A stretch of DNA of 64,000 nt from Clostridiales bacterium (GTDB lineage Bacteria > Bacillota > Clostridia > Christensenellales > Aristaeellaceae). Below the pieces are notes generated by a model. The model was not told the origin of the DNA, made no database searches, and saw nothing but the letters and a program-made list of their open reading frames with translations. Every line of letters begins with the position of its first letter. Positions within the stretch are counted from its first letter, which is position 1. Shown one piece after another: positions 1-64,000 of the stretch. The position numbers were made by a program, and so were the translations under genes. The stretch spans positions 1 to 64,000 of the forward strand of contig SVGL01000002.1 in NCBI GenBank assembly GCA_015056325.1. Reading direction: 5' to 3'.

Positions 1-3000
1 CGTAGTGGCTGCATACGAAGAAAGATCTGCCGCAGCCATTCCCTCACCAATGCCCAGTGCGGCATCCTTGCCGACAGGTTTAGTGCTGTTGGCAGGTGAT
101 GCGGAGTCAAAAGCTCCGCTGCTACGAAGGGCCGTGTCAGCATTGGAAGCAACAGTCTGGGCGTAGGGAGTCAAGTCTGCTGCAGCCATGCCTTCACCGA
201 CACCCTTGGCAGCATCCTCACCGACACCCTTGGCATCCTCGATGATTCCTTCGAGCTGCGTTACGAGGGTATCACTGGTAGTCTCGATCCCCGCATCCGT
301 TAAGCTTTGTGCTAAAGCGTTTCGAACTGGCTGACCAGCACCGATTTCTTCAGCCTGCTGAATAAATGCCAGGATCTTTTCAAGCCTTTTGATGTCCTCA
401 TCACTAATCTGCTGTCCACTGTTGATCGCAGCAACCACTTCACTCAGGTATGTGGTTAGATTCGCCAGATTGTCACCTGAGACATGCGCATTGATGTCAT
501 TTTCGATCTGACCAAACTGATAGTCATCCAAGAGACCCCATAGTGTTGCCCAGGTTCCCTGATTCATCTCGAACGAACGCATACGTATGGTCAAGCCATC
601 AATCCACTGCATCAAACTGCTGCCAAACATTCCTACAAACGGGCTATCGGCATTTGTTGTTGTGTTGCCGAAAACGCTGCTGGTAGTATATTTCGAATCC
701 AGTGCATCGGTTGCAGAAAAGATGGCTTCAGGGCTACCTGTGATCTCGGGAGTCACCAAAATGTGAAGGGTTCCATCACGATCAAGAACAGCCACTTGAT
801 CAGGTGTCAGCATCTCAGCAGTAACAGCAGTAACCGGGATCTCGGTTCCGTTCTGCCAATATTTTGTGTCTGGATCCAGAAGCGCTTGAGCCGGGTCTTC
901 ATAACTATCGCCGAGTTTTACCACACCTTCAACTTCCACAGGATTGTTTTTGATAAACTCTCGGTATGCCTTCAAATCATATCCCGTCAGCGTAAAGGAC
1001 ATTGTGAAAGTCGGTTTTTCTGCATTGGTATCATCGTACCTGGTAATATAGGCAACGAAGTTCTGTAGCAAGGTACTTTTGTCGCAGCCAGTAGCTTCAG
1101 AGAAAGAACTTACCAGAGCGTTGATCTGATCAGGAGTTAGCTTGGAGATATCGACATTTTCTGCTTCGAGGTACTTACAGATCATTGCTGTAATATCATC
1201 GGGTTTCAGCGCAGTTGTTAATGCGCCGCCGGTTACCTCTTCATAAGCCAACACAGTAGCTGTAATCGCTTCGGGGGTGAGTTTTGTCGTATCGACGCCT
1301 TCTGCCTCCAGGTATTTTGAGATGTACGCAGTGATCTGACTCGGGGTCAGTTTTGTGATATCCGTGCCGCTAGCCAATTCCTGATATCCGCTGACTATTG
1401 CAACAATGTTTTCAGGAGTCAACCCCGAAACATCAGCTCCGGTCGTGGCCTCTGCATAAGTGGTCACATAAGCAACCAAACCTGCAGGGGTCAGCGCTGA
1501 TTTGTCAGCACCTTCGGGAATTTCGGTGTACTTCGCAATGAAGGCATCAACCTTGGGCTGCTGCTTAACTACATCCTGTGCATCCGTATAGCTCTGAACG
1601 ACGGCATTCGTTGTGATCGCGCCAGGGTTAGCGGCAAAGGCATCCCACCGTGCCTGTGCTCCGGTCATATCAAGGTCAGTGGCAATCTTCAGCACTTCCT
1701 CAGGAAGGGCTTCACCAAACATTTTATTCACACCGGGCAGCAGATCGGGATAGGTATTCAGATACTCCTTTATGCTGGCCAGCTGAGTCATGGCACTGCT
1801 GAAATCGATCTCCGGGAACATAGTCTGAAGCTCGGTTTCAGTAAGGCCAAGATCGAGTAGAGACTGAATCTGCGTTAGCAAAGCAATGTACTCTGTCATT
1901 GCCCCTTCATCCATGCCAGCAGTCAACTGATTCATTGATTCCAGAATGGCAGGCTGTTCTTCAGGTTTTGCATTCGCATACTGAACCATCAGCGCAACTA
2001 ATTGATCAAGATCGCTATTGGCCTTCTGGATATCCCCCTGGTTCCAAACCGGCATCACAATGCCCTGTAGTGTCGAGGCATATTCCAGGGCAGCAGCTCT
2101 GCGGTCAGCCAGGTACCGTGTATTCAGTTCATCCAAAGCGGCCTGACGCGCTACAGCATCTTCCATGAGCATGATGACCTGATACTCTTTATCATATTGC
2201 TCATCAAGCTTGGCGTTTACAGCCGCCATTCCCTCGGCAGATGCAACAAGTGCATTCTCATAGACGGTAACGCTGGCATCCGCCTCACCACGGGCCTGCG
2301 CACGAGCTACTTCAGCTTCGAGTTTTTTACGGATCGTCTCGAATCCATCTGTGTCTGCAGCGGTCAGTTTATACTTGATCTCAATCTCACCGCGCATGTC
2401 GATCAGTTCCTGCAGACGCTTCTGATCTTTTTCCGTGAAATGACCATTTTGCCGTTTTTTCAGGAGCTTTTCAACTTCAGCATCGATCGCATCCAGCGTC
2501 TTAATGTCGGCAGCAATGCTATCAGAAACATCGGTGTAGCCACCTGCATCTGCTGTTGCTTTGAGTTCTTCAAGCTCGGTGCGGGTTGCCGCAGTCATGT
2601 CCTTAAAGGAATTCGTCCAGTGGTTGACGATATCGTTCGTTTCTTTCTCACCGTCAGACCACACGGCCATAACGGCATCAAACCAGCTCTGCATATCGCC
2701 GGTTTGGCGCTGGAAATCGGAAGTAGACATACCAAAGAAGGACAAGCCATCACTGTTTCCATAGAAGGTTTCCGCAGCGGTGTCCTTCCAGTTTTGCGCG
2801 GTCTCAGCCATACCTTCCAAGGCTTCTCGCGCCTGCTTGGCACCTGTAGCATAGTCTACGATTGCTACTGTTGCTGTGATTGCCGCAGCAGCAATGGCCA
2901 GCCAGAAGGACGGTGACTTGCTCAGAACAGAAAAGAAGCCCTTTGCGCCGCCACCAGCCTTGCCTACAGCAGTTGCAAACTTACCGATACCAGTGGTTAC

Positions 3001-5244
3001 TGTGCCGATGCCCTTAGTGATTTTGCCCAGTGTCAGTAGGATGGGGCCAGCCGCAGCTGCGTAGGCTGCAAACTGGATGATTTGCATGCGCTGCGATTCA
3101 TCCATGGAAAGGAATTTCTCGATCAGCTCATCCGCGCCGGAGATCAGGGTCTTAATTGTCGGATTCAGATCATCACCAATCTGCTGGGCGAAAAGGAGCG
3201 CCTTGTTCTTCAGGTTCTCCAGCTGGCTAGCCGTTGTAGCATAACGCTTGTTGGCTTCATTGGACAGGGCGCTGTTTTGATGCCAGGCTCTATTGGCGGT
3301 AACCTGTGTTTCTGCGAACAGTTCTGTGGCGTTGACAGAACGCAGCAGTGTATCACGGAGGCGGACTTCAGCAATCCCTATGTCTGCGAGGGTTGCAATG
3401 GCACTCATACCTTGCTCATCCATCTGCGCCAAGCCGACAATGAACGATTGGAAAGCAGCAGCCGGGTCTGCACTCCACAACGCCCTGAATTGGTCTGCCG
3501 TCATACCAGAAACAGCTGCAAAGTCATCCAGAGCTTCACCGCCGGTTGCCGCAGCCACTTCCATCTTGATCAGTGCTTTACTGAACGCAGAACCGCCCAT
3601 TTCAGCCTCGATACCCACGGAGGACAGCGCTGTAGCAAAACCAAGAATCTGTGCTTCGGTCAGTCCGACCTGATGACCAGCTGCAGCAAGGCGCTGTGCC
3701 ATGTTCATGATGGCGGATTCTGTCGTGGCGTAGTTGTTACCCAAGTCAACCAGCGTGGCGCCCAAGTTGCTGAACTGGCTCTGATCCATGTTGGTGATGT
3801 TTGCAAACTTCGCCAGTGTGGATGCCGCTTCAGCAGCAACAATATCAGTGCTGTTGCCCAGGTCAACCATGGTTCGTGTGAATTCAGCCAGGTGCTCCGT
3901 GGCAATGCCCAACTGACCAGCAACAGCCATGACTTCAGCAATGTCATCAGCAGAGGTTGCAACCTCCGTTGACATCTGCTTGACCTCTGCAGACAGGCCC
4001 TCGAACTCCTCTTCTGTTGCATCCACAGTCTTTCGGACGGAAGCAAACGCAGACTCGAAGCTGATCGATGACTTGATGGCTACAGTACCCAATGCTGCGA
4101 TTGGAGTAGTCAACGAGGTTGTGAGAGTACGCCCGATGTTGCTATACAGCTGACCAGACTTCTGAAGTTTGTCACCCAACTTCTCAAGGTCTTCACCCCA
4201 AGCAGTCCATGCAGACTGAGCAGTACGGAGCGCACCGTTTGTCTGTTCGATCTCAGCTCGGGTTTCAGCAACTGCTGCCTGCGCATTGTTGAGCGCAGTT
4301 TCGGCATCTGTAACAGCATCTGTTGCTTCCTGGATTTTTTCAGGATCGTTGGCCTGTTGAGCAGCAATCAGTTTTTCCCTTGCTGCTTCCAGTGCTCGTT
4401 CGTATTCCTCAACCTGCTGTTCCTGCAACGCCATCTTCTCGTTCAGCATGGTCAGCTTAGATGTAAGGGCAGGAACGTTCTTCTCTACATCCTTGATGCC
4501 CGCAGCAGCCAGTTTGAACTTACTCTCTGCAAGACCAATCTGCTTACCAAAGCTGGTGATGGCGGTCGTGCTGTTCTTGATGGCTGTGCTTGCAGCATCC
4601 CAATTCGTCTGTGCAAGTGTCAGGGCCTGATTACACCGATCGATCTCAGCCTGCGTGGTTTGAACTCCGGCGCGGGCATTGTTCAGGTTGGTGTTCGCTT
4701 GGCTGACAGCATCCGCTGCATTTTGTGTAGTCTTTTGGAGTGCTGTATTCTGGCCGGTGAGCTTCTTGACTTCAGCTGCAGACAGCCGATACTCTTCCTT
4801 CAGCTGATCCAGGTTTGCCTTTGCTGCAATCGTTGCAGAATCATTGTCACCTAGGGTTGCGCTGTATTGGCGAACCTGTTCTGCAGCAGCTGCCACCTGC
4901 TGACGGAGAGCTTCTTGAGCTGTCCTGGCCGTCTGTAGTCTGCTAGCGTAATCGTTTTGACGATCATAACATTCTTGCAGTTTTGTGTTGGCTGCGGTCA
5001 AAGCACGCTCGTACTGACCGACCGCGTTTTGCTGTAACTGAAGCCGTTGCTGCAGGGTGGAAAGCTTGGCGGTTAAGCCCTCAGCCGTACCTTCAAAATT
5101 CTCAACGCCAGCAGCAGCCAGCCGGAACTTGCTCTCCGCTTCCTGGATCTGCTTGTTGACGGAACGGATATTTCGCGTAAAGTTGTCTGTCTGCAATGAC
5201 AGCGATACAACTAGGTCTCGAAGCGCCTCGCTCAAGGGTTTCAC
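1..5244 (-). CDS. Phage tail tape measure protein (partial, C-terminus off window)
   Basis: This is the long tail-length-determining protein that fills the tail tube before DNA ejection. The visible reading frame is over 1,740 codons and continues past the window edge. It opens with about 250 residues of Gln/Ala/Glu-rich coiled coil. The TP901-type core follows at about 3.6-4.15 kb, with the pattern AIKSSISFESAFASVRKTV. A hydrophobic Ala/Gly segment lies near 2.86-3.07 kb. Near 1.07-1.53 kb the protein has tandem repeats of about 32 residues built on LTPxxI. I place the start at a GTG at 5244; a TTG at 5235 in the same frame has a better-spaced Shine-Dalgarno. It follows the tail chaperones, the usual order. 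The C-terminal domains cannot be seen. Confidence 0.93.
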   Translation of the reverse strand, partial: MKPLSEALRDLVVSLSLQTDNFTRNIRSVNKQIQEAESKFRLAAAGVENFEGTAEGLTAKLSTLQQRLQLQQNAVGQYERALTAANTKLQECYDRQNDYASRLQTARTAQEALRQQVAAAAEQVRQYSATLGDNDSATIAAKANLDQLKEEYRLSAAEVKKLTGQNTALQKTTQNAADAVSQANTNLNNARAGVQTTQAEIDRCNQALTLAQTNWDAASTAIKNSTTAITSFGKQIGLAESKFKLAAAGIKDVEKNVPALTSKLTMLNEKMALQEQQVEEYERALEAAREKLIAAQQANDPEKIQEATDAVTDAETALNNAQAAVAETRAEIEQTNGALRTAQSAWTAWGEDLEKLGDKLQKSGQLYSNIGRTLTTSLTTPIAALGTVAIKSSISFESAFASVRKTVDATEEEFEGLSAEVKQMSTEVATSADDIAEVMAVAGQLGIATEHLAEFTRTMVDLGNSTDIVAAEAASTLAKFANITNMDQSQFSNLGATLVDLGNNYATTESAIMNMAQRLAAAGHQVGLTEAQILGFATALSSVGIEAEMGGSAFSKALIKMEVAAATGGEALDDFAAVSGMTADQFRALWSADPAAAFQSFIVGLAQMDEQGMSAIATLADIGIAEVRLRDTLLRSVNATELFAETQVTANRAWHQNSALSNEANKRYATTASQLENLKNKALLFAQQIGDDLNPTIKTLISGADELIEKFLSMDESQRMQIIQFAAYAAAAGPILLTLGKITKGIGTVTTGIGKFATAVGKAGGGAKGFFSVLSKSPSFWLAIAAAAITATVAIVDYATGAKQAREALEGMAETAQNWKDTAAETFYGNSDGLSFFGMSTSDFQRQTGDMQSWFDAVMAVWSDGEKETNDIVNHWTNSFKDMTAATRTELEELKATADAGGYTDVSDSIAADIKTLDAIDAEVEKLLKKRQNGHFTEKDQKRLQELIDMRGEIEIKYKLTAADTDGFETIRKKLEAEVARAQARGEADASVTVYENALVASAEGMAAVNAKLDEQYDKEYQVIMLMEDAVARQAALDELNTRYLADRRAAALEYASTLQGIVMPVWNQGDIQKANSDLDQLVALMVQYANAKPEEQPAILESMNQLTAGMDEGAMTEYIALLTQIQSLLDLGLTETELQTMFPEIDFSSAMTQLASIKEYLNTYPDLLPGVNKMFGEALPEEVLKIATDLDMTGAQARWDAFAANPGAITTNAVVQSYTDAQDVVKQQPKVDAFIAKYTEIPEGADKSALTPAGLVAYVTTYAEATTGADVSGLTPENIVAIVSGYQELASGTDITKLTPSQITAYISKYLEAEGVDTTKLTPEAITATVLAYEEVTGGALTTALKPDDITAMICKYLEAENVDISKLTPDQINALVSSFSEATGCDKSTLLQNFVAYITRYDDTNAEKPTFTMSFTLTGYDLKAYREFIKNNPVEVEGVVKLGDSYEDPAQALLDPDTKYWQNGTEIPVTAVTAEMLTPDQVAVLDRDGTLHILVTPEITGSPEAIFSATDALDSKYTTSSVFGNTTTNADSPFVGMFGSSLMQWIDGLTIRMRSFEMNQGTWATLWGLLDDYQFGQIENDINAHVSGDNLANLTTYLSEVVAAINSGQQISDEDIKRLEKILAFIQQAEEIGAGQPVRNALAQSLTDAGIETTSDTLVTQLEGIIEDAKGVGEDAAKGVGEGMAAADLTPYAQTVASNADTALRSSGAFDSASPANSTKPVGKDAALGIGEGMAAADLSSYAATT

Positions 5245-5276
5245 CCGCCTTTCGGACAAAAATAAAAGCCGCTATG

Positions 5277-5468
5277 TTACGGCTTGAGATTGCCCCAGAC
5301 CTCGTCAATGTACTTGCGCTGGGGCTGCTTCTTTACATGCTCCTTCTTGGCGCTCCATGCTCGGATTCGGAGGAAGCCCAGCATATCCATGTGGTCAATC
5401 TCATCCATTCGCCAGCCGCCTTCAAGAAGCGAGTTGTAGGTGGAATATATGAAATCCGGCAGCGTCAA
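5277..5468 (-). CDS. Small tail assembly protein (second chaperone ORF)
   Basis: A 63-residue protein starting TLPDFIYSTYNSLLEGGW and rich in Asp, Trp and Lys. It lies between the tail chaperone and the tape measure gene, where long-tailed phages of Firmicutes carry the distal half of a G/GT-like chaperone pair. The start is a TTG whose last two bases overlap the TGA of the upstream gene, so translation probably depends on reinitiation. The frame is -1 relative to the upstream gene, so a frameshifted fusion is also possible, but I see no classical slippery heptamer. Function is inferred from position and size only. Confidence 0.7.
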   Translation of the reverse strand: MTLPDFIYSTYNSLLEGGWRMDEIDHMDMLGFLRIRAWSAKKEHVKKQPQRKYIDEVWGNLKP

Positions 5469-5842
5469 ACCTCCGGAGTGGTTTCCTGATTCGTCTGCGC
5501 TGCCTTCGTAGGGAACTCGTCCAGCACATTGGTGGTTTGAGTTTGAACTGCCATCAGCGCAAAGGCAATATCGTGCATCAGACGATCCACAGGGTAATGA
5601 TCCAGTACATCATCGGGAGTGAACTGGTTGTTGAAAAGGATGCAGAACCACTTAATCATCTCGTCCATGGCCTCGCCAATGGAGAGCGTCGAAGCATCCT
5701 CAGAGGTTTCGCCCTTGAGTGCTGCATTGGAGATGGCAACAATACGGCCATACATCTTCGCAGCCGGTTCCATTTCACGGAGGGCGCGACCGGAAATGAA
5801 ATCAACATGATACTTTTTGTCGCCCAGCGTACAAGTGATCAT
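5465..5842 (-). CDS. Phage tail assembly chaperone
   Basis: A 125-residue acidic protein encoded directly after the tail tube gene. Position, size and the N-terminal beta-rich start (ITCTLGDKKYHVDFISGR) fit the tail assembly chaperones of Siphoviridae, which coat the tape measure protein during tail assembly. A Shine-Dalgarno (AGGAGGTACGAAGA) precedes the ATG. Its stop codon overlaps the TTG start of the next small gene, as in two-ORF chaperone modules. The assignment rests on synteny more than on a diagnostic motif. Confidence 0.75.
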   Translation of the reverse strand: MITCTLGDKKYHVDFISGRALREMEPAAKMYGRIVAISNAALKGETSEDASTLSIGEAMDEMIKWFCILFNNQFTPDDVLDHYPVDRLMHDIAFALMAVQTQTTNVLDEFPTKAAQTNQETTPEV

Positions 5843-5914
5843 TCTTCGTACCTCCTGAAAGAATTAAAGATCGCAGCAGCGTACCAGAGTGGGCCAGTAC
5901 GCTGCTGCGCTGGA

Positions 5915-6526
5915 TTAGGTAGACGCGGTAAAGGTCGGCTCATACACAGACTGCAGGAAGGTAGCACCCTTCTCAGCAGTGAAGCCGTTCTGACCTTCGT
6001 CGGCCACAGCCTGGTACTGACCATCATGGGTGCGCTTGATGGCAGTCCATTCGATTTCGCCGGTCTGGCGAGTGATGGTCGTGCCTTCCTTAGTCTGGTA
6101 GTTTTCCGTGACAGGCTTCGCGCGCACTTTGTACAGCCATACATAGCGGTAAGCACCGTCAGACTTTTCCGACTTAAAACCAACAGCGTAGTACGGGGGC
6201 TTATCGGAAGCGTTGCGAATCAGAACGCCGTTGTCATCGATTTTGTTACCGAAGATCATTTCCTGGATCGCCAACGGAATGTCAGCCATTTTGGTTTTGA
6301 AGCTCAGTTCAGGATCCGGGTACAGCACATCGAATTCGATATCGTCCGCGTACTGGATGTCAGGATCAGCGTTATCAGGAGTGATGCTGGCCTCGATGGC
6401 ACCGGACATCAGCTGAAGATCGCCATAGGTGTGCTCTGCTTCGGTGTCGGTTACCAGCGGTGCGATGACCACGTTCTTCAGACCGATCGTAGAAGCTACC
6501 TGGGGAGAAGAAGCAGGAGTCGCCAT
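5915..6526 (-). CDS. Major tail tube protein (phi13 type)
   Basis: A 203-residue structural protein expected to polymerise into the tail tube. It has the mostly beta, acidic composition of phi13-type major tail proteins, with the patterns GLKNVVIAPL near the N-terminus and YADDIEFDVLYPDPELSF in the middle. It starts at an ATG preceded by AAGGAGGTAATGAGAA. It sits between the head-tail completion genes and the tail chaperones, the standard place. No C-terminal Ig-like extension is present, which matches the shorter members of the family. Confidence 0.9.
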   Translation of the reverse strand: MATPASSPQVASTIGLKNVVIAPLVTDTEAEHTYGDLQLMSGAIEASITPDNADPDIQYADDIEFDVLYPDPELSFKTKMADIPLAIQEMIFGNKIDDNGVLIRNASDKPPYYAVGFKSEKSDGAYRYVWLYKVRAKPVTENYQTKEGTTITRQTGEIEWTAIKRTHDGQYQAVADEGQNGFTAEKGATFLQSVYEPTFTAST

Positions 6527-6540
6527 TTCTCATTACCTCC

Positions 6541-6963
6541 TTAAAGGTTGTCGATTGCGTCCCGAAGCCCATCACGGATGATTTCATAAGCCTCATCTGC
6601 TCTGGTGTCATAAGCGGGACGAATAAAAGGGTGGGCAGGAGCGGGGGCCGGGCCGCCGTGGCCGTATTCAACGGGTGTGGCATAATAAGCTCCGCGCTCC
6701 TTGCGATGAACGCCGATCGTGATGGACTTGCCACTGTTTCGGCGCTTTCGAACATTGCCAATGGCAATGGAATCGTGAAGATCACCAGAGATGATCTTGG
6801 GGTCTTTGGATGCATTCGCTCTCATCTGCTGGTGGATTGGCTGTGCTGCAGCCTGCAAGATGCGCCGGGCAATGGGAGCGCCAGCGCCATCGGCATCCAT
6901 TTGGTTGGCCATGTTGCCAATGTCTGTCATGAGGGAATCAAAACCGTTTGTGTTGAGCGGCAT
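6541..6963 (-). CDS. HK97 gp10-like head-tail/tail completion protein
   Basis: A protein of about 140 residues that fits the HK97 gp10 family of neck or tail-completion proteins, which join the tail to the connector. Typical features are a helical N-terminus (GFDSLMTDIGNMANQM), a basic middle with GDLHDSIAIG, and a C-terminal HPFIRPAYD motif near residue 117. The start at 6963 is chosen because AGGAGGTGTAACCCT stands right before it. The longer frame upstream overlaps the next gene and has no such site. Its neighbours are the other small head-tail joining genes in canonical order. Confidence 0.85.
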   Translation of the reverse strand: MPLNTNGFDSLMTDIGNMANQMDADGAGAPIARRILQAAAQPIHQQMRANASKDPKIISGDLHDSIAIGNVRKRRNSGKSITIGVHRKERGAYYATPVEYGHGGPAPAPAHPFIRPAYDTRADEAYEIIRDGLRDAIDNL

Positions 6964-6967
6964 AGGG

Positions 6968-7321
6968 TTACACCTCCTGTCGATAACACCATGTCCATTG
7001 CACGGTGTACTGCTTGGTGGCAGTATCGTAGGCAGGCTGGTTGTAGCCTTTATCGGATTCCTCAACCATGGCGAAACCGGCAGCGTACATGGCGCTGCGA
7101 ATCTGTGCAGCCATGTCCGTGGGGTCGATATCGCTCCACAGGTTCAAGTAAACGAAGGTCTTGATGGAAGATACATGATCGTCCATGTGCGACGCCTCGG
7201 TGGTTGTGCTCGAGTACACCACATATTGAACAGGCGGGTTCTGGTTAGCTGATGTAGCTCGCCAGATACCCGCCATGACAGGAATATTGATGTGTGCAAG
7301 AGCGTCCTGCACCTGTTTCAA
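6968..7321 (-). CDS. Minor tail completion / tail terminator-like protein
   Basis: A 117-residue protein in the slot usually filled by the tail terminator (gpU-like) or a DUF3168-type protein, between head closure and the gp10-like gene. It contains a QYVVYSSTT strand and alternating hydrophobic residues typical of this small alpha/beta fold. The start is a TTG overlapping the TGA of the upstream gene, which implies translational coupling. The role is inferred from the conserved gene order; sequence motifs in this family are weak. Confidence 0.7.
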   Translation of the reverse strand: MKQVQDALAHINIPVMAGIWRATSANQNPPVQYVVYSSTTTEASHMDDHVSSIKTFVYLNLWSDIDPTDMAAQIRSAMYAAGFAMVEESDKGYNQPAYDTATKQYTVQWTWCYRQEV

Positions 7322-7677
7322 CCGCTCACCCCCTCAGAAAGGGATGCCTTCAGGCCAAGATAGTCACCACGGAAGCCGTATTCACCGAGCGTGTTGATAC
7401 GCCAAATCTTTTCGCGGAATCGCACCCACATACCGGGTGTGACATCTGGCCGATAACGAATGGTGAAGTTGATGACAGCTTCTGTGTTCATCACATCTGC
7501 AGCCCGATAGTGTTGGTTACCGGCATCCGTGACAGCTGACCATACCTTGCACACGACCACTTCAGTCGGTTCAGGGTAGCCATTCTCGTTCACGGTATTC
7601 TCGGTATACCCGATCTCAATCATGTGCCTGAGGTCACCGGGCCGTGGATTGCTTTCGAAGTTTTTATATCCGCGCAA
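7318..7677 (-). CDS. Phage head closure / head-tail adaptor protein
   Basis: A 119-residue beta-rich protein whose central part (IRYRPDVTPGMWVRFREKIW) has the look of head-tail joining proteins of the SPP1 gp16 / Phage_H_T_join family. These proteins close the connector channel after DNA packaging. The start is a TTG preceded by a strong AAGGAGGTGAAGGG site. It lies between the gp6-like connector gene and the tail-terminator-like gene, the usual place for this function. Confidence 0.85.
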   Translation of the reverse strand: MRGYKNFESNPRPGDLRHMIEIGYTENTVNENGYPEPTEVVVCKVWSAVTDAGNQHYRAADVMNTEAVINFTIRYRPDVTPGMWVRFREKIWRINTLGEYGFRGDYLGLKASLSEGVSG

Positions 7678-7691
7678 GGCCCTTCACCTCC

Positions 7692-7976
7692 TTAGAACAT
7701 CTGGTCTGGATCGCGGTGGGGATAAAGAAGATTCTGAAACGCTGTGCGCATGGTCGCGTAGGCAACGCTATCGCTGTTTTCCCGGTTTTCATAATAGTGG
7801 CTCGTCATCAGAAGGACGGCTAACCGGACAGATTCCGGGGCATCGTCGGGAAACGTAACACGACAGTAGTCTTCGGCTGCGGCCTGGGCCTTTGCGATCA
7901 GATCTTCAATGTAGGTATCTTCCTCATCATGCTGAATGCGCAGATGGGTCTTTACCTCTTCAATGGACAGGATCAC
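7692..7976 (-). CDS. Head-tail connector protein (gp6-like)
   Basis: A 94-residue helical protein of the Phage_connect_1 / HK97 gp6-like type, which forms the ring below the portal. Diagnostic features are the opening MILSIEEVKTHLRI, a following acidic helix, then AAEDYCR and a C-terminal NLLYPHRDPD. It begins at a GTG overlapping the stop codon of the upstream head fibre gene (GTGA arrangement), so the two are probably translationally coupled. It is directly downstream of the capsid block as expected. Confidence 0.88.
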   Translation of the reverse strand: MILSIEEVKTHLRIQHDEEDTYIEDLIAKAQAAAEDYCRVTFPDDAPESVRLAVLLMTSHYYENRENSDSVAYATMRTAFQNLLYPHRDPDQMF

Positions 7977-8233
7977 TCCGCATCACCACGATCGGTCTTG
8001 AGAATCAGACCAGCCTTGCGCAGCTCGGCAATCAGGTGATTGAAGTCCTCGCGCAGGGCAGCAACCGTAGTGGCCTCGCTTTCAGTGACGTCCAGCAGAA
8101 CAGGCTCACCGGCAGCAGGCAGATCGAACAGTCCTTCAGCACCTTCAACAGTTGCGCCGGGCAGGAAGGTCAGCTTGCCACCAACAACCCATTCGTTACC
8201 GCCATGGGCGTGATAGTTACGTGCATTGCTCAT
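7973..8233 (-). CDS. Head fibre-like / head decoration protein
   Basis: An 86-residue protein between capsid and connector genes. The N-terminal half contains HGGNEWVVGGKLTFLPGA followed by an acidic segment, a pattern seen in small phage head-fibre proteins encoded right after the major capsid gene. The C-terminal half is predicted helical. A GGAGGAAATGGT site precedes the ATG. The name is by position and general pattern; a simple hypothetical capsid-associated protein is the alternative. Confidence 0.6.
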   Translation of the reverse strand: MSNARNYHAHGGNEWVVGGKLTFLPGATVEGAEGLFDLPAAGEPVLLDVTESEATTVAALREDFNHLIAELRKAGLILKTDRGDAE

Positions 8234-8289
8234 ACCATTTCCTCCTTATTGGAGGGGGTGCTACCCGTAAAGGCAACACCCCCTGGGAA

Positions 8290-9486
8290 TTACGCGCCCT
8301 TGATCTGCAGGCACTTCAGGCCTTCGGTCTGCACCAGGCGGCCATCCACGCGCTGGGTAGCACGGAAGCCAACCTGGCCGGTCGCAGCATACAGCTCGTT
8401 CAGGCGCTGGAAAGTACGGCCCTGGCGATCAGCGATCCAATAGGACTTGAAGTCGCCGAACAGGATGGGCTTGGCACCGGCACCGATCTCGGGCATGTAG
8501 GCAGAGGTGATCAGCTCATGGCTGAGCAGACGGTCAGGCTGGCCTTCCTTCAGGCCGGGCTGCCACATGTACTGGCCGTTGCCGTCCTTGAGCTTGCGAA
8601 GCGCCTTGATGGAGCTATCGTTCAGCAGGAACTTGGCGTTCTTGCGATAGCCTGCCTTCACGGAGTGGATCAGATCCAGGATTTCATCGGAAGTGAAAGT
8701 CGCGCCAGCCGTGGTGATGCCAATACCGGCACCATTGGTGGTATGGAGCAGACCGTAAGGCTTACCAGAACCATCGCCGTTGATGAAGGCATCTTCTTCA
8801 GCCGCGCCAATGCGACGGGCAAACTCAGCGGCGATGTAGCTCTCGATGTCGAAAACAGAATCCTGCAGCAGTTCATCGCTGACCTTAATCATGGTGGCCA
8901 GCTTGTGAGCGCCCAGGCTGATCTGGCCGAAGACATCGTCGGACTCGGGGATAACGCCCTCTTCATCCACCCAGCTGGCAGTACCATGGGAAGCCACAAT
9001 GGGAATCTTGCGGTCGCCGGACTCGGTACGGATGATGGTGCACAGGGAGCGCAGGCGGTTCTCCTCTTCCAGAGCCTTCACCAGGGTACGCTCGTACTCA
9101 TCGGGGCACAGGTAGCCGCCCTCAGAGTCCTCACCGATCTGCAGAGCGTTCTGCACCAGCAGGTGGCCGCCACGGTTGCGAACCATGCGCCAGAAGGCGT
9201 TCTTGTACTCGTCGGAAGCTCGGCCCTGCTTGCCAGTGACAGCCTTCTCAGGGCGAGAGGTCAGAGGGGTGTTGGTGGCAGCGTTCAGTTCGCGCTCCAT
9301 TTCAGCAGCACGCTCTTCACGCTCGATGGCATGGCCCAGGTCAACAACCTCCTGTTCCATACGCTCATAAGTTGCCGTGTCTTCAGCAGACATCAGGCCG
9401 GATTCGTTCTGGTGATCGTCCAGGAACTTCTTTGCCTTGTCCCAGATTTCACCGCGCTTGATGCGCATATCGTTGATCTTACTCAT
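8290..9486 (-). CDS. HK97-family major capsid protein
   Basis: A 398-residue protein that forms the icosahedral shell. About 110 N-terminal residues are charged and helical (the delta or scaffolding domain removed by the prohead protease). The HK97 fold then starts around GYLCPDEYERTLVKALEEEN. Later family patterns include SDELLQDS, INGDGSGKPYGLL, near-terminal KPILFGDFKSYWIADR and RVDGRLV. It has an RBS of the form AGGACACC. It follows the ClpP-like protease and portal genes, which is the order needed for prohead assembly and maturation. Confidence 0.97.
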   Translation of the reverse strand: MSKINDMRIKRGEIWDKAKKFLDDHQNESGLMSAEDTATYERMEQEVVDLGHAIEREERAAEMERELNAATNTPLTSRPEKAVTGKQGRASDEYKNAFWRMVRNRGGHLLVQNALQIGEDSEGGYLCPDEYERTLVKALEEENRLRSLCTIIRTESGDRKIPIVASHGTASWVDEEGVIPESDDVFGQISLGAHKLATMIKVSDELLQDSVFDIESYIAAEFARRIGAAEEDAFINGDGSGKPYGLLHTTNGAGIGITTAGATFTSDEILDLIHSVKAGYRKNAKFLLNDSSIKALRKLKDGNGQYMWQPGLKEGQPDRLLSHELITSAYMPEIGAGAKPILFGDFKSYWIADRQGRTFQRLNELYAATGQVGFRATQRVDGRLVQTEGLKCLQIKGA

Positions 9487-9501
9487 GGTTGGTGTCCTCC
9501 T

Positions 9502-10302
9502 TTAGCGCCTTTGGGGCATAATAAGACCCAGCCGTTTTTGCAGCTGGGCGACAGGGATGCCGGGGATCTCCGGCTGTTCAGTTGCAGTGGCCTCAGGCTC
9601 CTGCTTATCGGGAACCGTGTCAGGCGGAGCTGCGGGGGTCTCAGGCGGATTCACCACCGGAGGTTCTGCCATGGCGGCGGGCTTGGGTCTGTGCGGTCGC
9701 GCACGATCCAGCCAGGCCTGGACTTTCACCTCCGCTTCAGCGCGATCCACGGTTCGGGGAGCCACGCTGTTGAAGAGATTATTGGACGGGACTTCATCCA
9801 CGATGCCGTCAATGAAGCCCTCCGCAAGGGCCTGCTGGGCATCCATCCAGGTCGTTTCGCTCATCATGTTCGACAGCTCTTCGCGGCTGCGATGCGACTT
9901 GCGGGCATAGACATTGAGGATGCTTTCCTTGCAGGCCTTCAGCAGGTTAATGGCATCGTTCAGATCGTGCTCATTACCCCAGGCCATGCAGGACGGATCA
10001 TGGATCATGAACAGACTCCCAGGCGTCATCTCCACCCTGTGAGCAGCCAGGGAAAGCACGGAAGCTGCAGAAGCTGCCGTGCCAGAGATAATCAGGTGTA
10101 CCTTGCCCGGGTAAGCACGCACATCGTCAAACATCCGGGTCGCAGCATTGCAGTTGCCACCGTAGGAGTTAAGCACGATGCGCACATCGTCCGCATTCAT
10201 GTTGTTCACGCCATACAGCTCATCATGGAGCGCACCGGGCGTGATCTCATCGCCATACCAGACTTCTTCGTCAATATAGCCGTTCAGACTAATGGTTCTC
10301 AT
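9502..10302 (-). CDS. ClpP-like head maturation protease
   Basis: A serine protease of the S14 (ClpP-like) family that cleaves the delta domain of the capsid during prohead maturation. It shows the nucleophile region SGTAASAASVLSLAAHRV at about residues 85-102 and the catalytic histidine in FMIHDPS near residue 110. An aspartate-containing region follows. About 70 C-terminal residues are Pro/Glu/Thr-rich and likely unstructured. I choose the ATG at 10302, which has AGGAGGTGAAACGA in front. The GTG 9 bases upstream is less likely. The start overlaps the end of the portal gene by 14 bases. Confidence 0.93.
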   Translation of the reverse strand: MRTISLNGYIDEEVWYGDEITPGALHDELYGVNNMNADDVRIVLNSYGGNCNAATRMFDDVRAYPGKVHLIISGTAASAASVLSLAAHRVEMTPGSLFMIHDPSCMAWGNEHDLNDAINLLKACKESILNVYARKSHRSREELSNMMSETTWMDAQQALAEGFIDGIVDEVPSNNLFNSVAPRTVDRAEAEVKVQAWLDRARPHRPKPAAMAEPPVVNPPETPAAPPDTVPDKQEPEATATEQPEIPGIPVAQLQKRLGLIMPQRR

Positions 10303-11515
10303 TCGTTTCACCTCCTGCAGCTATCACGGCAGCTGCGCCGATAATAGGAATCATGTTGCCGTTGACCAGGTAGAGGTTACCGCCCTCTTCCTCGGAAAGC
10401 GGGTTCATGTTCTCCAGTTCACGGATATCGTTGGCGCTCATCCACCCGTTCTGACGGGCAATGGCGTAGCCTTCCATGCGGGACTTGTAGTCGCCGCGCA
10501 TCAGGCCATCCATGTTGAACTGTACAAAAAAGCGCCCTTTCTCCTTATCGGTGAAAAGAGCGCGGTTAATGGCTTGCTCAATTCTGACAAGCCAGGGTCT
10601 GATGGTGTGTACCGCAAAAGAGATCGACTGATGCTCGATATTGGAGAAGGTTGCATGCTCCAGGTCGCCCACCAAATGAGGCGGCACCCGATAAATTCTA
10701 CAGATCTCCGAAACCTGGAACTTACGGGTTTCAAGGAACTGCGCCTCGTTGTTGGGCATCGAGATGCGATCGAACTTCATGCCTTCTTCCAGAATGGCTA
10801 CCTTGCCCGAATTACTGGAGCCGCCATAGGCTTTCGTCCAGCTTTCACGCAGCCGCCCGGGATCCTTGACTGTGTTAGGGTGGGTCAGAACGCCGGATGG
10901 TGTTGCGCCATTACTGAAAAACTTGCTGCCGTATTCCTCTGCGGCAATGCCAAGGCCGATCGCGTTCTTCTCCAGCGCGATGGGACTATACCCAAGCACA
11001 CCGTCAAAACCAAGGCCCGGAATGTGCAGCACATCCTCAGGCCGAAGCGCCACTGCCTGGCCTTCATTGGTGGTGTACGTGTAGGTCAGCTGGCCATGAC
11101 TGTCCCTGTCCACCTCCATACGATCTGGCAAAAGCGGGTATAGGCCAAGGATGCGATTGCGGCCACTGCGGATAATCTGGCAATACGCATTGCCCCACAA
11201 AAGAAGGTGGGAAAGCATCACCTCGCGCCACACAAACGAGGTCATTTCTGTGTTCGGTTCATCATGCAACACCTTATACAGCGGGTGCTCCAGCGCTTTC
11301 TTACTGCCGCTCTCGGTCTGCTCGTACACGTGAATCGGCAAGCTGGCGATGGTTTCTGAGATAACGCGTACACAGGCGTATACCGTTGACACCTGAATAG
11401 CAGATCGGGCGGTAACCGATTTACCTGCCGTGCTGGTGCCAAAGTAGAATACAGGCGCGGCGCTTACTGCATCAGTAGGCTTGTCCCGCGCCTTGAATCG
11501 GCTGAACAGTTTCAT
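10289..11515 (-). CDS. HK97-family portal protein
   Basis: A protein of about 408 residues forming the dodecameric portal through which DNA is packaged and ejected. Family patterns include STVYACVRVISETIASLPIHVY at the N-terminus and HLLLWGNAYCQIIR. Near the middle comes EEYGSKFFSNGATPSGVL, followed by EICRIYRVPPHLVGDL and, towards the end, REGYAIARQNGW-like MEGYAIARQNGW. The start at 11515 is preceded by GGAGGTGATGACT. An upstream in-frame ATG in the same mRNA leader is less likely. It precedes the protease gene and overlaps it slightly. Confidence 0.95.
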   Translation of the reverse strand: MKLFSRFKARDKPTDAVSAAPVFYFGTSTAGKSVTARSAIQVSTVYACVRVISETIASLPIHVYEQTESGSKKALEHPLYKVLHDEPNTEMTSFVWREVMLSHLLLWGNAYCQIIRSGRNRILGLYPLLPDRMEVDRDSHGQLTYTYTTNEGQAVALRPEDVLHIPGLGFDGVLGYSPIALEKNAIGLGIAAEEYGSKFFSNGATPSGVLTHPNTVKDPGRLRESWTKAYGGSSNSGKVAILEEGMKFDRISMPNNEAQFLETRKFQVSEICRIYRVPPHLVGDLEHATFSNIEHQSISFAVHTIRPWLVRIEQAINRALFTDKEKGRFFVQFNMDGLMRGDYKSRMEGYAIARQNGWMSANDIRELENMNPLSEEEGGNLYLVNGNMIPIIGAAAVIAAGGETNENH

Positions 11516-11533
11516 AGTCATCACCTCCATCGA

Positions 11534-11860
11534 TTACAGGCCCGTGCCAGTCTTGTGGTCATGACAGCCTTTGCAGAGCGGCTGCCAGTTACCTTCGTCC
11601 CAGAACAATCGCAGATCACCACGATGTGGGACAATGTGGTCAACCACAGTAGCAGGCGTGGTTTTTCCTTCCTTCAGGCACAGGCTGCAAAGCGGATGTC
11701 GATCCAGAAATCGCTTACGGGCTGATCTCCAACGGGAATCATATCCACGCTGTGCAGCGTTCTCGCGCATGTATAGCCCGCGATGTGCTTCGCAGTAAAC
11801 CCCATCAGACAGTTTCGGGCAACCCGGATGCCTGCAAGGGCGTTGCGGTTTCCTGGGCAT
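11534..11860 (-). CDS. HNH endonuclease (packaging-associated)
   Basis: A 108-residue nuclease with two zinc-binding pairs (CRHPGC at the N-terminus, then CSLCL and CKGC) and a clear HNH core, VVDHIVPHRGD to NWQPLCKGCHDHKT, at about residues 72-105. Such proteins next to terminase and portal genes assist DNA cleavage during packaging in HK97-like phages. Normally they lie next to the small terminase; here the gene lies between the portal and a small basic protein. Its ATG overlaps the stop codon of the upstream gene (TGATG). Confidence 0.92.
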   Translation of the reverse strand: MPRKPQRPCRHPGCPKLSDGVYCEAHRGLYMRENAAQRGYDSRWRSARKRFLDRHPLCSLCLKEGKTTPATVVDHIVPHRGDLRLFWDEGNWQPLCKGCHDHKTGTGL

Positions 11861-12006
11861 CAGCGGCCACCCTTGCGCGTACCGCTGGCCTTGGATCGAT
11901 CCGGCTTGCTGGGTTTACTATCGGACTTGGGCTTCTTTTTCTCAGGATAGGTAATGATCAGCTCGCCTTCCTTCGAAACAAAACGATCCTTGCGCTTATC
12001 TTCCAT
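11860..12006 (-). CDS. Small basic phage protein, unknown function
   Basis: A 48-residue protein with a short beta-like start (EDKRKDRFVSKEGELIITY) and a tail made almost entirely of Lys, Ser, Pro and Arg. An AGGTACCCC-containing stretch precedes the ATG at 12006. It is coupled to the HNH gene through a TGATG overlap. I do not recognise a family. The composition suggests a disordered nucleic-acid-binding tail, but this is inference. A longer frame extends upstream inside the neighbouring ADP-ribosyltransferase gene and is not credible. Confidence 0.6.
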   Translation of the reverse strand: MEDKRKDRFVSKEGELIITYPEKKKPKSDSKPSKPDRSKASGTRKGGR

Positions 12007-12016
12007 GGGGTACCTC

Positions 12017-12631
12017 CTAGTTTTTCTTTTTCTTCTTAGGTTCAAGGCGCAGATGGACATCAATGTGATATCCACTCTGGACTGCCTTGACGATTTTGAA
12101 TGTAGAGTTTCGCTGCAACAGGAATTCATTCTCGCTGCCATAATGGGAAACAGGTGCAACATATGCCCCTCGACCGGTACCGGCAGGGACTGTGATGACG
12201 AATCTGTAATCGCCACCAAACTGCGCACCCTCTGAAGCCGATGTGGACATAAATCCTTTATCAGTCAGTCTTGCACCGGCCCGCGCCATGGCGTTGATCT
12301 CATCTACGGTTTTGTTGCCGCCGAAGATCGCGCCGCTGGCACCACGGAATACCGTCAGGCTTTTCTTGAGCTTGAACTTATCAAGGGCATCTGTAATGTT
12401 AGCGATTGTTTCCTGCATCCGCGGCGATGCATTGTGTAGGCCCGATATGCGTAGGGCATCATTGATGTCTTCATATGCGCTGCCCGTGTAATACCGGACT
12501 GCCGACAACTGGTTCGGTAATAGATTGCTGCGCCAGTCCGGAAACATGCCGTTGGTCTGGTTCACTCCGAAAAAAGACTCCGACTTACTGGCATCCGTGG
12601 TTTTGAAGGCGCGACCGCCTCGACCTCCCAT
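12017..12631 (-). CDS. ADP-ribosyltransferase (VIP2/exoenzyme-like), free-standing
   Basis: A 204-residue protein with all three signature elements of R-S-E type mono-ADP-ribosyltransferases. These are the NAD-binding arginine in TVFRGAS (about R96), the STS element in GFMSTSAS (129-131) and the ExE element in SENEF (E167, E169). The enzyme would transfer ADP-ribose from NAD to a protein or nucleic acid target. The very C-terminus is a lysine run. There is no signal peptide. It sits between HNH/portal and terminase genes. In SPP1-like phages an ART domain can be fused to the minor head protein, so it may be a virion-packaged effector. That is inference. Confidence 0.88.
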   Translation of the reverse strand: MGGRGGRAFKTTDASKSESFFGVNQTNGMFPDWRSNLLPNQLSAVRYYTGSAYEDINDALRISGLHNASPRMQETIANITDALDKFKLKKSLTVFRGASGAIFGGNKTVDEINAMARAGARLTDKGFMSTSASEGAQFGGDYRFVITVPAGTGRGAYVAPVSHYGSENEFLLQRNSTFKIVKAVQSGYHIDVHLRLEPKKKKKN

Positions 12632-12637
12632 CCAGCA

Positions 12638-13258
12638 TCACCTCAGTTTCCTGAGCCGCTGCTGATGGGCAGGGATCGGAATAATGTTTCCTGCGCACCA
12701 CTCGGGGATCGAACCATGAAAAAAGATGGTGGCAGGTTTCAGCCGCGCCATCATCTCTTCATAACCCTGTCGGAATAGGCGCTTGCTCTCTGCATCCATC
12801 TGTGTCCCCACAGAGGATATCGCAACAGCGCCGCCAACAGGCTCACCGTCAAAACACCAGTCATAGCTGCTTTCATCGCTCCAGGAGATGCTGGGAATGA
12901 CTGTCATGCCATGTTCTTGCCAGTATCGACCCAGCCAGTGCTTACGGTAATGATTGTACAGTTGTACAGGGAAAGGGAAATCAATATAGAGCGAAAAATC
13001 GGGTGTACAAACACACTTGAACTTTTCGAGCATGGGCATATAGAGCTCAACACCGGTCCATACGCGAAAAAACTGATAGTCGCTGAGAAAGAAATGGACG
13101 GCTTTATCGCCCGGATTATCGCAGCGTTTCGCCTGATTAAAGCCAATAAACTCGGCAGAATCAAGCATTACCGGTGCAATTTCGGGGATATTGTAGCGTC
13201 CAACGCCACCATACACAGCTTTATCCAGATTCTCGCAGTTTCTCATCCACCATAGCAT
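12638..13258 (-). CDS. DUF4417-like protein
   Basis: A 206-residue protein matching what I recall of the DUF4417 family, found in phages and plasmids of Firmicutes and with no established function. Visible patterns are AEFIGFNQAK near residue 36, HFFLSDYQFFRVW, then FPFPVQLYNHYRKHWLGRYWQEHG. VIPSISWSD comes next and a C-terminal IIPIPAHQ follows. The ATG at 13258 follows GAAGGAGGCACAGG. It is wedged between the large terminase and the ADP-ribosyltransferase. Its place suggests a morphogenesis-linked or accessory role only. Confidence 0.7.
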   Translation of the reverse strand: MLWWMRNCENLDKAVYGGVGRYNIPEIAPVMLDSAEFIGFNQAKRCDNPGDKAVHFFLSDYQFFRVWTGVELYMPMLEKFKCVCTPDFSLYIDFPFPVQLYNHYRKHWLGRYWQEHGMTVIPSISWSDESSYDWCFDGEPVGGAVAISSVGTQMDAESKRLFRQGYEEMMARLKPATIFFHGSIPEWCAGNIIPIPAHQQRLRKLR

Positions 13259-13276
13259 CCTGTGCCTCCTTCATTT

Positions 13277-14833
13277 TCAGATAATCAAAAGCCCACGGTC
13301 ATCGTAGACGGAACCACCAGCGCCCTGGTTCTTCATGGCACGATCCAGCGCCATGACCAGAGCAACTGCTCCGTCCACCTTTTCCGTGGACTTTTCCTTA
13401 TCGATTTTGAGATTACCCGCAGGGTCAGTGCGGACAAAAGCATTATCCATGTTCCACCGAAGAACAGGATGACCACCATGGGCAAGCTTCTTTTCCAGAA
13501 CGATTCGCATCAGTTCCTTAGTCGGCGGACTCATATCTTTAAAGCCCTGGCCAAAGGGGACCATCGTAAAGCCGTCCCCCTGCAGATTTTGAACCATCAT
13601 ACTGGCATTCCAGCGGTCATAAGCGATTTCACGAATGTTGTATCGCTCATTCAACTGGCAGATAAACTGCTCAATAAACCCATAATGAACGACATTACCT
13701 TCAGTCGTTTTGATATGCCCCTGCCTCTCCCACACATCATACATAACGTGATCACGTCGGACGCGGAGAGGAAGTGTGTCTTCAGGGAGCCAGAAGAATG
13801 GGAGAACAATGTATGGCTCGTCTTCTGAGGTAGGAGGAAAAACCAGAACCAATGTAGTCAGGTCGCTAGTCGATGAAAGGTCTAGCCCCGCATAACAGGC
13901 ACGACCTTCCAGCTCATAGGGGTCTACATACCCGGCGCAGTCATCCCACTTATCCATTGGCATCCATCGTACCGACTGCTTAACCCACTGATTCAAGCGT
14001 AGCTGACGGAACATATTCTCGTCCGCAGGAGTTTCCAGCGCCTTTCTGAAGGCATCTCGCACCTTATCAATGGCGATGGTATACCCCAGAGAGGGGTTAG
14101 CCTGGTACCAGTTTTTTTCGTCTGTCCAGTCTGCGTTATCGGGCAAGCCGAAGATGACAGGGTAAAACCGGGGGTCCCGTTTTCTGCCTTCCAGGATATC
14201 CAGCGCCTTCTGATGTACTTCCCAACAAATGCTGTTTCTGTCAGTCCCAGCGGTGGTCAGGAAAAACCATAAAGGCTGCTTACGAGCATCACCAGATCCC
14301 TGTGTCATAACGTCATAAAGAGCACGGGTAGGCTGGGTATGCAACTCATCAAAGATACATGCACTTACGTTCAAACCATGCTTCGTTGCAACTTCACTGG
14401 ACAAAACCTGATAAATGCTGCCCGTGGGCTCGTATACCATGCGTTTGACAGAGGGGATGATCTTGATGCGCTTGCTGAGTGTCGGATTCTGTCGAACCAT
14501 GTCGACTGCTACATCAAATACAATAGCAGCCTGCTGGCGATCCGAAGCACAAGAGTAAACCTCCGCTTTCCATTCGCTGTCGTTCACCAGCATATTCAGA
14601 GCAATTGCGGCACCCAGTTCGCTTTTGCCCTGCTTTTTAGGTATTTCTATGTATGCCGTCGTGTATTGACGCTTGGTAGGATCATCATCATCCACCGTGC
14701 CAAAGACATCACGCACTATTTTCTCCTGCCAAGGTAGCAGTGTGAAGGGCTTACCATGGAATTCGCCCTTGGTGTGCTTCAGGCACTCGATAAACCGCAC
14801 CACACGATCGGCTTTCTGCTGATCATATGCCAT
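13277..14833 (-). CDS. Terminase large subunit (TerL)
   Basis: A 518-residue packaging motor of the Terminase_1 type. The ATPase domain has a Walker A variant, IPKKQGKSELG (about residues 64-74), and Walker B ACIFDELHTQ (about 159-168). The C-terminal RNase H-like nuclease domain starts around YAGLDLSSTSDLTTLV, with metal-ligand Asp, and continues with AYDRWNAS and a terminal DGAVALVMALDRA. It cuts concatemeric DNA and threads it through the portal. The start codon directly abuts the end of the small subunit gene. Confidence 0.96.
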   Translation of the reverse strand: MAYDQQKADRVVRFIECLKHTKGEFHGKPFTLLPWQEKIVRDVFGTVDDDDPTKRQYTTAYIEIPKKQGKSELGAAIALNMLVNDSEWKAEVYSCASDRQQAAIVFDVAVDMVRQNPTLSKRIKIIPSVKRMVYEPTGSIYQVLSSEVATKHGLNVSACIFDELHTQPTRALYDVMTQGSGDARKQPLWFFLTTAGTDRNSICWEVHQKALDILEGRKRDPRFYPVIFGLPDNADWTDEKNWYQANPSLGYTIAIDKVRDAFRKALETPADENMFRQLRLNQWVKQSVRWMPMDKWDDCAGYVDPYELEGRACYAGLDLSSTSDLTTLVLVFPPTSEDEPYIVLPFFWLPEDTLPLRVRRDHVMYDVWERQGHIKTTEGNVVHYGFIEQFICQLNERYNIREIAYDRWNASMMVQNLQGDGFTMVPFGQGFKDMSPPTKELMRIVLEKKLAHGGHPVLRWNMDNAFVRTDPAGNLKIDKEKSTEKVDGAVALVMALDRAMKNQGAGGSVYDDRGLLII

Positions 14834-15309
14834 TACCAGCCTCCGTTCAGCAGCGCTTCCATCGGATCATCTGCTGACCCAGCATTGCCGCCATCCGCAA
14901 TGATACGAGAGCGAGTTGCTGGCGTCAGGCCGAATTCAGAGCAAAACGACTGCATGATTTTCAGATTCTGCTGTGCAATGGAGACCTGCGGAACCTGCTG
15001 TACATAACCGGAGGGTGTTTGGAAGATGGAACCATGCTGCGAGATAAACTCCTCCGCTTCTTTCCAACGGGCATATGCCTGGCAATAACCAGCGAAGGCT
15101 GTCAGATCTGCAGTAGTCAGGACACCCATAGCTTCCAGCGAAGGGCCTAAGCGCTTCCATTCCTTTTTAGCTTCATCTTCAAGCCAGTCAGGGCATTTGA
15201 TCTTACCCTTGGGCGGGATTGGTTCACGATCGTTCAGAGGACGCTTTCCCGGGTTCCCCTCGAGCATTTTCAAGGCAGTCGGCTTGGGTTTTCTTCCTCT
15301 GGTAGCCAT
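14833..15309 (-). CDS. Terminase small subunit (P27 family)
   Basis: A 158-residue DNA-recognition subunit of the terminase. The P27 family signature is clear at the N-terminus: RGRKPKPTALKMLEGNPGKR. PDWLEDEAKKEW follows, and near residue 60 LTTADLTAFAGYCQAYARW. The ATG at 15309 is preceded by GGAGGTGATACT; an ATG 15 bases upstream overlaps that site. Its first 86 bases overlap, in another frame, the 3' end of the ThyX-like gene, which is unusually long. Confidence 0.94.
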   Translation of the reverse strand: MATRGRKPKPTALKMLEGNPGKRPLNDREPIPPKGKIKCPDWLEDEAKKEWKRLGPSLEAMGVLTTADLTAFAGYCQAYARWKEAEEFISQHGSIFQTPSGYVQQVPQVSIAQQNLKIMQSFCSEFGLTPATRSRIIADGGNAGSADDPMEALLNGGW

Positions 15310-16102
15310 CAGTATCACCTCCATTCTGCAGTATTTTCTGTAGTTCTTGCTTAGTCGGATACCGTTTGCAACTCCCGTGTTGTTCAGGGCACCACATCAG
15401 ATGCTCACACTGGGGCATCAATTCTGATGCGAATCTGGGAGAAACATCAGCAATGGCTGCTTGCATTTTGAACGCAATCTCGCGAATGAACTCCTGTGCC
15501 CTCACACACATCCGTTTGTGGCAGAAATGAATCAGCGCTTCAGGTGTAAAACCCATGACCAGCTCGCTCGTTGTTGCCCGGGGAAGAACGAAGTTTGCAT
15601 CTTGAGTGGCCTGCTTTGCGTTGCAACCACCATCTTCAAGAAGCTGTTTGATCACACTGCGCTTTTCGTTTATGTGATTCATCAACGCCTCGTATTCTGC
15701 CAGCGCAGAAGCGTTACGACGGATGGTAGCGGGGGTCTCCCACTCGAAGCCCGACTTATCGATGTATCGAAAAGAGGCACAGTTTTTTACTACCTGATCT
15801 GCCGGAATACTGGTTACGGTATCCATTGCATCTTGGAATCTGTAGTTATCCTGAAAAGCATACGGAACATCTGTGCCAATCTCATGACGCATGCATTGTT
15901 CTGCGGTTCCGCGATCCAAGCCTGTGATTCTGAATTTGATGTACTCACAGCGGCTCCCGCTCATGTGACCACTTCGTTGGCACGAAATACCCACACGTTT
16001 TGCATGCTTTTCAGGAGTGTCATAACAGACACAAGCAAACTGGCCATGCTTCTCGTATAATGCCTTTACATCATCCGGATTGAGCAATGTTACAGTGATC
16101 AT
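15224..16102 (-). CDS. thyX: Flavin-dependent thymidylate synthase-like protein (ThyX)
   Basis: A 292-residue protein resembling ThyX, which makes dTMP from dUMP with FAD, NADPH and methylene-tetrahydrofolate. Family traits are RGTAEQCMRHE (the arginine-histidine motif region), NCASFRYIDKSGFEWETP (the loop after it) and, most clearly, FVLPRATTSELVMGFTPEAL followed by HFCHKRMCVRAQEFIREIA. About 27 residues are inserted in the classic RHRxxSxxxxSxR motif region, so activity should not be taken for granted. The C-terminus carries about 30 residues read out of frame through the start of the small terminase gene. It starts four bases inside the methyltransferase gene (ATGA). Confidence 0.82.
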   Translation of the reverse strand: MITVTLLNPDDVKALYEKHGQFACVCYDTPEKHAKRVGISCQRSGHMSGSRCEYIKFRITGLDRGTAEQCMRHEIGTDVPYAFQDNYRFQDAMDTVTSIPADQVVKNCASFRYIDKSGFEWETPATIRRNASALAEYEALMNHINEKRSVIKQLLEDGGCNAKQATQDANFVLPRATTSELVMGFTPEALIHFCHKRMCVRAQEFIREIAFKMQAAIADVSPRFASELMPQCEHLMWCPEQHGSCKRYPTKQELQKILQNGGDTDGYQRKKTQADCLENARGEPGKASSERS

Positions 16103-17361
16103 TCCTGGCCTCCCTGCTTCTGAGGAACAACCGCCGCATAGGGGAGTTTCTCGCCATTTCGCAGCACCCAGATATCTGACGTGTCCTGCCGATATACTGC
16201 ATACCGTTCAACAATCACGCTGGCATATCGGGGGTCAAGCTCCATCGTACGACAAATACGGTCCGTTTCTGCACAAGCGATAAGTGTACTACCAGAACCG
16301 CCAAACAGATCCAGCACCACAGCGTTTGGTGCGGAGCTATTCTTGATAGGGTAAGCCAGAAGCGGGATAGGCTTCATAGTCGGGTGTTCCTTATTGCGCT
16401 TCGGTTTGTCAAAATTCCAGATGGTTGTTTGCTTGCGATCTGCGAACCAGCGATGTTTGCCATTGGGCATCCAGCCGAACAGAACAGGTTCATGCTGCCA
16501 CTGATAGGGTGAACGACCAAGCACCAGGGAGTTCTTGACCCAGATACATACACCTGAAATATGGAATCCAGCCTCTTTGAAAGCACGTCGGAAGTTTAAC
16601 CCTTCTGTATCCGCATGAAAGATGTATGCAGAACCGCCTTCTGCCATATAAGAAGCCATATTCCGAAATGCTGCAAGCAAGAACTGATAGAACTTCTCGT
16701 CAGCCATGCTGTCATTCTGAATCGATTTTCCATCTGCAGATTCATAGGCCACATTATAAGGCGGGTCGGTGATTACCAGATTAGCTTTTACGTCCTCCAT
16801 CAGCCGCGCTACATCATCAGCGTTGGTGCTGTCACCGCATACCATTCGGTGGTTTCCAAGCATCCATACATCGCCAGGCTGAACAAAAGGCTGGACTTCA
16901 TCAGGGTCAATATCGCAGTCATCATCTTTGACATCTTTATCATGAACCTTTGAGAAGAGGTCATCAACTTCTGCCGCATCGAAGCCAGTTGCGCCCAGGT
17001 CATAACCAGAAAGCTGGAGATCAGCCATCAGCTCCGCCAGTGCCTTCGGCTCCCATTCACCGACAGCTTTATTTAGTGCAATGTTGAGCGCCTTTTCGTC
17101 CTGCGGATTCTCAATGTGCACAACAACACAGTCGATGGCAGTAGCGCCATCCGCGACAAGCACCTTATACCGCTGATGACCACCAACAATATTGCCAGTG
17201 ACTTCATTCCAGATGACCGGGTCGACATAGCCAAAGTCATTCAGACTTCGCTTGATCTTTTCGTACGCGGGATCACCAGGTTTCAGGTCTTTTCGCGGGT
17301 TGTATTTTGCGGGCTTCAACCTGTCAACCGGGATTCTTTGCAGGTTCATTTCAGTATTCAT
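16099..17361 (-). CDS. ParB-like domain fused to N4/N6 DNA methyltransferase
   Basis: A 420-residue fusion. Residues 1-110 are a ParB/sulfiredoxin-like domain, with PVDRLKPAKYNPRK and, around residue 60, the nucleotide-binding NIVGGHQRY. Then comes an amino-methyltransferase with catalytic DPPYNVAY (about residue 195), a target-recognition part, and the SAM-binding LDLFGGSGSTLIA near residue 370. It would methylate adenine N6 or cytosine N4 in phage DNA. The likely purpose is to escape host restriction or mark DNA for packaging. The ATG at 17361 is preceded by AGGAGGTCAGCC. The open frame upstream runs into the G-rich non-coding stretch and is rejected. The prophage also encodes MetK, which would supply SAM. 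Confidence 0.94.
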   Translation of the reverse strand: MNTEMNLQRIPVDRLKPAKYNPRKDLKPGDPAYEKIKRSLNDFGYVDPVIWNEVTGNIVGGHQRYKVLVADGATAIDCVVVHIENPQDEKALNIALNKAVGEWEPKALAELMADLQLSGYDLGATGFDAAEVDDLFSKVHDKDVKDDDCDIDPDEVQPFVQPGDVWMLGNHRMVCGDSTNADDVARLMEDVKANLVITDPPYNVAYESADGKSIQNDSMADEKFYQFLLAAFRNMASYMAEGGSAYIFHADTEGLNFRRAFKEAGFHISGVCIWVKNSLVLGRSPYQWQHEPVLFGWMPNGKHRWFADRKQTTIWNFDKPKRNKEHPTMKPIPLLAYPIKNSSAPNAVVLDLFGGSGSTLIACAETDRICRTMELDPRYASVIVERYAVYRQDTSDIWVLRNGEKLPYAAVVPQKQGGQE

Positions 17362-17529
17362 GGCTGACCTCCTTGGGTGATAACAATATTTCTTCAGGCC
17401 GCTTATCAGAGCGGCTTTTTGTGTCCTTTGATAAGTGGATACCCCCACCCCCGAATTTCGCGAAAATTCACGCGAGAGTGGGGCGCGGTCGCTTAGGATA
17501 GGCCCCCAGAGATTCGATCCCCCCTCCCG

Positions 17530-17962
17530 GGCACACCACTTTCGCCGGGTGAAGTGCCCGACGGGGCCGGTTCTGGGGCACCCGGGGGGCCGGGGTGTAC
17601 CGGGGCGCGGTGGGGGCGGCAGCCGGGGGCGAAGGGGGTGTGCCGGGTGGCGCAGGCTGGGGACCCGGGCGGCGGGGTGTGCCGGGCGGCGGGCTGGGGA
17701 CCTGCAGCCGGGGCGGGGGCCTTCCGGGGCGGCTTTTCGCGGCGCGGCGCGGGCGGGGGCGCAGCCTGGCCACACGGGGCCTTTCCCAGGCGGCAGCCCC
17801 TTTTCCCGGGCGCGGGGCCGGGGGCGGCACGTGGGGCCTTTACGGCCCGGACACGGGCAAAACGCGGGGGGCGGGCGGCCTACCAGGGGCCTTTCCCGGG
17901 CGGCGGGGGCGGGCAGAAGGGGGCGGGCACGGCGGGCGATCCGGGCGGCGCGGCGCATAAAC
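17530..17962. repeat. Hyper-GC tract with G-runs and degenerate short repeats
   Basis: Nearly all bases are G or C, with G strongly favoured on the plus strand; by eye over 80 percent GC against roughly half in the phage genes beside it. There are many runs of three to six G, so G-quadruplexes are possible. A degenerate unit around GGGGCCTTTCCCGGGCGGC recurs several times (for example near 17777, 17805, 17838 and 17886). No coding signal was found. A packaging site, a fork barrier or simply slipped repeat DNA are possibilities. Confidence 0.7.
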
Positions 17963-18101
17963 ACTGGGGATCGGGGGCCGAAAAGCTACACAAACCCCGT
18001 ATCTTCCAGAAGCTTTGGCAGCCGATCCCGGAAGGGGTTCGCGTACGCGCTATATTAAGGAAGCCGTTTTTCCGGCGGCCGTTTTTTGTGTAGTAAGAGC
18101 T

Positions 18102-18154
18102 TATTTGGGGCGAAAACATTGTGCTTTCGGTCGGGTTGCTATTTGGGGCGAAAA
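18102..18154 (+). repeat. Two direct repeats of TATTTGGGGCGAAAA
   Basis: Identical 15-base copies lie at 18102-18116 and 18140-18154, 38 bases apart, about 100 bases before the amidoligase gene. The spacing is a little under four helical turns. They could be binding sites for a regulator of the island. No function is known. Confidence 0.6.
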
Positions 18155-18233
18155 GAGTGATGTATGTGTCACGCCGCGGGGCAAGGCCCCCGGGAGCCGC
18201 GGGCGGGAAAAGCCGCCGGGCAAAGGAGCCCCC

Positions 18234-19118
18234 ATGAAAAACCAGACTTTCGGCATCGAGATTGAAACAACGGGTCTCGGGCGCAGAGGCACAGCCCAGG
18301 CCATCGCGGCCTTCTTCGGAACGACCGCCCGGTACATCGGAGCCCACCTCGACAACTGGGAGGTGCCGATGCCGGACGGGCGGCATTGGACGGTCGAAAG
18401 CGATGCCTCGGTGACCAACCCCAGCGCGGAGGTGGTCAGCCCGGTGTGCCGCTGGGAGGACATCGAGATGGTGCAGGCGGTGGTCAGGCACCTCCGGAAC
18501 GCCGGGGCCAAGGTTGACGGCTCCTGCGGCATCCACATCCACGTCGGCCTCGGGGCACACACCCCGCAAAGCCTGCGGCGGCTGGTCAACCTGGTCAATG
18601 CCAAGGAAGACCTCCTGACACAGGCCTTGGGCATCACCCCGGAACGCCGGGCCCAATGGTGCCAGCCGGTTTCGCCCCGATTCCTCGAGGCGGTCAACAA
18701 GGCCAAGCCCACCACCATGGACGGCTTCGCGGAGATTTGGTACCGACACAGTGGCGGCAGCAGCGGAAACTGGCGAGTGTGCGCCCTGCACCACTACGAC
18801 CACAGCCGCTACCACCTGCTCAACCTCCACGCCACCTTCTCCACGGAGCGCCCGGCGCACACCATCGAGTTCCGCGCCTTCAACGGCACACTCCACGCCG
18901 GGAAGATCAAGGCCTACATCCAACTGTGCCTCGCGATAAGCGCCCAGGCCCTGAACACCAAGGCCGCAAGCGCCACCCGCCCGGTCACGGACAACCCGAA
19001 GTACACCTTCCGATGCTGGCTCCTCCGCCTGGGCTTCATCGGCGACGAGTTTGAAACCGCCCGGACACACCTCCTGGCCAACCTGCCCGGCAACGCCGCC
19101 TGGCGGCAGGCCTCCTAA
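18234..19118 (+). CDS. Amidoligase (COOH-NH2 ligase of the GCS/GS-like fold)
   Basis: A 294-residue protein of the phage/prophage amidoligase family, related to glutamine synthetase and gamma-glutamylcysteine synthetase. Such enzymes are predicted to form amide bonds between a carboxylate and an amine using ATP. Visible motifs are FGIEIETTG at residues 6-14 (metal-binding Glu pair), ESDASV near 60 and SCGIHIHVG near 99-107. Later comes HTIEFRAFNGTLHAGKIKAYI near 220 (Glu/Arg of the active site). The start is the ATG after GCAAAGGAGCCCCC. Its codon use is much more GC-rich than in the structural and replication genes. It opens the plus-strand island that ends with an AIG2-like cyclotransferase. 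Confidence 0.9.
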   Translation: MKNQTFGIEIETTGLGRRGTAQAIAAFFGTTARYIGAHLDNWEVPMPDGRHWTVESDASVTNPSAEVVSPVCRWEDIEMVQAVVRHLRNAGAKVDGSCGIHIHVGLGAHTPQSLRRLVNLVNAKEDLLTQALGITPERRAQWCQPVSPRFLEAVNKAKPTTMDGFAEIWYRHSGGSSGNWRVCALHHYDHSRYHLLNLHATFSTERPAHTIEFRAFNGTLHAGKIKAYIQLCLAISAQALNTKAASATRPVTDNPKYTFRCWLLRLGFIGDEFETARTHLLANLPGNAAWRQAS

Positions 19119-19190
19119 ACCCGCCTGACGATGACCCTTGGCAAGGGTCGAAACCCCGCAAGGGGTCGCGGGAGCCAAGCTCCTAAATCA
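19119..19190 (+). ncRNA. Three-hairpin leader repeat, copy 1
   Basis: Just after the amidoligase stop. It contains three consecutive hairpins: GACCCTT/AAGGGTC with loop GGC, CCCC/GGGG with the stable tetraloop GCAA, and GGAGC/GCTCC with loop CAA. CTAAATCAAGCAAGGAGG with the ribosome binding site of the next gene follows directly. Near-identical copies occur at 20024 and 20574, each also in front of a gene start. I read it as a cis-acting 5' leader RNA. Confidence 0.65.
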
Positions 19191-19207
19191 AGCAAGGAGG
19201 TACACCT

Positions 19208-19513
19208 ATGTACGAGCACACCTACTGGAACCGGAACGGCGAGGCACAGGCCAAGTACGACGCGATGGAGGCCGCTGGCTTCCGGTACACCCAAGCCACG
19301 CACACCCTCTTCCACGCCTACTACCGCTACCACAACGACGGTGACCTGCCCGGCTGGGCGCGGAGCCGCTGGGACATCACCCGGTACACTTTCGAATTCG
19401 GAAGCAGGCAGCGTGTGCTCACCGAGGCAGGCGAGGCCGAGTTCGAACGCCGGATCACCGAAAGGATCGAAATCGAGCACGCCCGCTTCCTGCGGACGCA
19501 CACCCTGGCCTGA
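19208..19513 (+). CDS. Small hypothetical protein of amidoligase island (A)
   Basis: A 101-residue protein, rich in Tyr, Arg, His and Glu, with a long charged C-terminal helix (EAEFERRITERIEIEHARFL). I recognise no family. It starts after CAAGGAGGTACACCT and directly follows leader repeat copy 1. Its position right behind the amidoligase makes it a candidate partner or substrate, which is inference. No signal peptide or membrane segment is visible. Confidence 0.7.
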   Translation: MYEHTYWNRNGEAQAKYDAMEAAGFRYTQATHTLFHAYYRYHNDGDLPGWARSRWDITRYTFEFGSRQRVLTEAGEAEFERRITERIEIEHARFLRTHTLA

Positions 19514-19517
19514 CACA

Positions 19518-19543
19518 GCTACCAAATCAAGGAGGAACACATC
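19518..19543 (+). promoter_or_regulatory. Repeated gene-start motif (GCTACCAAATCAAGG + RBS)
   Basis: One of seven places in the island where a GCT-(N2)-C/T-AAATCA box stands 0-6 bases before a GGAGG ribosome binding site. The others are 19179, 19770, 20085, 20339, 20636 and 21348. The box is more conserved than needed for ribosome binding. Confidence 0.6.
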
Positions 19544-19765
19544 ATGAAGACCATCACCCTGACACACAAGCTCTCCGACTTGGGCGCCTTCCTACGAGGT
19601 ACAGATGCTGACGAAATCATCGCCCGAACCACGTACATCCCGGGCGGCTGGCACGAGGCGGAATTCGAGGCACACCGCGCTGGCTTCCAAATCAGCCGCT
19701 TCCTCAACGAGGAGTACCTGCGCAACCACACCTTTGCGGAATGCTACCGCCTGATCCGCCGCTGA
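19544..19765 (+). CDS. Small hypothetical protein of amidoligase island (B)
   Basis: A 73-residue protein starting KTITLTHKLSDLGAFLRG, of mixed alpha/beta character, ending in a helix with ECYRLIRR. No known family recognised. It is preceded by the CCAAATCAAGGAGG start motif and lies in the run of small genes behind the amidoligase. A copy of the GCTTCCAAATCA box also occurs inside its coding sequence at 19683. Confidence 0.68.
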   Translation: MKTITLTHKLSDLGAFLRGTDADEIIARTTYIPGGWHEAEFEAHRAGFQISRFLNEEYLRNHTFAECYRLIRR

Positions 19766-19798
19766 CACAGTTTTCAAATCAAGAAGGAGGTACACACC

Positions 19799-20005
19799 AT
19801 GTACGAAGATTCCGAAATCATGAGCGAAGAAGAGGTCGTTTCCAACCTGATCGCCCTGCTGCACGGCGAGGCCATCGAAGACACCATGCTCGACGGGAGC
19901 CGGGCAACCACCTTTTCCGACGGCGGCTACCTTACCCGCGACGAAGGCTTTGTCCTTTACACACCGGACGGATCCAAATTCCAGATCACGGTCAGACAGG
20001 TGTGA
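19799..20005 (+). CDS. Small acidic hypothetical protein of amidoligase island (C)
   Basis: A 68-residue acidic protein, with an N-terminal helix containing SEEEVVSNLIALLHG and a C-terminal beta hairpin (LTRDEGFVLYTPDGSKFQI). No family recognised. The ATG follows TTCAAATCAAGAAGGAGGTACACACC. The second leader repeat starts 18 bases after its stop codon, so transcription of the row probably continues. Confidence 0.68.
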   Translation: MYEDSEIMSEEEVVSNLIALLHGEAIEDTMLDGSRATTFSDGGYLTRDEGFVLYTPDGSKFQITVRQV

Positions 20006-20023
20006 CCGGCGGCTTCCAAATCA

Positions 20024-20098
20024 ACCCGCCTGACGATGACCTTTGGCACAGGTCGAAACCCCGCAAGGGGTCGCGGGAGCCAGAGCTTCCAAATCAAG
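20024..20098 (+). ncRNA. Three-hairpin leader repeat, copy 2
   Basis: Second copy of the element. In hairpin 1 the fifth pair is T-A (GACCT/AGGTC) where copies 1 and 3 have C-G. That compensatory change supports a folded RNA. Hairpin 2 (CCCC-GCAA-GGGG) is unchanged. Hairpin 3 has loop CAGA and a GCTTCC arm in place of GCTCCT. It is flanked on both sides by GCTTCCAAATCAA boxes. Confidence 0.65.
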
Positions 20099-20114
20099 CA
20101 AGGAGGACACACAC

Positions 20115-20336
20115 ATGCCCAGCATCACCTACTTCATCCGCTTCACCCTGCGCGATCCGAAACCCGGCGTTCCTTACGAGGAACAGGAACACCTGAACCT
20201 TGCGGATGCTTTCGAAGCCTTCCGCCTCTTCGCCGAAGCCGACAGCCGCTGGATGTACACCCATATCGAGCTGACCGAGTACAACTGGGAAGAGTGTACC
20301 GACACCCCGATCGCCACCATGACCTTCAACGCCTGA
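20115..20336 (+). CDS. Small hypothetical protein of amidoligase island (D)
   Basis: A 73-residue protein, beta strand first (SITYFIRFTLRD), then a helix with LADAFEAFRLFAEADSRW and a final strand containing TPIATMTFNA. The arrangement looks like a small ferredoxin-like or sandwich fold, but I recognise no family. The start follows CAAGCAAGGAGGACACACAC and leader repeat copy 2. An in-frame ATG upstream lies inside the leader and is rejected. Confidence 0.68.
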   Translation: MPSITYFIRFTLRDPKPGVPYEEQEHLNLADAFEAFRLFAEADSRWMYTHIELTEYNWEECTDTPIATMTFNA

Positions 20337-20364
20337 CAGCTTTCAAATCAAGGAGGACAAACAC

Positions 20365-20583
20365 ATGGCAAAACTGGATCTGGACACCTGCATGGACATC
20401 TTCGACTGGTTCGATGACAACACATTCGAATACATCAACCACATCATGCTCAGCAAGGTCGATGGGGAGGCCAGGGTCAAGGGCGCAATGCCCGAGATCC
20501 GCAAGCGGGCCAGGTGGCTGCTGAAACTCCATCGCGGCACAGACGGTGCCTACCCGGAGCAGCTTTTGAATCAACCCGCCTGA
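20365..20583 (+). CDS. Small hypothetical protein of amidoligase island (E)
   Basis: A 72-residue mostly helical protein (MDIFDWFDDNTFEYINHIML in the first half, RKRARWLLKLH in the second). No family recognised. It starts after TTTCAAATCAAGGAGGACAAACAC. Its stop lies inside the first bases of leader repeat copy 3 (the last codons read NQPA from the repeat itself). This suggests that the coding end was created when the repeat was placed there. Confidence 0.65.
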   Translation: MAKLDLDTCMDIFDWFDDNTFEYINHIMLSKVDGEARVKGAMPEIRKRARWLLKLHRGTDGAYPEQLLNQPA

Positions 20584-20647
20584 CGATGACCCTTTGGCAA
20601 GGGTCGAAACCCCGCAAGGGGTCGCGGGAGCCAACGCTCCTAAATCA
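20574..20647 (+). ncRNA. Three-hairpin leader repeat, copy 3
   Basis: Third copy, differing from copy 1 by one extra T in the loop of hairpin 1 and loop CAAC in hairpin 3. All stems are intact. It is followed by CTAAATCAACACAAGGAGG and the ATG of gene F. Changes among the three copies sit in loops or are compensated, as expected for a conserved RNA structure. Confidence 0.65.
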
Positions 20648-20666
20648 ACACAAGGAGGAACACAAC

Positions 20667-21026
20667 ATGACCCCTGAACAGAAAAAGATTTACTTCGCTG
20701 CCTACCATGCAGCCATCGAGGCTCTCGAATCAACAGTTGCCTACCGCGAACACCGAACCGCAGGTGCAAAGCGACGCGCTGATGCTGCCAGTGCCGCAGC
20801 AGGTCAGGCTGCCGGTGCCGCATCCAAAGCGAAGTCCGAATTAGAATACGGCGAGGCCTACGAGCGGCTCGAGGAAGCAGCTTGCTGCGCGGAGCTGGTC
20901 TGGCGTACCCTGACACAGAACATTTGCACTCGGATGAATAGACATGACTACAGGAAGTGGGCGGACAAAATTCGCGCCAACCTGGCATCGGCAGAAAGCT
21001 CTCAAATCAACGAGGGTAAAAAATAA
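20667..21026 (+). CDS. Small helical Ala-rich protein of amidoligase island (F)
   Basis: A 119-residue protein, helical throughout, with an alanine-rich middle (RADAASAAAGQAAGAASKAK) that looks like a coiled coil. The C-terminus contains HDYRKWADKIRANLASAE. No family recognised. The ATG at 20667 is preceded by CAAGGAGGAACACAAC. Its GC content is lower than that of the preceding genes of the island. It is followed by a promoter-like sequence for the last two genes. Confidence 0.68.
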   Translation: MTPEQKKIYFAAYHAAIEALESTVAYREHRTAGAKRRADAASAAAGQAAGAASKAKSELEYGEAYERLEEAACCAELVWRTLTQNICTRMNRHDYRKWADKIRANLASAESSQINEGKK

Positions 21027-21050
21027 AAGCCGAGCGGGCACACATACCGC

Positions 21051-21081
21051 TTGACTTTCCGGGCATTTAGAGTGATGAATA
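21051..21081 (+). promoter_or_regulatory. Promoter with TTTAGAG spacer element (family B)
   Basis: TTGACT at 21051 and TGAATA at 21076, with TTTAGAG inside the spacer (21066-21072). The same layout occurs on the minus strand at 23445-23474 and 32781-32810. A small palindrome, GTGATG/CATCAC, overlaps the -10 side. Probably drives genes G and AIG2. Confidence 0.55.
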
Positions 21082-21111
21082 CCATCACCGCGAACGCAAA
21101 GGAGGATCAGG

Positions 21112-21342
21112 ATGCGCGAACGCTACGAAATCATGAAGGCCATGAATACTCTGATCATGGCCCTGAACAATGAGGATGCCTACATGGAATGGATCCTGAC
21201 GGTTCCTGATCAGGCCAGCGATGATGACCTAATGGATATCGCCACGGATGATGAGCTCTTCGCCGATGCCTGCACGGCTTTCAAATCGGCTATGCGCGAC
21301 TACAGCGAAGACGGTTTCTACATCGACAAACGAGTCTGGTGA
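21112..21342 (+). CDS. Small acidic hypothetical protein of amidoligase island (G)
   Basis: A 76-residue acidic helical protein with DDDLMDIATDDELFADA in the middle. No family recognised. It has a strong AAAGGAGGATCAGG site and its own promoter-like sequence upstream instead of the repeated gene-start box. A CTTTCAAATCGG box occurs inside the coding region at 21277. It lies 30 bases upstream of the AIG2-like gene. Confidence 0.7.
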   Translation: MRERYEIMKAMNTLIMALNNEDAYMEWILTVPDQASDDDLMDIATDDELFADACTAFKSAMRDYSEDGFYIDKRVW

Positions 21343-21372
21343 CACAGGCTTTCAAATCAAGGAGGAAGATAC

Positions 21373-21825
21373 ATGAAGTACATTGCTTACGGTTCCAACA
21401 TGGTTGAAGAACAGATGGCACATCGCTGCCCGAATGCGCGGCTGATCGGCATGGGATACCTGCCCAATCACCGGCTGGAGTTTTACCTCCACGCCACCGT
21501 CGAACGCTCCAAGGCAAAGGGGCCGGGAGTGCCGGTTGCGGTGTGGGAGATCGACGAGGAAGATGAAAAGAGCCTCGACCGCTACGAGGGCTACCCCAAC
21601 TACTACATCAAGCGCCGCAAGAAGGTGAGGATGAACGACGGCTCTGAAATCGAGGGCATGATCTACCTGATGAACCTGATCCGGCCTTACCCCCCGTACC
21701 GCCAGTACTACCTGGGCATCCGCGAGGCATACGAAAAGCTGGGCATGGGGCACGAAGTTAGCCGGGTGCTGGTACCTGCCCTTTACCGGAGCCATGCACG
21801 AACGGAACGCTGCCAGTATAGGTAA
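21373..21825 (+). CDS. AIG2-like gamma-glutamylcyclotransferase
   Basis: A 150-residue protein of the AIG2/GGCT fold. It has the ligand-binding opening YIAYGSNM (residues 3-10), RLIGMGYLPNHRLEF, VWEIDEEDEKSLDRYEGYP with the catalytic-type Glu/Asp region near residue 70, and YYIKRRKKV. These enzymes cleave gamma-glutamyl amides to 5-oxoproline. With the amidoligase at the other end of the island they form the pair predicted by comparative genomics in phage amidoligase systems: one makes a gamma-glutamyl-type amide, the other removes it. It starts after TTCAAATCAAGGAGGAAGATAC and ends at a terminator. Confidence 0.9.
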   Translation: MKYIAYGSNMVEEQMAHRCPNARLIGMGYLPNHRLEFYLHATVERSKAKGPGVPVAVWEIDEEDEKSLDRYEGYPNYYIKRRKKVRMNDGSEIEGMIYLMNLIRPYPPYRQYYLGIREAYEKLGMGHEVSRVLVPALYRSHARTERCQYR

Positions 21826-21840
21826 GGCCTTCAGCCGAAC

Positions 21841-21873
21841 GCCGCTTCCAAATCGGGAGCGGCCTTTTTCTTT
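21841..21873 (+). terminator. Rho-independent terminator of the amidoligase island
   Basis: GCCGCT/AGCGGC stem followed by CTTTTTCTTT on the plus strand, just after the AIG2-like gene. Its loop contains the CTTCCAAATCGGG version of the island's repeated box. Confidence 0.75.
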
Positions 21874-22024
21874 GCCTGTTTTGCCCCGTGTCGGGCCTCC
21901 GCATCAATTGGGCTACCAACCCCAGGTCAGTTCCAAACGCGGCACGTGAGGCCAACGTGGCCGAAACGTGGGCAAAGGAAAAGCGCCCCGTTGCTGGGAC
22001 GCTCCTAAATCAACTAACCATTGC

Positions 22025-22537
22025 TTACATGATATGCGCTGCCATCTGGATGGTTCCCTCTTCGGTGCTCCAGTAGCGGATTATCACCGCTCCATCAGCC
22101 GCGTTGAATTTGGCCTGAAACGGCTCGGGCCATAGTTCAGAAAGCCCGGGACAGTTTTCAAATGCCTCAAGGCGGTATTCCATCGCGGCTTCTGGATCGT
22201 CGCGGCATAGCAGGAAGATCCTTTTCAACTCTTCCGTCTGCTTCTGAATCACCAGGGCCAGTACCTCGCTCGCCGGACGCGAGTCGAAATCGGAAGCAGG
22301 AATCGCAGGCTGAAATGCATGCCACTGGTGAAGCGGGTAAGCCTGCTTCATGAAAGCCAGCATAGCTTCCGCAGTGCCGCAATCATCACACACATACAGT
22401 TCAGCAATCCTGCTGAGAGCATTGGTTGTAACAGGCTTCTTCAGTTCGGTAGAACCGCAACGTGGACACAGCATCCGGCAATCCTGATCTTGCCGCGCTT
22501 GCAAATCAAGCAGACGTTTACGTGTTCTTTCAGTCAT
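22025..22537 (-). CDS. Zinc-ribbon hypothetical phage protein
   Basis: A 170-residue protein with a four-cysteine zinc ribbon near the N-terminus (LCPRCGS and, about 30 residues on, YVCDDCG), followed by an alpha/beta region rich in acidic residues. No known function. The ATG at 22537 is preceded by AAGGAGGTGATACCC. It overlaps the 3' end of the upstream gene by 8 bases, so they form an operon. Its end lies just beyond the convergent amidoligase island. Confidence 0.72.
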   Translation of the reverse strand: MTERTRKRLLDLQARQDQDCRMLCPRCGSTELKKPVTTNALSRIAELYVCDDCGTAEAMLAFMKQAYPLHQWHAFQPAIPASDFDSRPASEVLALVIQKQTEELKRIFLLCRDDPEAAMEYRLEAFENCPGLSELWPEPFQAKFNAADGAVIIRYWSTEEGTIQMAAHIM

Positions 22538-23414
22538 GGGTATCACCTCCTTCAGCTTTCAAATCAGCCTGTCGAGCGGCCTGACGTTTTGCAGCAAGTT
22601 TCTCCTTATGTGCCTGCATACCAGCGTCATCCCTGAAGGCGGCATAGCCCTGAAGATGATCCAGAAAGAAGCTCCGCGCAGCTTTCTGATCAGCTCCACC
22701 ATACCCAAGTCGCAGGAGGAAAGCCCTAGCCGCATACTTTTCATTCTCGGGTTCATCAATCGCAAGGCGTACCCGCGTTGCCCCCTTCGCCTGCTTGAGA
22801 ATTCGGTCAATCAGGTCTGAGTAAAATGTCCAGTTCTGAGGCTCGGCTTCAGAATAAGGAGTAGCCAAGGTGAAGGCGCTGGCTGTCAGGTTCATACCCT
22901 GGAGCAGTCCGTTCTCAGCGGCCTGAGTTACACGTGCTTCGAAATCTGCAGGGCTCTCTGGAGGCGTTTTGCTCAGTTCCTCAACAAAGTCCCTTGCAAT
23001 GTGCAGATCGTCCGTCCGCAGCATCTTTCGAATGATGTACTGCTTACTGCAGAGCATCCGCATCAGATTGGTCAGCTGGGAAATCGTCCAGTCGGTAATT
23101 TCAAAGGAAATATCCATGCAATACCTATCATTGGAGCGGGACACCATAGCGGGCTGTTTATCCATCGTATCCTCCTCTTCTTGGGGTGTTTCCAGTTCCA
23201 CGCCTTCGGATGCAAATCCGTTGTCACGCAGAAAAGGAAGCAGCTGGTTAAGGGCTTCAGGCTCTCCAGTAATGGAGCCGTCCCGATTCACGAGGAGCTC
23301 ACCAATCTGGAAGGCGTAGGTAGGGGTGCGCAAATAGGTGGCAGGCGTAGACAAGTGCTCGGAAATCATCCGAACCATGCTGCGCCGGTCGTCGCATTGT
23401 GTGGTAATCGTCAT
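22530..23414 (-). CDS. Hypothetical phage protein of the so-called virulence-related type
   Basis: A 294-residue protein opening MTITTQCDDRRSMVRMISEH and, soon after, PTYAFQIGELLVNRDGSITG. I have seen this pattern in prophages and integrative elements of Clostridia, often labelled virulence-related protein without any evidence. The rest is helical, and the C-terminal third is very basic (HKEKLAAKRQAARQADLKAE). No catalytic motif is visible. It has its own promoter-like sequence with a palindrome that ends at its ribosome binding site. Confidence 0.72.
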   Translation of the reverse strand: MTITTQCDDRRSMVRMISEHLSTPATYLRTPTYAFQIGELLVNRDGSITGEPEALNQLLPFLRDNGFASEGVELETPQEEEDTMDKQPAMVSRSNDRYCMDISFEITDWTISQLTNLMRMLCSKQYIIRKMLRTDDLHIARDFVEELSKTPPESPADFEARVTQAAENGLLQGMNLTASAFTLATPYSEAEPQNWTFYSDLIDRILKQAKGATRVRLAIDEPENEKYAARAFLLRLGYGGADQKAARSFFLDHLQGYAAFRDDAGMQAHKEKLAAKRQAARQADLKAEGGDTHD

Positions 23415-23423
23415 GGTCTGAAC

Positions 23424-23474
23424 CTCCTTTGTTTAGGGTAGTCACATATACGCTCTAAACAAAGAATAAGTCAA
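23424..23474 (-). promoter_or_regulatory. Promoter with palindrome and family B spacer element
   Basis: Minus strand TTGACT (23469-23474), 18-base spacer with TTTAGAG, and TATATG (23445-23450). A 10-base inverted repeat CTTTGTTTAG/CTAAACAAAG spans the spacer and the leader and ends at the GGAGG of the next gene. It could be an operator, or a hairpin that hides the ribosome binding site. Confidence 0.6.
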
Positions 23475-23496
23475 GAAGAATATGACGATAAGTGTG

Positions 23497-24546
23497 TCAC
23501 TTTTCCCACGGCATCCAACCACGCCAGAAATGCCCCAACGAGGATACATGATTGTAGTCCAAATCACGAAGTCCCAGGAAAGAAATAATACCAGCAGGTG
23601 TCAAATCATAGTTCTTGCGAATCCACTTGCGAATATACCAGAGAGGAACACGGTTCGTACCAAAGCAGTCCACATTGACAGACACAGGTTCCTTCACACC
23701 GATCGCATAGGCCAGCTGTACTTCACAGCGTTTTGCAAACCTAGACCGCACAATATCCTTTGCGATCTTTCGAGCCATGTATGCCGCAGAACGATCCACC
23801 TTCGTGGGATCCTTGCCTGAAAAAGCGCCACCGCCATGTCGACAGACACCGCCATAGGTGTCCGCGATAATCTTCCTTCCGGTGACGCCCGTGTCTGCGA
23901 AAGAACCACCAACGACGAACCGACCAGTGGGATTTACCAGTGCTTTGTAATCAGTGTTGAGCTTATGGTGACGGGCTACATCACGCATTACACCTTCAAC
24001 CAAATGGCGCACATCCTCCAGCGGCACATCTTCACGATGCTGCGTGCTGATCAGGAAGGTATCAATACGCTTCTTCCTGTAATCATATGTCACCTGGCAC
24101 TTGGCATCCGGTAGCAGAATGGGGTTGTCCAATCGCTTCAGCAGTTCCAGAGCTTCGGTTGCAAGCACATAGGGCAGAGGCAGCATGCACCGGGTCTCGT
24201 TAGTCGCATACCCATACATCATGCCCTGGTCGCCTGCGCCATCCTGGTCAACACCCAGTGCAATGTCCGGGCTCTGCTGTGAAATGTGCGTAGTAATCTC
24301 ATAGTGATCAAACGCATTTTCAAGGCCAATTCGATACAGCACTCGGTTTACCAGTTCCGTATAGTCGGGCGTGTATTTGGACGTGATTTCACCAGCGATG
24401 ACGATATTGAAGTCTTTAATCAGACACTCAACAGCCACACGGCTCTGGCGATCATGCTGGAGGCAGTCGGTCACAATGGCATCAGAAATCTGATCACAAA
24501 TCTTATCCGGATGTCCCGCCGACACCTGTTCACAAGTAATAAGCAT
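23497..24546 (-). CDS. metK: S-adenosylmethionine synthetase (phage-borne MetK)
   Basis: A 349-residue enzyme making SAM from methionine and ATP. It has the methionine/ATP-binding GHPDKICDQISDAI (residues 11-24), the hexapeptide GAGDQGMMYGYA near 107, and GGGAFSGKDPTKVDRSAAY near 250. All are intact, although the protein is some 35-45 residues shorter than usual bacterial MetK. The start at 24546 follows AAGGAGTGTGGAT. A terminator separates it from the upstream ArpU-like gene. In a phage it would feed the ParB-methyltransferase and perhaps the defence m5C methyltransferase. The host almost surely has its own copy. Confidence 0.95.
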   Translation of the reverse strand: MLITCEQVSAGHPDKICDQISDAIVTDCLQHDRQSRVAVECLIKDFNIVIAGEITSKYTPDYTELVNRVLYRIGLENAFDHYEITTHISQQSPDIALGVDQDGAGDQGMMYGYATNETRCMLPLPYVLATEALELLKRLDNPILLPDAKCQVTYDYRKKRIDTFLISTQHREDVPLEDVRHLVEGVMRDVARHHKLNTDYKALVNPTGRFVVGGSFADTGVTGRKIIADTYGGVCRHGGGAFSGKDPTKVDRSAAYMARKIAKDIVRSRFAKRCEVQLAYAIGVKEPVSVNVDCFGTNRVPLWYIRKWIRKNYDLTPAGIISFLGLRDLDYNHVSSLGHFWRGWMPWEK

Positions 24547-24563
24547 ATCCACACTCCTTGTTT

Positions 24564-24600
24564 GAAATAGAAAAGGGAGCAGGTCTTCTTTCCTGCCCCC
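24564..24600 (-). terminator. Terminator between ArpU-like regulator and metK
   Basis: Minus-strand stem GGGGGCAGG/CCTGCTCCC (one G-T pair) followed by TTTTCTATTT. It ends the replication operon transcript upstream of metK or attenuates it. Confidence 0.65.
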
Positions 24601-24667
24601 TGAGTTTTTTGCTGATTGTATCATATCATAGAGATACACATGACATCCAGTGACGTCATCTGACAAC

Positions 24668-25072
24668 TTAGGGAACCGGCACACATTTCAAAGCCTGATC
24701 ATGCAGTCGGTAAATCGTGCGTACGTTATAGCTCATAGCCACAGCGATCTCCTCCCAGGTTCGGAAGCACAAGTACCTCTGCTCCAGCAAAGTCTGAAAC
24801 TCAGTATTTGCTACCCGTTTGATCACAGACACAATCTCGCATTTCAAATCCACGAGCCGATCAATGTCCGCATTGATTTCCTCTTCCAGGGATACGATCT
24901 TGCACACAATATCGGACATCCTATGCACATTCGGCGTTGCCGCACCTGGCATATCGGAAATGGTTGCAGTTGCTTTGGTTGCCAGTTCACGCAAGGAGCT
25001 GACCTGATCAATCTTGGAATTGATTCGCTGGTCGATTCGGTAAGCCTGCGACAAATAGTCCTTTGCGGTCAT
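24668..25072 (-). CDS. ArpU-like / DUF1492 phage transcriptional regulator
   Basis: A 134-residue protein. The first half is a charged helical segment starting TAKDYLSQAYRIDQRINSKI. The C-terminal helix-turn-helix (EQRYLCFRTWEEIAVAMSYN followed by VRTIYRLHDQAL) is of sigma-region-4 type. This is the layout of DUF1492/ArpU-family proteins, late-gene activators of Firmicutes phages. As the last gene of the replication operon, just before the packaging side of the genome, it is well placed to turn on late transcription. Confidence 0.85.
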   Translation of the reverse strand: MTAKDYLSQAYRIDQRINSKIDQVSSLRELATKATATISDMPGAATPNVHRMSDIVCKIVSLEEEINADIDRLVDLKCEIVSVIKRVANTEFQTLLEQRYLCFRTWEEIAVAMSYNVRTIYRLHDQALKCVPVP

Positions 25073-25317
25073 TTTATGTACTCCTTTCGCATGTCGATAA
25101 TCAGCTGATCACCATCCAGGCTGCACAGGATGTGAAACCATCCCGACCTGAAGAATGTCTCAAGCTCTTCCGCATCAAGCTGTGCACTCTTGTTGTCTGG
25201 ATCAGCAGCCAGTCTTTTGAGGGCAAACCGATAATCGCTTGCTGCAACTTTTACCACAGCCTGCGCAAGATTGAGCCAACCTTGCATGTTGCTGGGGAAG
25301 CTATTTGTGTTTTGCAT
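25069..25317 (-). CDS. Hypothetical phage protein
   Basis: An 82-residue protein, largely helical, starting QNTNSFPSNMQGWLNLAQAV and ending in RKEYIK. Its stop overlaps the ATG of the ArpU-like gene and its start lies inside the end of the helicase gene, so it belongs to the replication operon. I recognise no family. Confidence 0.7.
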   Translation of the reverse strand: MQNTNSFPSNMQGWLNLAQAVVKVAASDYRFALKRLAADPDNKSAQLDAEELETFFRSGWFHILCSLDGDQLIIDMRKEYIK

Positions 25318-26671
25318 TATGAACCTCCAGGTTAGCCTTCACCGCCGCTATCAGGGCGGATTGTGTTTTATCCTTCTTGTGTAGTGCAGTCATAATCTGC
25401 TCATCAATGGTTCCCTGTGTAATGATGTGATGGATAACCACAGTGCTAGCCGTTTGGCCCTGCCGCCATAGACGAGCATTGGTCTGCATATACAGTTCCA
25501 ATGACCATGTCAGACCGAACCAGATGAGTGTGCTGCCGCCAGCCTGCAGATTCAATCCGTGACCCGCTGAAGCCGGGTGAATCAGGGCAAGTGCGATCTT
25601 TCCCGCATTCCAATCAGCAATGTCCCGTGAAGTCTTAATCTCCCGCGCAGAAGGAAATCTGTTCTGAATCCGCTGTAGATCATGCTTGAACCAATAGGCT
25701 ACCAGCACAGGCTTGCCATTGGCTCCCTCCACCAAATCTTCAAGAGTGTCCAGTTTTCGCTCGTGAATATTGACTACTTGGCGGTCGTCTGCATACACGG
25801 CACCATTCGCCATTTGGCAGAGCTTATTGGATAGGGCTGCTGCGTTGCCCGCATCAATCTCCTGGTCACCGATCTCAACCACCAAATCATGGCGGAGGCA
25901 TTCATATGTGTCCTGCTCTTTCCTGGACAGTGAGACCAGCACCTGGTTCATGACACACTCTGGCATGCGGAGATGATCCGTAGCTTTCATTGAAATGGTG
26001 ATATCGCCGATACGCCTGTAGATTTCAGCCTCTGCTCCGGGACGCGGCTTATAGGAAAACACCATCTGCTGACTCCGGCGGTCAGGCACAAAGAATTCAT
26101 CCCGGTAGTGGGTGATGAATCGTCCAAGTCGTTTACCCATATCCAGCACACGAAACTCAGCCCATAGGTCCATGAGACCGTTGCTGGAGGGTGTGCCTGT
26201 CAACCCCACAATCCTTTTCACATTCGGACGTACCTTCATCAGGCTGCGGAAACGCTTAGCCTGGTACGATTTGAAGGATGATAGTTCATCAATCACCACC
26301 ATATCGTAGTCAAATGGCATACCGCTTTCCTCCACCAGCCATTGCACATTCTCACGATTGATGATCGTAACCATCGCTTGTCTTTTCAGGGCTAACATTC
26401 GCTCTGTTTCAGTTCCTACCGCCACCGCATAGGTAAGGCCCTTCAAGTGATCCCACTTCTGAATCTCCGCTGGCCAGGTATCTCGTGCGACGCGGAGAGG
26501 GCCAATAACCAGAACCTTTCTGACCTCGAAGCGGTTCAGGCACAGTTCCTGGATGGCAGTCAGGGTGATTACACTCTTGCCCAGACCCATATCCAGCAGA
26601 ACCGCTGCGATTGGGTGTGTCAGAATGAAGTCGGTGGCATAGCGCTGGTAGTCATGGGGTGTGTATCTCAT
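25301..26671 (-). CDS. SNF2-like DEAD/DEAH-box helicase
   Basis: A 456-residue superfamily 2 ATPase of the short phage SNF2 type. It opens RYTPHDYQRYATDFIL, with Walker A LLDMGLGKSVITLTA near residue 30, the DEAD-like box MVVIDELSSFK near 122, and motif III VGLTGTPSSNG near 157. Motif VI (NARLWRQGQTASTVVIHHII) and IDEQI are at the end. It probably remodels DNA during phage replication or recombination. The start at 26671 follows GGGGGTGTACTTG and overlaps the end of the VRR-NUC gene, a very common gene pair in Clostridial prophages. Confidence 0.94.
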   Translation of the reverse strand: MRYTPHDYQRYATDFILTHPIAAVLLDMGLGKSVITLTAIQELCLNRFEVRKVLVIGPLRVARDTWPAEIQKWDHLKGLTYAVAVGTETERMLALKRQAMVTIINRENVQWLVEESGMPFDYDMVVIDELSSFKSYQAKRFRSLMKVRPNVKRIVGLTGTPSSNGLMDLWAEFRVLDMGKRLGRFITHYRDEFFVPDRRSQQMVFSYKPRPGAEAEIYRRIGDITISMKATDHLRMPECVMNQVLVSLSRKEQDTYECLRHDLVVEIGDQEIDAGNAAALSNKLCQMANGAVYADDRQVVNIHERKLDTLEDLVEGANGKPVLVAYWFKHDLQRIQNRFPSAREIKTSRDIADWNAGKIALALIHPASAGHGLNLQAGGSTLIWFGLTWSLELYMQTNARLWRQGQTASTVVIHHIITQGTIDEQIMTALHKKDKTQSALIAAVKANLEVHNAKHK

Positions 26672-26933
26672 CAAGTACACCCCCAATCTGTTCTGGCTGG
26701 TCAATGCAGCACACTGAAAAGCCTAGCGCCTCCAGCTGTCTTTTTCGCTTTGCTTGCAGGGGGCGGAGGGTGTGTCCTGGCGCTTTGGTCTCTACGAAGA
26801 ACACCCTACCACCAGCCATCAGGATTAGGCGATCTGGTGCGCCCGCCCATCCGGGTGAAACAAGCTTGAGTGCCAGACCACCACGATTCCTGACTGCCCT
26901 GACCAGCTGTTGTTCTATCTCTTTTTCTCTCAC
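26652..26933 (-). CDS. VRR-NUC domain nuclease
   Basis: A 93-residue single-domain nuclease of the VRR-NUC (PD-(D/E)XK-like) family. It has an opening EKEIEQQLVRAVRNRGG and the catalytic pattern GAPDRLIL, then VFFVETKAPG near residue 45 (D, E, K). It also has QAKRKRQLEALGF. Members process branched DNA and are typically encoded next to an SNF2 helicase, as here (20-base overlap). Just upstream lies a 19-base perfect inverted repeat. Confidence 0.93.
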   Translation of the reverse strand: MREKEIEQQLVRAVRNRGGLALKLVSPGWAGAPDRLILMAGGRVFFVETKAPGHTLRPLQAKRKRQLEALGFSVCCIDQPEQIGGVLDEIHTP

Positions 26934-26955
26934 AACTCACACCTCATTTCAGTTG

Positions 26956-27061
26956 GTGTGGAAGTCGTGGAGGTTGTAGACTAAAACCTCTCTATATAGA
27001 ATTTTGAATGTATATTTTCCTTAAGAGACTTTTTATATCATGACCTCCACGACTTCCACAC
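26956..27061. repeat. Perfect 19-base inverted repeat around an AT-rich core
   Basis: GTGTGGAAGTCGTGGAGGT at 26956-26974 and its exact reverse complement at 27043-27061, separated by 68 AT-rich bases (such as TATATAG and TTTTTATATC). It fills the gap between the primase-helicase and VRR-NUC genes. It could be a replication origin, a cruciform, or the leader of the nuclease-helicase pair. Confidence 0.8.
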
Positions 27062-27072
27062 TTTGCTGTATC

Positions 27073-29391
27073 TCAGCTCAGAAAGTCAGGAATATCAACG
27101 GGTTCAGGCTCAAAGTCATCTTCCCGCAGGCGCACTCCGGCGATCATGTTTGCCGAGCGTGTGCGCACCCTCCGATACCCCTCAGTTTCCAGGGCTTTGT
27201 AGAAATCGGTTGTGCTGCGCGTGTACTCGTTGCTTTCCGCACAGTGATTTCGGTACGCACGATACAGGTCACCAGACTTGACAGCATACCCATCACCAAT
27301 CTCACAACGTTCAGACATGAACATGCCCAGCCAATCATTCTGCTCCCTGTATTCCTGAATCGCCTGCTGCACCACAACAGGCAGTTCCATCTTGAAACCT
27401 GCGTCGATTGCCATCTTGGCTCCCTCGATCATCCATTTCATGATGGCACCGCCAGCGTTCTGGAACAGGTAATCCGCGTAGTTCTTGATGTCGCTGTTGC
27501 CTTCAATCTTGGCATTAAAGGGAATCACAATCAGACGCCGCCAGATACCTGTATCCATTGCTCCGATCTTGGGCAGGTGGTTAGTATAGAGAACCAGCGT
27601 GTGACTGGGAGTGAAAGAGAAAGGATCCTTGTACTTCTTCTCAGCAAACACATTGTCGGTGGAGGTCAACTGTTTTACGGTGGAGGTGTTCAGACGCATG
27701 CCTTCCTCCATTTCCGCAGCTATCAGCAGCCGCTTTCCACGAGCTTCTGCCATCTCCGGCTTTACATTACGCTTGCACTGTACCGTCAGAGAATCAGCAG
27801 AAATGTTGCCGCTGTACGAGCCCATGATTCTGGAAATCGTGTTCCAGAAGGTTGACTTGCCATTACGGCCATCTCCATAGGCAATGATCATTGCTTCCAG
27901 AAAGACCTGACCGACACATACGATGCCTGCAACACACTGAACATAGTGAATGAGATCCCGGTCGCCGCAAAAGAAGGTATCGAGTGCTTCCTGCCAGATT
28001 TCCATCCCCGCATCATCCGGCGACTTGCTGGTCATGCGTGTAATGAAATCCTCAGGATCATGAGGACGCGCACCCGCCAGCCCCTTGCGCAGGTCATATG
28101 TTGCCTCAGGGGTACACAGCAGGTACCAGTTACGGTCCAGCAGAGCCGGGTCCACCTCCAGCACGGGCTGTGCTTCTTTCAGCGTTGCAGTCACATACTT
28201 ACTGTCTCGGCGCTGCAGTGCATATGCCTTATAATCAGTCGCCTCGGCATAACGGGTGTATGCCTGGCGCTGCTCGGGGCTCATCAGAGCGATTGCCTTC
28301 TTCTTGGGGTTGAGTGCAATAACGTCGGCGGCACCAGTAGATTCATAGGCAGGTTGACGCTCCTGAATGGCTTTTTCAGCTTCCTCCAGCTGGAGGTCAG
28401 TCAGTTCATGCGCCACAGCACGGGAGCCGGGTTTTGTTTCCTGCCAGCAAGCTCCGTCGTATCGGATAAAGTCAGTGGCGGGAGAGTAACGAAGTTTGTC
28501 CGAGAAAAACTTGCCCAGCAACCGCGCCTGACCAACGTCAGTATTATCCGTCGGTGCATAACGGAAGCCAGGCATGCCGTACTGGTCAGCAGGCACATAG
28601 TCTTCCTGCTGTGCAATCCTGCTGAAGAAGCCGAGTGCGCTACGCCAAATCGTATCCAGTTCGCTGTCTTCCAGCGGGGGCACACACCGTTCAGCCTTCC
28701 TCAGGAACTGCTGGTATGCCTCATCTGTGTTTCCAAGGCGCTTGAGTACCTTGCCTGCATAGTGTGACAGTGTGGCATTTCGGCTACCTTCTGGAATTGT
28801 CGGCTCCTCAAACTGTGCCTTCTCCCAGGCATCGTCCTGAATCATGTCCAGTGCATAGTCTTCAATAAACTCAGAAAGGTTCTTTGTACCGGGTACAATC
28901 TCCACCTGCGGTTCTGCTGTTCCGTAAAAGAAGCGGGCAGAGTCCAGCGCCTTTTCGTCGAAATACGGGAAATGCTGCTGGAGAAGCACCTTGATGCGTT
29001 TGTACTCTTCAGCATCTGTCTGGCGGTCAATGGGAATGAACACGTGGAATTTGGGGCGTGGTGCCTTTCCGCCCTTTGGTTTCATATGGTTACGACTGTA
29101 GTGGATTGCCAGGAAAACATCAGGGAGAGCCTGGGCAAGGTGTGCCGGTGTTACCCAGTCATCGGGATTTTCGGAATGCGTGTTATCACACTCAAGGGCA
29201 AGGCAGTCCGACTGAACAAAGTTCTGGTTGCTTCGGCGTCCACCGGCATATTCCGCACACACATAGTCTTTGCTGACCGCCTCCTGTAGGGTTGCAGTGC
29301 CGGTAACATGCACGGCATTCGGATACAGACAGTTACTTGGATTGCCCAGACAGTTGGCTTGGTACAGAGTGAAACTCAGATTCCGCTGCAT
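27073..29391 (-). CDS. Primase-helicase (D5/P4-like)
   Basis: A 772-residue replication protein. The N-terminal half is an archaeo-eukaryotic-type primase region, with LALECDNTHSENPDDWVTP and then KFHVFIPIDRQ and LDSARFFYGT. The C-terminal half is a superfamily 3 helicase, with Walker A YGDGRNGKSTFWN near residue 509, sensor region LVLYTNHLPKIGAMDTGIWR near 590 and IPFNAKI. It primes and unwinds phage DNA. The start at 29391 follows AAGGAGGTTGCAGC. It overlaps the DUF4406 gene and is followed by the inverted repeat that may be the origin. Confidence 0.94.
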   Translation of the reverse strand: MQRNLSFTLYQANCLGNPSNCLYPNAVHVTGTATLQEAVSKDYVCAEYAGGRRSNQNFVQSDCLALECDNTHSENPDDWVTPAHLAQALPDVFLAIHYSRNHMKPKGGKAPRPKFHVFIPIDRQTDAEEYKRIKVLLQQHFPYFDEKALDSARFFYGTAEPQVEIVPGTKNLSEFIEDYALDMIQDDAWEKAQFEEPTIPEGSRNATLSHYAGKVLKRLGNTDEAYQQFLRKAERCVPPLEDSELDTIWRSALGFFSRIAQQEDYVPADQYGMPGFRYAPTDNTDVGQARLLGKFFSDKLRYSPATDFIRYDGACWQETKPGSRAVAHELTDLQLEEAEKAIQERQPAYESTGAADVIALNPKKKAIALMSPEQRQAYTRYAEATDYKAYALQRRDSKYVTATLKEAQPVLEVDPALLDRNWYLLCTPEATYDLRKGLAGARPHDPEDFITRMTSKSPDDAGMEIWQEALDTFFCGDRDLIHYVQCVAGIVCVGQVFLEAMIIAYGDGRNGKSTFWNTISRIMGSYSGNISADSLTVQCKRNVKPEMAEARGKRLLIAAEMEEGMRLNTSTVKQLTSTDNVFAEKKYKDPFSFTPSHTLVLYTNHLPKIGAMDTGIWRRLIVIPFNAKIEGNSDIKNYADYLFQNAGGAIMKWMIEGAKMAIDAGFKMELPVVVQQAIQEYREQNDWLGMFMSERCEIGDGYAVKSGDLYRAYRNHCAESNEYTRSTTDFYKALETEGYRRVRTRSANMIAGVRLREDDFEPEPVDIPDFLS

Positions 29392-29810
29392 GCTGCAACC
29401 TCCTTGCATTCAGTATCGAAGTACCTGATTGGCTTGTCTCGCGACAGCGCATAGTTGATCTCTGCTGTCATGCCTTCTGTGATGTTCTTGCCGAACACCC
29501 ATACCTCGGCGCACTTGGATAGCACTGCAATGTCCATGAACATGGCGAGGTCTCGCTCCTCGGGATCCCCATCGTTCATGAATTGCGGGAACAGTAGGTG
29601 TGGGGCAAGTGGAATGCAATGCTGGTCAACAGCGAACCGGCAGTATTTGCGGGCGTTTTGCTTGTTGCCACTGATGTCACCAGAATACGGAGAACAGACA
29701 TACACAATGGGGCGGAATCGTTCTTTGCGCTGCTCCCGCTCCACTGCTGTCAGTGCCTCATATGTAGTCGGATCATAGTACCCCTCGTGGTTGAATCGAC
29801 TGATGCTCAT
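29376..29810 (-). CDS. DUF4406 / nucleoside deoxyribosyltransferase-like protein
   Basis: A 144-residue protein with IVYVCSPYSGDISGNKQNAR in the middle, CRFAVDQHCIPLAPHLLFPQ, and WVFGKNITEGMTAEI near the end. This is the pattern of the DUF4406 family, related to nucleoside 2-deoxyribosyltransferases and SLOG-like folds. A nucleotide-processing role is likely but unproven. The ATG at 29810 overlaps the stop of a 16-residue leader ORF, so translation is probably coupled. The longer open frame upstream is rejected because it has no ribosome binding site. Confidence 0.85.
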   Translation of the reverse strand: MSISRFNHEGYYDPTTYEALTAVEREQRKERFRPIVYVCSPYSGDISGNKQNARKYCRFAVDQHCIPLAPHLLFPQFMNDGDPEERDLAMFMDIAVLSKCAEVWVFGKNITEGMTAEINYALSRDKPIRYFDTECKEVAACSGI

Positions 29811-29857
29811 GCCGAACCACCACCTGGGTCTAGGAAGAAAAGAAAGTGTTGTTTCAT
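29807..29857 (-). CDS. 16-residue leader peptide
   Basis: MKQHFLFFLDPGGGSA, preceded by a perfect ACAGGAGGTAAACG site. Its TGA overlaps the ATG of the DUF4406 gene (ATGA). It is the first ORF after the family A promoter element. It probably exists to couple ribosome entry to the next gene, and the peptide itself may have no function. Confidence 0.55.
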   Translation of the reverse strand: MKQHFLFFLDPGGGSA

Positions 29858-29897
29858 CGTTTACCTCCTGTGAAGTAGAATTAGGGGATCCACTTTC

Positions 29898-29938
29898 CAC
29901 AGGACACAAACGCCAGTTTTGATAACCAAAAATCAAAA
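29898..29938 (-). promoter_or_regulatory. Shared early-promoter element (family A), copy 1
   Basis: A 41-base element that is largely identical to the one at 37011-37051. It has CACAGGACA, an 11-base spacer, TTTGATAACCA, two bases and AATCAAAA (plus-strand order). The TTTGAT/ATCAAA arms form a palindrome. Both copies stand 40-50 bases before the first start codon of a minus-strand early gene block. Confidence 0.75.
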
Positions 29939-29957
29939 ACTCCGCGAAAAAGCGGAG
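29935..29957 (-). terminator. Short terminator-like hairpin before the DUF4406 promoter
   Basis: Minus-strand CTCCGC/GCGGAG stem with a TTTTTC loop, followed by TTTTTG. It lies at the boundary with the plus-strand cassette and may block transcription entering from the right. Confidence 0.5.
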
Positions 29958-29995
29958 ATAAAAGCGGAAATACTCTTGGAATCCTTGTAATGTAC

Positions 29996-30025
29996 TTGTT
30001 GAGTTGGAGACAAGCATGATATAAT
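29996..30025 (+). promoter_or_regulatory. Promoter of the two-gene plus-strand cassette
   Basis: TTGTTG, 18-base spacer, TATAAT, ending 30 bases before the ATG of the 179-residue gene, which has an AAGGAGGAAGCT site. It shows that the cassette is expressed independently of the phage early operon. Confidence 0.75.
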
Positions 30026-30055
30026 AGATAAATCGCATAACACAAGGAGGAAGCT

Positions 30056-30595
30056 ATGCCCGTTCCTTTCAGATCGATCCCGATTGTGCAGCTTCTTCAT
30101 CATGAGGCCGCATATCAACTCATCAACATCTCTGGGCGTCTTCAATACGATGATTGGAATATCCTTGATTTTGAAAAAGGTATTCTAGGTTGTGATGGCC
30201 GACACTACTACTGCACAAATGAAGAGGAGCAAGAGCTGTTGCGCCCGCTACTCGTTCTCGATCATATTATGCCATTCCTACGCTTTAAGGAAGCAGGACA
30301 GCACTATGGATATGAGTTGTTCCTGTCGTTTCCCAAGTGGCACCTGCGGGGTGACCCCTTCTTTTGGGCGTATGCAGCACGCTGCTTTACTTACGATAAA
30401 CTTCCGATGGATCCTGAAGCATTTTCCAATAAGTATATGTCGATTGTGGAAGATTTGGGTATCCCCTATGGCAAAGATGAGTGGTGTCGTATTGAGCGTT
30501 TTGCTGCAGGAGGGATGTCCAGTGGTTGTGTACACGGTGGTTTTGTGAAAGAAGCCCACGACTTACTGCTTGTTCGATTGCAAAAGTACACCTAA
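30056..30595 (+). CDS. Hypothetical protein, first gene of plus-strand cassette
   Basis: A 179-residue protein with many aromatic residues (WNILDFEKGILGC, FLSFPKWHLRGDPFFWAYAA) and no signal peptide, membrane segment or motif that I recognise. It has its own sigma-A-type promoter and a strong ribosome binding site, and points against the surrounding replication operon. It is followed at 67 bases by the exonuclease/zinc-module protein. The pair looks like a cargo cassette expressed in the lysogen. Confidence 0.75.
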   Translation: MPVPFRSIPIVQLLHHEAAYQLINISGRLQYDDWNILDFEKGILGCDGRHYYCTNEEEQELLRPLLVLDHIMPFLRFKEAGQHYGYELFLSFPKWHLRGDPFFWAYAARCFTYDKLPMDPEAFSNKYMSIVEDLGIPYGKDEWCRIERFAAGGMSSGCVHGGFVKEAHDLLLVRLQKYT

Positions 30596-30661
30596 CATAA
30601 GTATGCGAATTAGTGCTACACACGCCCGTGAACGCTACTGCTTTGAAAGGCTGAACTTTTC

Positions 30662-32317
30662 ATGTTAGTGATTATTGATTTGGAATGGGTCGAAGGCAAA
30701 CGGAGCCGCATCATTCCAACACAGATTGCCGCCATTCGTGTCGATGAAAATTGGCAGGTTGTTGACCAGTATGCTTCCCTGATTAAGCCATACGAGCTAT
30801 CTGGTATGGACTGGAAACATGTCGCATATAGTGGCGCACCGCCGATCGCATTTGTTGGTGCTAAGGGAGCACATAGGGTTCTAACCGAAATAGAGAATTG
30901 GCTACTCCCCACCGATGATATATGCTGGTGGCATGACGAGTCGGAAAAAAACTACAAGAATCTGATCAAGGCTATTCTGAAGCAGAAACCTACTGGTAAT
31001 CATCATATTATCGGTAACAATGTATGTGGTTTACTGCGCGACGGCTTGCGAAATACCGGAAGTCCCTATGCACTTGCGAAGGCAAGAGGACTGATGGTTC
31101 CCAAGCCGCAGCACTCTTCTGCCAATGATGTGGAAGTCATCCGTCTGCTGCTATCAGCAACGAAGATTGATCACAGAGAAGTATTCACTGACGTTCCGCA
31201 ACCCGTAGTAATCTCAAAAAAGCGTATTGCTCCGCCCACACACCACGATGTATATCAGCCGGGGCAATTCCCATTCTGGCTGGATCTAAAAACAAAGATC
31301 ATTCACGCTGATCAATGTCCCATTATTGCATCAAGCGAAGCTGCTCGTGGCTTTGGTACCTTACAATACGCTTTGAAGCAACACTTGAAGCCTTGTGCTT
31401 GCTGTGTTCAGGAACATCGTAAAGCTGTAATTGAGCGCAATACCGATATCATCAATCGCTCGCAGTACAGTTATGTATACATGAGCAATTCAAACGTATT
31501 CCACACTCGCAACTGCAAAATTATCCGCACAGCCTACCGGGGTACTCTACTTGGCTCGATCGGTTACAAAGCTTGTGTGGAAACAGGGCGTACCGCTTGT
31601 AAAGTCTGTAAGCCGACTGCAGCACCAGACCCGTATCCTCCATACCGTCCACCAATCCCAGGACGTGTATATGATGGCGCAAATCGACACATGAGCAAGG
31701 ATGAGAAGCGCGCATATGCCCGCTACACAACCGCTATGAAAGAGCGTTCTGCTTTACCATCTAGCGTTCATTTGGGAGAAGAAGAGCGAAAGGATTTTCT
31801 TACACTGACACATTCCAGCTATGCTTTTTGGGCTGGACGAGGATACAGTACATTTCATAGAAGAGAGTGTCCTAAGCTTAATGGGTTGACTGACTTACGA
31901 GGCTTTGCTCTTTATGAGGATGCCATCCGGAAAGGCCTAGCACCATGTAAGCAGTGCAAGCCGAAGCAGAAAGACGGAATTCATGTGTCCATTCCTATAA
32001 CCAGCCACGAACGAAGTGGGGAATCAGCTGCTATGCTGGATTCTTTATGTGATGCCTCTGGATACGAGCATGAATATGCACCGCCTTATTACTATATCGT
32101 AACCCCTGTAGGCAAATGGCGCTTGGATGTACATGCTAGACCGGTAAAGCTAGATCATATTAACTTAGTTCGTGCCTCAATTGACTGGGCAGAATACCAC
32201 AAGCAACCACGTATCTTCTTATCGCTTTCTGATACATTCAGCTATATCGAGCGCCATGACCGCTCATTGTGGGCAAAACTGCACCCGAGTGGGGCTCCAT
32301 ATCCAACTGACACATGA
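30662..32317 (+). CDS. DnaQ-like exonuclease domain with three Ada-type zinc modules
   Basis: A 551-residue protein. Residues 1-170 look like a DEDD exonuclease domain: VIIDLEWVEG (Asp-x-Glu of motif I), IPTQIAAIRVD, a following LIKP, and an SSANDVEVIRLLL region for the last acidic residue. Then three modules of the type H-x4-C-x(25-30)-C-x2-C follow. They are at about 215-255 (IIHADQCP ... CACC), 278-320 (VFHTRNCK ... CKVCKP) and 397-437 (TFHRRECP ... CKQCKP). These resemble the zinc/methyl-phosphotriester-binding module of Ada and some nucleases. The C-terminal 110 residues are unassigned. No close family recognised; a nucleic-acid-degrading or -sensing role is inferred. Confidence 0.72.
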   Translation: MLVIIDLEWVEGKRSRIIPTQIAAIRVDENWQVVDQYASLIKPYELSGMDWKHVAYSGAPPIAFVGAKGAHRVLTEIENWLLPTDDICWWHDESEKNYKNLIKAILKQKPTGNHHIIGNNVCGLLRDGLRNTGSPYALAKARGLMVPKPQHSSANDVEVIRLLLSATKIDHREVFTDVPQPVVISKKRIAPPTHHDVYQPGQFPFWLDLKTKIIHADQCPIIASSEAARGFGTLQYALKQHLKPCACCVQEHRKAVIERNTDIINRSQYSYVYMSNSNVFHTRNCKIIRTAYRGTLLGSIGYKACVETGRTACKVCKPTAAPDPYPPYRPPIPGRVYDGANRHMSKDEKRAYARYTTAMKERSALPSSVHLGEEERKDFLTLTHSSYAFWAGRGYSTFHRRECPKLNGLTDLRGFALYEDAIRKGLAPCKQCKPKQKDGIHVSIPITSHERSGESAAMLDSLCDASGYEHEYAPPYYYIVTPVGKWRLDVHARPVKLDHINLVRASIDWAEYHKQPRIFLSLSDTFSYIERHDRSLWAKLHPSGAPYPTDT

Positions 32318-32342
32318 ATACAGCTATACAATATTCCAAGCA

Positions 32343-32395
32343 CAAAAAAGAGGCGGGGGCATTTCAAAGTCGAAGTGCCGCCCGCCTCTTTGGTT
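32343..32395. terminator. Bidirectional terminator between convergent units
   Basis: AAGAGGCGGGGGCA/TGCCGCCCGCCTCTT stem (32348-32390). The minus strand continues with TTTTTTGTG, the plus strand with a weaker T-rich stretch. It closes both the plus-strand cassette and the minus-strand polymerase/DUF3846 unit. Confidence 0.8.
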
Positions 32396-32401
32396 GTATT
32401 T

Positions 32402-32749
32402 TCAACGTATACGGATTACCTGTATCCCTTGCGCAGTCCGCACAAACAACTCGGGCTCATAGAACCGCTTCGTATACTTCTGAAGCAGATTCTCCGGCAG
32501 GTCAGTGAAATCCTCTGCGCCCAACCCGCATATGAAGAAGGTGCCCTTGATGGCGCAACCTTCGCAGATGAACCTATTCCATTCTGTTTCTTTGAACAGG
32601 CCCTCTTCATCACATACAAGCGCTACAGGATCATCGAAAGGGTAAATGGCCTGAATGTACCCACCGACGACCTTCTGGAGGGATTCGAGTCCGCTAGGGA
32701 TGTCCGCCTCTCGGGGATGCTTTCCTGGCTCAACAATCAATACTTTCAT
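32402..32749 (-). CDS. DUF3846-like protein
   Basis: A 115-residue protein starting KVLIVEPGKHPREADI, with VGGYIQAIYPFDDPVALVCD near residues 28-47 and EWNRFICE. This is the pattern of DUF3846 proteins of phages and mobile elements; function unknown. It has a CAAGGAGGTAGCTGT site and a family B promoter directly upstream. A terminator follows, so it is a single-gene unit. Confidence 0.85.
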   Translation of the reverse strand: MKVLIVEPGKHPREADIPSGLESLQKVVGGYIQAIYPFDDPVALVCDEEGLFKETEWNRFICEGCAIKGTFFICGLGAEDFTDLPENLLQKYTKRFYEPELFVRTAQGIQVIRIR

Positions 32750-32780
32750 ACAGCTACCTCCTTGTATTATTGGGGTACGT

Positions 32781-32810
32781 GATATTCGCTCTGAATGGCG
32801 GATAAGTCAA
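32781..32810 (-). promoter_or_regulatory. Promoter with TTCAGAG spacer element (family B)
   Basis: Minus strand TTGACT (32805-32810), 18-base spacer holding TTCAGAGCG, then AATATC (32781-32786). Same arrangement as at 21051 (plus) and 23445 (minus). It drives the DUF3846-like gene. Confidence 0.55.
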
Positions 32811-32822
32811 GTCATTTCTACC

Positions 32823-34751
32823 TTAATCCTTTCGATAAAAGTCACAAACATAACCATCCGCCCGAAGTATTAAGCCATTAGCCCATTTCGGTGTTCTTCC
32901 CATGATTGAACAGATTTCTTCCAGCGACGTATCAGCCGGAGCCTCGATTACAGCCTCATCATGCACGTGCATAACGATGTGATATCCTGCAGCGTCAAGC
33001 CGCAGCATGGCTTCGGCCAAAATATCACGCGCTGTGGCCTGCACGATATTCTCAACAAACTTGGGACCGTATGACTCCAGACGCTCCCACTTTTTTGTCG
33101 CTCCAACACCCTCGTAAGTGATGGACTCTCCACCAAACTTGTTTTCGCCAAGCCGAGGCTTCACATACGCAAGATCCCGGCCCGAGGGAAGCGTGATAAA
33201 CAAGAAGCCCTTTTCCCACCGAAAATCAATACCATGGGTTTCGGCAGTTGCCTTTCTTGTAACTGCCTTTTTGACAGCTTTATCAACCGCCCACCAAAGA
33301 TCGACAATATTCGGGTTTGCCTCGCGCCAGCTATCGACTAGCGGCTGAAGCTCCTCTTCAGGCACACCCATGTTCAAAGCACCCATGGCCTTTAGCGCAC
33401 CAACTGATCCTCCATACCCAAGGGCTAGTTCTGCAATCTTACCTTTTTGCCGCAAGTGCGAGTTCACACCATGCTTTTGAACTGGGACATGAAACATTTG
33501 CTCGGCACTGGCACAGTAGATATCCCCGCCCTGCTTAAAGACATCTTGCCTCCATTCCTCCCCTGCAATCCAGGCGATCACACGGGCTTCTATGGCAGCA
33601 AAGTCAGCAACAAAAAAGCGACAGCCTGGCTTGGGAACGAAAGCTGTTCTGATAAGCTCTGAAAGGACGAGCGGTACAGAATCATACAGCATACTGACAG
33701 CATCAAATTGGCCACTTCGAATCAGGCAGCGCACCTGGTCGAGATCAGGTAAATGGTTCTGGGGCAAATTCTGAACCTGTATCAACCTACCAGCGTATCG
33801 CCCCGTACGTGGCGCACCATAAAACTGAATCAGGCCGCGTGCACGGCTATCTTCACACACAGCATTCTCCATTGCTGTATATTTCTTTACGCTGGATTTC
33901 GCCAGTTCCAAGCGCAATGACAACGCAAGTTCAACTACGCCCTCAGTACGCTCAAGCAGCTCATGAACAGCCCCCTTAGACAATGAATCAGCTTCGATGC
34001 CCTGTTCTGAAAGCCACGCCTTCAGCTGAGCGGGTGAATTGGGATTCTCCAACCCTGTAATCTCCCGGGCCATGTCCATGTGTGCCTGCTTAAACTGATC
34101 GTCACATCGGATTGCGTTGCGCACCATGGGCATATCCAGCATGATGCCCCGATCGTTGATCTGTTGATCCAATCGATAGTTTCTCCATTCGGTATGCGAT
34201 ACCGGGAATTTTGAGAGTCTCTGCTGAATAGCCATCTCCGTTTCCACATCGCGCAAATTGTATGCGATGAATTGCTTCCATCGATCAGGGGCATCAGAAG
34301 GATAGTGACGGATCATGGAGCCATCGCGCTGCTTGTTCAGAGTACAGAAATAGCGAATCAGCTCCTTGCCTTCCTTCAGTTTTTGCTTTTCCAACCCCAA
34401 CACAGCGCCAACGCCCTCCAAAGACAGGGGAAGGCCTAAAGTTGCAGCCCACACCATGGTACAATGCCATGATAGTGGGGCTAGCGCTTTACCCAGATAA
34501 CGGGACAAGCACACTCGCTCAAACTGTGCATTGAAGGCCCATTTGGTTACTAAAGGATCAACCAATGCCTCCTGAATTGCTGGAGGTAGTTTTTCTCCAC
34601 TTGCCAGGTCGATAACTTGGGGAGGTGCTCCATCCACCGAATAGCCAAATAGCAGGACTTCAAAATCAGGGCTTTCAGCATAGCGATACACACCAGCCTT
34701 GGCGAGGTTAACGCTGCTGAATGTCTCAATATCAATGGACAGGTTTTTCAT
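32823..34751 (-). CDS. Phage DNA polymerase, family A
   Basis: A 642-residue replicative polymerase. The N-terminal DEDD 3'-5' exonuclease begins LSIDIETFSSVNLAKAGVYR (Asp6-x-Glu8). The polymerase domain has FFVADFAAIEARVIAWIAG (motif A, catalytic Asp), QKGKIAELALGYGGSVGALK (O-helix region) and HIVMHVHDEAVIEAP (motif C, HDE). It is typical of the family A enzymes in Clostridial prophages. The ATG follows AGGAGGCATTC. The upstream neighbours are the ssDNA-binding and RecB-like genes. Confidence 0.96.
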   Translation of the reverse strand: MKNLSIDIETFSSVNLAKAGVYRYAESPDFEVLLFGYSVDGAPPQVIDLASGEKLPPAIQEALVDPLVTKWAFNAQFERVCLSRYLGKALAPLSWHCTMVWAATLGLPLSLEGVGAVLGLEKQKLKEGKELIRYFCTLNKQRDGSMIRHYPSDAPDRWKQFIAYNLRDVETEMAIQQRLSKFPVSHTEWRNYRLDQQINDRGIMLDMPMVRNAIRCDDQFKQAHMDMAREITGLENPNSPAQLKAWLSEQGIEADSLSKGAVHELLERTEGVVELALSLRLELAKSSVKKYTAMENAVCEDSRARGLIQFYGAPRTGRYAGRLIQVQNLPQNHLPDLDQVRCLIRSGQFDAVSMLYDSVPLVLSELIRTAFVPKPGCRFFVADFAAIEARVIAWIAGEEWRQDVFKQGGDIYCASAEQMFHVPVQKHGVNSHLRQKGKIAELALGYGGSVGALKAMGALNMGVPEEELQPLVDSWREANPNIVDLWWAVDKAVKKAVTRKATAETHGIDFRWEKGFLFITLPSGRDLAYVKPRLGENKFGGESITYEGVGATKKWERLESYGPKFVENIVQATARDILAEAMLRLDAAGYHIVMHVHDEAVIEAPADTSLEEICSIMGRTPKWANGLILRADGYVCDFYRKD

Positions 34752-34769
34752 GAATGCCTCCTATGAATT

Positions 34770-34801
34770 GGGGCGGCAGATTGCTCCACCGCCCCAATGG
34801 T
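34770..34801. other. Hairpin between polymerase and ssDNA-binding genes
   Basis: ATTGGGGCGG/CCGCCCCAAT, ten perfect pairs around a 12-base loop, without a T-run on the side of transcription. It could stabilise the upstream mRNA end or act as a weak terminator. Confidence 0.5.
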
Positions 34802-34803
34802 TA

Positions 34804-35349
34804 TCAGGAGAGGAAATCCTCGTCCGCAAGAGTAGTGAATTCGTCGGCTGCGTTGGTACGGCCACCCAGGGGTTCACCGTCACGCACCTTCTGGATATTT
34901 CCGAGGCCACAAGCAATGCCGCGATTGCCGTTGCTATTGAAAGCATAGAAGGACAGGGATACGCGGGCATACACGCCGCTGTAGATCTCACTGCGCTCCA
35001 GAATGGGGCGAACATGCTGGTCCACCACCTGAGGAGCAGTCGTGCTGTTGGCGTTCACGAAGAAGCAGCCCTGATAGGCTTCGTCATCACGCTCCACGTC
35101 GCCATCACGCAGAGGGAGCTTAAGAGCACCCTTCTGAGGCACCTTGCCACCAAACTTGTGGGTTCCATCTTTGATGGCGGCATCGATCGCTGCATTGATG
35201 GCAGCAATGGTATCTGTGTCGGACTTGGGGATGATGATGCTGCAGGAATACTTTTCTGCACCGCCGTTGATAGACTTGGGCTCCCAGATGTTTGCGTAAG
35301 AGAGGCGAACCACATTGGTAACTACCTTGGTGTTGTTTTGCTTAGCCAT
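34804..35349 (-). CDS. Single-stranded DNA-binding protein (DUF2815, Enc34-type)
   Basis: A 181-residue protein with the features of DUF2815, the family of the phage Enc34 ssDNA-binding protein. It has VVRLSYANIWEPKSINGGAEKY near residue 11, YSCSIIIPKSD, DEAYQGCFFVNANS near residue 92 and GVYARVSLSFYAFN near 125. The C-terminus is acidic (TLADEDFLS), as in other SSBs where it recruits partners. The start at 35349 is just after GGAAAAGAAAAA. The longer open frame upstream overlaps the exonuclease gene. Confidence 0.9.
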   Translation of the reverse strand: MAKQNNTKVVTNVVRLSYANIWEPKSINGGAEKYSCSIIIPKSDTDTIAAINAAIDAAIKDGTHKFGGKVPQKGALKLPLRDGDVERDDEAYQGCFFVNANSTTAPQVVDQHVRPILERSEIYSGVYARVSLSFYAFNSNGNRGIACGLGNIQKVRDGEPLGGRTNAADEFTTLADEDFLS

Positions 35350-35368
35350 TTTTTCTTTTCCTCCGTTT

Positions 35369-36508
35369 TCATTCATTGTCTTTGATTTGCGTGAAATCCA
35401 CAGTCGCGAGTTCCATTGCAGGCCGCTTATCCGCAGCCGGTACCAGCGTAGGTTTGCCCGTTGGCTTTTCAATCAGGTCACCCAGTACAGCGCGGAAGAT
35501 CTGCTTGCCCATGAGTTTTTCCATTTCAGTGATAGGCAGCAGTGTCCGCCGAAAGATGTCTGTGTACCCTGCAGCCTTGGCAGCGGTGACAACAGCCTCT
35601 TCATCCGTGTACTTTCGGTTTGAACGCCCCTCGACGATCTTATAGCCTCGCCACTGCTTTCCGTGATTCAGCGCGGCATCCTGGGCGTAGGCCATGACCT
35701 CGTTTGCCCAGTGCGTCAGATCGTCCAGCTTGCCCAAGATATCTTCAATTTCTTCATCGGATAGAAGTGTCGGTGGGGTAAACTCGTACTTCAGCAATTC
35801 CAGCTTGTTTTCAGCGCGTGCTCTACACTTCACTGCCGCTCGGCAAAAGATGCACCAGGGCCCTGGGCAGAAATCGCCTTTTCCTTCTGCGGCAAGCTTC
35901 GCCTTGGGAACAAGCTCGTTCCGCGCCCAATCAAGCAAGTCGGCAGCGGGTAGCGACCATGTGCTGATGTTCTCCCGTCGAGGCTGGTAAATGGTCATAG
36001 ACACAGTTTCAATGTCATATAGACTGCCAAACGCGTGCAGCGCACCCAGCGCATACAACATCATCTGAGGATTCTGCTCAGCTTCAACAAGGACACCCTG
36101 CCCATACTTGAAGTCGATGATATGCAAGAGTTTGTCAGCAATGATGACACAGTCACCAGTTCCAAATCCACCAGGAACGTATTCGGAAAAATCCAGCCTT
36201 TGCTCCATGAGAAGAACCGGGTCATCACACAGCTGTCGGGCTTCTGCCAACATTTCCATCACAAACTGAACGTAAGCATCCGTATAGGCATCCATTTCGT
36301 CAGATTGGTATTTGGATGTTGGCTTTTTTGATTGCATCTTCAGCGCTCTGCGCAGCTTGTGTTCACACAGCGCATGCGCTGCTGTACCCTCCGCAGCAGC
36401 ATTGGTTTCCTTATTGGGAAACAGCTGCTCGAGCAAAGCAGAAGGCGTACAGTTCAGCCACCGCTGGGATGAAGAGGCAGAAAGGGTTGCATGTTTTTCA
36501 GGCGGCAT
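35369..36508 (-). CDS. RecB-like exonuclease (DUF2800)
   Basis: A 379-residue DUF2800 protein, PD-(D/E)XK nuclease fold of the RecB/Cas4 type. It opens HATLSASSSQRWLNCTPSAL, with the catalytic Asp in GTGDCVII and LHIIDFKYGQGVLVEAE (D-x-K) near residue 130. EQNPQMMLYALGAL comes next, and a C-terminal cysteine cluster (CPGPWCIFCRAAVKC) may hold an iron-sulfur cluster. It pairs with the ssDNA-binding gene 19 bases downstream, forming a recombination or replication-repair pair common in Clostridial phages. Confidence 0.93.
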   Translation of the reverse strand: MPPEKHATLSASSSQRWLNCTPSALLEQLFPNKETNAAAEGTAAHALCEHKLRRALKMQSKKPTSKYQSDEMDAYTDAYVQFVMEMLAEARQLCDDPVLLMEQRLDFSEYVPGGFGTGDCVIIADKLLHIIDFKYGQGVLVEAEQNPQMMLYALGALHAFGSLYDIETVSMTIYQPRRENISTWSLPAADLLDWARNELVPKAKLAAEGKGDFCPGPWCIFCRAAVKCRARAENKLELLKYEFTPPTLLSDEEIEDILGKLDDLTHWANEVMAYAQDAALNHGKQWRGYKIVEGRSNRKYTDEEAVVTAAKAAGYTDIFRRTLLPITEMEKLMGKQIFRAVLGDLIEKPTGKPTLVPAADKRPAMELATVDFTQIKDNE

Positions 36509-36822
36509 TAGAGCACCTCCGCCTCTGCCATCAAAGCGGCATAGTTCTTCGGGTCCACCTGACTCAGCTTTTCAGCGCCGTACTTACGAATCAGCGTTTG
36601 AATTGCTGCCGTGTGTCCCTCCACCGACTTCTGAGCTAGGCATGCTCGTACATCAGCAAGCGTCAGCATGGGATCGGGAGCTGGAGCAGCGTTTTCCTTC
36701 TCCGGAAGAGGTTCATCCCAGGTATGTGCCAGTTCTTTTAGAGTATCGGCAATACCGATCAGTGCCTGGCTGCACTGAAGAAGCTCTTCCTTAATGGTTG
36801 CCAGTTCACTCATTGCGCTCAT
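36508..36822 (-). CDS. Hypothetical phage protein upstream of RecB-like gene
   Basis: A 104-residue protein with an N-terminal helix (ELATIKEELLQCSQALIGIA), a Pro/Ala linker, and a C-terminal domain with LTLADVRACLAQKSVEGHTAAIQTL. Databases often call such proteins rRNA biogenesis protein without basis. It lies between a 52-residue gene and the exonuclease gene, with overlaps at both ends (stop/start TAATG), so it is translated as part of the operon. The start could also be the ATG at 36813. Confidence 0.75.
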   Translation of the reverse strand: MSAMSELATIKEELLQCSQALIGIADTLKELAHTWDEPLPEKENAAPAPDPMLTLADVRACLAQKSVEGHTAAIQTLIRKYGAEKLSQVDPKNYAALMAEAEVL

Positions 36823-36964
36823 GGGCGTTTTCTCCTCCTTCCTGTGCGCGTTTCTTCAGATTGGCAATCTTACCAGCGAGGCGCTTGGATACGACACTGA
36901 TGGCAATCAGCACGTCCATGACTTCCTCGGCTCGACTATCAATCTGGTTTGCAGTATTCTGCAT
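36806..36964 (-). CDS. Small charged helical protein, first gene of replication operon
   Basis: A 52-residue protein, MQNTANQIDSRAEEVMDVLI at the start and basic in the second half (KKRAQEGGENAHERNE). Helical, no known family. The ATG at 36964 is 7 bases after CAGGAGG and 47 bases after the family A promoter element, making it the first gene of the SSB/polymerase transcription unit. It overlaps the next start by 17 bases. Confidence 0.6.
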   Translation of the reverse strand: MQNTANQIDSRAEEVMDVLIAISVVSKRLAGKIANLKKRAQEGGENAHERNE

Positions 36965-37010
36965 GGGCATCCTCCTGTCTGAGAGTTAGTTTCGTTTGCC
37001 TCTCACCAGT

Positions 37011-37051
37011 CACAGGACAAGAACCGTCACTTTGATAACCAGTAATCAAAA
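37011..37051 (-). promoter_or_regulatory. Shared early-promoter element (family A), copy 2
   Basis: Second copy of the 41-base element at 29898-29938, with the same distances between CACAGGACA, TTTGATAACCA and AATCAAAA. It lies upstream of the replication operon beginning at 36964, directly after the end of the sigma-like gene. Confidence 0.75.
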
Positions 37052-37056
37052 CTTTT

Positions 37057-37533
37057 TTATTTCCAGTCACCGAGAATCTCACGCAAATGCGCAAAGAGCT
37101 TCTTTTTCCGTTTTCCGACAGCTACCTGACTGATGCCAAAGTGCTCGGCAATACTGCGCTCCGTTTGTCCCTCACTGACCAACTGGCACAGCAGTCTGCC
37201 ATCTGGATCTAGTTCCTCCAGCGCTTTGAACAGATCCTCAAGTAGGATGCGACTGGCTACGATCTCCTCAACATCAGCAGACAGATCTGCAGGAGCGAAG
37301 CCATCCTCCGAAAAATCCTCAATAGAAAGCGCAGAACCAGTTTGGCGATGGGGACACTGACTACAATCTTTCTTGCAGCGAACGCCCGCAATGATACAAC
37401 GCTTACCCCTCTCCTCGCGCTTATGCTCCGCCCAAGCAGGTCTCTTATAAGCGCGGTATACTTCTTCAGATACAGGAATCTCCTGGCCGTCGATAGTGAT
37501 GTAGTACTGTTTTTCTTCCTTCTGGTTATTCAT
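37057..37533 (-). CDS. Sigma-factor-like phage regulator
   Basis: A 158-residue protein. It starts NNQKEEKQYYITIDGQEIPV, continues with AYKRPAWAEHKREERGKRC and a cysteine group (RCKKDCSQCPHR), and ends with a sigma region 4-type helix-turn-helix (EGQTERSIAEHFGISQVAVG followed by KRKKKLFAHLREIL). Such proteins are common in prophages and conjugative elements of Clostridia and probably direct RNA polymerase to phage promoters. The family A element immediately downstream is a candidate target. The ATG follows GAAAGGAGCACGCAC. Confidence 0.85.
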   Translation of the reverse strand: MNNQKEEKQYYITIDGQEIPVSEEVYRAYKRPAWAEHKREERGKRCIIAGVRCKKDCSQCPHRQTGSALSIEDFSEDGFAPADLSADVEEIVASRILLEDLFKALEELDPDGRLLCQLVSEGQTERSIAEHFGISQVAVGKRKKKLFAHLREILGDWK

Positions 37534-37834
37534 GTGCGTGCTCCTTTCGGTCGAACCGAACGGAGCCGCAGAGGCAAAATGGGTGCACTTAATAAAGCTG
37601 CCAGCCCATGCGAATTTACTCCGTTCGCGTGGTCTGCAGCGGCACTTCCCATTGGCCGATGCTATGAATTTGTGCGCCTACATCACTATGGGAATCGCCG
37701 TGATCAAGGGCAGCGATATAGACGGAAAACAAAAAACCGCCTGACAATAGCTAAAATGCTATCGGTCAGGCGGTTAGTCACTCCAGGCTTTAGGCCGGGT
37801 GCAGGTCGCTCTGTACTGAGCTAAATGTACATAT
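37534..37834. other. 301-base intergenic region with a terminator and leader
   Basis: It holds the terminator at 37722-37775 and then the leader of the sigma-like gene. A 40-codon open frame on the minus strand (start near 37658) overlaps the sigma-like start but has no ribosome binding site, so I do not call it a gene. A TCGGTTCGACCGA-like palindrome lies near 37546-37558 (minus strand). Confidence 0.6.
37722..37775 (-). terminator. Rho-independent terminator after the Com-like gene
   Basis: Minus strand stem AACCGCCTGACC-GATAGC pairing with GCTAT-GTCAGGCGGTT around ATTTTA, then TTTTTTGTTTTCC. It ends the transcript of the interrupted gene and the Com-like gene. Confidence 0.85.
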
Positions 37835-38047
37835 TCATTTAGAGCGGCTCGTTTGAGGTACTTCTTCAGTCCTCGGCTGGCTCGCGATTCGCTTGATCTG
37901 CTCAAGCACTGGCAGGTACTCCATGTTGGAATTTATGTCAAAGGATTGCTTGCAACGTGGGCACTTCAAAGTAAAATGGCCTACATAAGCTCCGTGAACA
38001 TCAAACATACGTTGCGAACAATGGGGACACCGGATCTGATCTGTCAT
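37835..38047 (-). CDS. Com-like zinc-finger protein
   Basis: A 70-residue protein with two CxxC pairs, IRCPHCSQRMFDVHG and LKCPRCKQSFDIN, the four-cysteine finger of the Com family (translational activator of the mom DNA-modification gene in phage Mu and relatives). No mom-like gene is recognised here. The finger could equally serve as a general RNA-binding regulator. It has a TAGGAGGTAGAGAAAG site and lies 43 bases after the stop of the IS66-interrupted gene, in one operon. Confidence 0.75.
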   Translation of the reverse strand: MTDQIRCPHCSQRMFDVHGAYVGHFTLKCPRCKQSFDINSNMEYLPVLEQIKRIASQPRTEEVPQTSRSK

Positions 38048-38285
38048 CTTTCTCTACCTCCTATGGGGAACTCCGTTAAAACACACCTCCTTAATCCAGA
38101 ATCACCGTCGGTGGCATCGGTATGGCTGCTGATTTTACTCTGTATAACGCATCACCATTAGCAACTCGACTTGATAGTTTCATTCTCTTCTCAGCTAATG
38201 ACTTTATGAGTAATGAATACTTATTCGTAGTGCTAATATGTGCTCTCACAATATATTCTTTAGTGAGAATTGTTACTAAGGACTT

Positions 38286-38293
38286 CAGAATAC
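38286..38293. repeat. IS66 target site duplication, left
   Basis: CAGAATAC, identical to 40917-40924. An 8-base duplication is characteristic of IS66-family insertion. Confidence 0.92.
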
Positions 38294-38450
38294 GTAACCG
38301 TCAAATGTCCGCTCACATAGACGCGACCGCTGCCCTGCCTGACAATAAGAGATAGTATCAGTACAGTAGCAGATAGTAACGTAGACTCTCGGCATAGTCG
38401 CTGCGAGTCTCAGACACTGTACTGAGAGTCTCGGCGAGGGAGTGACGGAA

Positions 38451-38780
38451 ATGTCAAAGAGTCTAAGCGTGGTCAACCAGCAGCAGAAGCTCGGAGAATG
38501 GGCAGAGCGGGTGTCGGCATGTCGGAATAGCGGGTTAAGCGTGCGGGCATGGTGTCAGGAAAACGAAGTAAGTGAGCAGACCTACTACCGGTGGCAACGT
38601 CGGCTATATGAACTGGCTCAAGAGGAGCGTGAGGGTGGTTTTGCTGAAATCACCCCAATCCGACGAACAACAGGCAATATCGCCGTGACTGTTCAGATCG
38701 ACGGCGTGGAGATTGCTGTCCATAACGGCGCAGACGCCGCCACGGTAGAGGCCGTTCTGCGTGTAATGAAGTCATGTTGA
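38451..38780 (+). CDS. tnpA: IS66 accessory protein TnpA
   Basis: A 109-residue protein with the helix-turn-helix LSVRAWCQENEVSEQTYYRW, typical of IS66 OrfA, needed along with TnpB and TnpC for transposition. I choose the ATG at 38451 (SKSLSVVNQQQK) over one 9 bases upstream; the sequence before it is AGGGAGTGACGGAA. Its stop overlaps the start of tnpB. Confidence 0.92.
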   Translation: MSKSLSVVNQQQKLGEWAERVSACRNSGLSVRAWCQENEVSEQTYYRWQRRLYELAQEEREGGFAEITPIRRTTGNIAVTVQIDGVEIAVHNGADAATVEAVLRVMKSC

Positions 38781-39130
38781 GCGACTTCACAGGCGCCGAG
38801 AAGGTGTACATCTGTTGCGGGTACACCGATCTCCGCCAGGGAATCGACGGCCTGTCTGCGCTGGTGCAGCTGGAATTTGAACTGGATCCATTCAGTAACA
38901 CGCTGTTTCTGTTCTGCGGACGGCGGCGGGATCGGATCAAGGCGCTGTACTGGGAGGGCAACGGCTTCGTACTGCTGTACAAACGGTTGGAGAGTGGCAG
39001 CTTCCAGTGGCCACGCAAGGAAAGCGAAGCCCGTGCGCTTACGCCCCAGCAATACCGCTGGCTCATGGAGGGATTGAGCATCGACCAGCCCAAGGCACAT
39101 AAGCCAGTCAAGGGGCTGGAGATCGTGTAA
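38774..39130 (+). CDS. tnpB: IS66 accessory protein TnpB
   Basis: A 118-residue protein with the IS66 Orf2 signature: YICCGYTDLRQGIDGLSAL, then NTLFLFCGRRRDRIKALYW and QWPRKESEA. Intact length. It overlaps tnpA by 7 bases and is translated with it. Required for IS66 transposition, exact biochemical role unknown. Confidence 0.95.
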   Translation: MLSDFTGAEKVYICCGYTDLRQGIDGLSALVQLEFELDPFSNTLFLFCGRRRDRIKALYWEGNGFVLLYKRLESGSFQWPRKESEARALTPQQYRWLMEGLSIDQPKAHKPVKGLEIV

Positions 39131-39266
39131 ATCTCGGAAAATGCAGTAGAAATACAGCCTGCGTTTTGGTGGAATACCAGCTGCCTCTGTCCAATTTGCT
39201 GCAGATGTGGTATCATGAAAGCAGCAAAAACAAGGCGACATATCGCCGGAGGACGGAGGGAAACGC

Positions 39267-40847
39267 ATGGTACAAAAGCCCGAAGAGCATGCTGCCGACA
39301 TGGTTTCCCGCGAGGAATACGAGCAGCTGAAATCCCGCAACGCCGAGCTGGAACAGCAGGTCAACGCGCTGACGGAAGCGCTGCGGCTGGCACAGCACAA
39401 GCGTTTCGGCGCGTCCAGCGAAAAGACGGTGGACGACGGCAGCCAGCAGTTGAGCTTCCTGTTCAACGAGGCAGAGGTCATCGCAGATCATGAGGCTGCC
39501 CAGGACAAGCAGGAAACCCTTGTCGCGGCTCACAAGCGTCACAAGAAGCATGAATACACCCTGGATAACCTCCCGGAAGGTGTGGCGACAGAGGTCGTTG
39601 AGCATTATGTCCCGCAGGAGGAGCTGGAATGTCCCATCTGCGGGGAGACCATGCAGGAGATCGGGAAAGAGGTCGTCCGCAAGCTCAAGATCATCCCGGC
39701 ACAGGTTATTGTGGTGGAGCACCGCTACTACGCATATGCCTGCCGGAACTGTGACCAGAATGGCATCGAGACGCCGGTGACAACAGCTGAGCGGGAGAAG
39801 TCTGTCATTCGCGGGAGCTTCGCTACAGCGGAAGCCATTGCCCACATCATGGTGCAGAAGTTCGTCATGGGATCGCCGCTGTATCGCCAGGAGCAGGAGC
39901 TGAAGCGGCAGGGCATTCCTCTCAGCCGCCAGACCATGTCCAACTGGATTCTGCGGGCTGCAGCAGACTACCTGACGCCGGTTTACAATGCACTCCACAG
40001 GGAGCTTCTTCGCCGTGAGGTGCTCCACGCCGACGAAACAACGCTGCAGGTGCTTCACGAGCCGGGGAAAAAGCCGCAGTCAGAGAGCTATATGTGGCTG
40101 TACCGGACTGGCGGGCTCAGCTGCGACGGCAACGTGGAGCGTCCCATTGTGCTGTACGAGTACCAGCCAGGACGGGGCGCGAAGCATCCTGCCGCATTCC
40201 TGGAGGGATTCCGTGGCTATCTGCACACGGACGGCTACGCGGGCTATCACAAGTTGCCGGAGGAGATCACGGTGGTGGGATGCTGGGCTCATGCGCGGCG
40301 CAAGTTTGACGAGGCGCTCAAGTCCATTGCCAAGGGACACGCCTCTGCAAAGAACATCCGCAAGGGGCTTGACTTCTGCAACCGGCTCTTCGCCATTGAG
40401 CAGAAGCTGACCAACCTGCCCGCAGAAGAACGCTATACGCAGCGTCTTGAACAGGCCAAACCTGTGCTGGACGAGCTTTTCAGGTGGGTCGAATCGGTTC
40501 ACTACTCATCCAAGTCCCCCTGGGGCAGCGCGATGGAATACCTGAAAAACCAGAAGGCCTATTTGCTGAACTACCTGCTGGATGGTCGGCTGGAGATCAG
40601 CAACAACCGCGCTGAGCGCAGCATCAAGCCCTTCGTGATCGACAGGAAGAACTTCCTCTTTGCCAACACACCGGCCGGCGCTCAGAGCAGTGCGGTCATC
40701 TTCAGCCTGATTCAGACGGCGATTGAGAACGGGCTGGATCCCTGGCGGTATCTGACCTGGCTGATTGATATGGCAACTAAGGGCGGCGTGGATGCAGTCG
40801 GTCTGCTTCCGTGGGTGGCTCCGGATTCTTGCAGGGTTTCCGCTTAA
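39267..40847 (+). CDS. tnpC: IS66 transposase TnpC (DDE)
   Basis: A 526-residue transposase. N-terminal leucine-zipper region (EYEQLKSRNAELEQQVNAL), a zinc-binding CPICGETMQE, a second CxxC (ACRNC), then the DDE core, with VLHADETTLQ near residue 252 (first Asp), GYLHTDGYAGYHKL near 320 (second Asp) and ISNNRAERSIKPFVIDRKNF near 447 (Glu). The ATG follows GGAGGGAAACGC. All catalytic residues are present and the frame is complete. Confidence 0.96.
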   Translation: MVQKPEEHAADMVSREEYEQLKSRNAELEQQVNALTEALRLAQHKRFGASSEKTVDDGSQQLSFLFNEAEVIADHEAAQDKQETLVAAHKRHKKHEYTLDNLPEGVATEVVEHYVPQEELECPICGETMQEIGKEVVRKLKIIPAQVIVVEHRYYAYACRNCDQNGIETPVTTAEREKSVIRGSFATAEAIAHIMVQKFVMGSPLYRQEQELKRQGIPLSRQTMSNWILRAAADYLTPVYNALHRELLRREVLHADETTLQVLHEPGKKPQSESYMWLYRTGGLSCDGNVERPIVLYEYQPGRGAKHPAAFLEGFRGYLHTDGYAGYHKLPEEITVVGCWAHARRKFDEALKSIAKGHASAKNIRKGLDFCNRLFAIEQKLTNLPAEERYTQRLEQAKPVLDELFRWVESVHYSSKSPWGSAMEYLKNQKAYLLNYLLDGRLEISNNRAERSIKPFVIDRKNFLFANTPAGAQSSAVIFSLIQTAIENGLDPWRYLTWLIDMATKGGVDAVGLLPWVAPDSCRVSA

Positions 40848-40916
40848 TTTGATTGGGCCTGCAGGTTTGTTTCGCCCTGCTGGCCGTGTTTGTTCGTGGC
40901 ATGCTTTGACGCTTAC

Positions 40917-40924
40917 CAGAATAC
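40917..40924. repeat. IS66 target site duplication, right
   Basis: CAGAATAC, the partner of 38286-38293. Confidence 0.92.
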
Positions 40925-41102
40925 TAAGTATACAGCGTCTTACCACCCTGATGTTTACTCTAGTATTGCTAACAATCAGTTCAAGATGAGTGGATGCTAT
41001 GCTTTCATCCTCATTAGTAATACTATATACTCTAGTAAATGCAACTATGCCGTCTAGCAACTCATTGGCAATGAGTGAATAGCGCATTTTGCCCACCTCC
41101 GA

Positions 41103-41134
41103 AAAAGTGTGATATTTCAACTTATCACATTTTT
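41103..41134. promoter_or_regulatory. Palindrome upstream of the interrupted early gene
   Basis: TGTGATA (41108-41114) and TATCACA (41123-41129), extended by A-run and T-run flanks, directly before the ribosome binding site of the split gene. A likely operator for a repressor, or a hairpin in the leader. Confidence 0.55.
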
Positions 41135-41149
41135 CGAGAAAAGGCAATA

Positions 41150-42391
41150 TCAAGAATAAATATTTCCTGGCATTTTTACTAAGTCTCTACCATCATTAGG
41201 CATATGTATATCACTCAACAAGCTAGCTGAGCGTATAGCACTATTCCCAAATCTTCTGCGTAGATCATCAATACAGTCATCTAATTTCTGTTGCCTAACA
41301 TAGTGTGCATCATCATGAAACAAACTCAACTGCATTGGTTGATCTCTAGGTACTAGATTGATAGCAGTAACCGTAATAGCTCGGACAGGGTGGTTCCAAC
41401 TGTAGGTTTTGTCAAAAAGGATTCGAGCTGCCTGCGCAATCTCCATCGGGCTCTGCGTCGGATAGGGCGTGGGCATCTGATGGGAAGGTACAAAGGTCAG
41501 GCCATTGTCACGGATGAACAGTTTCACGCCGCGTGCTGCCAGTCCGTGAATGCGGAGCCGGTGACCAACATCCTGGCTCAGTTCCAGGATGACCTTCCAC
41601 ACATCATCCTCGCGCTTCAGGTCACAATTGCAGGTAATGCCGTGACCAACGCTCTTGACGGGAGAAACGAAATCGATCGGCATGACGCGGTGCCGTTCCA
41701 GTCCGTTTGCAAACGACCAAAGATCAAGGCCATTCTTCCCGAACCACGATTTCATGAGGGCAGGATCTGCATGAGCCATATCGCCGATGGTGTAGATGGC
41801 GCGATCCATCAGCTTGCGAGTTGTACTGCGTCCCACGAAAAGCAGTTCAGAAGCAGGTAGGGGCCATACCCGCTCCCTCCAATGGGTCTCATCCAATACA
41901 GTAATCGCATCCGGCTTCTTCATGTCCGAACCCAACTTCGCCAGTGTCTTATTGAAGGAAACACCAATGCTGACAGTCAGGCCCAGTTCTTCCTTTACGG
42001 TCTGGCGGATGGATTCAGCGATCTCAATGCCGGAGCCATAAATCGATTGGCTGCCGGTAACATCCAGCCAGCATTCGTCCATGCCATACGGCTCGATCAG
42101 GTCAGTATAGCGCTTGTAAATACTCTGTACCTGGCGGGAATACTTTACGTACTGATCGTAGTGGGGTGGCACCGTAATCAAGTTGGCACAGCATTGCCGA
42201 GCTTCCCAATTTGCCTGGCCGGTCTTTACGCCTGCCTTCTTGGCCTTTTCGCTCTTGGCGAGGACGATACCGTGTCGATCCTCTTCGCTGCCACATACGG
42301 CCACGGCCTTCCCCTGCAGGGTAGGATTCAGAAGCGTCTCAACAGAAGCGTAAAACGCGTTCAGGTCACTATGTAGTACAACACGGCCCAT
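41150..42391 (-). CDS. Y-family DNA polymerase (UmuC/DinB-like)
   Basis: A 413-residue translesion polymerase. It has VVLHSDLNAFYASVE at residues 4-18 (first catalytic Asp), YGMDECWLDVTG near 104 (Asp-Glu) and GVSFNKTLAKLGSDMKKPDA near 145. The helix-hairpin-helix region near 190 (VGRSTTRKLMDRAIYTIGDM) follows. MQLSLFHD near the end is a canonical beta-clamp-binding motif. Probable role: SOS-induced damage tolerance. The start at 42391 follows AAGGAGGGCAGCTGCAT. It is divergent from the LexA-like repressor gene and has its own promoter. Upstream in-frame ATGs lie in the promoter region. Confidence 0.93.
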   Translation of the reverse strand: MGRVVLHSDLNAFYASVETLLNPTLQGKAVAVCGSEEDRHGIVLAKSEKAKKAGVKTGQANWEARQCCANLITVPPHYDQYVKYSRQVQSIYKRYTDLIEPYGMDECWLDVTGSQSIYGSGIEIAESIRQTVKEELGLTVSIGVSFNKTLAKLGSDMKKPDAITVLDETHWRERVWPLPASELLFVGRSTTRKLMDRAIYTIGDMAHADPALMKSWFGKNGLDLWSFANGLERHRVMPIDFVSPVKSVGHGITCNCDLKREDDVWKVILELSQDVGHRLRIHGLAARGVKLFIRDNGLTFVPSHQMPTPYPTQSPMEIAQAARILFDKTYSWNHPVRAITVTAINLVPRDQPMQLSLFHDDAHYVRQQKLDDCIDDLRRRFGNSAIRSASLLSDIHMPNDGRDLVKMPGNIYS

Positions 42392-42464
42392 ATGCAGCTG
42401 CCCTCCTTTCATGCGCCGAGGTGTTGCAATTACCGGGTTTCGGCGATCGACACCTCGTGGCTGG

Positions 42465-42494
42465 ATATTAGCACAGCGTTTATAACCCTGTAAA
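42465..42494 (-). promoter_or_regulatory. Promoter of the Y-family polymerase gene
   Basis: Minus strand TTTACA (42489-42494), 18-base spacer, TAATAT (42465-42470). In the leader, CGAGGTGT and ACACCTCG form an 8-base inverted repeat 25 bases apart. A perfect GAACAAGAG/CTCTTGTTC inverted repeat lies just upstream (42498-42527). Confidence 0.65.
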
Positions 42495-42589
42495 GGCGAA
42501 CAAGAGTAAAAAATCAGGCTCTTGTTCCCGTTTGAAAACAAATTTTCCTTAGAATTACGGCATTCTCGGCACTCCAAAAAACTCATGTC

Positions 42590-42642
42590 TTTACAGCACA
42601 GCGTTTGTGTGCTATTATATACGCGAATAGGAACGCATGTTC
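42590..42642 (+). promoter_or_regulatory. Repressor promoter with SOS (LexA/DinR-type) box
   Basis: TTTACA (42590-42595), 17-base spacer, TATTAT (42613-42618), then GAACGCATGTTC at 42631-42642 (inside the larger palindrome GGAACGCATGTTCC). This matches the Gram-positive GAAC-N4-GTTC SOS box, placed over the transcription start region of the LexA-like gene. Confidence 0.8.
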
Positions 42643-42671
42643 CCAACGCTCTAGTAAGGAGGCAGTATCCC

Positions 42672-43478
42672 ATGACCAAGGATACTCAGACCAAAGTCAA
42701 GCGAGCGATCCGCAATAGCGGTCAGTACGCAGAAACCATTCGCAAGCTGCGCCTTAGAGCCGGTATGACCCAACCACAACTGGCTGAGATGATCGGCGTT
42801 ACCAAGAATGCTATTACGAATTGGGAAGCTGGTTATGCCCGCCCGGATATTGATAAACTACCTCAGCTTTGCGACGCACTGAATGTAAGCGCCGATGAGC
42901 TGCTGGGTCGAAGTGCCACTGCAGTGAACGCAGCAGAGCAACTGCTGCTTCGTAAATTCAGACGCCTGTCCCAGTATGATCAGAAGTCATTTACCGACTT
43001 CATGGATCTGATGTACCAGAACCGCACCATGGAAAAAAGAGAGTACTGCCGCAACACTTTTATGCCGTTGTCCATTGCTCCTTACGCCATGGGTGCTGGC
43101 CTTGGTGAACCACTGGGTGACAATACCGAGCAGGAACGCATCTTTGTCCGCGTCACCCATGACAGTAGCCGCGCCGATCGTGTTGTCCGCGTCAATGGCG
43201 ACAGTATGATGCCCACTTTCCGTGACGGCGATCTGCTGTTGGTCCAGGAAACGGACCAGCTGCATGTCGGCGAGATTGGTATTTTCATCGTAGCCGGTGA
43301 AGGCTTCGTTAAAGAGTACCAGCGCGATGGCTTGCATTCCCACAACAAGCGCTATGACACTTTCATGCCTGCTGATGATGACAACAGCCGCTGCATTGGT
43401 CGCGTGATCGGACGCATCAATGATGCCATGCTGCCGGATGACGAGGAAACCCGCATCCTGGAGGAAGTCTTCGCATAA
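42672..43478 (+). CDS. LexA/CI-like self-cleaving repressor
   Basis: A 268-residue repressor. An Xre helix-turn-helix lies at about 24-80 (LRAGMTQPQLAEMIGVTKNA, then WEAGYARPDIDKL). A linker follows, and an S24 peptidase domain has a probable cleavage site Ala-Gly in AMGAGLGE near 138, catalytic Ser in VNGDSMMPTF near 175 and catalytic Lys in EGFVKEY near 213. RecA-stimulated self-cleavage would induce the prophage and the divergent polymerase. The ATG at 42672 follows AAGGAGGCAGTATCCC. Its promoter carries a GAAC-N4-GTTC box, so it may regulate itself or answer to host LexA. Confidence 0.94.
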   Translation: MTKDTQTKVKRAIRNSGQYAETIRKLRLRAGMTQPQLAEMIGVTKNAITNWEAGYARPDIDKLPQLCDALNVSADELLGRSATAVNAAEQLLLRKFRRLSQYDQKSFTDFMDLMYQNRTMEKREYCRNTFMPLSIAPYAMGAGLGEPLGDNTEQERIFVRVTHDSSRADRVVRVNGDSMMPTFRDGDLLLVQETDQLHVGEIGIFIVAGEGFVKEYQRDGLHSHNKRYDTFMPADDDNSRCIGRVIGRINDAMLPDDEETRILEEVFA

Positions 43479-43558
43479 GCGGCAATATACCTTGAAAAGA
43501 ACGCATAATGAAGTGCGCTTATTAAGTTTACCCTTTTTTAGGGAGGAGGGCGATTTTC

Positions 43559-43858
43559 GTGGCCGGTGAGCATCTCCGTACTAATGCGGCGGAGGAGAAT
43601 TACAAGGTCTATGTGCAGGTGATGCTGCGCGTAGACACCTTAGGCAGGATGATCCCTACCCGATTGCAATGGGAGGATGGCCGGTGGTTTGACATAGACC
43701 GTGTGCTGGATGTCAGACCAGGGCCTGCACAGAAGGCAGGAGGCCAGGGCGATCGTTACACGGTTCGCATCGGTAATCAGCAACGCGTATTGTTTTTTGA
43801 ACACACCACACGCCCTGATGGGCCTATCCCTGGGCGCTGGTTCGTGGAACGTAATTGA
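43559..43858 (+). CDS. Hypothetical protein of the SOS module
   Basis: A 99-residue beta-rich protein with YKVYVQVMLRVDTLGRMIP, GRWFDIDRVLDVRPG and a final RWFVERN. I have seen such genes beside Y-family polymerases in mobile elements of Clostridia, but no function is established. It starts at a GTG after AGGGAGGAGGGCGATTTTC. It is transcribed together with the repressor and the following LexA-type gene. Confidence 0.75.
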   Translation: MAGEHLRTNAAEENYKVYVQVMLRVDTLGRMIPTRLQWEDGRWFDIDRVLDVRPGPAQKAGGQGDRYTVRIGNQQRVLFFEHTTRPDGPIPGRWFVERN

Positions 43859-43877
43859 TTTTTGGAGGTGCTTAACC

Positions 43878-44153
43878 GTGTGCAATGCGACCAACGAAGA
43901 AACCCGCATGAAGATCCTGCGCTTCATCGACAACTACACCCGCCGTCACAACTATTGCCCGAGCATGCGGGAGATCGCTGCAGCTGTCGGCATCAAGTCG
44001 ACCTCCACCGTCCATGGCTACATTACCCGAATGCGTCGCGATGGCCTGATCGTCGCTGAAGATCGCTGCCCGCGCACCATTCAGATCAAGCGCAAACATC
44101 CCCAGGATTTCTCCCATATCCGCACCAATACGATTGTCCGAAAGTCCGTATAA
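43878..44153 (+). CDS. LexA DNA-binding domain protein without peptidase
   Basis: A 91-residue protein equal to the N-terminal winged helix-turn-helix of LexA: ILRFIDNYTRRHNYCPSMRE, IAAAVGIKSTSTVHGYITRM, RDGLIVAEDRCPRTIQIKR. The C-terminal S24 peptidase domain is missing, so it cannot self-cleave. It could bind SOS boxes permanently, or compete with host LexA. The start is a GTG after TTGGAGGTGCTTAACC. It lies in the operon of the full-length repressor. Confidence 0.87.
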   Translation: MCNATNEETRMKILRFIDNYTRRHNYCPSMREIAAAVGIKSTSTVHGYITRMRRDGLIVAEDRCPRTIQIKRKHPQDFSHIRTNTIVRKSV

Positions 44154-44166
44154 GGAGGGAATAAAG

Positions 44167-44958
44167 ATGAAAAACATAATCAGGCGTCGCCCAGCCGCTG
44201 ATCCGGCATACCCGGACAGCCGCATAATGCGTTGTGCTTTTACAGGGTACCGACCCCAGAAAATGCCTTTTGGCTACAATGAATTGGATCCCCGCTGTAT
44301 CGATTTCAAGGCACGACTGCGGGAAACGATCCAATCGCTGATATGGGAAGGCTATTCCCATTTCCTTTCCGGCGGTGCGTTGGGTATGGATATGTATGCT
44401 GCTGAGATTGTGCTGGAACTCCGTCAGCAGTACCCGTGGATCGGCCTCGAGATGGTTATCCCCTACGACAGTCAGGCTGACCATTGGGAGGAGGTATATC
44501 AAACCCGGTACGCTATCCTGCTGGAAGCCGCCGACATGGTCACCTGTACCGGTCATGAATATACCAAGGGAGCACTCTTCCGTCGCAACCGTTACCTAGT
44601 GGACAACGCAGATTTGCTTCTTGCCGCATATGACGGCCAGCCCGGTGGAACACAAATGACCTGCGACTACGCAAAAAAGATGGGAGTTAGAATCTGTAAG
44701 ATTCCACCTGTAGTGGAAAAGCCCAAGAAGACCGTCCCTGCGGTAGCCTTTGATGACGATAAAGAAGTGGAGGAGCTGCTCCGGGGATCTGTGGTGCTTT
44801 TCAAGGAGGTACAGCAGATCAGGCCGGTGCCAGGCAAGACATATTCCGTTGACTGCCCGTTCTGCAACGCTGCTGACAGCATGGACTTTTCTCTCTCCAC
44901 CCTGAACAATCACCTGCACGCCCGCTGCAGCGTGTGTATGGCAGCAGTAATGCAATAA
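44167..44958 (+). CDS. SLOG-family protein with C-terminal zinc ribbon
   Basis: A 263-residue protein. The N-terminal 190 residues are a SLOG (YspA/DUF1273-like) nucleotide-binding fold, with RCAFTGYRPQKMPFG, HFLSGGALGMDMYAAEIVLE near residue 65 and EMVIPYDSQADHWEEVYQTR. GALFRRNRYLVDNADLLLAAY and GGTQMTCDYAKKMG come later. The C-terminus has two cysteine pairs (VDCPFCNAAD and ARCSVCM) spaced like a zinc ribbon. SLOG domains bind or process nucleotide ligands; the precise role is unknown. The ATG follows AAGGAGGGAATAAAG and it ends at a terminator. Confidence 0.85.
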   Translation: MKNIIRRRPAADPAYPDSRIMRCAFTGYRPQKMPFGYNELDPRCIDFKARLRETIQSLIWEGYSHFLSGGALGMDMYAAEIVLELRQQYPWIGLEMVIPYDSQADHWEEVYQTRYAILLEAADMVTCTGHEYTKGALFRRNRYLVDNADLLLAAYDGQPGGTQMTCDYAKKMGVRICKIPPVVEKPKKTVPAVAFDDDKEVEELLRGSVVLFKEVQQIRPVPGKTYSVDCPFCNAADSMDFSLSTLNNHLHARCSVCMAAVMQ

Positions 44959-44960
44959 GC

Positions 44961-44993
44961 AAAAGGAGCATCCTTTACCGATGCTCCTTTTTT
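44961..44993 (+). terminator. Terminator of the SOS/SLOG operon
   Basis: AAAAGGAGCATC/GATGCTCCTTTT stem followed by TT on the plus strand: a classical intrinsic terminator. Confidence 0.88.
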
Positions 44994-45009
44994 GATGTGT
45001 ACACTCAGG

Positions 45010-45038
45010 TTGACGGATTTCTGAAAGGTCGCTATACT
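45010..45038 (+). promoter_or_regulatory. Sigma-A promoter of the 357-residue gene
   Basis: TTGACG, 17-base spacer, TATACT, about 55 bases before the ATG. Strong consensus, suggests expression in the lysogen. Confidence 0.78.
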
Positions 45039-45092
45039 TAATATAGTTTCAGTCCGTCATAAACCCTGCAATTCTACCCATGGAGTGATAAT

Positions 45093-46166
45093 ATGTCAGA
45101 GGAACGAAAGAACATCCAGATTGCACCGGACAAGGCACTGAAGATCTTTGTGTCTGATGCAGACCTGTACTCAATGGATATACGGGCAATGAGCGATTTC
45201 CTAGCGAACCGGATTTCAAGCCTGACGCTGGACTTGATTGATGGGATATCTGCTCCGCTTGTGCCATTTCAGCCTGCCGATCTGGCAATTGCTGAGCAGG
45301 CATTGCGGAATGGTAGACCTGTCGTAAAGGGCGAATATGAGTATCTCTTGGATTTTGATAGTCTGCCGAAAGAAATCCTGAAGAAATTCAAAGAGGGCAA
45401 GTATAAGCTGGGCACCTCAAAGCAGGTCAAGGATAATCTTCGTGCAGTCATTGTAGATGAGAGCGGCACACGCGTTAAGGACATAACACTGAAACGTGAA
45501 AAGCGTACTACAGCCAATGCTGATTCGATGCAGGGCCTAGCTATCCAAGCACAGTTGAAGCAGATGGACGCCAAGCTCGACGCTATCCTTGAGCTGCAAG
45601 GTTATCAGATCGATTTCGCCCGAAACCAGGCATTAGTTGCACCTTTCTTCAATGCCAGAGACAGAGTTGTGCATGCTCAGTCTGAAGAGGATCCCCAGTT
45701 GAGGCGCAAGTATCTGGATGAGGCAGTCGCAATGATTGAGGAAGCCATGAATAATGCGTACCTGGATATTGAAACTCTAAAGACAAGATTCCTTCGTCTG
45801 ACAAACTGGCCTGTGCCATTCCGTGAAGCACGAGTCAACCAATATATCGGATACATTACTCAAGACCTTCAGCTCCTTGCCAGGTATAACGGTATCCTAC
45901 AGCAGATACTTGATTTCTTGGGCAAGCAATCTGACAAGCAAGACGCGTTCGAAAAGTATCGCTCGTTTATGCTTGGGTTCTACACAAATGCCGTTGGTCG
46001 CAAGCAACTCCCTTTGGCCATTCAAATCCATAATGTCTTTGATGCAAGCCAAGCTCTTGACAAGAATGTATGGAAAACGATGACCGATGAATTGGTTCCG
46101 GTATTGCAGGGTACAGCAACCATTCAGGAAGCATTGATCATTACCATGGAGGATGATACCCAATGA
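45093..46166 (+). CDS. Hypothetical helical protein
   Basis: A 357-residue protein. It starts SEERKNIQIAPDKALKIFVS, has a charged N-terminal third with an EYEYLLDFDSLPKEILKKFK segment, and then a long helical region (LAIQAQLKQMDAKLDAILEL). A region rich in Tyr, Glu and Leu continues to the end. No family recognised. It overlaps by 4 bases (ATGA) the start of a small zinc-ribbon/hydrophobic protein, so the two are probably one functional unit. Strong promoter upstream and terminator after the pair. Confidence 0.8.
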   Translation: MSEERKNIQIAPDKALKIFVSDADLYSMDIRAMSDFLANRISSLTLDLIDGISAPLVPFQPADLAIAEQALRNGRPVVKGEYEYLLDFDSLPKEILKKFKEGKYKLGTSKQVKDNLRAVIVDESGTRVKDITLKREKRTTANADSMQGLAIQAQLKQMDAKLDAILELQGYQIDFARNQALVAPFFNARDRVVHAQSEEDPQLRRKYLDEAVAMIEEAMNNAYLDIETLKTRFLRLTNWPVPFREARVNQYIGYITQDLQLLARYNGILQQILDFLGKQSDKQDAFEKYRSFMLGFYTNAVGRKQLPLAIQIHNVFDASQALDKNVWKTMTDELVPVLQGTATIQEALIITMEDDTQ

Positions 46167-46381
46167 AGAAAAAGAACACTCCTGCCGTGTGTAAGCAGTG
46201 CGGCAAGATCCTGGTTGGGGAAAACAAAACCGGGCTGTGCGACAGCTGCCTGAATAAGGATGCCGGTGCCGTTGTTGTAGGCGCGGCGGCAATCCCTATG
46301 CTGATAAAGGTTGGAAAGAAAATGGGGCCGAAACTCCTGAAGGGTGCAAAACTTGTATGGAGCATTGTTAAGAGGGGATAA
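46163..46381 (+). CDS. Small zinc-ribbon plus hydrophobic helix protein
   Basis: A 72-residue protein with a zinc ribbon (VCKQCGKILVGE and LCDSCLNK) and then an Ala/Gly/Val-rich helix (DAGAVVVGAAAIPMLIKVGK) ending in basic residues. The second part could insert into or lie on a membrane. The start overlaps the upstream 357-residue gene (ATGA). It could be a small membrane-active effector or anchor; nothing more can be said. Confidence 0.72.
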   Translation: MKKKNTPAVCKQCGKILVGENKTGLCDSCLNKDAGAVVVGAAAIPMLIKVGKKMGPKLLKGAKLVWSIVKRG

Positions 46382-46388
46382 AAACAAA

Positions 46389-46420
46389 AGCCAGCAGGCA
46401 TCATGCCCGCTGGTTTTATT
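46389..46420. terminator. Bidirectional terminator between convergent genes
   Basis: CCAGC-GGCAT/ATGCC-GCTGG stem with single-base bulges, followed by TTTTATTTG on the plus strand and by CTTTTGTTTT on the minus strand. Confidence 0.78.
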
Positions 46421-46724
46421 TGTTGCCGAGTGTATTCAGCAGCGTAAGAAATATCTGCTTGTGCTCTGGGCTCAGCGTTGACCATTTTGAGAGGAGCATT
46501 TTCTGTTCATCGTCCAGAACTGTAAAGCCTTCACCCAGCAGGAGCGTTTCTAGGGAAATACCTAGTCCGCGACATATCGCTTCCAAAGTTGGTACAGTTG
46601 GCTCAGTGTTACGCTCAAACATATGGCGTATTGTTGACCACGAGACGCCTGATTCTTTGGCGAGGCGATACACAGACCAGCCGCGCTCATTCATGAGATC
46701 ACGGATTCTGCTTTGCAAATTCAT
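46416..46724 (-). CDS. Xre-family transcriptional regulator
   Basis: A 102-residue protein with an N-terminal helix-turn-helix (MNERGWSVYRLAKESGVSWS, TIRHMFERNTEPTVPTLEAI, CRGLGISLETLL) and a short C-terminal helical tail (LSPEHKQIFLTLLNTLG). It is divergent from the second SLOG gene and probably represses it through the GGGCTATA array between them. The ATG has a weak GGGGGTGCAATCAC leader. Confidence 0.88.
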   Translation of the reverse strand: MNLQSRIRDLMNERGWSVYRLAKESGVSWSTIRHMFERNTEPTVPTLEAICRGLGISLETLLLGEGFTVLDDEQKMLLSKWSTLSPEHKQIFLTLLNTLGNK

Positions 46725-46784
46725 GTGATTGCACCCCCTATCAGTATTTTATCGTTGTTAAGGGTGGTGCGAAATCGCAAATAA

Positions 46785-46899
46785 GGGCTATAAAACCCTA
46801 TATAGAGCTTTATTTTATAGCATTTATGGGCTATAATAATATCGAATATGGGCTAATTCGATTCTGCTTCGTTCATAAATATGTGTATGTTGGGCTATA
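46785..46899. promoter_or_regulatory. Array of four GGGCTATA/GGGCTAAT operator-like sites
   Basis: Copies start at 46785, 46828, 46850 and 46892, that is 43, 22 and 42 bases apart. These are close to whole numbers of helical turns, so all sites face the same side. They fill the divergent region between the Xre regulator and the SLOG gene. Confidence 0.68.
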
Positions 46900-46926
46900 T
46901 ACAGATCAGAGAGGGGGGACTTCTGC

Positions 46927-47418
46927 ATGTCCACCGAAAGTGAAAAACGTTTGCTTCGCTGCTGCTTCACTGGGCACAGGCCTGGCAAGCTTCATGTGTC
47001 AGAGACGCAGATCAAACACGCTCTTGCAGCCGCAATTGAATGTGCTTATGCTGATGGATATCGCACCTTCATTACTGGCATGGCACAGGGCGTTGATATT
47101 TGGGCAGGCGAGCTTGTTCTGGAGTTCAAAAGCATACACCCTGATATCCGCATCATATGTGCATTGCCACATCCTGATTTCGAGAAGCGTTGGAGTAAAG
47201 ATTGGCAACATAGGTACAACACCATCCTATCGCAAGCAGATCTCATTAAAACAGTGTGCGATGCATTCAGCTACGGTGCTTATCAACAACGAAATGAATG
47301 GATGGTCAATCATAGCGCCAGAGTGATTGTTGTATATAACGGTGAAGCCGGTGGGACACGAAACACTATCGAATACGCAAAGAAGCAGGGTGTTTCGCTC
47401 GTGATGATTGATGGATGA
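46927..47418 (+). CDS. SLOG-family protein (DUF1273-like), second copy
   Basis: A 163-residue single-domain SLOG protein: RCCFTGHRPGKLHVSE, YRTFITGMAQGVDIWAGELV near residue 40, CALPHPDFEKRWSKDWQHRY, NEWMVNHSARVIVVYNGEAG and GTRNTIEYAKKQGV. It shares the fold and motif order of the 44167 protein but lacks its zinc ribbon. It is preceded by AGAGAGGGGGGACTTCTGC. It is transcribed with a one-pass membrane protein whose start lies almost at its stop codon. Such SLOG plus membrane-protein pairs have been proposed as nucleotide-signal defence units. Confidence 0.85.
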   Translation: MSTESEKRLLRCCFTGHRPGKLHVSETQIKHALAAAIECAYADGYRTFITGMAQGVDIWAGELVLEFKSIHPDIRIICALPHPDFEKRWSKDWQHRYNTILSQADLIKTVCDAFSYGAYQQRNEWMVNHSARVIVVYNGEAGGTRNTIEYAKKQGVSLVMIDG

Positions 47419-47426
47419 GGTGCTCA

Positions 47427-47777
47427 ATGCAACGGTTCAAGAGTTTTCTGAAAAAAGTATTAATATATTCTGCAATAGGTGTTGTATTGTCCTTCGGTCT
47501 TTTACATCTCTTTGCATACTTAGAGACGAAGGACTGCCTTTGCTCAATGCTGACTGTTGAAGAAAAAACATATCCTATTGACGAGCGCCTGTCACGTGTT
47601 ATTGACCCTAACACTGTTAACTCGGGAACGTTCGCCATATTCACTACATTCTGTGATCACAGAGTACGAATGCGGCTGACTGTGTATCCTGATGCTGGAA
47701 CATACAAAGGATGCTTGTTGGACAGCAACGTACAAGAGTCAAGTGTTCAGATGTGGTTTTCAGAAGCAAACGACTAA
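47427..47777 (+). CDS. Single-pass membrane protein
   Basis: A 116-residue protein with a basic N-terminus (QRFKSFLKK), a hydrophobic segment of about 18 residues (VLIYSAIGVVLSFGLLHLF), then an extracellular part with three to four cysteines (KDCLCSML, FCDHRVR, GCLLDS). The ATG at 47427 is chosen for the GAGGTG just ahead. An in-frame ATG at 47415 overlaps the SLOG gene's last codons. No family recognised. Confidence 0.75.
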   Translation: MQRFKSFLKKVLIYSAIGVVLSFGLLHLFAYLETKDCLCSMLTVEEKTYPIDERLSRVIDPNTVNSGTFAIFTTFCDHRVRMRLTVYPDAGTYKGCLLDSNVQESSVQMWFSEAND

Positions 47778-48049
47778 ACGTTTTACATTAATCTGATGCA
47801 TTATGTGTGAGGATATGCGTATGGCCCAGTCCTCTTGGTATATAGCAAAATCTTTTGATTGTGGCGCATAAGTATCTTGCGTAGTTTATCGCCAATAACT
47901 CCTCCAGTAGCATATCCAATGGCGTCGTGGCTTCATACCATGACGCCTTTATGATCATGAAGATTCGCATCCAACCAGACAACATCAATCATTCTTCCTG
48001 TCTAGTCGGATCGGCATAGCATATTATCTCATAGGGATGCGAAAGTCTC
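47778..48049. other. Gap between SLOG unit and defence operon; possible decayed gene on minus strand
   Basis: Mostly non-coding. On the minus strand a frame starts at an ATG near 47993 after AGGAAGA (MIDVVWLDANLHDHKGVMV), meets one TGA, and then continues in the same frame for 43 codons (DAIGYATGGVIGDKLRKIL and on). This may be a small gene with a nonsense mutation, or chance. Nothing else supportable is seen. Confidence 0.35.
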
Positions 48050-48078
48050 TTGTTAAACTGCGCGAGAAGATGTATAAT
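48050..48078 (+). promoter_or_regulatory. Promoter of the defence operon
   Basis: TTGTTA, exactly 17 bases, TATAAT, followed 31 bases later by the ATG of the small Xre regulator with GGAGGCTTCAGTT. It is the only strong promoter seen ahead of the seven-gene row. Confidence 0.8.
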
Positions 48079-48109
48079 GTAGATAACACTACTTTCGGAG
48101 GCTTCAGTT

Positions 48110-48316
48110 ATGACTATTTCCTACAATAAATTATGGAAGCTACTGATTGACAGGAAAATGAGCAAGGCAGATTTGCGAAGGATCTCAGGGGTGGCTCCTA
48201 ATACAATGACCAGACTACGAAGAGATGAAGAGGTAACACTTACTGTGCTGTTCAAGATATGCTCTGCACTAAATGTGAATATTGACCAAATTATGGAGTT
48301 TGTTTTCACTGAATAA
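48110..48316 (+). CDS. Small Xre-type regulator of the defence operon
   Basis: A 68-residue protein that is nearly only a helix-turn-helix: ISYNKLWKLLIDRKMSKADL, RRISGVAPNTMTRLRRDEEV, ICSALNVNIDQIMEFV. It belongs to the short Cro/CI-type controllers found at the head of restriction-modification operons, where they delay nuclease expression until methylation is established. It begins the operon and ends 19 bases before the ATPase gene. Confidence 0.9.
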   Translation: MTISYNKLWKLLIDRKMSKADLRRISGVAPNTMTRLRRDEEVTLTVLFKICSALNVNIDQIMEFVFTE

Positions 48317-48335
48317 GAGAAGGCGGTGATGGATC

Positions 48336-49883
48336 ATGTTTGAAATGAGCAGCTCGTATGACAACAACCAAATACTGCCTTTATCCGCAGCAGATTATGA
48401 ATATGCTACGCCCAATGCCGCATCGCTAATGCAGTCACTGCGGGCATTTGGGTATGATATTTCTACTGCGATTGCAGACCTGATTGACAATAGCATCACC
48501 GCAAAAGCGAGCTGCATCGACGTATCTTTTGAGTGGAATGCTGGTACCCCCTGGATTTGTGTATGTGACAACGGAAAAGGTATGTCCGAGAAAGAATTAT
48601 TCGAGGCCATGAAGACCGGTAGTAAGAACCCTCTAGAAGCACGAGAAGCGGATGATTTGGGTAGATTTGGTCTTGGATTGAAGACTGCTTCATTTTCTCA
48701 ATGCAAAAGATTAACTGTTGCGTCCAAAGCACTTACCGGGGATCTGGCAATCAGATGTTGGGATCTGGACATTGTAAATCAGGTAAAAGAATGGCTTTTG
48801 CTAAAGGTTCCTTCAGATACTGCTCAGACCGTTTTTGATGCCTATTTTAGCACACACGATCACGGAACAGTTGTGTTGTGGGAAAAGTTAGACCGAATTG
48901 TTCCTGGGACACATATTAATGACGAAGCTTATCAGAAAGCCTTTCTTGACTATGCCCAATCAGTAAAGCAACATATCGCTGTTGTTTTTTCTTCGTATAT
49001 GCACGGCGTACATAAGGTGGATTTTTCGCTCAATGGAAGGCATATTGAAATGTGGGATCCTTTTATGAGCGACAGCTCGTATACGACCAGAATGCCTGGC
49101 GAGTGTCTATATGTAAACAATTCCGAAGTAAGAATTCGTGCATATATACTACCGCACCAGAGCAAGCTTTCAGCAGCTGAATTTGCAGCAAACGCTGGCT
49201 TGCACGGTTGGAATGCGCAACAAGGTTTTTACATCTACAGAAACAATAGGCTTATTGTCGAAGGTGATTGGCTTATTCCGGGAATGGAAAAACTTGAACA
49301 GTATCGGTTGGCACGGATACGGATCGATATTGGGAATGATACAGACAGTGAGTGGAATATCGATGTCCGAAAATCAACAGCAGTTCCTCCTATTTCGATT
49401 CAAAAAGAAATAAAACGAATTGCGCTTGCAGCGCAACGAGAATCTGCAAAGATATACAGACATCGCGGAAAAAAACTGGCTAGAAAAGGAAAGCAAGAAC
49501 AGTGTTTTGTGTGGCATCAAAATATTCGACATGGAAAACTAGGGTATTCAATTAACCGAGAACACCCTATCATTAAAGAACTACTGTGTTCAGATGTACA
49601 CGACAGAATAAAACAATTACTCTCACTAATCGAGGAGACGATTCCTGTTCCGATGATTATTTCGGATTATGCGGAGAAATCGGAAGAAATGCTGAGTCCC
49701 TTTGAAGGAAAAACAACCACAGAATTTGATCCAATGATCGGAACCCTGTACAACATGTATATCGCCACCGGTTGTACTGAACAGGAAGCCATATCCAACA
49801 TAGCCAACACAGAGCCATATGTGTATTATCCGGAAAGAGTATTGCTATTCTGCGAAAGAGAGGGAATTTCATATGAACAATAA
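48336..49883 (+). CDS. GHKL ATPase of MORC/MutL type (defence)
   Basis: A 515-residue protein with a Bergerat-fold ATPase domain: ISTAIADLIDNSITAKAS near residue 43 (N box; Asp stands where MutL and Hsp90 have the catalytic Glu), CVCDNGKGMSEKELFEAMKT near 76 (G1 box) and LGRFGLGLKTASFSQC near 107 (G2 box). The S5-like second domain follows. This is the MORC/MutL-like family that Iyer and colleagues described in restriction-type operons with Z1, nuclease and AIPR partners. It probably acts as an ATP-gated clamp or loop-forming factor on DNA. The start follows GAAGGCGGTGATGGATC. It overlaps the next gene by 11 bases. Confidence 0.92.
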   Translation: MFEMSSSYDNNQILPLSAADYEYATPNAASLMQSLRAFGYDISTAIADLIDNSITAKASCIDVSFEWNAGTPWICVCDNGKGMSEKELFEAMKTGSKNPLEAREADDLGRFGLGLKTASFSQCKRLTVASKALTGDLAIRCWDLDIVNQVKEWLLLKVPSDTAQTVFDAYFSTHDHGTVVLWEKLDRIVPGTHINDEAYQKAFLDYAQSVKQHIAVVFSSYMHGVHKVDFSLNGRHIEMWDPFMSDSSYTTRMPGECLYVNNSEVRIRAYILPHQSKLSAAEFAANAGLHGWNAQQGFYIYRNNRLIVEGDWLIPGMEKLEQYRLARIRIDIGNDTDSEWNIDVRKSTAVPPISIQKEIKRIALAAQRESAKIYRHRGKKLARKGKQEQCFVWHQNIRHGKLGYSINREHPIIKELLCSDVHDRIKQLLSLIEETIPVPMIISDYAEKSEEMLSPFEGKTTTEFDPMIGTLYNMYIATGCTEQEAISNIANTEPYVYYPERVLLFCEREGISYEQ

Positions 49884-52674
49884 TGGACAGTTGTATAATA
49901 TGATCTATGACGCAGCAATAAAGCTACTCATTGACAATAGAGTTGCTCCAGATGGGTTGGCAACAGAGATTCATAAAATGATCGATTTGTTCTCTGGGTA
50001 TTTTCCCAATAGCCACGTTGATGAAGAGGCTTTATTAAGGCACATTTTGTTTGACTATGGTGTGTTTGAAGGAACAGCGAAGATACTTGAAGACAATCGA
50101 GATCATAAGGAATGGCTAGCAGAAGAACGTGCTTCAATTAAGTGGAATTTTTGGAGCAGATATAAAAAGTATTTGGAGATTGGCGAGAGACTTCCTCCTT
50201 CTGTAGTAACAAGTATTGATGATACTACTGAAGAAATACTTAAACGGTTGGAAAGTCCTAATAGGATTGGTGCGTGGGATCGTCGAGGCATGGTTGTTGG
50301 CAATGTTCAGTCCGGTAAAACTAGTAACTATACTGGCCTCATTGCAAAAGCTGTAGATGCAGGATACAAAATCGTTATCGTACTCGCCGGTCTAAATAAT
50401 GATTTGAGAAGTCAGACTCAAAAAAGAATAGACAAAGGCTTTATTGGCAGGGATACCAGAAAAAAGGAGTCCTACGATCAAACGTCGTCCCGTATTGGTG
50501 CAGGCCTTATTCCCGGTTTTGAAGAACAGCCTGTTATTGCTGTAACTAGCGCTGACGCTAACGGGGATTTTAAGAAATCTGTACACCATACGGTAACGAT
50601 CACACCAGGCGGCGATCCAATCATCGCTGTTGTGAAGAAGAACGTCACTCCGCTCAACAACTTAGTCAACTGGTTTACGGGGAATAACAACTCTGGCAAG
50701 ATTGCTAATGTTCCCCTCTTGTTGATCGATGATGAAGCAGATAATGCTTCGATTGACACAAAAGCAGTTAAGCGCATAAATGGGGCGGATGTAGATCCTG
50801 ATGCTGCTGAGCAAGACCCGACAAAGATCAATGGCCTTATTCGTCAGATTTTGAACTGTTTTTCTCAGAGCGCATATGTTGGATACACTGCCACTCCGTT
50901 TGCAAACATCTTCATCTATCCTACCGACCCAACGAATGAACCTGCGGTATATGGTGAAGACCTTTATCCCAGGAGTTTCATTGTGAATTTGCACGCTCCA
51001 TCGAACTATATTGGCCCGGACAAAGTGTTCGGCTTGTATAAGGACAGAACAGCAAATATAAAAGAGATGAAGCCTCTGCCTCTTACAAGAGAAGCAAATG
51101 ATTATGAAGGAAGCTTCCCTGAGAAGCATAAAAAAGACCTGGTAGTAACAGGACTACCCGACACTCTGTATCAAGCTATATATGCTTTTATTCTTTCGGC
51201 TGCTGCACGAGACGTCCGTGGCCAAGGACGAAAGCACCACTCGATGCTTGTGCATGTTACTCGGTTTGTTGATGTACAGCTACAAATTACTGAGCTGATT
51301 AAGGAAGTCATCAAAGATATTGTATCTCAATTGGAGTTTCAGACAGGGCCTCAGTATATTGCCTTAATTGCAAACTTTGAAAAGATGTGGTTTGAAGATT
51401 TCGTGCCGACAACTCAATCAGTAAGAGCATCTCTTGAGGATACCGGCATAAATGATATCCCCTGGAGTGAAGTTAAGGCTAGACTATTCACGAGTGCATC
51501 GAAGATCGAAGTAAAATCCATTAATGGTAAGGCTGCTGACGGTGGCCTTGATTATGATGCCTATGAAAATGGTTGTAGCGTAATTGCTGTAGGCGGTGAC
51601 AAACTCTCGCGTGGACTTACACTTGAAGGACTTGCTGTTAGTTACTATGCTCGTTTGTCTAAAATGTATGATACATTGCTCCAGATGGGTAGATGGTTCG
51701 GTTATCGGAATGGCTATGCAGATCTTTGTAGACTGTACACCAGTAAGCAATTAATTGAATGGTACAGGCACATTGCTGTCGCGAATGAAGAGCTACGCAG
51801 AGAACTAGATGACATGGCTGATTTGGGCGCTACCCCTGAAAACTACGGCCTGAAGGTAAGAACCCATCCCGATGGCATGCTGATTACAGCAATGAACAAA
51901 ATGCGTAATTCTGAGAAGCGGACTGTTACCTACTCTGAAAAATTGCTTCAGATTACACGTTATTATAGGAAAAACAGTTGTAATGCTACGAATATCAGTT
52001 ATGCTGACACATGGCTTAAATCACTTGGAGAGCCTTCTGAACCTTCAACGGCAAGCAGAAACAATTATCTTTGGAAAGATGTGAAGCCTGAACGAATTAT
52101 TGAATTCCTGCAGAACATTACAATACACTCTGCATGCTTTAATGCCTCTCCGAAGGTAGTCAGCCAATACATCCTCAACCAGGTTGAAGATGGGGAACTT
52201 ATTAACTGGACTGTAGCATTGGTTTCCACTCTCTCAGGTGAAAAATATGATATTGCTAATTGCAGCATTGGCTTATCGTGGCGTAGTGATGATAATGCCG
52301 GTGACGAACATAGCAATACTGTCTACTTAATCCGAAACAACCTGATTACCGAAACCGATCAGGATGTTGATTTGACAGTGGAAGAAAAGAACAAAGCACT
52401 GAAAGATACCATTTCTCACTGGAGGCCTAATGGAAGATCCACAGTTCCGCCAACAGAGGCTTCTCCAGTGTGGATTAGGAGAAACAGAAAAAAGCAGAAT
52501 GGATTGTTGCTAATTTATCTGTTCAAATCTGGAACTGCAGACAATGCCGTCCGAACTGCTTACTCTGATGTGTATCTCGGATACGCAATTAGTTTCCCGA
52601 CGAGTGTAACAGCTCGGCCAGTTGAATACAAGGTTGATGAAGTATTCTTGAGGAATGATTTCGATGAAGACTAA
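49873..52674 (+). CDS. Z1-domain superfamily 2-type ATPase (defence)
   Basis: A 933-residue protein. It has a Walker A VVGNVQSGKTSNYTGLIAKA near residue 140, Walker B LLLIDDEADNASID near 283 and the motif III-like GYTATPFANIFIYP near 335. In the C-terminal ATPase lobe, AVGGDKLSRGLTLEGLAVSY near 572 comes first, then LLQMGRWFGYRNGYADLCRL. This is the order of Z1-domain helicase-like proteins, known from restriction-type operons with MORC/MutL ATPases. It would translocate on DNA and supply the motor of the system. The ATG at 49873 lies within the end of the GHKL gene. Complete length, no frame damage. Confidence 0.93.
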   Translation: MNNNGQLYNMIYDAAIKLLIDNRVAPDGLATEIHKMIDLFSGYFPNSHVDEEALLRHILFDYGVFEGTAKILEDNRDHKEWLAEERASIKWNFWSRYKKYLEIGERLPPSVVTSIDDTTEEILKRLESPNRIGAWDRRGMVVGNVQSGKTSNYTGLIAKAVDAGYKIVIVLAGLNNDLRSQTQKRIDKGFIGRDTRKKESYDQTSSRIGAGLIPGFEEQPVIAVTSADANGDFKKSVHHTVTITPGGDPIIAVVKKNVTPLNNLVNWFTGNNNSGKIANVPLLLIDDEADNASIDTKAVKRINGADVDPDAAEQDPTKINGLIRQILNCFSQSAYVGYTATPFANIFIYPTDPTNEPAVYGEDLYPRSFIVNLHAPSNYIGPDKVFGLYKDRTANIKEMKPLPLTREANDYEGSFPEKHKKDLVVTGLPDTLYQAIYAFILSAAARDVRGQGRKHHSMLVHVTRFVDVQLQITELIKEVIKDIVSQLEFQTGPQYIALIANFEKMWFEDFVPTTQSVRASLEDTGINDIPWSEVKARLFTSASKIEVKSINGKAADGGLDYDAYENGCSVIAVGGDKLSRGLTLEGLAVSYYARLSKMYDTLLQMGRWFGYRNGYADLCRLYTSKQLIEWYRHIAVANEELRRELDDMADLGATPENYGLKVRTHPDGMLITAMNKMRNSEKRTVTYSEKLLQITRYYRKNSCNATNISYADTWLKSLGEPSEPSTASRNNYLWKDVKPERIIEFLQNITIHSACFNASPKVVSQYILNQVEDGELINWTVALVSTLSGEKYDIANCSIGLSWRSDDNAGDEHSNTVYLIRNNLITETDQDVDLTVEEKNKALKDTISHWRPNGRSTVPPTEASPVWIRRNRKKQNGLLLIYLFKSGTADNAVRTAYSDVYLGYAISFPTSVTARPVEYKVDEVFLRNDFDED

Positions 52675-53674
52675 TGATTTACATGCTGCGTGGCTGGAAT
52701 TAGAAGCGCAAAATCGTACCAATGGTCGCGATTATCAACGGTTAGTTTGTATTGATATGCTTTTTCGTGTCTTCATTGGTGTTTCCGGGATTCCATCAAG
52801 CAGATACATGTTGTTGGAAATCCCAGAATCTGATGCGGAAACATTTGTGGTGTTTAGTGCACCACAAGGATTTACTATGTCAATCCGAGAACCTATTATC
52901 CCACATTCTGGCTATGTAGCATGTGTTATCCAGTCGTCCTCACATGATCAGAACGACGTATTCACAATCGTAGTGGCAGATATTTTGAATGAGTTGAAGA
53001 AGCAAAAGGAGAGTTCAAAATATGTTGCCACCTTGAGAAAACGCATTGAAAAATGGAAGTCCTTTTTCAAGAATTCAAATTCGAAGCGTTTGTCTGACGA
53101 GAAAGTAATCGGTCTGATTGGCGAATTAAGCTGCATGCATGATATTTATGTATCAGGTTTTACGCGTGTCTCAGAAATGTGGAACGGCCCATTACGATCT
53201 GCACAAGATTTTCAAGGGGCTACGACTGCTGTTGAAGTCAAAACAATTGTTGGTAGCCGCTTTGATCATGTTTCAATATCCAGTGAAGTGCAATTGGATG
53301 ATGCAGGGAAACAAGCACTTTATCTTGTGGTCTACAGGATTGAACGAAATGATGCTACAGGGTTACAACTGTCAGACTATGTTGATAAAGTGGCTGCCCT
53401 CCTTGTAGAAGAACAGAAGTCGAGGCTATACGCTGCCCTTACGTGCTTCGGTTACACTCGAGATGCTTCATCGCAGTACACCAAGAAATACTCCATTCGG
53501 GAGAAAAAGGTCTACCGGGTTGTTGACGGTTTTCCTCGCATGCTACGTAGTGACCTGGCGCATGGAATTATGAACATTCGCTACGATCTAGCACTAAGTG
53601 CTTGTTCTGCCTATGAGGATAGTTTTGAAGCACTTTCAAGGACAATAAAGGAGAACGAAAATGGCGAAGGCTGA
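52664..53674 (+). CDS. PD-(D/E)XK motif nuclease (DUF4420-like, defence)
   Basis: A 336-residue protein with EKVIGLIGELSCMHDIY near residue 145 (family Glu), then QDFQGATTAVEVKTIVGS near 181-198 that holds the D-x(n)-E-x-K catalytic pattern. This is the arrangement of the PD-(D/E)XK motif proteins annotated as DUF4420 and found next to Z1 genes. Expected role: the DNA-cutting subunit. The ATG at 52664 is preferred over one 9 bases upstream. It overlaps Z1 by 11 bases and AIPR by 14 bases, so stoichiometric production is likely. Confidence 0.88.
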   Translation: MKTNDLHAAWLELEAQNRTNGRDYQRLVCIDMLFRVFIGVSGIPSSRYMLLEIPESDAETFVVFSAPQGFTMSIREPIIPHSGYVACVIQSSSHDQNDVFTIVVADILNELKKQKESSKYVATLRKRIEKWKSFFKNSNSKRLSDEKVIGLIGELSCMHDIYVSGFTRVSEMWNGPLRSAQDFQGATTAVEVKTIVGSRFDHVSISSEVQLDDAGKQALYLVVYRIERNDATGLQLSDYVDKVAALLVEEQKSRLYAALTCFGYTRDASSQYTKKYSIREKKVYRVVDGFPRMLRSDLAHGIMNIRYDLALSACSAYEDSFEALSRTIKENENGEG

Positions 53675-55775
53675 AGAACTGAGCAGGTTCTACGAGGATC
53701 TGAATCAAGAGATTATCAATAAAGCTGCCATTGATGAAACTGAGGATTTCAGAGAAAATATATTCACGCAGATCTACATTGATCATCTTTGTGAGGCTGC
53801 AGAAATTGAAGATGGCAACGTTTGTTTTCACGAAGGCCGCGGTGTTAAGGTAAACGGCTACAGCATCGCAGAAGATGAAAGCTATATTGCTTTGTTTGTT
53901 TCAATATACAAGAACAGCCCGCAACTGTACTCGGTTCCTCCCTCAGAGGCTATCGCGATGCTCAACCGTGCTAAGCAATTCTATCTGAAAGCATTGAAGA
54001 ATTATCAGACAGATATTGAAGAAGCCTACGGAGCTTTTGATCTGGCAAGAAGCATATATGAATACCGCCACACTATTACTGAGGTCAAAATTATCCTTTT
54101 GACTAATGGGACAATAAGGTCCACTATTTTGGAAGCAGAAGAAATCGATGGGATTACTTTTATTCCAACAATCTGGGATATTGAGCGAATCTATCGTGTC
54201 ACCACCTCAGGCGCAGCTAGAGAAAAAATTGAATTCGATCTGTATGAACTAACAGGAAAAACACTGGAAGCTATTCGTATTACTGTGCCGGAGGAGACTA
54301 GAACCCTTCGAAACGGTGATACATTTTCTAGCGGCGGATACACCTCTTATTTCACTGTGTTTCCCGGAGACGTTCTATACAAAATCTACGAACGGTATGA
54401 TGCCCGTTTGCTGGAAAAAAACGTTCGTGCATTTTTGCAAGCACGAGGTGGCGTGAACAAAGGAATAAAGGCAACGATACAGGAAACCCCCGAAATGTTT
54501 TTAGCGTATAATAATGGCATATCTGCAACAGCTGAACAGATCACCGTCAGTAATGAGCATGGCGGAATGTGTACCATAACTGGATTGTCTGATTTTCAAA
54601 TCGTAAATGGCGGCCAAACAACGGCATCAATTTTCAATGCGTGCATCAAAGATAAAACTCCGCTGGAGAAGATTTTCGTCCAGGCCAAAATCACGGTCCT
54701 ATCGGATCAAAGCCAGATGGAACGAGTAGTGCCACAAATTTCAGCTTGCGCAAATACCCAAAACAAGGTGCAACTGGCAGACTTTTCAGCAAATGATGAG
54801 TTCCATCAAGCAATTGAGAGCCTATCTCGCACAGTCTGGGCTCCGGCTAAAACCGGTGGCGAGCAGCAGACAAAGTGGTTTTACGAGCGCGCAAGAGGGC
54901 AATATGCTGATACCAGGTCGCGGGAAAAGAACGTCAAATATTTCGATTCCATTTATCCTAAAGAACAGTATTTTGACAAGTTGGAATTAGCGCGCTATGA
55001 GAATGTATGGGATCAGCTTCCCCACATTACTAGTAAAGGCGGTCAGGCAAGCTTTCGAGATTTTACAATCCGACTCAAAAAACGCGGAAAGTTTATCCCT
55101 GACCAGTCCTACTATCAAGAACTAGTTGCTAAAGCGATTATGTATCGCAGAGTAAGGCAGATTGTTAAAGCTCAAAAATTCCAAGGATTCTGGGCTAACA
55201 TTGCAGACTATACAACTGCGTATATCAGCTACAAAACTGCTCAAAGAATCGATTTAAGTAGAATATGGCGCACACAAGCTACCACAGATGCATTCGACCA
55301 GATGGCTGAAGTGGTTGCCAATGCTATATACACTTACCTAACAGAAACTTGTTCGGGGGTGAATACAACCCAATGGTGCAAGAAAGAGCAATGCTGGGTT
55401 GATATAAAAACTAAGCTGAATATCCAGGTCCCCTCAACTCTTGCCTCCGAACTTATCCCGCTTGGCAAGCAAAAGCCCACAGGCATTGAAACCTTGAACG
55501 ACCCAGAAAAAGAACTAATCGAGGACATCAGGCTTGTTACTGCTGATGTCTGGTATGCGGTTGCTTCTTGGGGAAAAGAAACTGGTAATCTGCCTGGCTT
55601 CCAATGTGGAATATCTGGCACGCTTGGAAGATATGTAGGTTGGAGCAAAGCCCCCTCTATAAAGCAAGCAAAGCAAGGCTTGAAGATTTTGAACACAGCC
55701 TATTCTAAAGGCTTCGTAACCGAAGCAGCTATCAAAGAGTTGCTGGAAAAATACCAATCACAATTAAGTGATTAA
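53661..55775 (+). CDS. AIPR (abortive infection phage resistance) family protein
   Basis: A 704-residue protein of the AIPR family. Diagnostic are VKVNGYSIAEDESYIALFVS near residue 62, the FLAYNNGISATAEQI motif near 279, and FQIVNGGQTTASIFNACIK near 312. After these come QISACANTQNKVQLADFSAN and WFYERARGQY. The founding members confer abortive phage resistance in lactococci. In Z1/MORC-type operons AIPR is a standing partner. Its biochemical activity is not settled; a link to DNA or RNA cleavage has been proposed. It lies 21 bases ahead of the methyltransferase. Confidence 0.93.
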   Translation: MAKAEELSRFYEDLNQEIINKAAIDETEDFRENIFTQIYIDHLCEAAEIEDGNVCFHEGRGVKVNGYSIAEDESYIALFVSIYKNSPQLYSVPPSEAIAMLNRAKQFYLKALKNYQTDIEEAYGAFDLARSIYEYRHTITEVKIILLTNGTIRSTILEAEEIDGITFIPTIWDIERIYRVTTSGAAREKIEFDLYELTGKTLEAIRITVPEETRTLRNGDTFSSGGYTSYFTVFPGDVLYKIYERYDARLLEKNVRAFLQARGGVNKGIKATIQETPEMFLAYNNGISATAEQITVSNEHGGMCTITGLSDFQIVNGGQTTASIFNACIKDKTPLEKIFVQAKITVLSDQSQMERVVPQISACANTQNKVQLADFSANDEFHQAIESLSRTVWAPAKTGGEQQTKWFYERARGQYADTRSREKNVKYFDSIYPKEQYFDKLELARYENVWDQLPHITSKGGQASFRDFTIRLKKRGKFIPDQSYYQELVAKAIMYRRVRQIVKAQKFQGFWANIADYTTAYISYKTAQRIDLSRIWRTQATTDAFDQMAEVVANAIYTYLTETCSGVNTTQWCKKEQCWVDIKTKLNIQVPSTLASELIPLGKQKPTGIETLNDPEKELIEDIRLVTADVWYAVASWGKETGNLPGFQCGISGTLGRYVGWSKAPSIKQAKQGLKILNTAYSKGFVTEAAIKELLEKYQSQLSD

Positions 55776-55796
55776 AGGTGCGCAGGTGAAAGAACA

Positions 55797-57425
55797 ATGG
55801 AACACAAGTATTCTGTGGTAGATCTCTTCTCTGGAGCTGGCGGCTTGAGCTTAGGATTCATCCAGACGCAGAAATACGATATCAAAGTAGCGTTTGAAAA
55901 CAGCCCATATATGCAGGATACCTATCGCCATAATCATCCGGGAGTTGAAGTGCTTGGCGATGTCTGTCAGGCCAACTACAGTGAGATTATTCGAAAACAC
56001 GGTGAAATCGATGTTGTAATCGGTGGTCCTCCTTGTCAAGGTTTCTCAAATGCAAACAGACAAAAGAATCATGCAATTAGCCAAAATAACATGCTTGTCA
56101 AGCAATACTTGCGAGCAATATTAGAGTTACAACCTAAGGCTTTTGTTATGGAAAACGTGAGCATGCTCCATTCGGAAGTTCATCGTTTTTATATGGAAAC
56201 CGGTGACGTTGATACAGTTGAGCGCTGCAAAATTCCGGTCAAAGAGACACCCTTGCATCTATTAGACGAAGAATTCGTCTTTTCTGGTGTTGAGGAAATA
56301 GTCAAAGATGAAGGACAAATCAAGTCTTTCCTTTGGCCTGAAGAAGATTACTTCGAATTAAACATTATCTATAAGGCTTCAAAAAACATTGCCAAAATGT
56401 GTACCGCTCTGGAAAAGCACAAAAAGAAGCTTCTTCGACTGATTGATAAGTACTTACAGTTAAGCGGTGCGCATCATATTCATCGCGAGGCTAAGCGAGC
56501 TTTTTCAGCAATCAACCAGTACTATGAAGGCAAAATCGCTGCTGAAAACATTAAATGTGAAATAGAACCCTCGGTCATGATCCAACGAATGCTTAGCAAA
56601 GCTCTAGAGATTTTTGATAATCACATTCTTGTAGATGCATATGTTTGCGATGACAATTTAATTGCCCGAATCCGTTCTTTCGCGGTCTATGATTATCTTG
56701 AGAGAATACTGACTGCTCCCGAAAATGACTATGTAATTTGTAGCGATGTTCTATGCGCTGCTGACTACGGCGCTCCTCAAAAACGCATGCGCTTTGTTGT
56801 CATGGGAATTAAACGACATATTTCATCGAAAATTGCATTGCCAAAGGGGCGTTTTGATGCAGATGAATATCGAACCGTCAGAGATGCAATTGGTGACTTG
56901 GAAGATGTAACGCCTGTTATTGACTTAGTGGATGACGTTAATGGTATCACATTACCGCAGAGGGATGATTTGGGCGAACTGGCTACAGCGCTACGTGATT
57001 CGGTTGTTTTGAAGAACCACATGGTTACTAAAACAACTGATACTGCTCTGCAACGCTTTAGAGCGCTCAAGCAAGGACAGAACTTCCACGCCTTGGACGA
57101 TTCGTTGAAGACAAACACATACACAGATGTGGCACGAACTCAGAATACAATCTATCTAAGACTTAACTATGATGAACCAAGCGGGACGGTTATTAACGTT
57201 CGTAAGTCAATGTGGATTCACCCTACGTTAGATCGCGCTATAAGCGTGAGAGAAGCAGCACGTCTTCAGACTTTTCCAGATCATTTTGTCTTCTGCGGAT
57301 CTAAAGACAAACAATACCAACAGGTTGGCAATGCTGTTCCACCTATCATGGCAAAGTCTATTGCAAAGAAATTAGCACAGACTCTTTCAAAAAACCTTTA
57401 TCCGGTTGTGAAAGACAATAGCTGA
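55797..57425 (+). CDS. DNA (cytosine-5)-methyltransferase
   Basis: A 542-residue m5C methyltransferase. It has SAM-binding motif I VVDLFSGAGGLSLGF (residues 7-21), motif IV GGPPCQGFSNANRQ near 76 with the catalytic Cys, motif VI VMENVSML near 117, motif VIII GAPQKRMRFVV near 324, and motifs IX-X (REAARLQTFPDHFVFCG and QQVGNAVPPIMAKSIAKKL) at the end. About 190 residues are inserted between motifs VI and VIII, beyond the usual spacing. The insert would carry an additional helical domain. It should mark self DNA for the operon. Confidence 0.95.
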   Translation: MEHKYSVVDLFSGAGGLSLGFIQTQKYDIKVAFENSPYMQDTYRHNHPGVEVLGDVCQANYSEIIRKHGEIDVVIGGPPCQGFSNANRQKNHAISQNNMLVKQYLRAILELQPKAFVMENVSMLHSEVHRFYMETGDVDTVERCKIPVKETPLHLLDEEFVFSGVEEIVKDEGQIKSFLWPEEDYFELNIIYKASKNIAKMCTALEKHKKKLLRLIDKYLQLSGAHHIHREAKRAFSAINQYYEGKIAAENIKCEIEPSVMIQRMLSKALEIFDNHILVDAYVCDDNLIARIRSFAVYDYLERILTAPENDYVICSDVLCAADYGAPQKRMRFVVMGIKRHISSKIALPKGRFDADEYRTVRDAIGDLEDVTPVIDLVDDVNGITLPQRDDLGELATALRDSVVLKNHMVTKTTDTALQRFRALKQGQNFHALDDSLKTNTYTDVARTQNTIYLRLNYDEPSGTVINVRKSMWIHPTLDRAISVREAARLQTFPDHFVFCGSKDKQYQQVGNAVPPIMAKSIAKKLAQTLSKNLYPVVKDNS

Positions 57426-57453
57426 GAAAGAGATAAAGCTGGAGGTATATAGA

Positions 57454-59448
57454 ATGAACAAGTATACTTTTTCTACGCAGAGTGGTAAGGCATATTACTG
57501 TAATTCTATCCCTGGCTTTATTAAGGACAACTCTTCTTCAATAGTCGGCCAGCTTGTTAGGCACTCATTCGAAATAAATAAAGAACAATCTGATGCGTGG
57601 GATAAGCAAATACATAGTCTCCAATCTAAACTTGAAGCATGCGGAATGGAAGGCGATATCATTTTCGAGTATGATATCGTGCGTCTTGGCAAAAGAATTG
57701 ATGTCATTCTTCTAATCCGTCACATGGTATTTTCATTGGAGTTCAAGAATGGAAAAAACGTATTTACAGCCCAAGACGCCCAGCAAGCAGAAGACTACGC
57801 AATCGATATTAAAAATTTTCACAAAGAATCTGAAGACCTATATGTATGTCCCATTCTGATTGCAACTGATGCTCCGCGTTATTCAAAACCTCAATCGACA
57901 GGTTGTTATCCGGACAAGCAGATTTTCCTCCAGAGAGAAAATATCGACAGTTTAGCGGAAAAACTCGCCGAAATTATTGAGCTATATGGTAGCGACGACC
58001 CAATCAATTTTGAAAAATGGTTTAATTCGCCCTACCATCCCACTCCGACAATCATCGCAGCAGCTGTGGAAGCATATACTACACACGATATTAGTGAAAT
58101 TGCGAATTCTGAAGCTGGCCAAGATGATATCGATAGTTGCGAAAAAAAGCTTAGTGAAATCATCGAATATGCAAAAGAAAACAAAAAGAAATGCGTATGC
58201 TTTGTTACCGGCGTGCCTGGCGCTGGCAAAACATTAGTCGGCCTTGATGTTGTTGCCAAAAACCTAAAAGCCGGAAACGACAATCTAAGCGTTTATCTTT
58301 CAGGCAATGGGCCATTAGTCGAGGTTTTGCGCGCTGCACTTACAAAAAGCGTTCGTGATAAGAAGCAATACAATAGAGAAACTCAAGCAGCAATAAACGC
58401 GCTCATCCAAAGCAGTTACGCATTTAAAAAGGATAATGCTCGCAACCAATATCCTACTCCCGAAAACATCCTCATTTTTGATGAAGCTCAACGGGTTTGG
58501 AATGCAGATAAGATGACCCGAAAACACGAAAATGATCCGGATATGTCGGTCAGTGAACCTCATTTATTGTATCGCATAATGGACCGACATGAAGACTGGG
58601 CAGTAATGATTTGCCTAGTAGGCCTTGGTCAAGACATATATGACGGAGAAGTCGGAATCAACGAATGGTTCAGATGTGGCATCGAAGAATATCAAGAGTG
58701 GGAACTATTCTATTCACCAGCAATATTTGAGCAGACAGAAGACAAAAATATTGATCAATTCTTGATCAGAAGCTGCAATAGATGTCATGAGGCTTGGGAG
58801 CTCCACCTCAAAACCTCAGTTCGTTCTTTCCGTGCTGATAAGCAGTGTCAATTCGTTGATGCCATTCTGGATAACAACCCAGATAAAGCTAAAAATGTAT
58901 ATTCTCAAATTGCCAAGAAATATCCAGTATATATAACTCGCGACTATTCTACAGCAAAAGCGTGGATTAAGAAACAAGTACGTGGATCGCAAAGATGCGG
59001 TGTGCTTGCAAGTAGTAGTGCGCAAAGACTAAGGCCTGAGGGAATATACGTTCCTACGGAGATTGATGTAAAGAGTTGGTTCCTTGCTCCGAGTGATGAT
59101 CTCCGCTCTTCTAATATGCTTGAGATTGTCGCAAGTGAATTTAAAGTGCAAGGCCTAGAAATTGACTGGGCAATTGTATGCTGGGATGCCGATTTGAGGC
59201 GTAAAGATGCAGCACATTGGGATCATTATGGATTCAGAGGAACAAAATGGTATAGAAGAAAGCAACCAGAGCTCCAGCGATATCTGGTCAATTCTTACCG
59301 TGTTCTCCTGACCAGAGCTCGCCAGGGAATGATTTTGTTTGTGCCAAAGGGTGTCGAGCCAGATGTTGATTCTACCAGAGACTCGGCATTTTATGACGAA
59401 ATATTCCACTATCTTAAGGAATGTGGTATTCCTGAGTTGAACTCATAA
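57454..59448 (+). CDS. DUF2075 helicase with N-terminal nuclease motif (defence)
   Basis: A 664-residue protein. Residues about 75-110 hold IDVILLIRHMVFSLEFKNGK, a D-x(n)-E-x-K pattern of PD-(D/E)XK nucleases. The superfamily 1-like P-loop domain then has Walker A VTGVPGAGKTLVGLDVV near 249, Walker B ILIFDEAQRVWNADK near 337 and motif VI VNSYRVLLTRARQGMILFVP near 609. DUF2075 proteins occur in defence loci and often carry a nuclease. It is the last gene of the operon, 28 bases after the methyltransferase, with GGAGGTATATAGA before the ATG. It is an extra beyond the basic MORC-Z1-AIPR set. Confidence 0.9.
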   Translation: MNKYTFSTQSGKAYYCNSIPGFIKDNSSSIVGQLVRHSFEINKEQSDAWDKQIHSLQSKLEACGMEGDIIFEYDIVRLGKRIDVILLIRHMVFSLEFKNGKNVFTAQDAQQAEDYAIDIKNFHKESEDLYVCPILIATDAPRYSKPQSTGCYPDKQIFLQRENIDSLAEKLAEIIELYGSDDPINFEKWFNSPYHPTPTIIAAAVEAYTTHDISEIANSEAGQDDIDSCEKKLSEIIEYAKENKKKCVCFVTGVPGAGKTLVGLDVVAKNLKAGNDNLSVYLSGNGPLVEVLRAALTKSVRDKKQYNRETQAAINALIQSSYAFKKDNARNQYPTPENILIFDEAQRVWNADKMTRKHENDPDMSVSEPHLLYRIMDRHEDWAVMICLVGLGQDIYDGEVGINEWFRCGIEEYQEWELFYSPAIFEQTEDKNIDQFLIRSCNRCHEAWELHLKTSVRSFRADKQCQFVDAILDNNPDKAKNVYSQIAKKYPVYITRDYSTAKAWIKKQVRGSQRCGVLASSSAQRLRPEGIYVPTEIDVKSWFLAPSDDLRSSNMLEIVASEFKVQGLEIDWAIVCWDADLRRKDAAHWDHYGFRGTKWYRRKQPELQRYLVNSYRVLLTRARQGMILFVPKGVEPDVDSTRDSAFYDEIFHYLKECGIPELNS

Positions 59449-59452
59449 AGAT

Positions 59453-59488
59453 ACCGGACAGTGAGATACCACCTTGCTGTCCGGTTTT
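59453..59488 (+). terminator. Terminator of the defence operon
   Basis: ACCGGACAG/CTGTCCGGT stem followed by TTTT, beginning 5 bases after the last stop codon. Confidence 0.85.
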
Positions 59489-59801
59489 CACATACTGCTT
59501 CTTCGTGAATGCCTTACAGCGTCTTAGTTATAGCTACGTAAATCATAAAGTCCCTCCAGTATATTCTCTCTTCATAGTATCAGATGGGGCCAAACAACAC
59601 CATAAACAACGAGCATCAGTTACTGCGTAATTGCCGTGTGATTGTTTGTGGTTGTGAGCGTCTATGTTTTCTTATGTGTGACTGTGCGTAATTGTAATTT
59701 CCCGTATAGGGGTAGGAGATAAACCAAAATACGAGAAAATTTGTCCATACGGCGGAAAAACGCACCTGCCCGGCGTGGATTTACCCCCTTACAGAAACAG
59801 C
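59489..59801. other. Gene-free region with short direct repeats, candidate prophage end
   Basis: No gene is supported. TGCGTAATTG occurs twice (near 59626 and 59684) and GTGTGA/TTGTG-type words recur between them (59637-59690). That distribution resembles arm-type sites of tyrosine integrases, but no integrase or core site confirms it. Confidence 0.4.
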
Positions 59802-59843
59802 ACAAGCCCGGAGGCCTTGATTTCTCAAGACTTACGGGCTTGT
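59802..59843. other. Hairpin near the right prophage boundary
   Basis: ACAAGCCCG/CGGGCTTGT with the smaller palindrome CTTGATTTCTCAAG in its loop. It may be a second terminator or the integration core. Nine perfect stem pairs. Confidence 0.55.
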
Positions 59844-59850
59844 TTGGATA

Positions 59851-59891
59851 AAAAGAAAAACCACGCAGATTGTATAAAATACTGCGTGGTT
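59851..59891 (-). terminator. Terminator of tRNA-Ala
   Basis: AACCACGCAG/CTGCGTGGTT stem, followed on the minus strand by TTTTTCTTTT. It begins 3 bases after the tRNA 3' CCA end. Confidence 0.85.
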
Positions 59892-59894
59892 ACG

Positions 59895-59970
59895 TGGTGG
59901 AGCATACCGGATTCGAACCGGTGACCTCTACAATGCGAATGTAGCGCGCTACCAACTGTGCTAATGCCCC
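59895..59970 (-). tRNA. tRNA-Ala (anticodon CGC)
   Basis: A 76-base cloverleaf including an encoded CCA: acceptor GGGGCAT/ATGCTCC with the alanine identity pair G3-U70, D arm GCAC-AGTTGGTA-GCGC, anticodon stem CTACA/TGTAG with loop TTCGCAT (anticodon CGC), T arm ACCGG-TTCGAAT-CCGGT. The D stem has one A-C mismatch. It reads GCG codons. It is followed by a strong terminator. Two truncated copies of its 5' half lie between it and its probable promoter. Confidence 0.95.
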
Positions 59971-60054
59971 TCAAGGTCTATTTATGAAGTTGGGTGAGGT
60001 TTGCCCCACATTTTGGGGCGGGGTTTGAAACTCTGGGGTGACAGTAGGAGTACC

Positions 60055-60083
60055 TCGTTCTACCAACTGTGCTAATGCCCCAA
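60055..60083 (-). repeat. Truncated tRNA-like copy 1 (5' half)
   Basis: Identical to tRNA-Ala over 21 bases of acceptor and D arm (GGGGCATTAGCACAGTTGGT and one more base). It then departs with GAACGA. Downstream is a degenerate anticodon-like loop CTCCTAC and a GCCCC that can pair with GGGGC, so it may be a decayed tRNA gene. Confidence 0.75.
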
Positions 60084-60153
60084 ATTTTGTATTGATTTTT
60101 TGTGCAAGTTCACCAACTTGCGGGGTGGGTATCGGGGATGCGCAAGAGGTAGT

Positions 60154-60182
60154 TCGTTCTACCAACTGTGCTAATGCCCCAA
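60154..60182 (-). repeat. Truncated tRNA-like copy 2 (5' half)
   Basis: Shares 29 bases with copy 1, including GAACGA after the 21 bases common to tRNA-Ala. Its 5' end is 99 bases upstream of that of copy 1, which is 111 bases upstream of tRNA-Ala. No complete cloverleaf can be drawn. Confidence 0.75.
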
Positions 60183-60222
60183 CAATTTAGTTCAGCAGGT
60201 ATTTCTACCAGCCACACTAATT

Positions 60223-60251
60223 AGTATAGCACATATTCCTTCAGAGTGCAA
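60223..60251 (-). promoter_or_regulatory. Promoter of the tRNA locus
   Basis: Minus strand TTGCAC (60246-60251), 17-base spacer, TATACT (60223-60228). It stands about 42 bases before truncated copy 2, so the transcript would pass through both truncated copies before reaching the intact tRNA. Confidence 0.75.
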
Positions 60252-60330
60252 GCCCTATTTTCATGATTCTGCAGATATTCCCGAACTTTTCTGGGAGTTT
60301 TTTGTCTATACACGCTCTCTGATTTCTGCA

Positions 60331-60359
60331 TTGACTTCCCTCCGGACGCTGCCTATAAT
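60331..60359 (+). promoter_or_regulatory. Promoter of the secreted-protein gene
   Basis: TTGACT, 17-base spacer, perfect TATAAT, 31 bases before the ATG at 60391. Confidence 0.85.
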
Positions 60360-60390
60360 ATACATATATACACATCAAGGAGGCGTTACC

Positions 60391-60882
60391 ATGCTTCGTC
60401 ATCTTCAGAAACGATTCACAGCCGTTCTGCTCATTGCTCTGCTGCTCCCCTGCACGGGCCTTGGATGGGAGCGTAGCGATACCATTTCTGGCAATATGTG
60501 TGTTGAAGTCTGTGTAGACAACCAGTGGCACGAGCTTCCCGGGAGCTTGCGTTATTCGCATGAAAACGGCATCCTGGCCGATGGCATTCTGATGTTTCTT
60601 CCACTGGAAACCTATCTTGAACAGCACCCGCTGCCGACATTCGCATATACGAACACGTTCAACTACCGCATCACCTGCTCCCCCTTTGTTACCTCCTATA
60701 AGGTCAGCTGGACCATTCTGCGGCAATCCGCAGAGGGGCTGACGCCCGTCGCCGACGCCTTCTCTGCGCTTTCCGAACTGGAGGCGGGCATCTACCTCAT
60801 GCGCATGCAAGTCGCCGCCGAAGGCCACAGCGGCTCCTGCAGCAACGAGTATATGTTCTGGCTGACCAAGGACGGAGAATAA
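60391..60882 (+). CDS. Secreted hypothetical protein
   Basis: A 163-residue protein with a signal peptide (basic RHLQKRF, then TAVLLIALLLPCTGLGW, a probable cleavage after it) and a beta-rich mature part containing WERSDTISGNMCVEVCVDNQ, WHELPGSLRYS and MFLPLETYLEQHPLP. No known family recognised. Its base composition and codon use match the chromosomal genes after it, not the prophage. It has a consensus promoter and CAAGGAGGCGTTACC before the ATG. Confidence 0.82.
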   Translation: MLRHLQKRFTAVLLIALLLPCTGLGWERSDTISGNMCVEVCVDNQWHELPGSLRYSHENGILADGILMFLPLETYLEQHPLPTFAYTNTFNYRITCSPFVTSYKVSWTILRQSAEGLTPVADAFSALSELEAGIYLMRMQVAAEGHSGSCSNEYMFWLTKDGE

Positions 60883-60933
60883 ACCGCATCCGTCTTCCAT
60901 CAGATACCGATTTGCCTCGACTGCTGAAAACCC

Positions 60934-60961
60934 TTGACTTCTGCGCAGGATGCGGTACAAT
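60934..60961 (+). promoter_or_regulatory. Promoter of galM
   Basis: TTGACT, 16-base spacer, TACAAT, about 40 bases before the galM ATG. Confidence 0.7.
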
Positions 60962-61001
60962 AGAAGTAACCCCCAGCGATGAATATAAGGAGGATTCCCT
61001 C

Positions 61002-62081
61002 ATGGCAATCACCACTCGCCCCTTTGGCGTGACCAAGAAAGGTGACGCCGTCACCATGTTCACCATGACCAACCAGACCGGTGCTTCCGTTTCCGTCATT
61101 GAGCTGGGTGCGATCATCACCAGCATCATCGTGCCGGACAAGAACGGCAATCTGGCCGACGTCACCCTGGGTTTTGATACCCTGGATCGCTACGAGGGCG
61201 ATCACGCCTTCATGGGCGATCTGGTAGGCCGCTACGGCAACCGCATCGCGAAGGCGACCTTTACCCTGGACGGTACCACCTACAACCTGGCTGCCAATGA
61301 CGGCCAGAACACCCTCCACGGCGGCACGGAAGGCTTCAACACCAAGCTGTGGAAGCTGGTTGAGGCCACCGAGGGCGAAGGCGTTGACAGCGTGAAGCTG
61401 CACTACCTCTCCCCCGACATGGAGGAGAACTACCCCGGCAACCTGGACATGTACGTCACCTACACCTGGGATAACGACTGCAACCTGTCCATCCGCTACG
61501 AGGCCACCACCGACAAGGCCACTCACTGCAACCTGACCAACCACACCTACTTCAACCTGGCCGGTCACGACCACGGCACGGTGCTGGATCACGTCGTGTT
61601 CATCGATGCGGACGTAGTGACCGCGGTGGATTCCGAGCTCATCCCCACCGGCGGCTACATGCCCGTTGTCGGCACGCCCCTGGATCTGCGCGAGGGCATG
61701 CTCCTGGCGGACGGCATCGAGGCCAAGGAAACCTGCATCCCCATGGTGTGGGCCGGCGGCTACGACCACAACTTCGTCCTGCGCAAGGGCAGCGCCATGG
61801 CCCTGTGCGCCTTCGTGTACCATGAGGACTCCGGCCGCTCGATGGAAGTCATCACCGACCAGCCCGGCGTGCAGCTCTACACTGCCTGCACCACTGATTA
61901 CGAAGGCGGACGCGGCGGCATGCATTACGGCAACTACTCCGGATTGTGCCTGGAGACCCAGCACTTCCCGGATACCCCCAACCACGCCAACTTCCCCACC
62001 ACCGTGCTGCGCCCCGGCGAAAAGTACGACACCACCACCATCTATGCCTTCCGCGTGGAGGAGGATGACGACGAAGAGTAA
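61002..62081 (+). CDS. galM: Galactose mutarotase (aldose 1-epimerase)
   Basis: A 359-residue cytoplasmic enzyme interconverting alpha and beta anomers of galactose, glucose and similar sugars. Family motifs: YGNRIAKATFTLDGTTYNLA near residue 77 (substrate Arg), LHGGTEGFNTKLW near 105 (His), LTNHTYFNLAGHD near 177 (catalytic His), GYDHNFVLRKG near 250 and GLCLETQHFPDTPNHANFPT near 313 (catalytic Glu). The C-terminus is acidic (EEDDDEE). The start at 61002 follows AAGGAGGATTCCCTC. GC-rich codon use, host-like. It stands alone under its own promoter. Confidence 0.95.
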   Translation: MAITTRPFGVTKKGDAVTMFTMTNQTGASVSVIELGAIITSIIVPDKNGNLADVTLGFDTLDRYEGDHAFMGDLVGRYGNRIAKATFTLDGTTYNLAANDGQNTLHGGTEGFNTKLWKLVEATEGEGVDSVKLHYLSPDMEENYPGNLDMYVTYTWDNDCNLSIRYEATTDKATHCNLTNHTYFNLAGHDHGTVLDHVVFIDADVVTAVDSELIPTGGYMPVVGTPLDLREGMLLADGIEAKETCIPMVWAGGYDHNFVLRKGSAMALCAFVYHEDSGRSMEVITDQPGVQLYTACTTDYEGGRGGMHYGNYSGLCLETQHFPDTPNHANFPTTVLRPGEKYDTTTIYAFRVEEDDDEE

Positions 62082-62129
62082 TCATTCCGTGCCTGTCCAA
62101 TATGGGCAGGCACTTTTTCGGAGGAACAC

Positions 62130-62564
62130 ATGAACTGCACTTTCCATCGGATGACGGCTGATGATCTGGCCACAGTGCTGGAGATGAACCGCACCTTCCG
62201 CCCAGACTTTATCACAAGAGAAGGGGCCTCCGGCTTTCTTGCAGATGGCCGCAACTGGCTTTGGGCAGGCGTTACAGATGGGCGCATCATTGCCTTCGCC
62301 TACGGATACACTCTGGACAGACTGGATGGCCGCAGGATGCTATACCTCCATGAGGTCGGCGTGGCGGATTCTTACCAGCGGCAAGGCATTGGTACAGCAA
62401 TGCTCGAAGCCATCAAAACCGAGTGCCGGGCACAAGGCTTTCACCGGATCTTTCTGATCACGCACCGATGCAACACCGCAGCCAATGCGCTGTATCGCAA
62501 ATGCGGTGGCGAGGTATCCTGCGACTCCGATGGCAATGACACAACCTATATATTTTTTCTGTAA
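62130..62564 (+). CDS. GNAT-family N-acetyltransferase
   Basis: A 144-residue acetyltransferase with the acetyl-CoA-binding motif A LHEVGVADSYQRQGIGTAML near residues 73-92, then FHRIFLITHRCNTAANALYR near 110, where Asn/Ala/Tyr form motif B (NxAAxxLY). Its substrate cannot be told; aminoglycoside-like or protein substrates are both found in this family. The ATG follows TCGGAGGAACAC. A short gap separates it from galM, so both may share transcripts. Confidence 0.9.
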   Translation: MNCTFHRMTADDLATVLEMNRTFRPDFITREGASGFLADGRNWLWAGVTDGRIIAFAYGYTLDRLDGRRMLYLHEVGVADSYQRQGIGTAMLEAIKTECRAQGFHRIFLITHRCNTAANALYRKCGGEVSCDSDGNDTTYIFFL

Positions 62565-62570
62565 AAGCAC

Positions 62571-62599
62571 GGCGGCCTGCTGAAAACCAGCAGGCCGTC
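62571..62599. terminator. Bidirectional terminator between acetyltransferase and nrdR
   Basis: CGGCCTGCTG/CAGCAGGCCG stem with loop AAAAC, followed by short T-containing stretches on both strands, between two convergent genes. Confidence 0.7.
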
Positions 62600-62613
62600 A
62601 TGTTGGATGCTGT

Positions 62614-63072
62614 TTACTTCTTCTCTTCCAGCAGCTTCTGCAGTTCCTGCATAAAGTCACCGATGTCGGTAAAGAGGCGGTACACCGCGGCAAAGCGGAC
62701 GTACGCCACGTCGTTGACAGACTTGAGCTCGTGCATGACCATGTCGCCGATGCGCTGGGAGGCAATCTCACCGTCCATGGTGGCGTAGGCGGCCTGCTCG
62801 ATGCGCAGGGTCATCGCTTCGATCTGATTCATGGAGACGGGCAGCTTCTCGCAGGCATGGATGATGCCGGTCTTGATCTTCTGCGCATCAAAAGGCTCAC
62901 GGCGGCCATCGCGCTTGACGACCATCAGCGGCAGCATTTCGATCTTTTCATAGGTGGTGAAGCGGCGGCCGCAGTTCATGCACTCGCGGCGGCGGCGGAT
63001 GCTGCTGCCCTCCTCGGTGGGGCGGGAGTCGATCACCTTGCTGTCCAGGCAGTTGCAGTACTGGCATTTCAT
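62614..63072 (-). CDS. nrdR: Transcriptional repressor NrdR
   Basis: A 152-residue regulator of ribonucleotide reductase genes. It has an N-terminal zinc ribbon (MKCQYCNCLDSKVIDSR and ECMNCGRRFTTYEK) and an ATP-cone that begins LMVVKRDGRREPFDAQKIKT and senses ATP/dATP. It binds NrdR boxes ahead of nrd operons. The start at 63072 follows GGAGGGCGCTTCTG. Its length is typical. It is chromosomal and transcribed toward the acetyltransferase. Confidence 0.96.
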   Translation of the reverse strand: MKCQYCNCLDSKVIDSRPTEEGSSIRRRRECMNCGRRFTTYEKIEMLPLMVVKRDGRREPFDAQKIKTGIIHACEKLPVSMNQIEAMTLRIEQAAYATMDGEIASQRIGDMVMHELKSVNDVAYVRFAAVYRLFTDIGDFMQELQKLLEEKK

Positions 63073-63162
63073 CAGAAGCGCCCTCCTGTGGTCATGCGTT
63101 GTGTATACATATAGATGATTGTACCACATTTGGTGGGTGACGTAAAGGGGGAATTTTCACCC

Positions 63163-63654
63163 TCACTTGAAGCCCAGGCTGATCATTTTCACATGGGGCT
63201 TGCTGTTTTCGATCTCAAGCATCGCGCAGCAGTCGTCCTGAGCTGCACCGGGATTGATCATCCAGGGCTGGGTGTACTCCACATTGGCGCGGTGGGTGTG
63301 GCCGTAGAGGGCGATATCGACGCCTTCCGCCCGGGCTGCGCCGTAGAGGTAGTCCAGCCCGGACTTAACCCGGTGAATGTGCCCGTGGGTCATGTATATC
63401 TTCAGCCCGCCCAAGTGGATGACCAGGCGATCGGGATGATTCGCCGTGAAATCGCAGTTGCCCCGCACGGCGTACATGGTCGCATGAGGATCGCGCTCCC
63501 GGATGAAGGCTTCCGCACGGTCGAAATCCCGCACACCGTCGCCCAGGCAGATGTAGGCGTCGATGGGGCCGACCTGCTTCCACACCTCCTCCAGCAGCCA
63601 GCGGAGGTTGTTTTCCTCGCCGTGGATATCGGATAAAATCAGCGCGCGGATCAT
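63163..63654 (-). CDS. YfcE/MJ0936-type metallophosphodiesterase
   Basis: A 163-residue calcineurin-like phosphoesterase with all metal-binding motifs: ALILSDIHGEENNL near residue 4, YICLGDGVRDFD near 34, YAVRGNCDF near 61, IYMTHGHIHRV near 90, and IALYGHTHRANVE near 112. The family hydrolyses phosphodiesters; the natural substrate is unknown. It overlaps the rdgB stop by 4 bases, the usual rdgB-yfcE pair in Firmicutes. Confidence 0.94.
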   Translation of the reverse strand: MIRALILSDIHGEENNLRWLLEEVWKQVGPIDAYICLGDGVRDFDRAEAFIRERDPHATMYAVRGNCDFTANHPDRLVIHLGGLKIYMTHGHIHRVKSGLDYLYGAARAEGVDIALYGHTHRANVEYTQPWMINPGAAQDDCCAMLEIENSKPHVKMISLGFK

Positions 63655-64000
63655 GCGTTCAGTTCCTTCATAATCTCAATCATCTTTTCGCAGGCACGGG
63701 CGCGGTGGGAGATGGCGTTCTTCTCCTCCTCGTTCACCTCGGCAAAGGTCTTGTTCAGGGGCTCATACAGGAACAGGGGGTCGTAGCCGAAGCCACCAGT
63801 GCCCCGCTCTTCCTCCAGCAGCACGCCGGGACAGGATCCCTCCGCAATGCGGGTTTCCTCACCGGGGATGGCCAGTGCGATAGCGCACTGGAAGGCGCAT
63901 GCACGGCGGGTCTTGCCCTTCATGCGGCGCAGGAGCAGGTTGTTGTTGTCCTTGTCGCCCTCGCCTTCGCCGTTCATGAGGGCGTAGCGGGCGGAGTACA
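63651..64000 (-). CDS. rdgB: Non-canonical purine NTP pyrophosphatase (partial)
   Basis: The C-terminal 115 or so residues of a RdgB/HAM1 protein, which hydrolyses ITP, dITP and XTP to their monophosphates. Visible are YSARYALMNGEGEGDKDNNN at the window edge, FGYDPLFLYEPLNKTFAEVN (GYDPxF substrate loop) and the ISHRARA motif (SHR) near the end. The N-terminal part with the start codon lies beyond the window. It is coupled to the phosphodiesterase gene by an ATGA overlap. Confidence 0.94.
   Translation of the reverse strand, partial: YSARYALMNGEGEGDKDNNNLLLRRMKGKTRRACAFQCAIALAIPGEETRIAEGSCPGVLLEEERGTGGFGYDPLFLYEPLNKTFAEVNEEEKNAISHRARACEKMIEIMKELNA

Follow-up and report, generated by a model that had tools for sequence, protein, structure and literature searches.

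Phage gene clusters that combine an amidoligase, a glutamine amidotransferase and an AIG2-like protein were reportedly predicted by Iyer et al in 2009. Clusters of this composition are tabulated for LUZ24-like phages (PMC3890496, Table 2). Clustered hammerhead ribozymes have been described in prophages, where several of them flank single genes or short gene blocks and three tandem arrangements cleaved in vitro; pseudoknots have been described for all three hammerhead types (Perreault 2011; PMC3088659). The role of hammerheads in phages is regarded as an open question (PMC6155905).

Here, we analysed a stretch of 64,000 nucleotides from a Clostridiales bacterium contig (the window). We assign a probability of about 0.8 to the reading, drawn from the sequence, that the locus under study is a phage amidoligase–AIG2 operon in which three type I hammerhead ribozymes would cleave the transcript at sites separating the genes. 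Like the tabulated LUZ24-like clusters (PMC3890496), it holds Amidoligase_2 and AIG2 together, and related islands add an amidotransferase-like gene; unlike them, the window's island is free of an amidotransferase, carries intervening small ORFs and ribozymes, and has a second, probably inactive, amidoligase paralogue. It also resembles two Ca. Heliusvirales phages of Christensenellales (PV036419 and PV036454) in having an amidoligase, small ORFs and a downstream convergent pair. The amidoligase islands of both phages adjoin ParB-like and terminase genes, and their last gene is AIG2 in PV036419 and amidotransferase-like in PV036454. In contrast to the window's island, no ribozyme is annotated in the examined stretches of the two phages, and the Heliusviridae paper (PMC9226167) uses neither "ribozyme" nor "amidoligase" in its main text. 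With the prophage clusters (PMC3088659), the locus shares the arrangement of several hammerheads around single genes or short gene blocks. It differs from them in that one related contig holds nine hammerheads and in the features of the island copies, which belong to type I, in most cases have an additional nucleotide following A9, escape Rfam 15 and often have the stop codon of the upstream gene inside the core; the term "stop codon" is absent from the main text of Perreault 2011 (PMC3088659).

The layout given by the first-pass annotation, in which seven small ORFs lie between an amidoligase and an AIG2-like cyclotransferase, all on the plus strand, was confirmed by ORF coordinates and by Pfam and PHROG searches. 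The amidoligase (18234–19118, plus strand, 294 aa) matches Amidoligase_2 in Pfam (PF12224, E 1.2e-59, 202.6 bits, cutoff 22) and phrog_2443 (amidoligase) in PHROG, and contains FGIEIE, HIHV and EFRAFN, which we take to be motifs of the catalytic Amidoligase_2 form. The AIG2-like gamma-glutamyl cyclotransferase (GGACT; 21373–21825, plus strand, 150 aa) matches PF06094 (E 1.5e-12, 48.6 bits, cutoff 22.8), phrog_2520 (cyclotransferase) and human GGCT (E 1e-6). Judging from their families, one enzyme of the pair probably forms an amide or gamma-glutamyl bond on some target and the other takes it off again. As also claimed before, the island is more GC-rich (59.3% at 18234–21825) than its neighbours (49.9% at 16099–17337 and 53.1% at 22025–23414). 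The terminator said to close it was found as a terminator-like hairpin with a T tail (21841–21873, plus strand; hairpin 21841–21863), but such matches occur overall no more often than in shuffled sequence (6 versus 5.5).

Between the genes, three plus-strand elements are strongly indicated by their sequence to be type I hammerhead ribozymes, and are predicted to be self-cleaving. Ribozyme 1 spans 19120–19172 (core 19125–19131), ribozyme 2 spans 20025–20077 (core 20030–20036), and ribozyme 3 spans 20575–20628 (core 20580–20586). Each would cut after GUC, at 19167/19168, 20072/20073 and 20623/20624, with the next start codon 40, 42 and 43 nt after the cut, respectively. Hammerhead positions are numbered in the usual way (A9, 10.1, A15.1–U16.1, H17). 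The core CUGANGA, GAAA, A15.1–U16.1 and C17 are present in all three window copies and in all 32 aligned copies, the search descriptor demanding these elements. The window copies have 5 pairs in stem I, which is open-ended, 5–6 in stem II (counted to 6) and 5 in stem III. By eye, GGC in their loops and GCC in their tails could pair to form a stem I–loop II contact; at least 4 complementary nucleotides for such a contact were found in 53 of the 81 other phage copies listed, a raw count without shuffled control. A type I hammerhead would be expected to have no nucleotide between A9 and 10.1; a single additional one was counted there, ahead of stem II, in 29 of 32 island copies and 36 of the 81 others listed, taking whichever register pairs better. 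When the three uncut elements were folded freely (z-scores −2.0, −1.6 and −2.8), stems II and III formed and stem I was absent, its 3′ strand pairing with the leader.

The descriptor (core plus three stems) gave three matches in the window versus none in 20 order-1 Markov resamples, and a plain pattern gave three versus none in 100 shuffles. Both strands of stems II and III vary: in an alignment of 32 copies (A2), they were 96.8% paired with a covariation of 0.254, versus 0.090 when shuffled and at most 0.042 when slid, and an alignment fitted to the model (A3) gave 95.8% and 0.284. Searched against 91 sources, a model built from island copies (R1) gave 57 matches, every one within an island of the close clade, and also one strong match in phage PaP3 (44027–44111, minus strand, E 1.4e-5), the next match having an E of 0.62. 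A PaP3 hammerhead is named in the figure legend on active variants of Perreault 2011 (PMC3088659). The Rfam 15 search listed no hammerhead for the window, nor for any of six related loci, and the PaP3 candidate was likewise missed at the gathering cutoff. As none of the tested copies was found, annotation that relies on Rfam will miss them. A riboswitch or other known Rfam element in the island was also considered and rejected, no family reaching the cutoff and a DUF2815 RNA match (E 3.8) being taken as chance.

For the placement of the elements, we parsed 62 hand-chosen matches, reduced to 61 (56 island, 5 other) when L140 8614 failed the cut motif. Left out were same-contig copies (L009, L014, L018, L089, L090, L092), a cut-short one (L010), L013 11163, three of L023 (9193, 9887, 10460), L026 9992, and L145 and L146 (other cut-site letter). 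A ribosome-site-like motif and a start codon follow within 70 nt of the predicted cut in 57 of the 61, the cut usually lying about 40 nt upstream of the start. A second set, found by pattern, comprised 80 viral loci among the matches listed (at least 120 stretches), several of them contigs of the first set. There, the same motif and start were found within 140 nt in 69 of the 99 copies listed (median 43), versus 29% of random positions, the start being out of range in the other 30. The ribozyme is not tied to amidoligases, an idea that we rejected: amidoligase, AIG2 or amidotransferase genes are present in at least 8 of these 80 loci, a lower bound because the loci are only 1–15 kb long. In related genomes, a further six loci carry the ribozyme without any of these genes within the 9–16 kb fetched.

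In the window, the stop codon of s5 (20581–20583) is the UGA within the core of ribozyme 3. Among 54 island and 78 other copies examined, an upstream ORF was found in 53 and 55, and in 38 of the 108 testable cases, or about a third, this ORF terminates on the core's own UGA.

The core, stems, covariation and placement are read directly from the sequence; cutting in the cell, and an altered stability and translation of each piece, would follow from them. Cutting would yield four mRNAs, carrying the amidoligase, s1–s3, s4–s5, and s6–s7 with AIG2. Every downstream product would start 5′-GCGGGAGCC..., and its very 5′ end could refold into a hairpin, some 40 nt ahead of the following start codon, which would hold the freed stem I strand, hinder re-ligation and shield the message. 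Refolding of the 5′ end is predicted outside amidoligase loci (0.71 versus 0.56 in shuffled sequence, higher in 64 of the 81 copies listed) and is weak within islands (0.69 versus 0.62, higher in 39 of 61). We tentatively extend this to a broader proposal, possible though less likely than not, that phages widely use hammerheads as translation-coupled punctuation, with the upstream gene ending on the core UGA. A terminating ribosome would then cover stem I together with the core, keeping the ribozyme unfolded, so that cutting would wait for it to leave, after which the downstream piece could fold its protective 5′ hairpin. Cleavage would in this way reflect translation of the upstream gene and determine how much of each neighbouring protein is made.

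Cleavage might instead act as a translational switch, the next gene being translated well only after the cut. Before cutting, the leader GCUUCC would pair with the ribosome site, and afterwards GGGAGC at the new 5′ end would pair with GCUUCC and free it. With the cut, the predicted accessibility of this site increases from 0.45 to 0.51, shuffled leaders being unchanged (p 0.0015; 57 of the 61 copies used), and the window copies go from 0.20 to 0.70, 0.36 to 0.57 and 0.19 to 0.35 for ribozymes 1, 2 and 3, respectively. However, the mean effect is small, and the 9 of 57 copies that gain more than 0.2 stand against 48 with a gain of at most 0.2, some of them dropping; we consider such a switch unlikely. 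We consider it highly improbable that pieces released by neighbouring ribozymes are re-joined into circular or shuffled mRNAs. Stem I (CCCGC/GCGGG) is nearly constant in the island copies, being identical in 30 of the 32 or different by one pair, while stems II and III vary, so the released pieces could be ligated; in the pattern-found set, however, its constancy is imposed by the choice of pattern, the 5′ end created by the cut has a tendency to fold back, and spliced or circular products were not detectable according to Perreault 2011 (PMC3088659).

The elements could also serve mainly as joints for the exchange of small-gene cassettes by recombination, catalysis being secondary. Gene content does vary between islands, and the same gene occurs with or without a ribozyme (s3 with one in five of six cases). 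A YY..AAATCA repeat stands directly before 23 of 56 island copies and recurs in leaders. Signs of damage are seen in some related copies: L013 9863 has lost GAAAC, the cut motif of L140 8614 is changed, and L013 11163 and L026 9992 are partial. Compensatory changes nevertheless keep the core and its pairing, which is unexpected for mere joints, and we regard this explanation as improbable. With cutting between genes as the preferred reading, the focus moves from small ORFs as enzyme substrates to operon processing, for which the locus and its kin offer a compact testable setting, with many natural copies, defined predicted cut sites, comparable spacing to the following gene and, in many cases, a stop codon that is also part of the catalytic core.

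The seven small ORFs, all on the plus strand, gave no match above a cutoff in Pfam, and their best match in PHROG had an E of only 0.046. Across 25 mapped islands, s1 (19208–19513, 101 aa) was found in at least 8, s3 (19799–20005, 68 aa) in at least 6 and s7 (21112–21342, 76 aa) in at least 3, while s4 (20115–20336, 73 aa) and s5 (20365–20583, 72 aa) were found in at least 4 and 9 other islands, respectively. These counts are lower bounds because the ORF picker missed s4 and s5 of the window and some others. The remaining two, s2 (19544–19765, 73 aa) and s6 (20667–21026, 119 aa), are confined to the window and two near-identical contigs. The first-pass annotation had proposed the small proteins as candidate substrates or partners for the amidoligase, with the AIG2-like enzyme reversing the modification, and had named a lack of conservation in related islands as evidence against it. 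Such a lack was seen for s2 and s6; the other five recur, as the proposal would have it, but the set changes and none of them is constant across the mapped islands. Moreover, in 54 distant loci with an amidoligase–AIG2 pair (L027–L088), the two genes are 9–970 nt apart, and less than 150 nt in 38. A general role as substrates or partners is thus not supported, and we consider it decidedly improbable. Since most distant pairs leave no room for them, and given their patchy occurrence, the small ORFs are probably variable, exchangeable cargo rather than general substrates of the pair.

The link between amidoligase and AIG2 is itself real and widespread. Among 96 amidoligase locus entries, a cyclotransferase lies downstream in 72, an amidotransferase-like gene is found in 10 (8 distinct), and 14 have neither, several of these being cut-short loci; none has both. 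A further 82 entries, at least four of them contigs already in the first set and two (L206, L228) chosen for their ribozymes, comprise 48 with a cyclotransferase only, 7 with an amidotransferase only, 4 with both and 23 with neither. The class II amidotransferase that marks the amidoligase–amidotransferase–AIG2 system is lacking from the window's island, and no relative of the amidotransferase-like protein was found at E ≤ 1e-3 in the genome to which the window belongs, which is 85% complete (search without positive control). The island had been called a reduced or divergent form on account of the missing amidotransferase; its absence from the window stands, but the amidotransferase-free form is one of several. 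The name amidotransferase-like is putative and draws on motifs, distant tblastn matches to an annotated putative amidotransferase and a related protein's GATase_4 match just under the cutoff; a PDB profile search with the protein gave no match. In the last slot of 21 mapped islands, amidotransferase and AIG2 were never found together, and the tree needs five changes, at least three of them forced by well-supported branches. Strict alternation between the two was rejected because four loci of the second set carry both and a single protein of phage C75C1 combines an amidotransferase-like N-terminal part with an AIG2 domain.

Finally, the second amidoligase paralogue (22530–23414, minus strand) matches phrog_2443 (E 3.2e-30), its Pfam amidoligase score of 12.1 bits is below the cutoff of 22, and it lacks the IEIE, HxH and EFR motifs; by its sequence, it is probably not catalytic. 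The first-pass annotation had overlooked this paralogue and all three of the near-identical intercistronic elements. The convergent neighbour of the island, a zinc-ribbon-like protein (22025–22546, minus strand; Pfam matches below cutoff), was clustered in 20 of the 25 mapped islands.

All of the genes that the first-pass annotation had named in the island were found in the window by ORF calling and by Pfam and PHROG searches, from the amidoligase (18234-19118, plus strand) through the small ORFs s1-s7 to the AIG2-like cyclotransferase (21373-21825, plus strand). An element overlooked in that annotation is a 60-nt repeat with three intergenic copies in the island (ribozymes 1-3, at 19120-19172, 20025-20077 and 20575-20628 on the plus strand). 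A profile search showed that CUGANGA, GAAAC and GUC-GCGGG are constant across its relatives while two hairpins vary; the element is strongly predicted to be a type I hammerhead ribozyme. A descriptor of the core and three stems, which asked for four stem I pairs and three in each of stems II and III, matched three times in the window versus zero in 20 order-1 Markov resamples, and a plain pattern gave three matches versus zero in 100 shuffles. When 32 distinct copies were aligned, 96.8% of cells were paired and covariation was 0.254, compared with 0.090 after shuffling and at most 0.042 after sliding. Pairing extended beyond what the descriptor required, in stem II to pairs four and five (32/32 each) and in stem III to pair four (31/32), with the register after A9 picked for best pairing. 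A model-match alignment of 50 distinct rows, itself fitted to the model, was 95.8% paired with a covariation of 0.284. In free folding, stems II and III formed and stem I did not, the strands left over pairing instead with the leader and ribosome site; the z-scores of the three elements were modest (-2.0, -1.6 and -2.8). Damaged relatives have lost GAAAC (L013 9863) or the cut motif (L140 8614), and two further copies are partial (L013 11163 and L026 9992). In a related genome, a ribozyme relative (L142:8113-8178, minus strand) lies between a reading frame that we take to be ArdC-like and a 245-aa gene; its core, CCGAUGA, is the same in L141 and differs from CUGANGA.

As an external control, R1, an RNA model with only island copies as input, was run with filters off on phage PaP3, where it gave one strong match (44027-44111, minus strand, E 1.4e-5; next best, E 0.62). 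A legend on active variants in Perreault 2011 (PMC3088659) names a PaP3 hammerhead in a phage intergenic region, and we infer that the two are the same. Rfam at its own cutoffs missed this candidate and listed no hammerhead across six related island loci, so its silence on the window hammerheads says little either way. Twenty of the 80 listed pattern-found loci (viral contigs matching the plain pattern) were scanned as well; Rfam named no hammerhead in them, and reported there one twister-sister (L177:1081-1152) and one twister-P5 (L188:1370-1423), both in viral loci that also carry these hammerheads.

Across 91 sources, R1 gave 57 matches (E up to 1), not one of which fell in L027-L088, the distant amidoligase loci; in a genome search, 14/100 genomes had matches, the window's own among them. 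On one contig, L140, nine copies crowd into about 4 kb, with s1 and amidoligase-like paralogues close by. For 80 amidoligase loci on genome contigs, the pattern was found in 12/16 close islands and 0/64 others, or 13/17 and 1/65 with L206 and L228, which were added for having ribozymes, the sole positive among the 65 being a cut-short gene. The ribozyme type is not amidoligase-specific, since at least 120 stretches of viral contigs match the plain pattern. Phage-linked hammerheads flanking small uncharacterised ORFs are already known (PMC3088659, PMC6155905, PMC10085705 and PMC7761336); a hammerhead and an amidoligase in one paper were not found in the literature searched, which omits most subscription papers.

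In 57 of the 61 parsed copies, a ribosome-site-like motif and a start codon come no more than 70 nt after the predicted cut (40, 42 and 43 nt from cut to start for ribozymes 1, 2 and 3), and 69/99 pattern-found copies among the matches listed have such a pair within 140 nt (median 43) versus 29% of random positions. On the upstream side, the amidoligase stops just 5' of ribozyme 1, s3 stops 19 nt 5' of ribozyme 2, and the core of ribozyme 3 holds the stop codon of s5. The core UGA is the exact upstream stop in 15/53 island copies and, among the matches listed, in 23/55 copies outside amidoligase loci; the upstream ORF stops at least 8 nt earlier in 36/53 and 32/55, respectively, and continues in another frame in 2/53 and 0/55. 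For random UGAs, 5/48 were ORF stops and 27/48 had the ORF running on; an earlier count gave 25/81 stops on the core UGA versus 84/1616 random UGAs (among the matches listed). The CCGCC letters by themselves preclude stops in the last few bases 5' of the core UGA. Because the predicted cut falls 3' of the UGA, the upstream gene would remain intact. Neither PMC3088659 nor PMC10085705 uses the term "stop codon" in its main text, and a literature search listed no title on a stop codon inside a prophage hammerhead core; most subscription papers lie outside that search, so the arrangement may already be published.

After the predicted cut, a predicted fold begins within the first four nt in all 61 leaders (31 at nt 1, 30 at nt 3 or 4). 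The gain of this 5' fold over shuffles was modest (0.69 vs 0.62, above in 39/61) and clearer outside amidoligase loci (0.71 vs 0.56, above in 64/81 among the matches listed). Predicted freeing of the ribosome site on cutting was small, from a mean of 0.45 to 0.51, with 9/57 gaining more than 0.2. Several ribozyme-free island genes are preceded by a leader resembling GCTTYCAAATCAAGGAGG (within 19185-21365), which can pair with its own ribosome site; AAATCAAGNAGG has 11 matches in the window with at most one mismatch, mostly within the island, versus 1.2 expected.

Amidoligase motifs are kept in the plus-strand gene and absent from a minus-strand paralogue (22530-23414), which is perhaps a partner subunit. 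This motif-less paralogue was found in most mapped islands, and several distant phages carry it 5' of their amidoligase. An amidoligase followed by AIG2 occurs in 72/96 entries of the first locus set. Some close islands encode a protein beginning MC, with HFR, HPF and AHNG motifs, presumably marks of a class II amidotransferase; it had no Pfam or PDB match. One distant relative carries the annotation putative amidotransferase; in a second, AIG2 shares a chain with a GATase_4 match that falls slightly short of the cutoff. AIG2 and the amidotransferase-like gene never shared a locus in the first set and did so in four loci of the second (82 further entries), so they are not simple substitutes. 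UFV-P2, a LUZ24-like phage, carries genes for amidoligase, amidotransferase, ATP-grasp and AIG2 proteins (PMC3890496).

Near relatives of the island adjoin ParB-like and terminase genes in PV036419 and PV036454, two phages of Christensenellales hosts, both filed under Ca. Heliusvirales. Others lie in genomes of Clostridia, among them Candidatus Pullichristensenella (78%); the window's genome has a second, broken amidoligase copy on another contig. The DUF2800 RNA motif (RF02960) was not listed by the Rfam scan of the window, and was found in both Heliusvirales phages (L103:35287-35443 and L104:35605-35760). Positions 17338-17980, which separate the ParB-methylase-like gene from the amidoligase, have 72.5% GC and contain a degenerate 39-nt tandem repeat (17562-17699); L142 and L143 likewise have low-complexity reading frames a few kb off their ribozymes.
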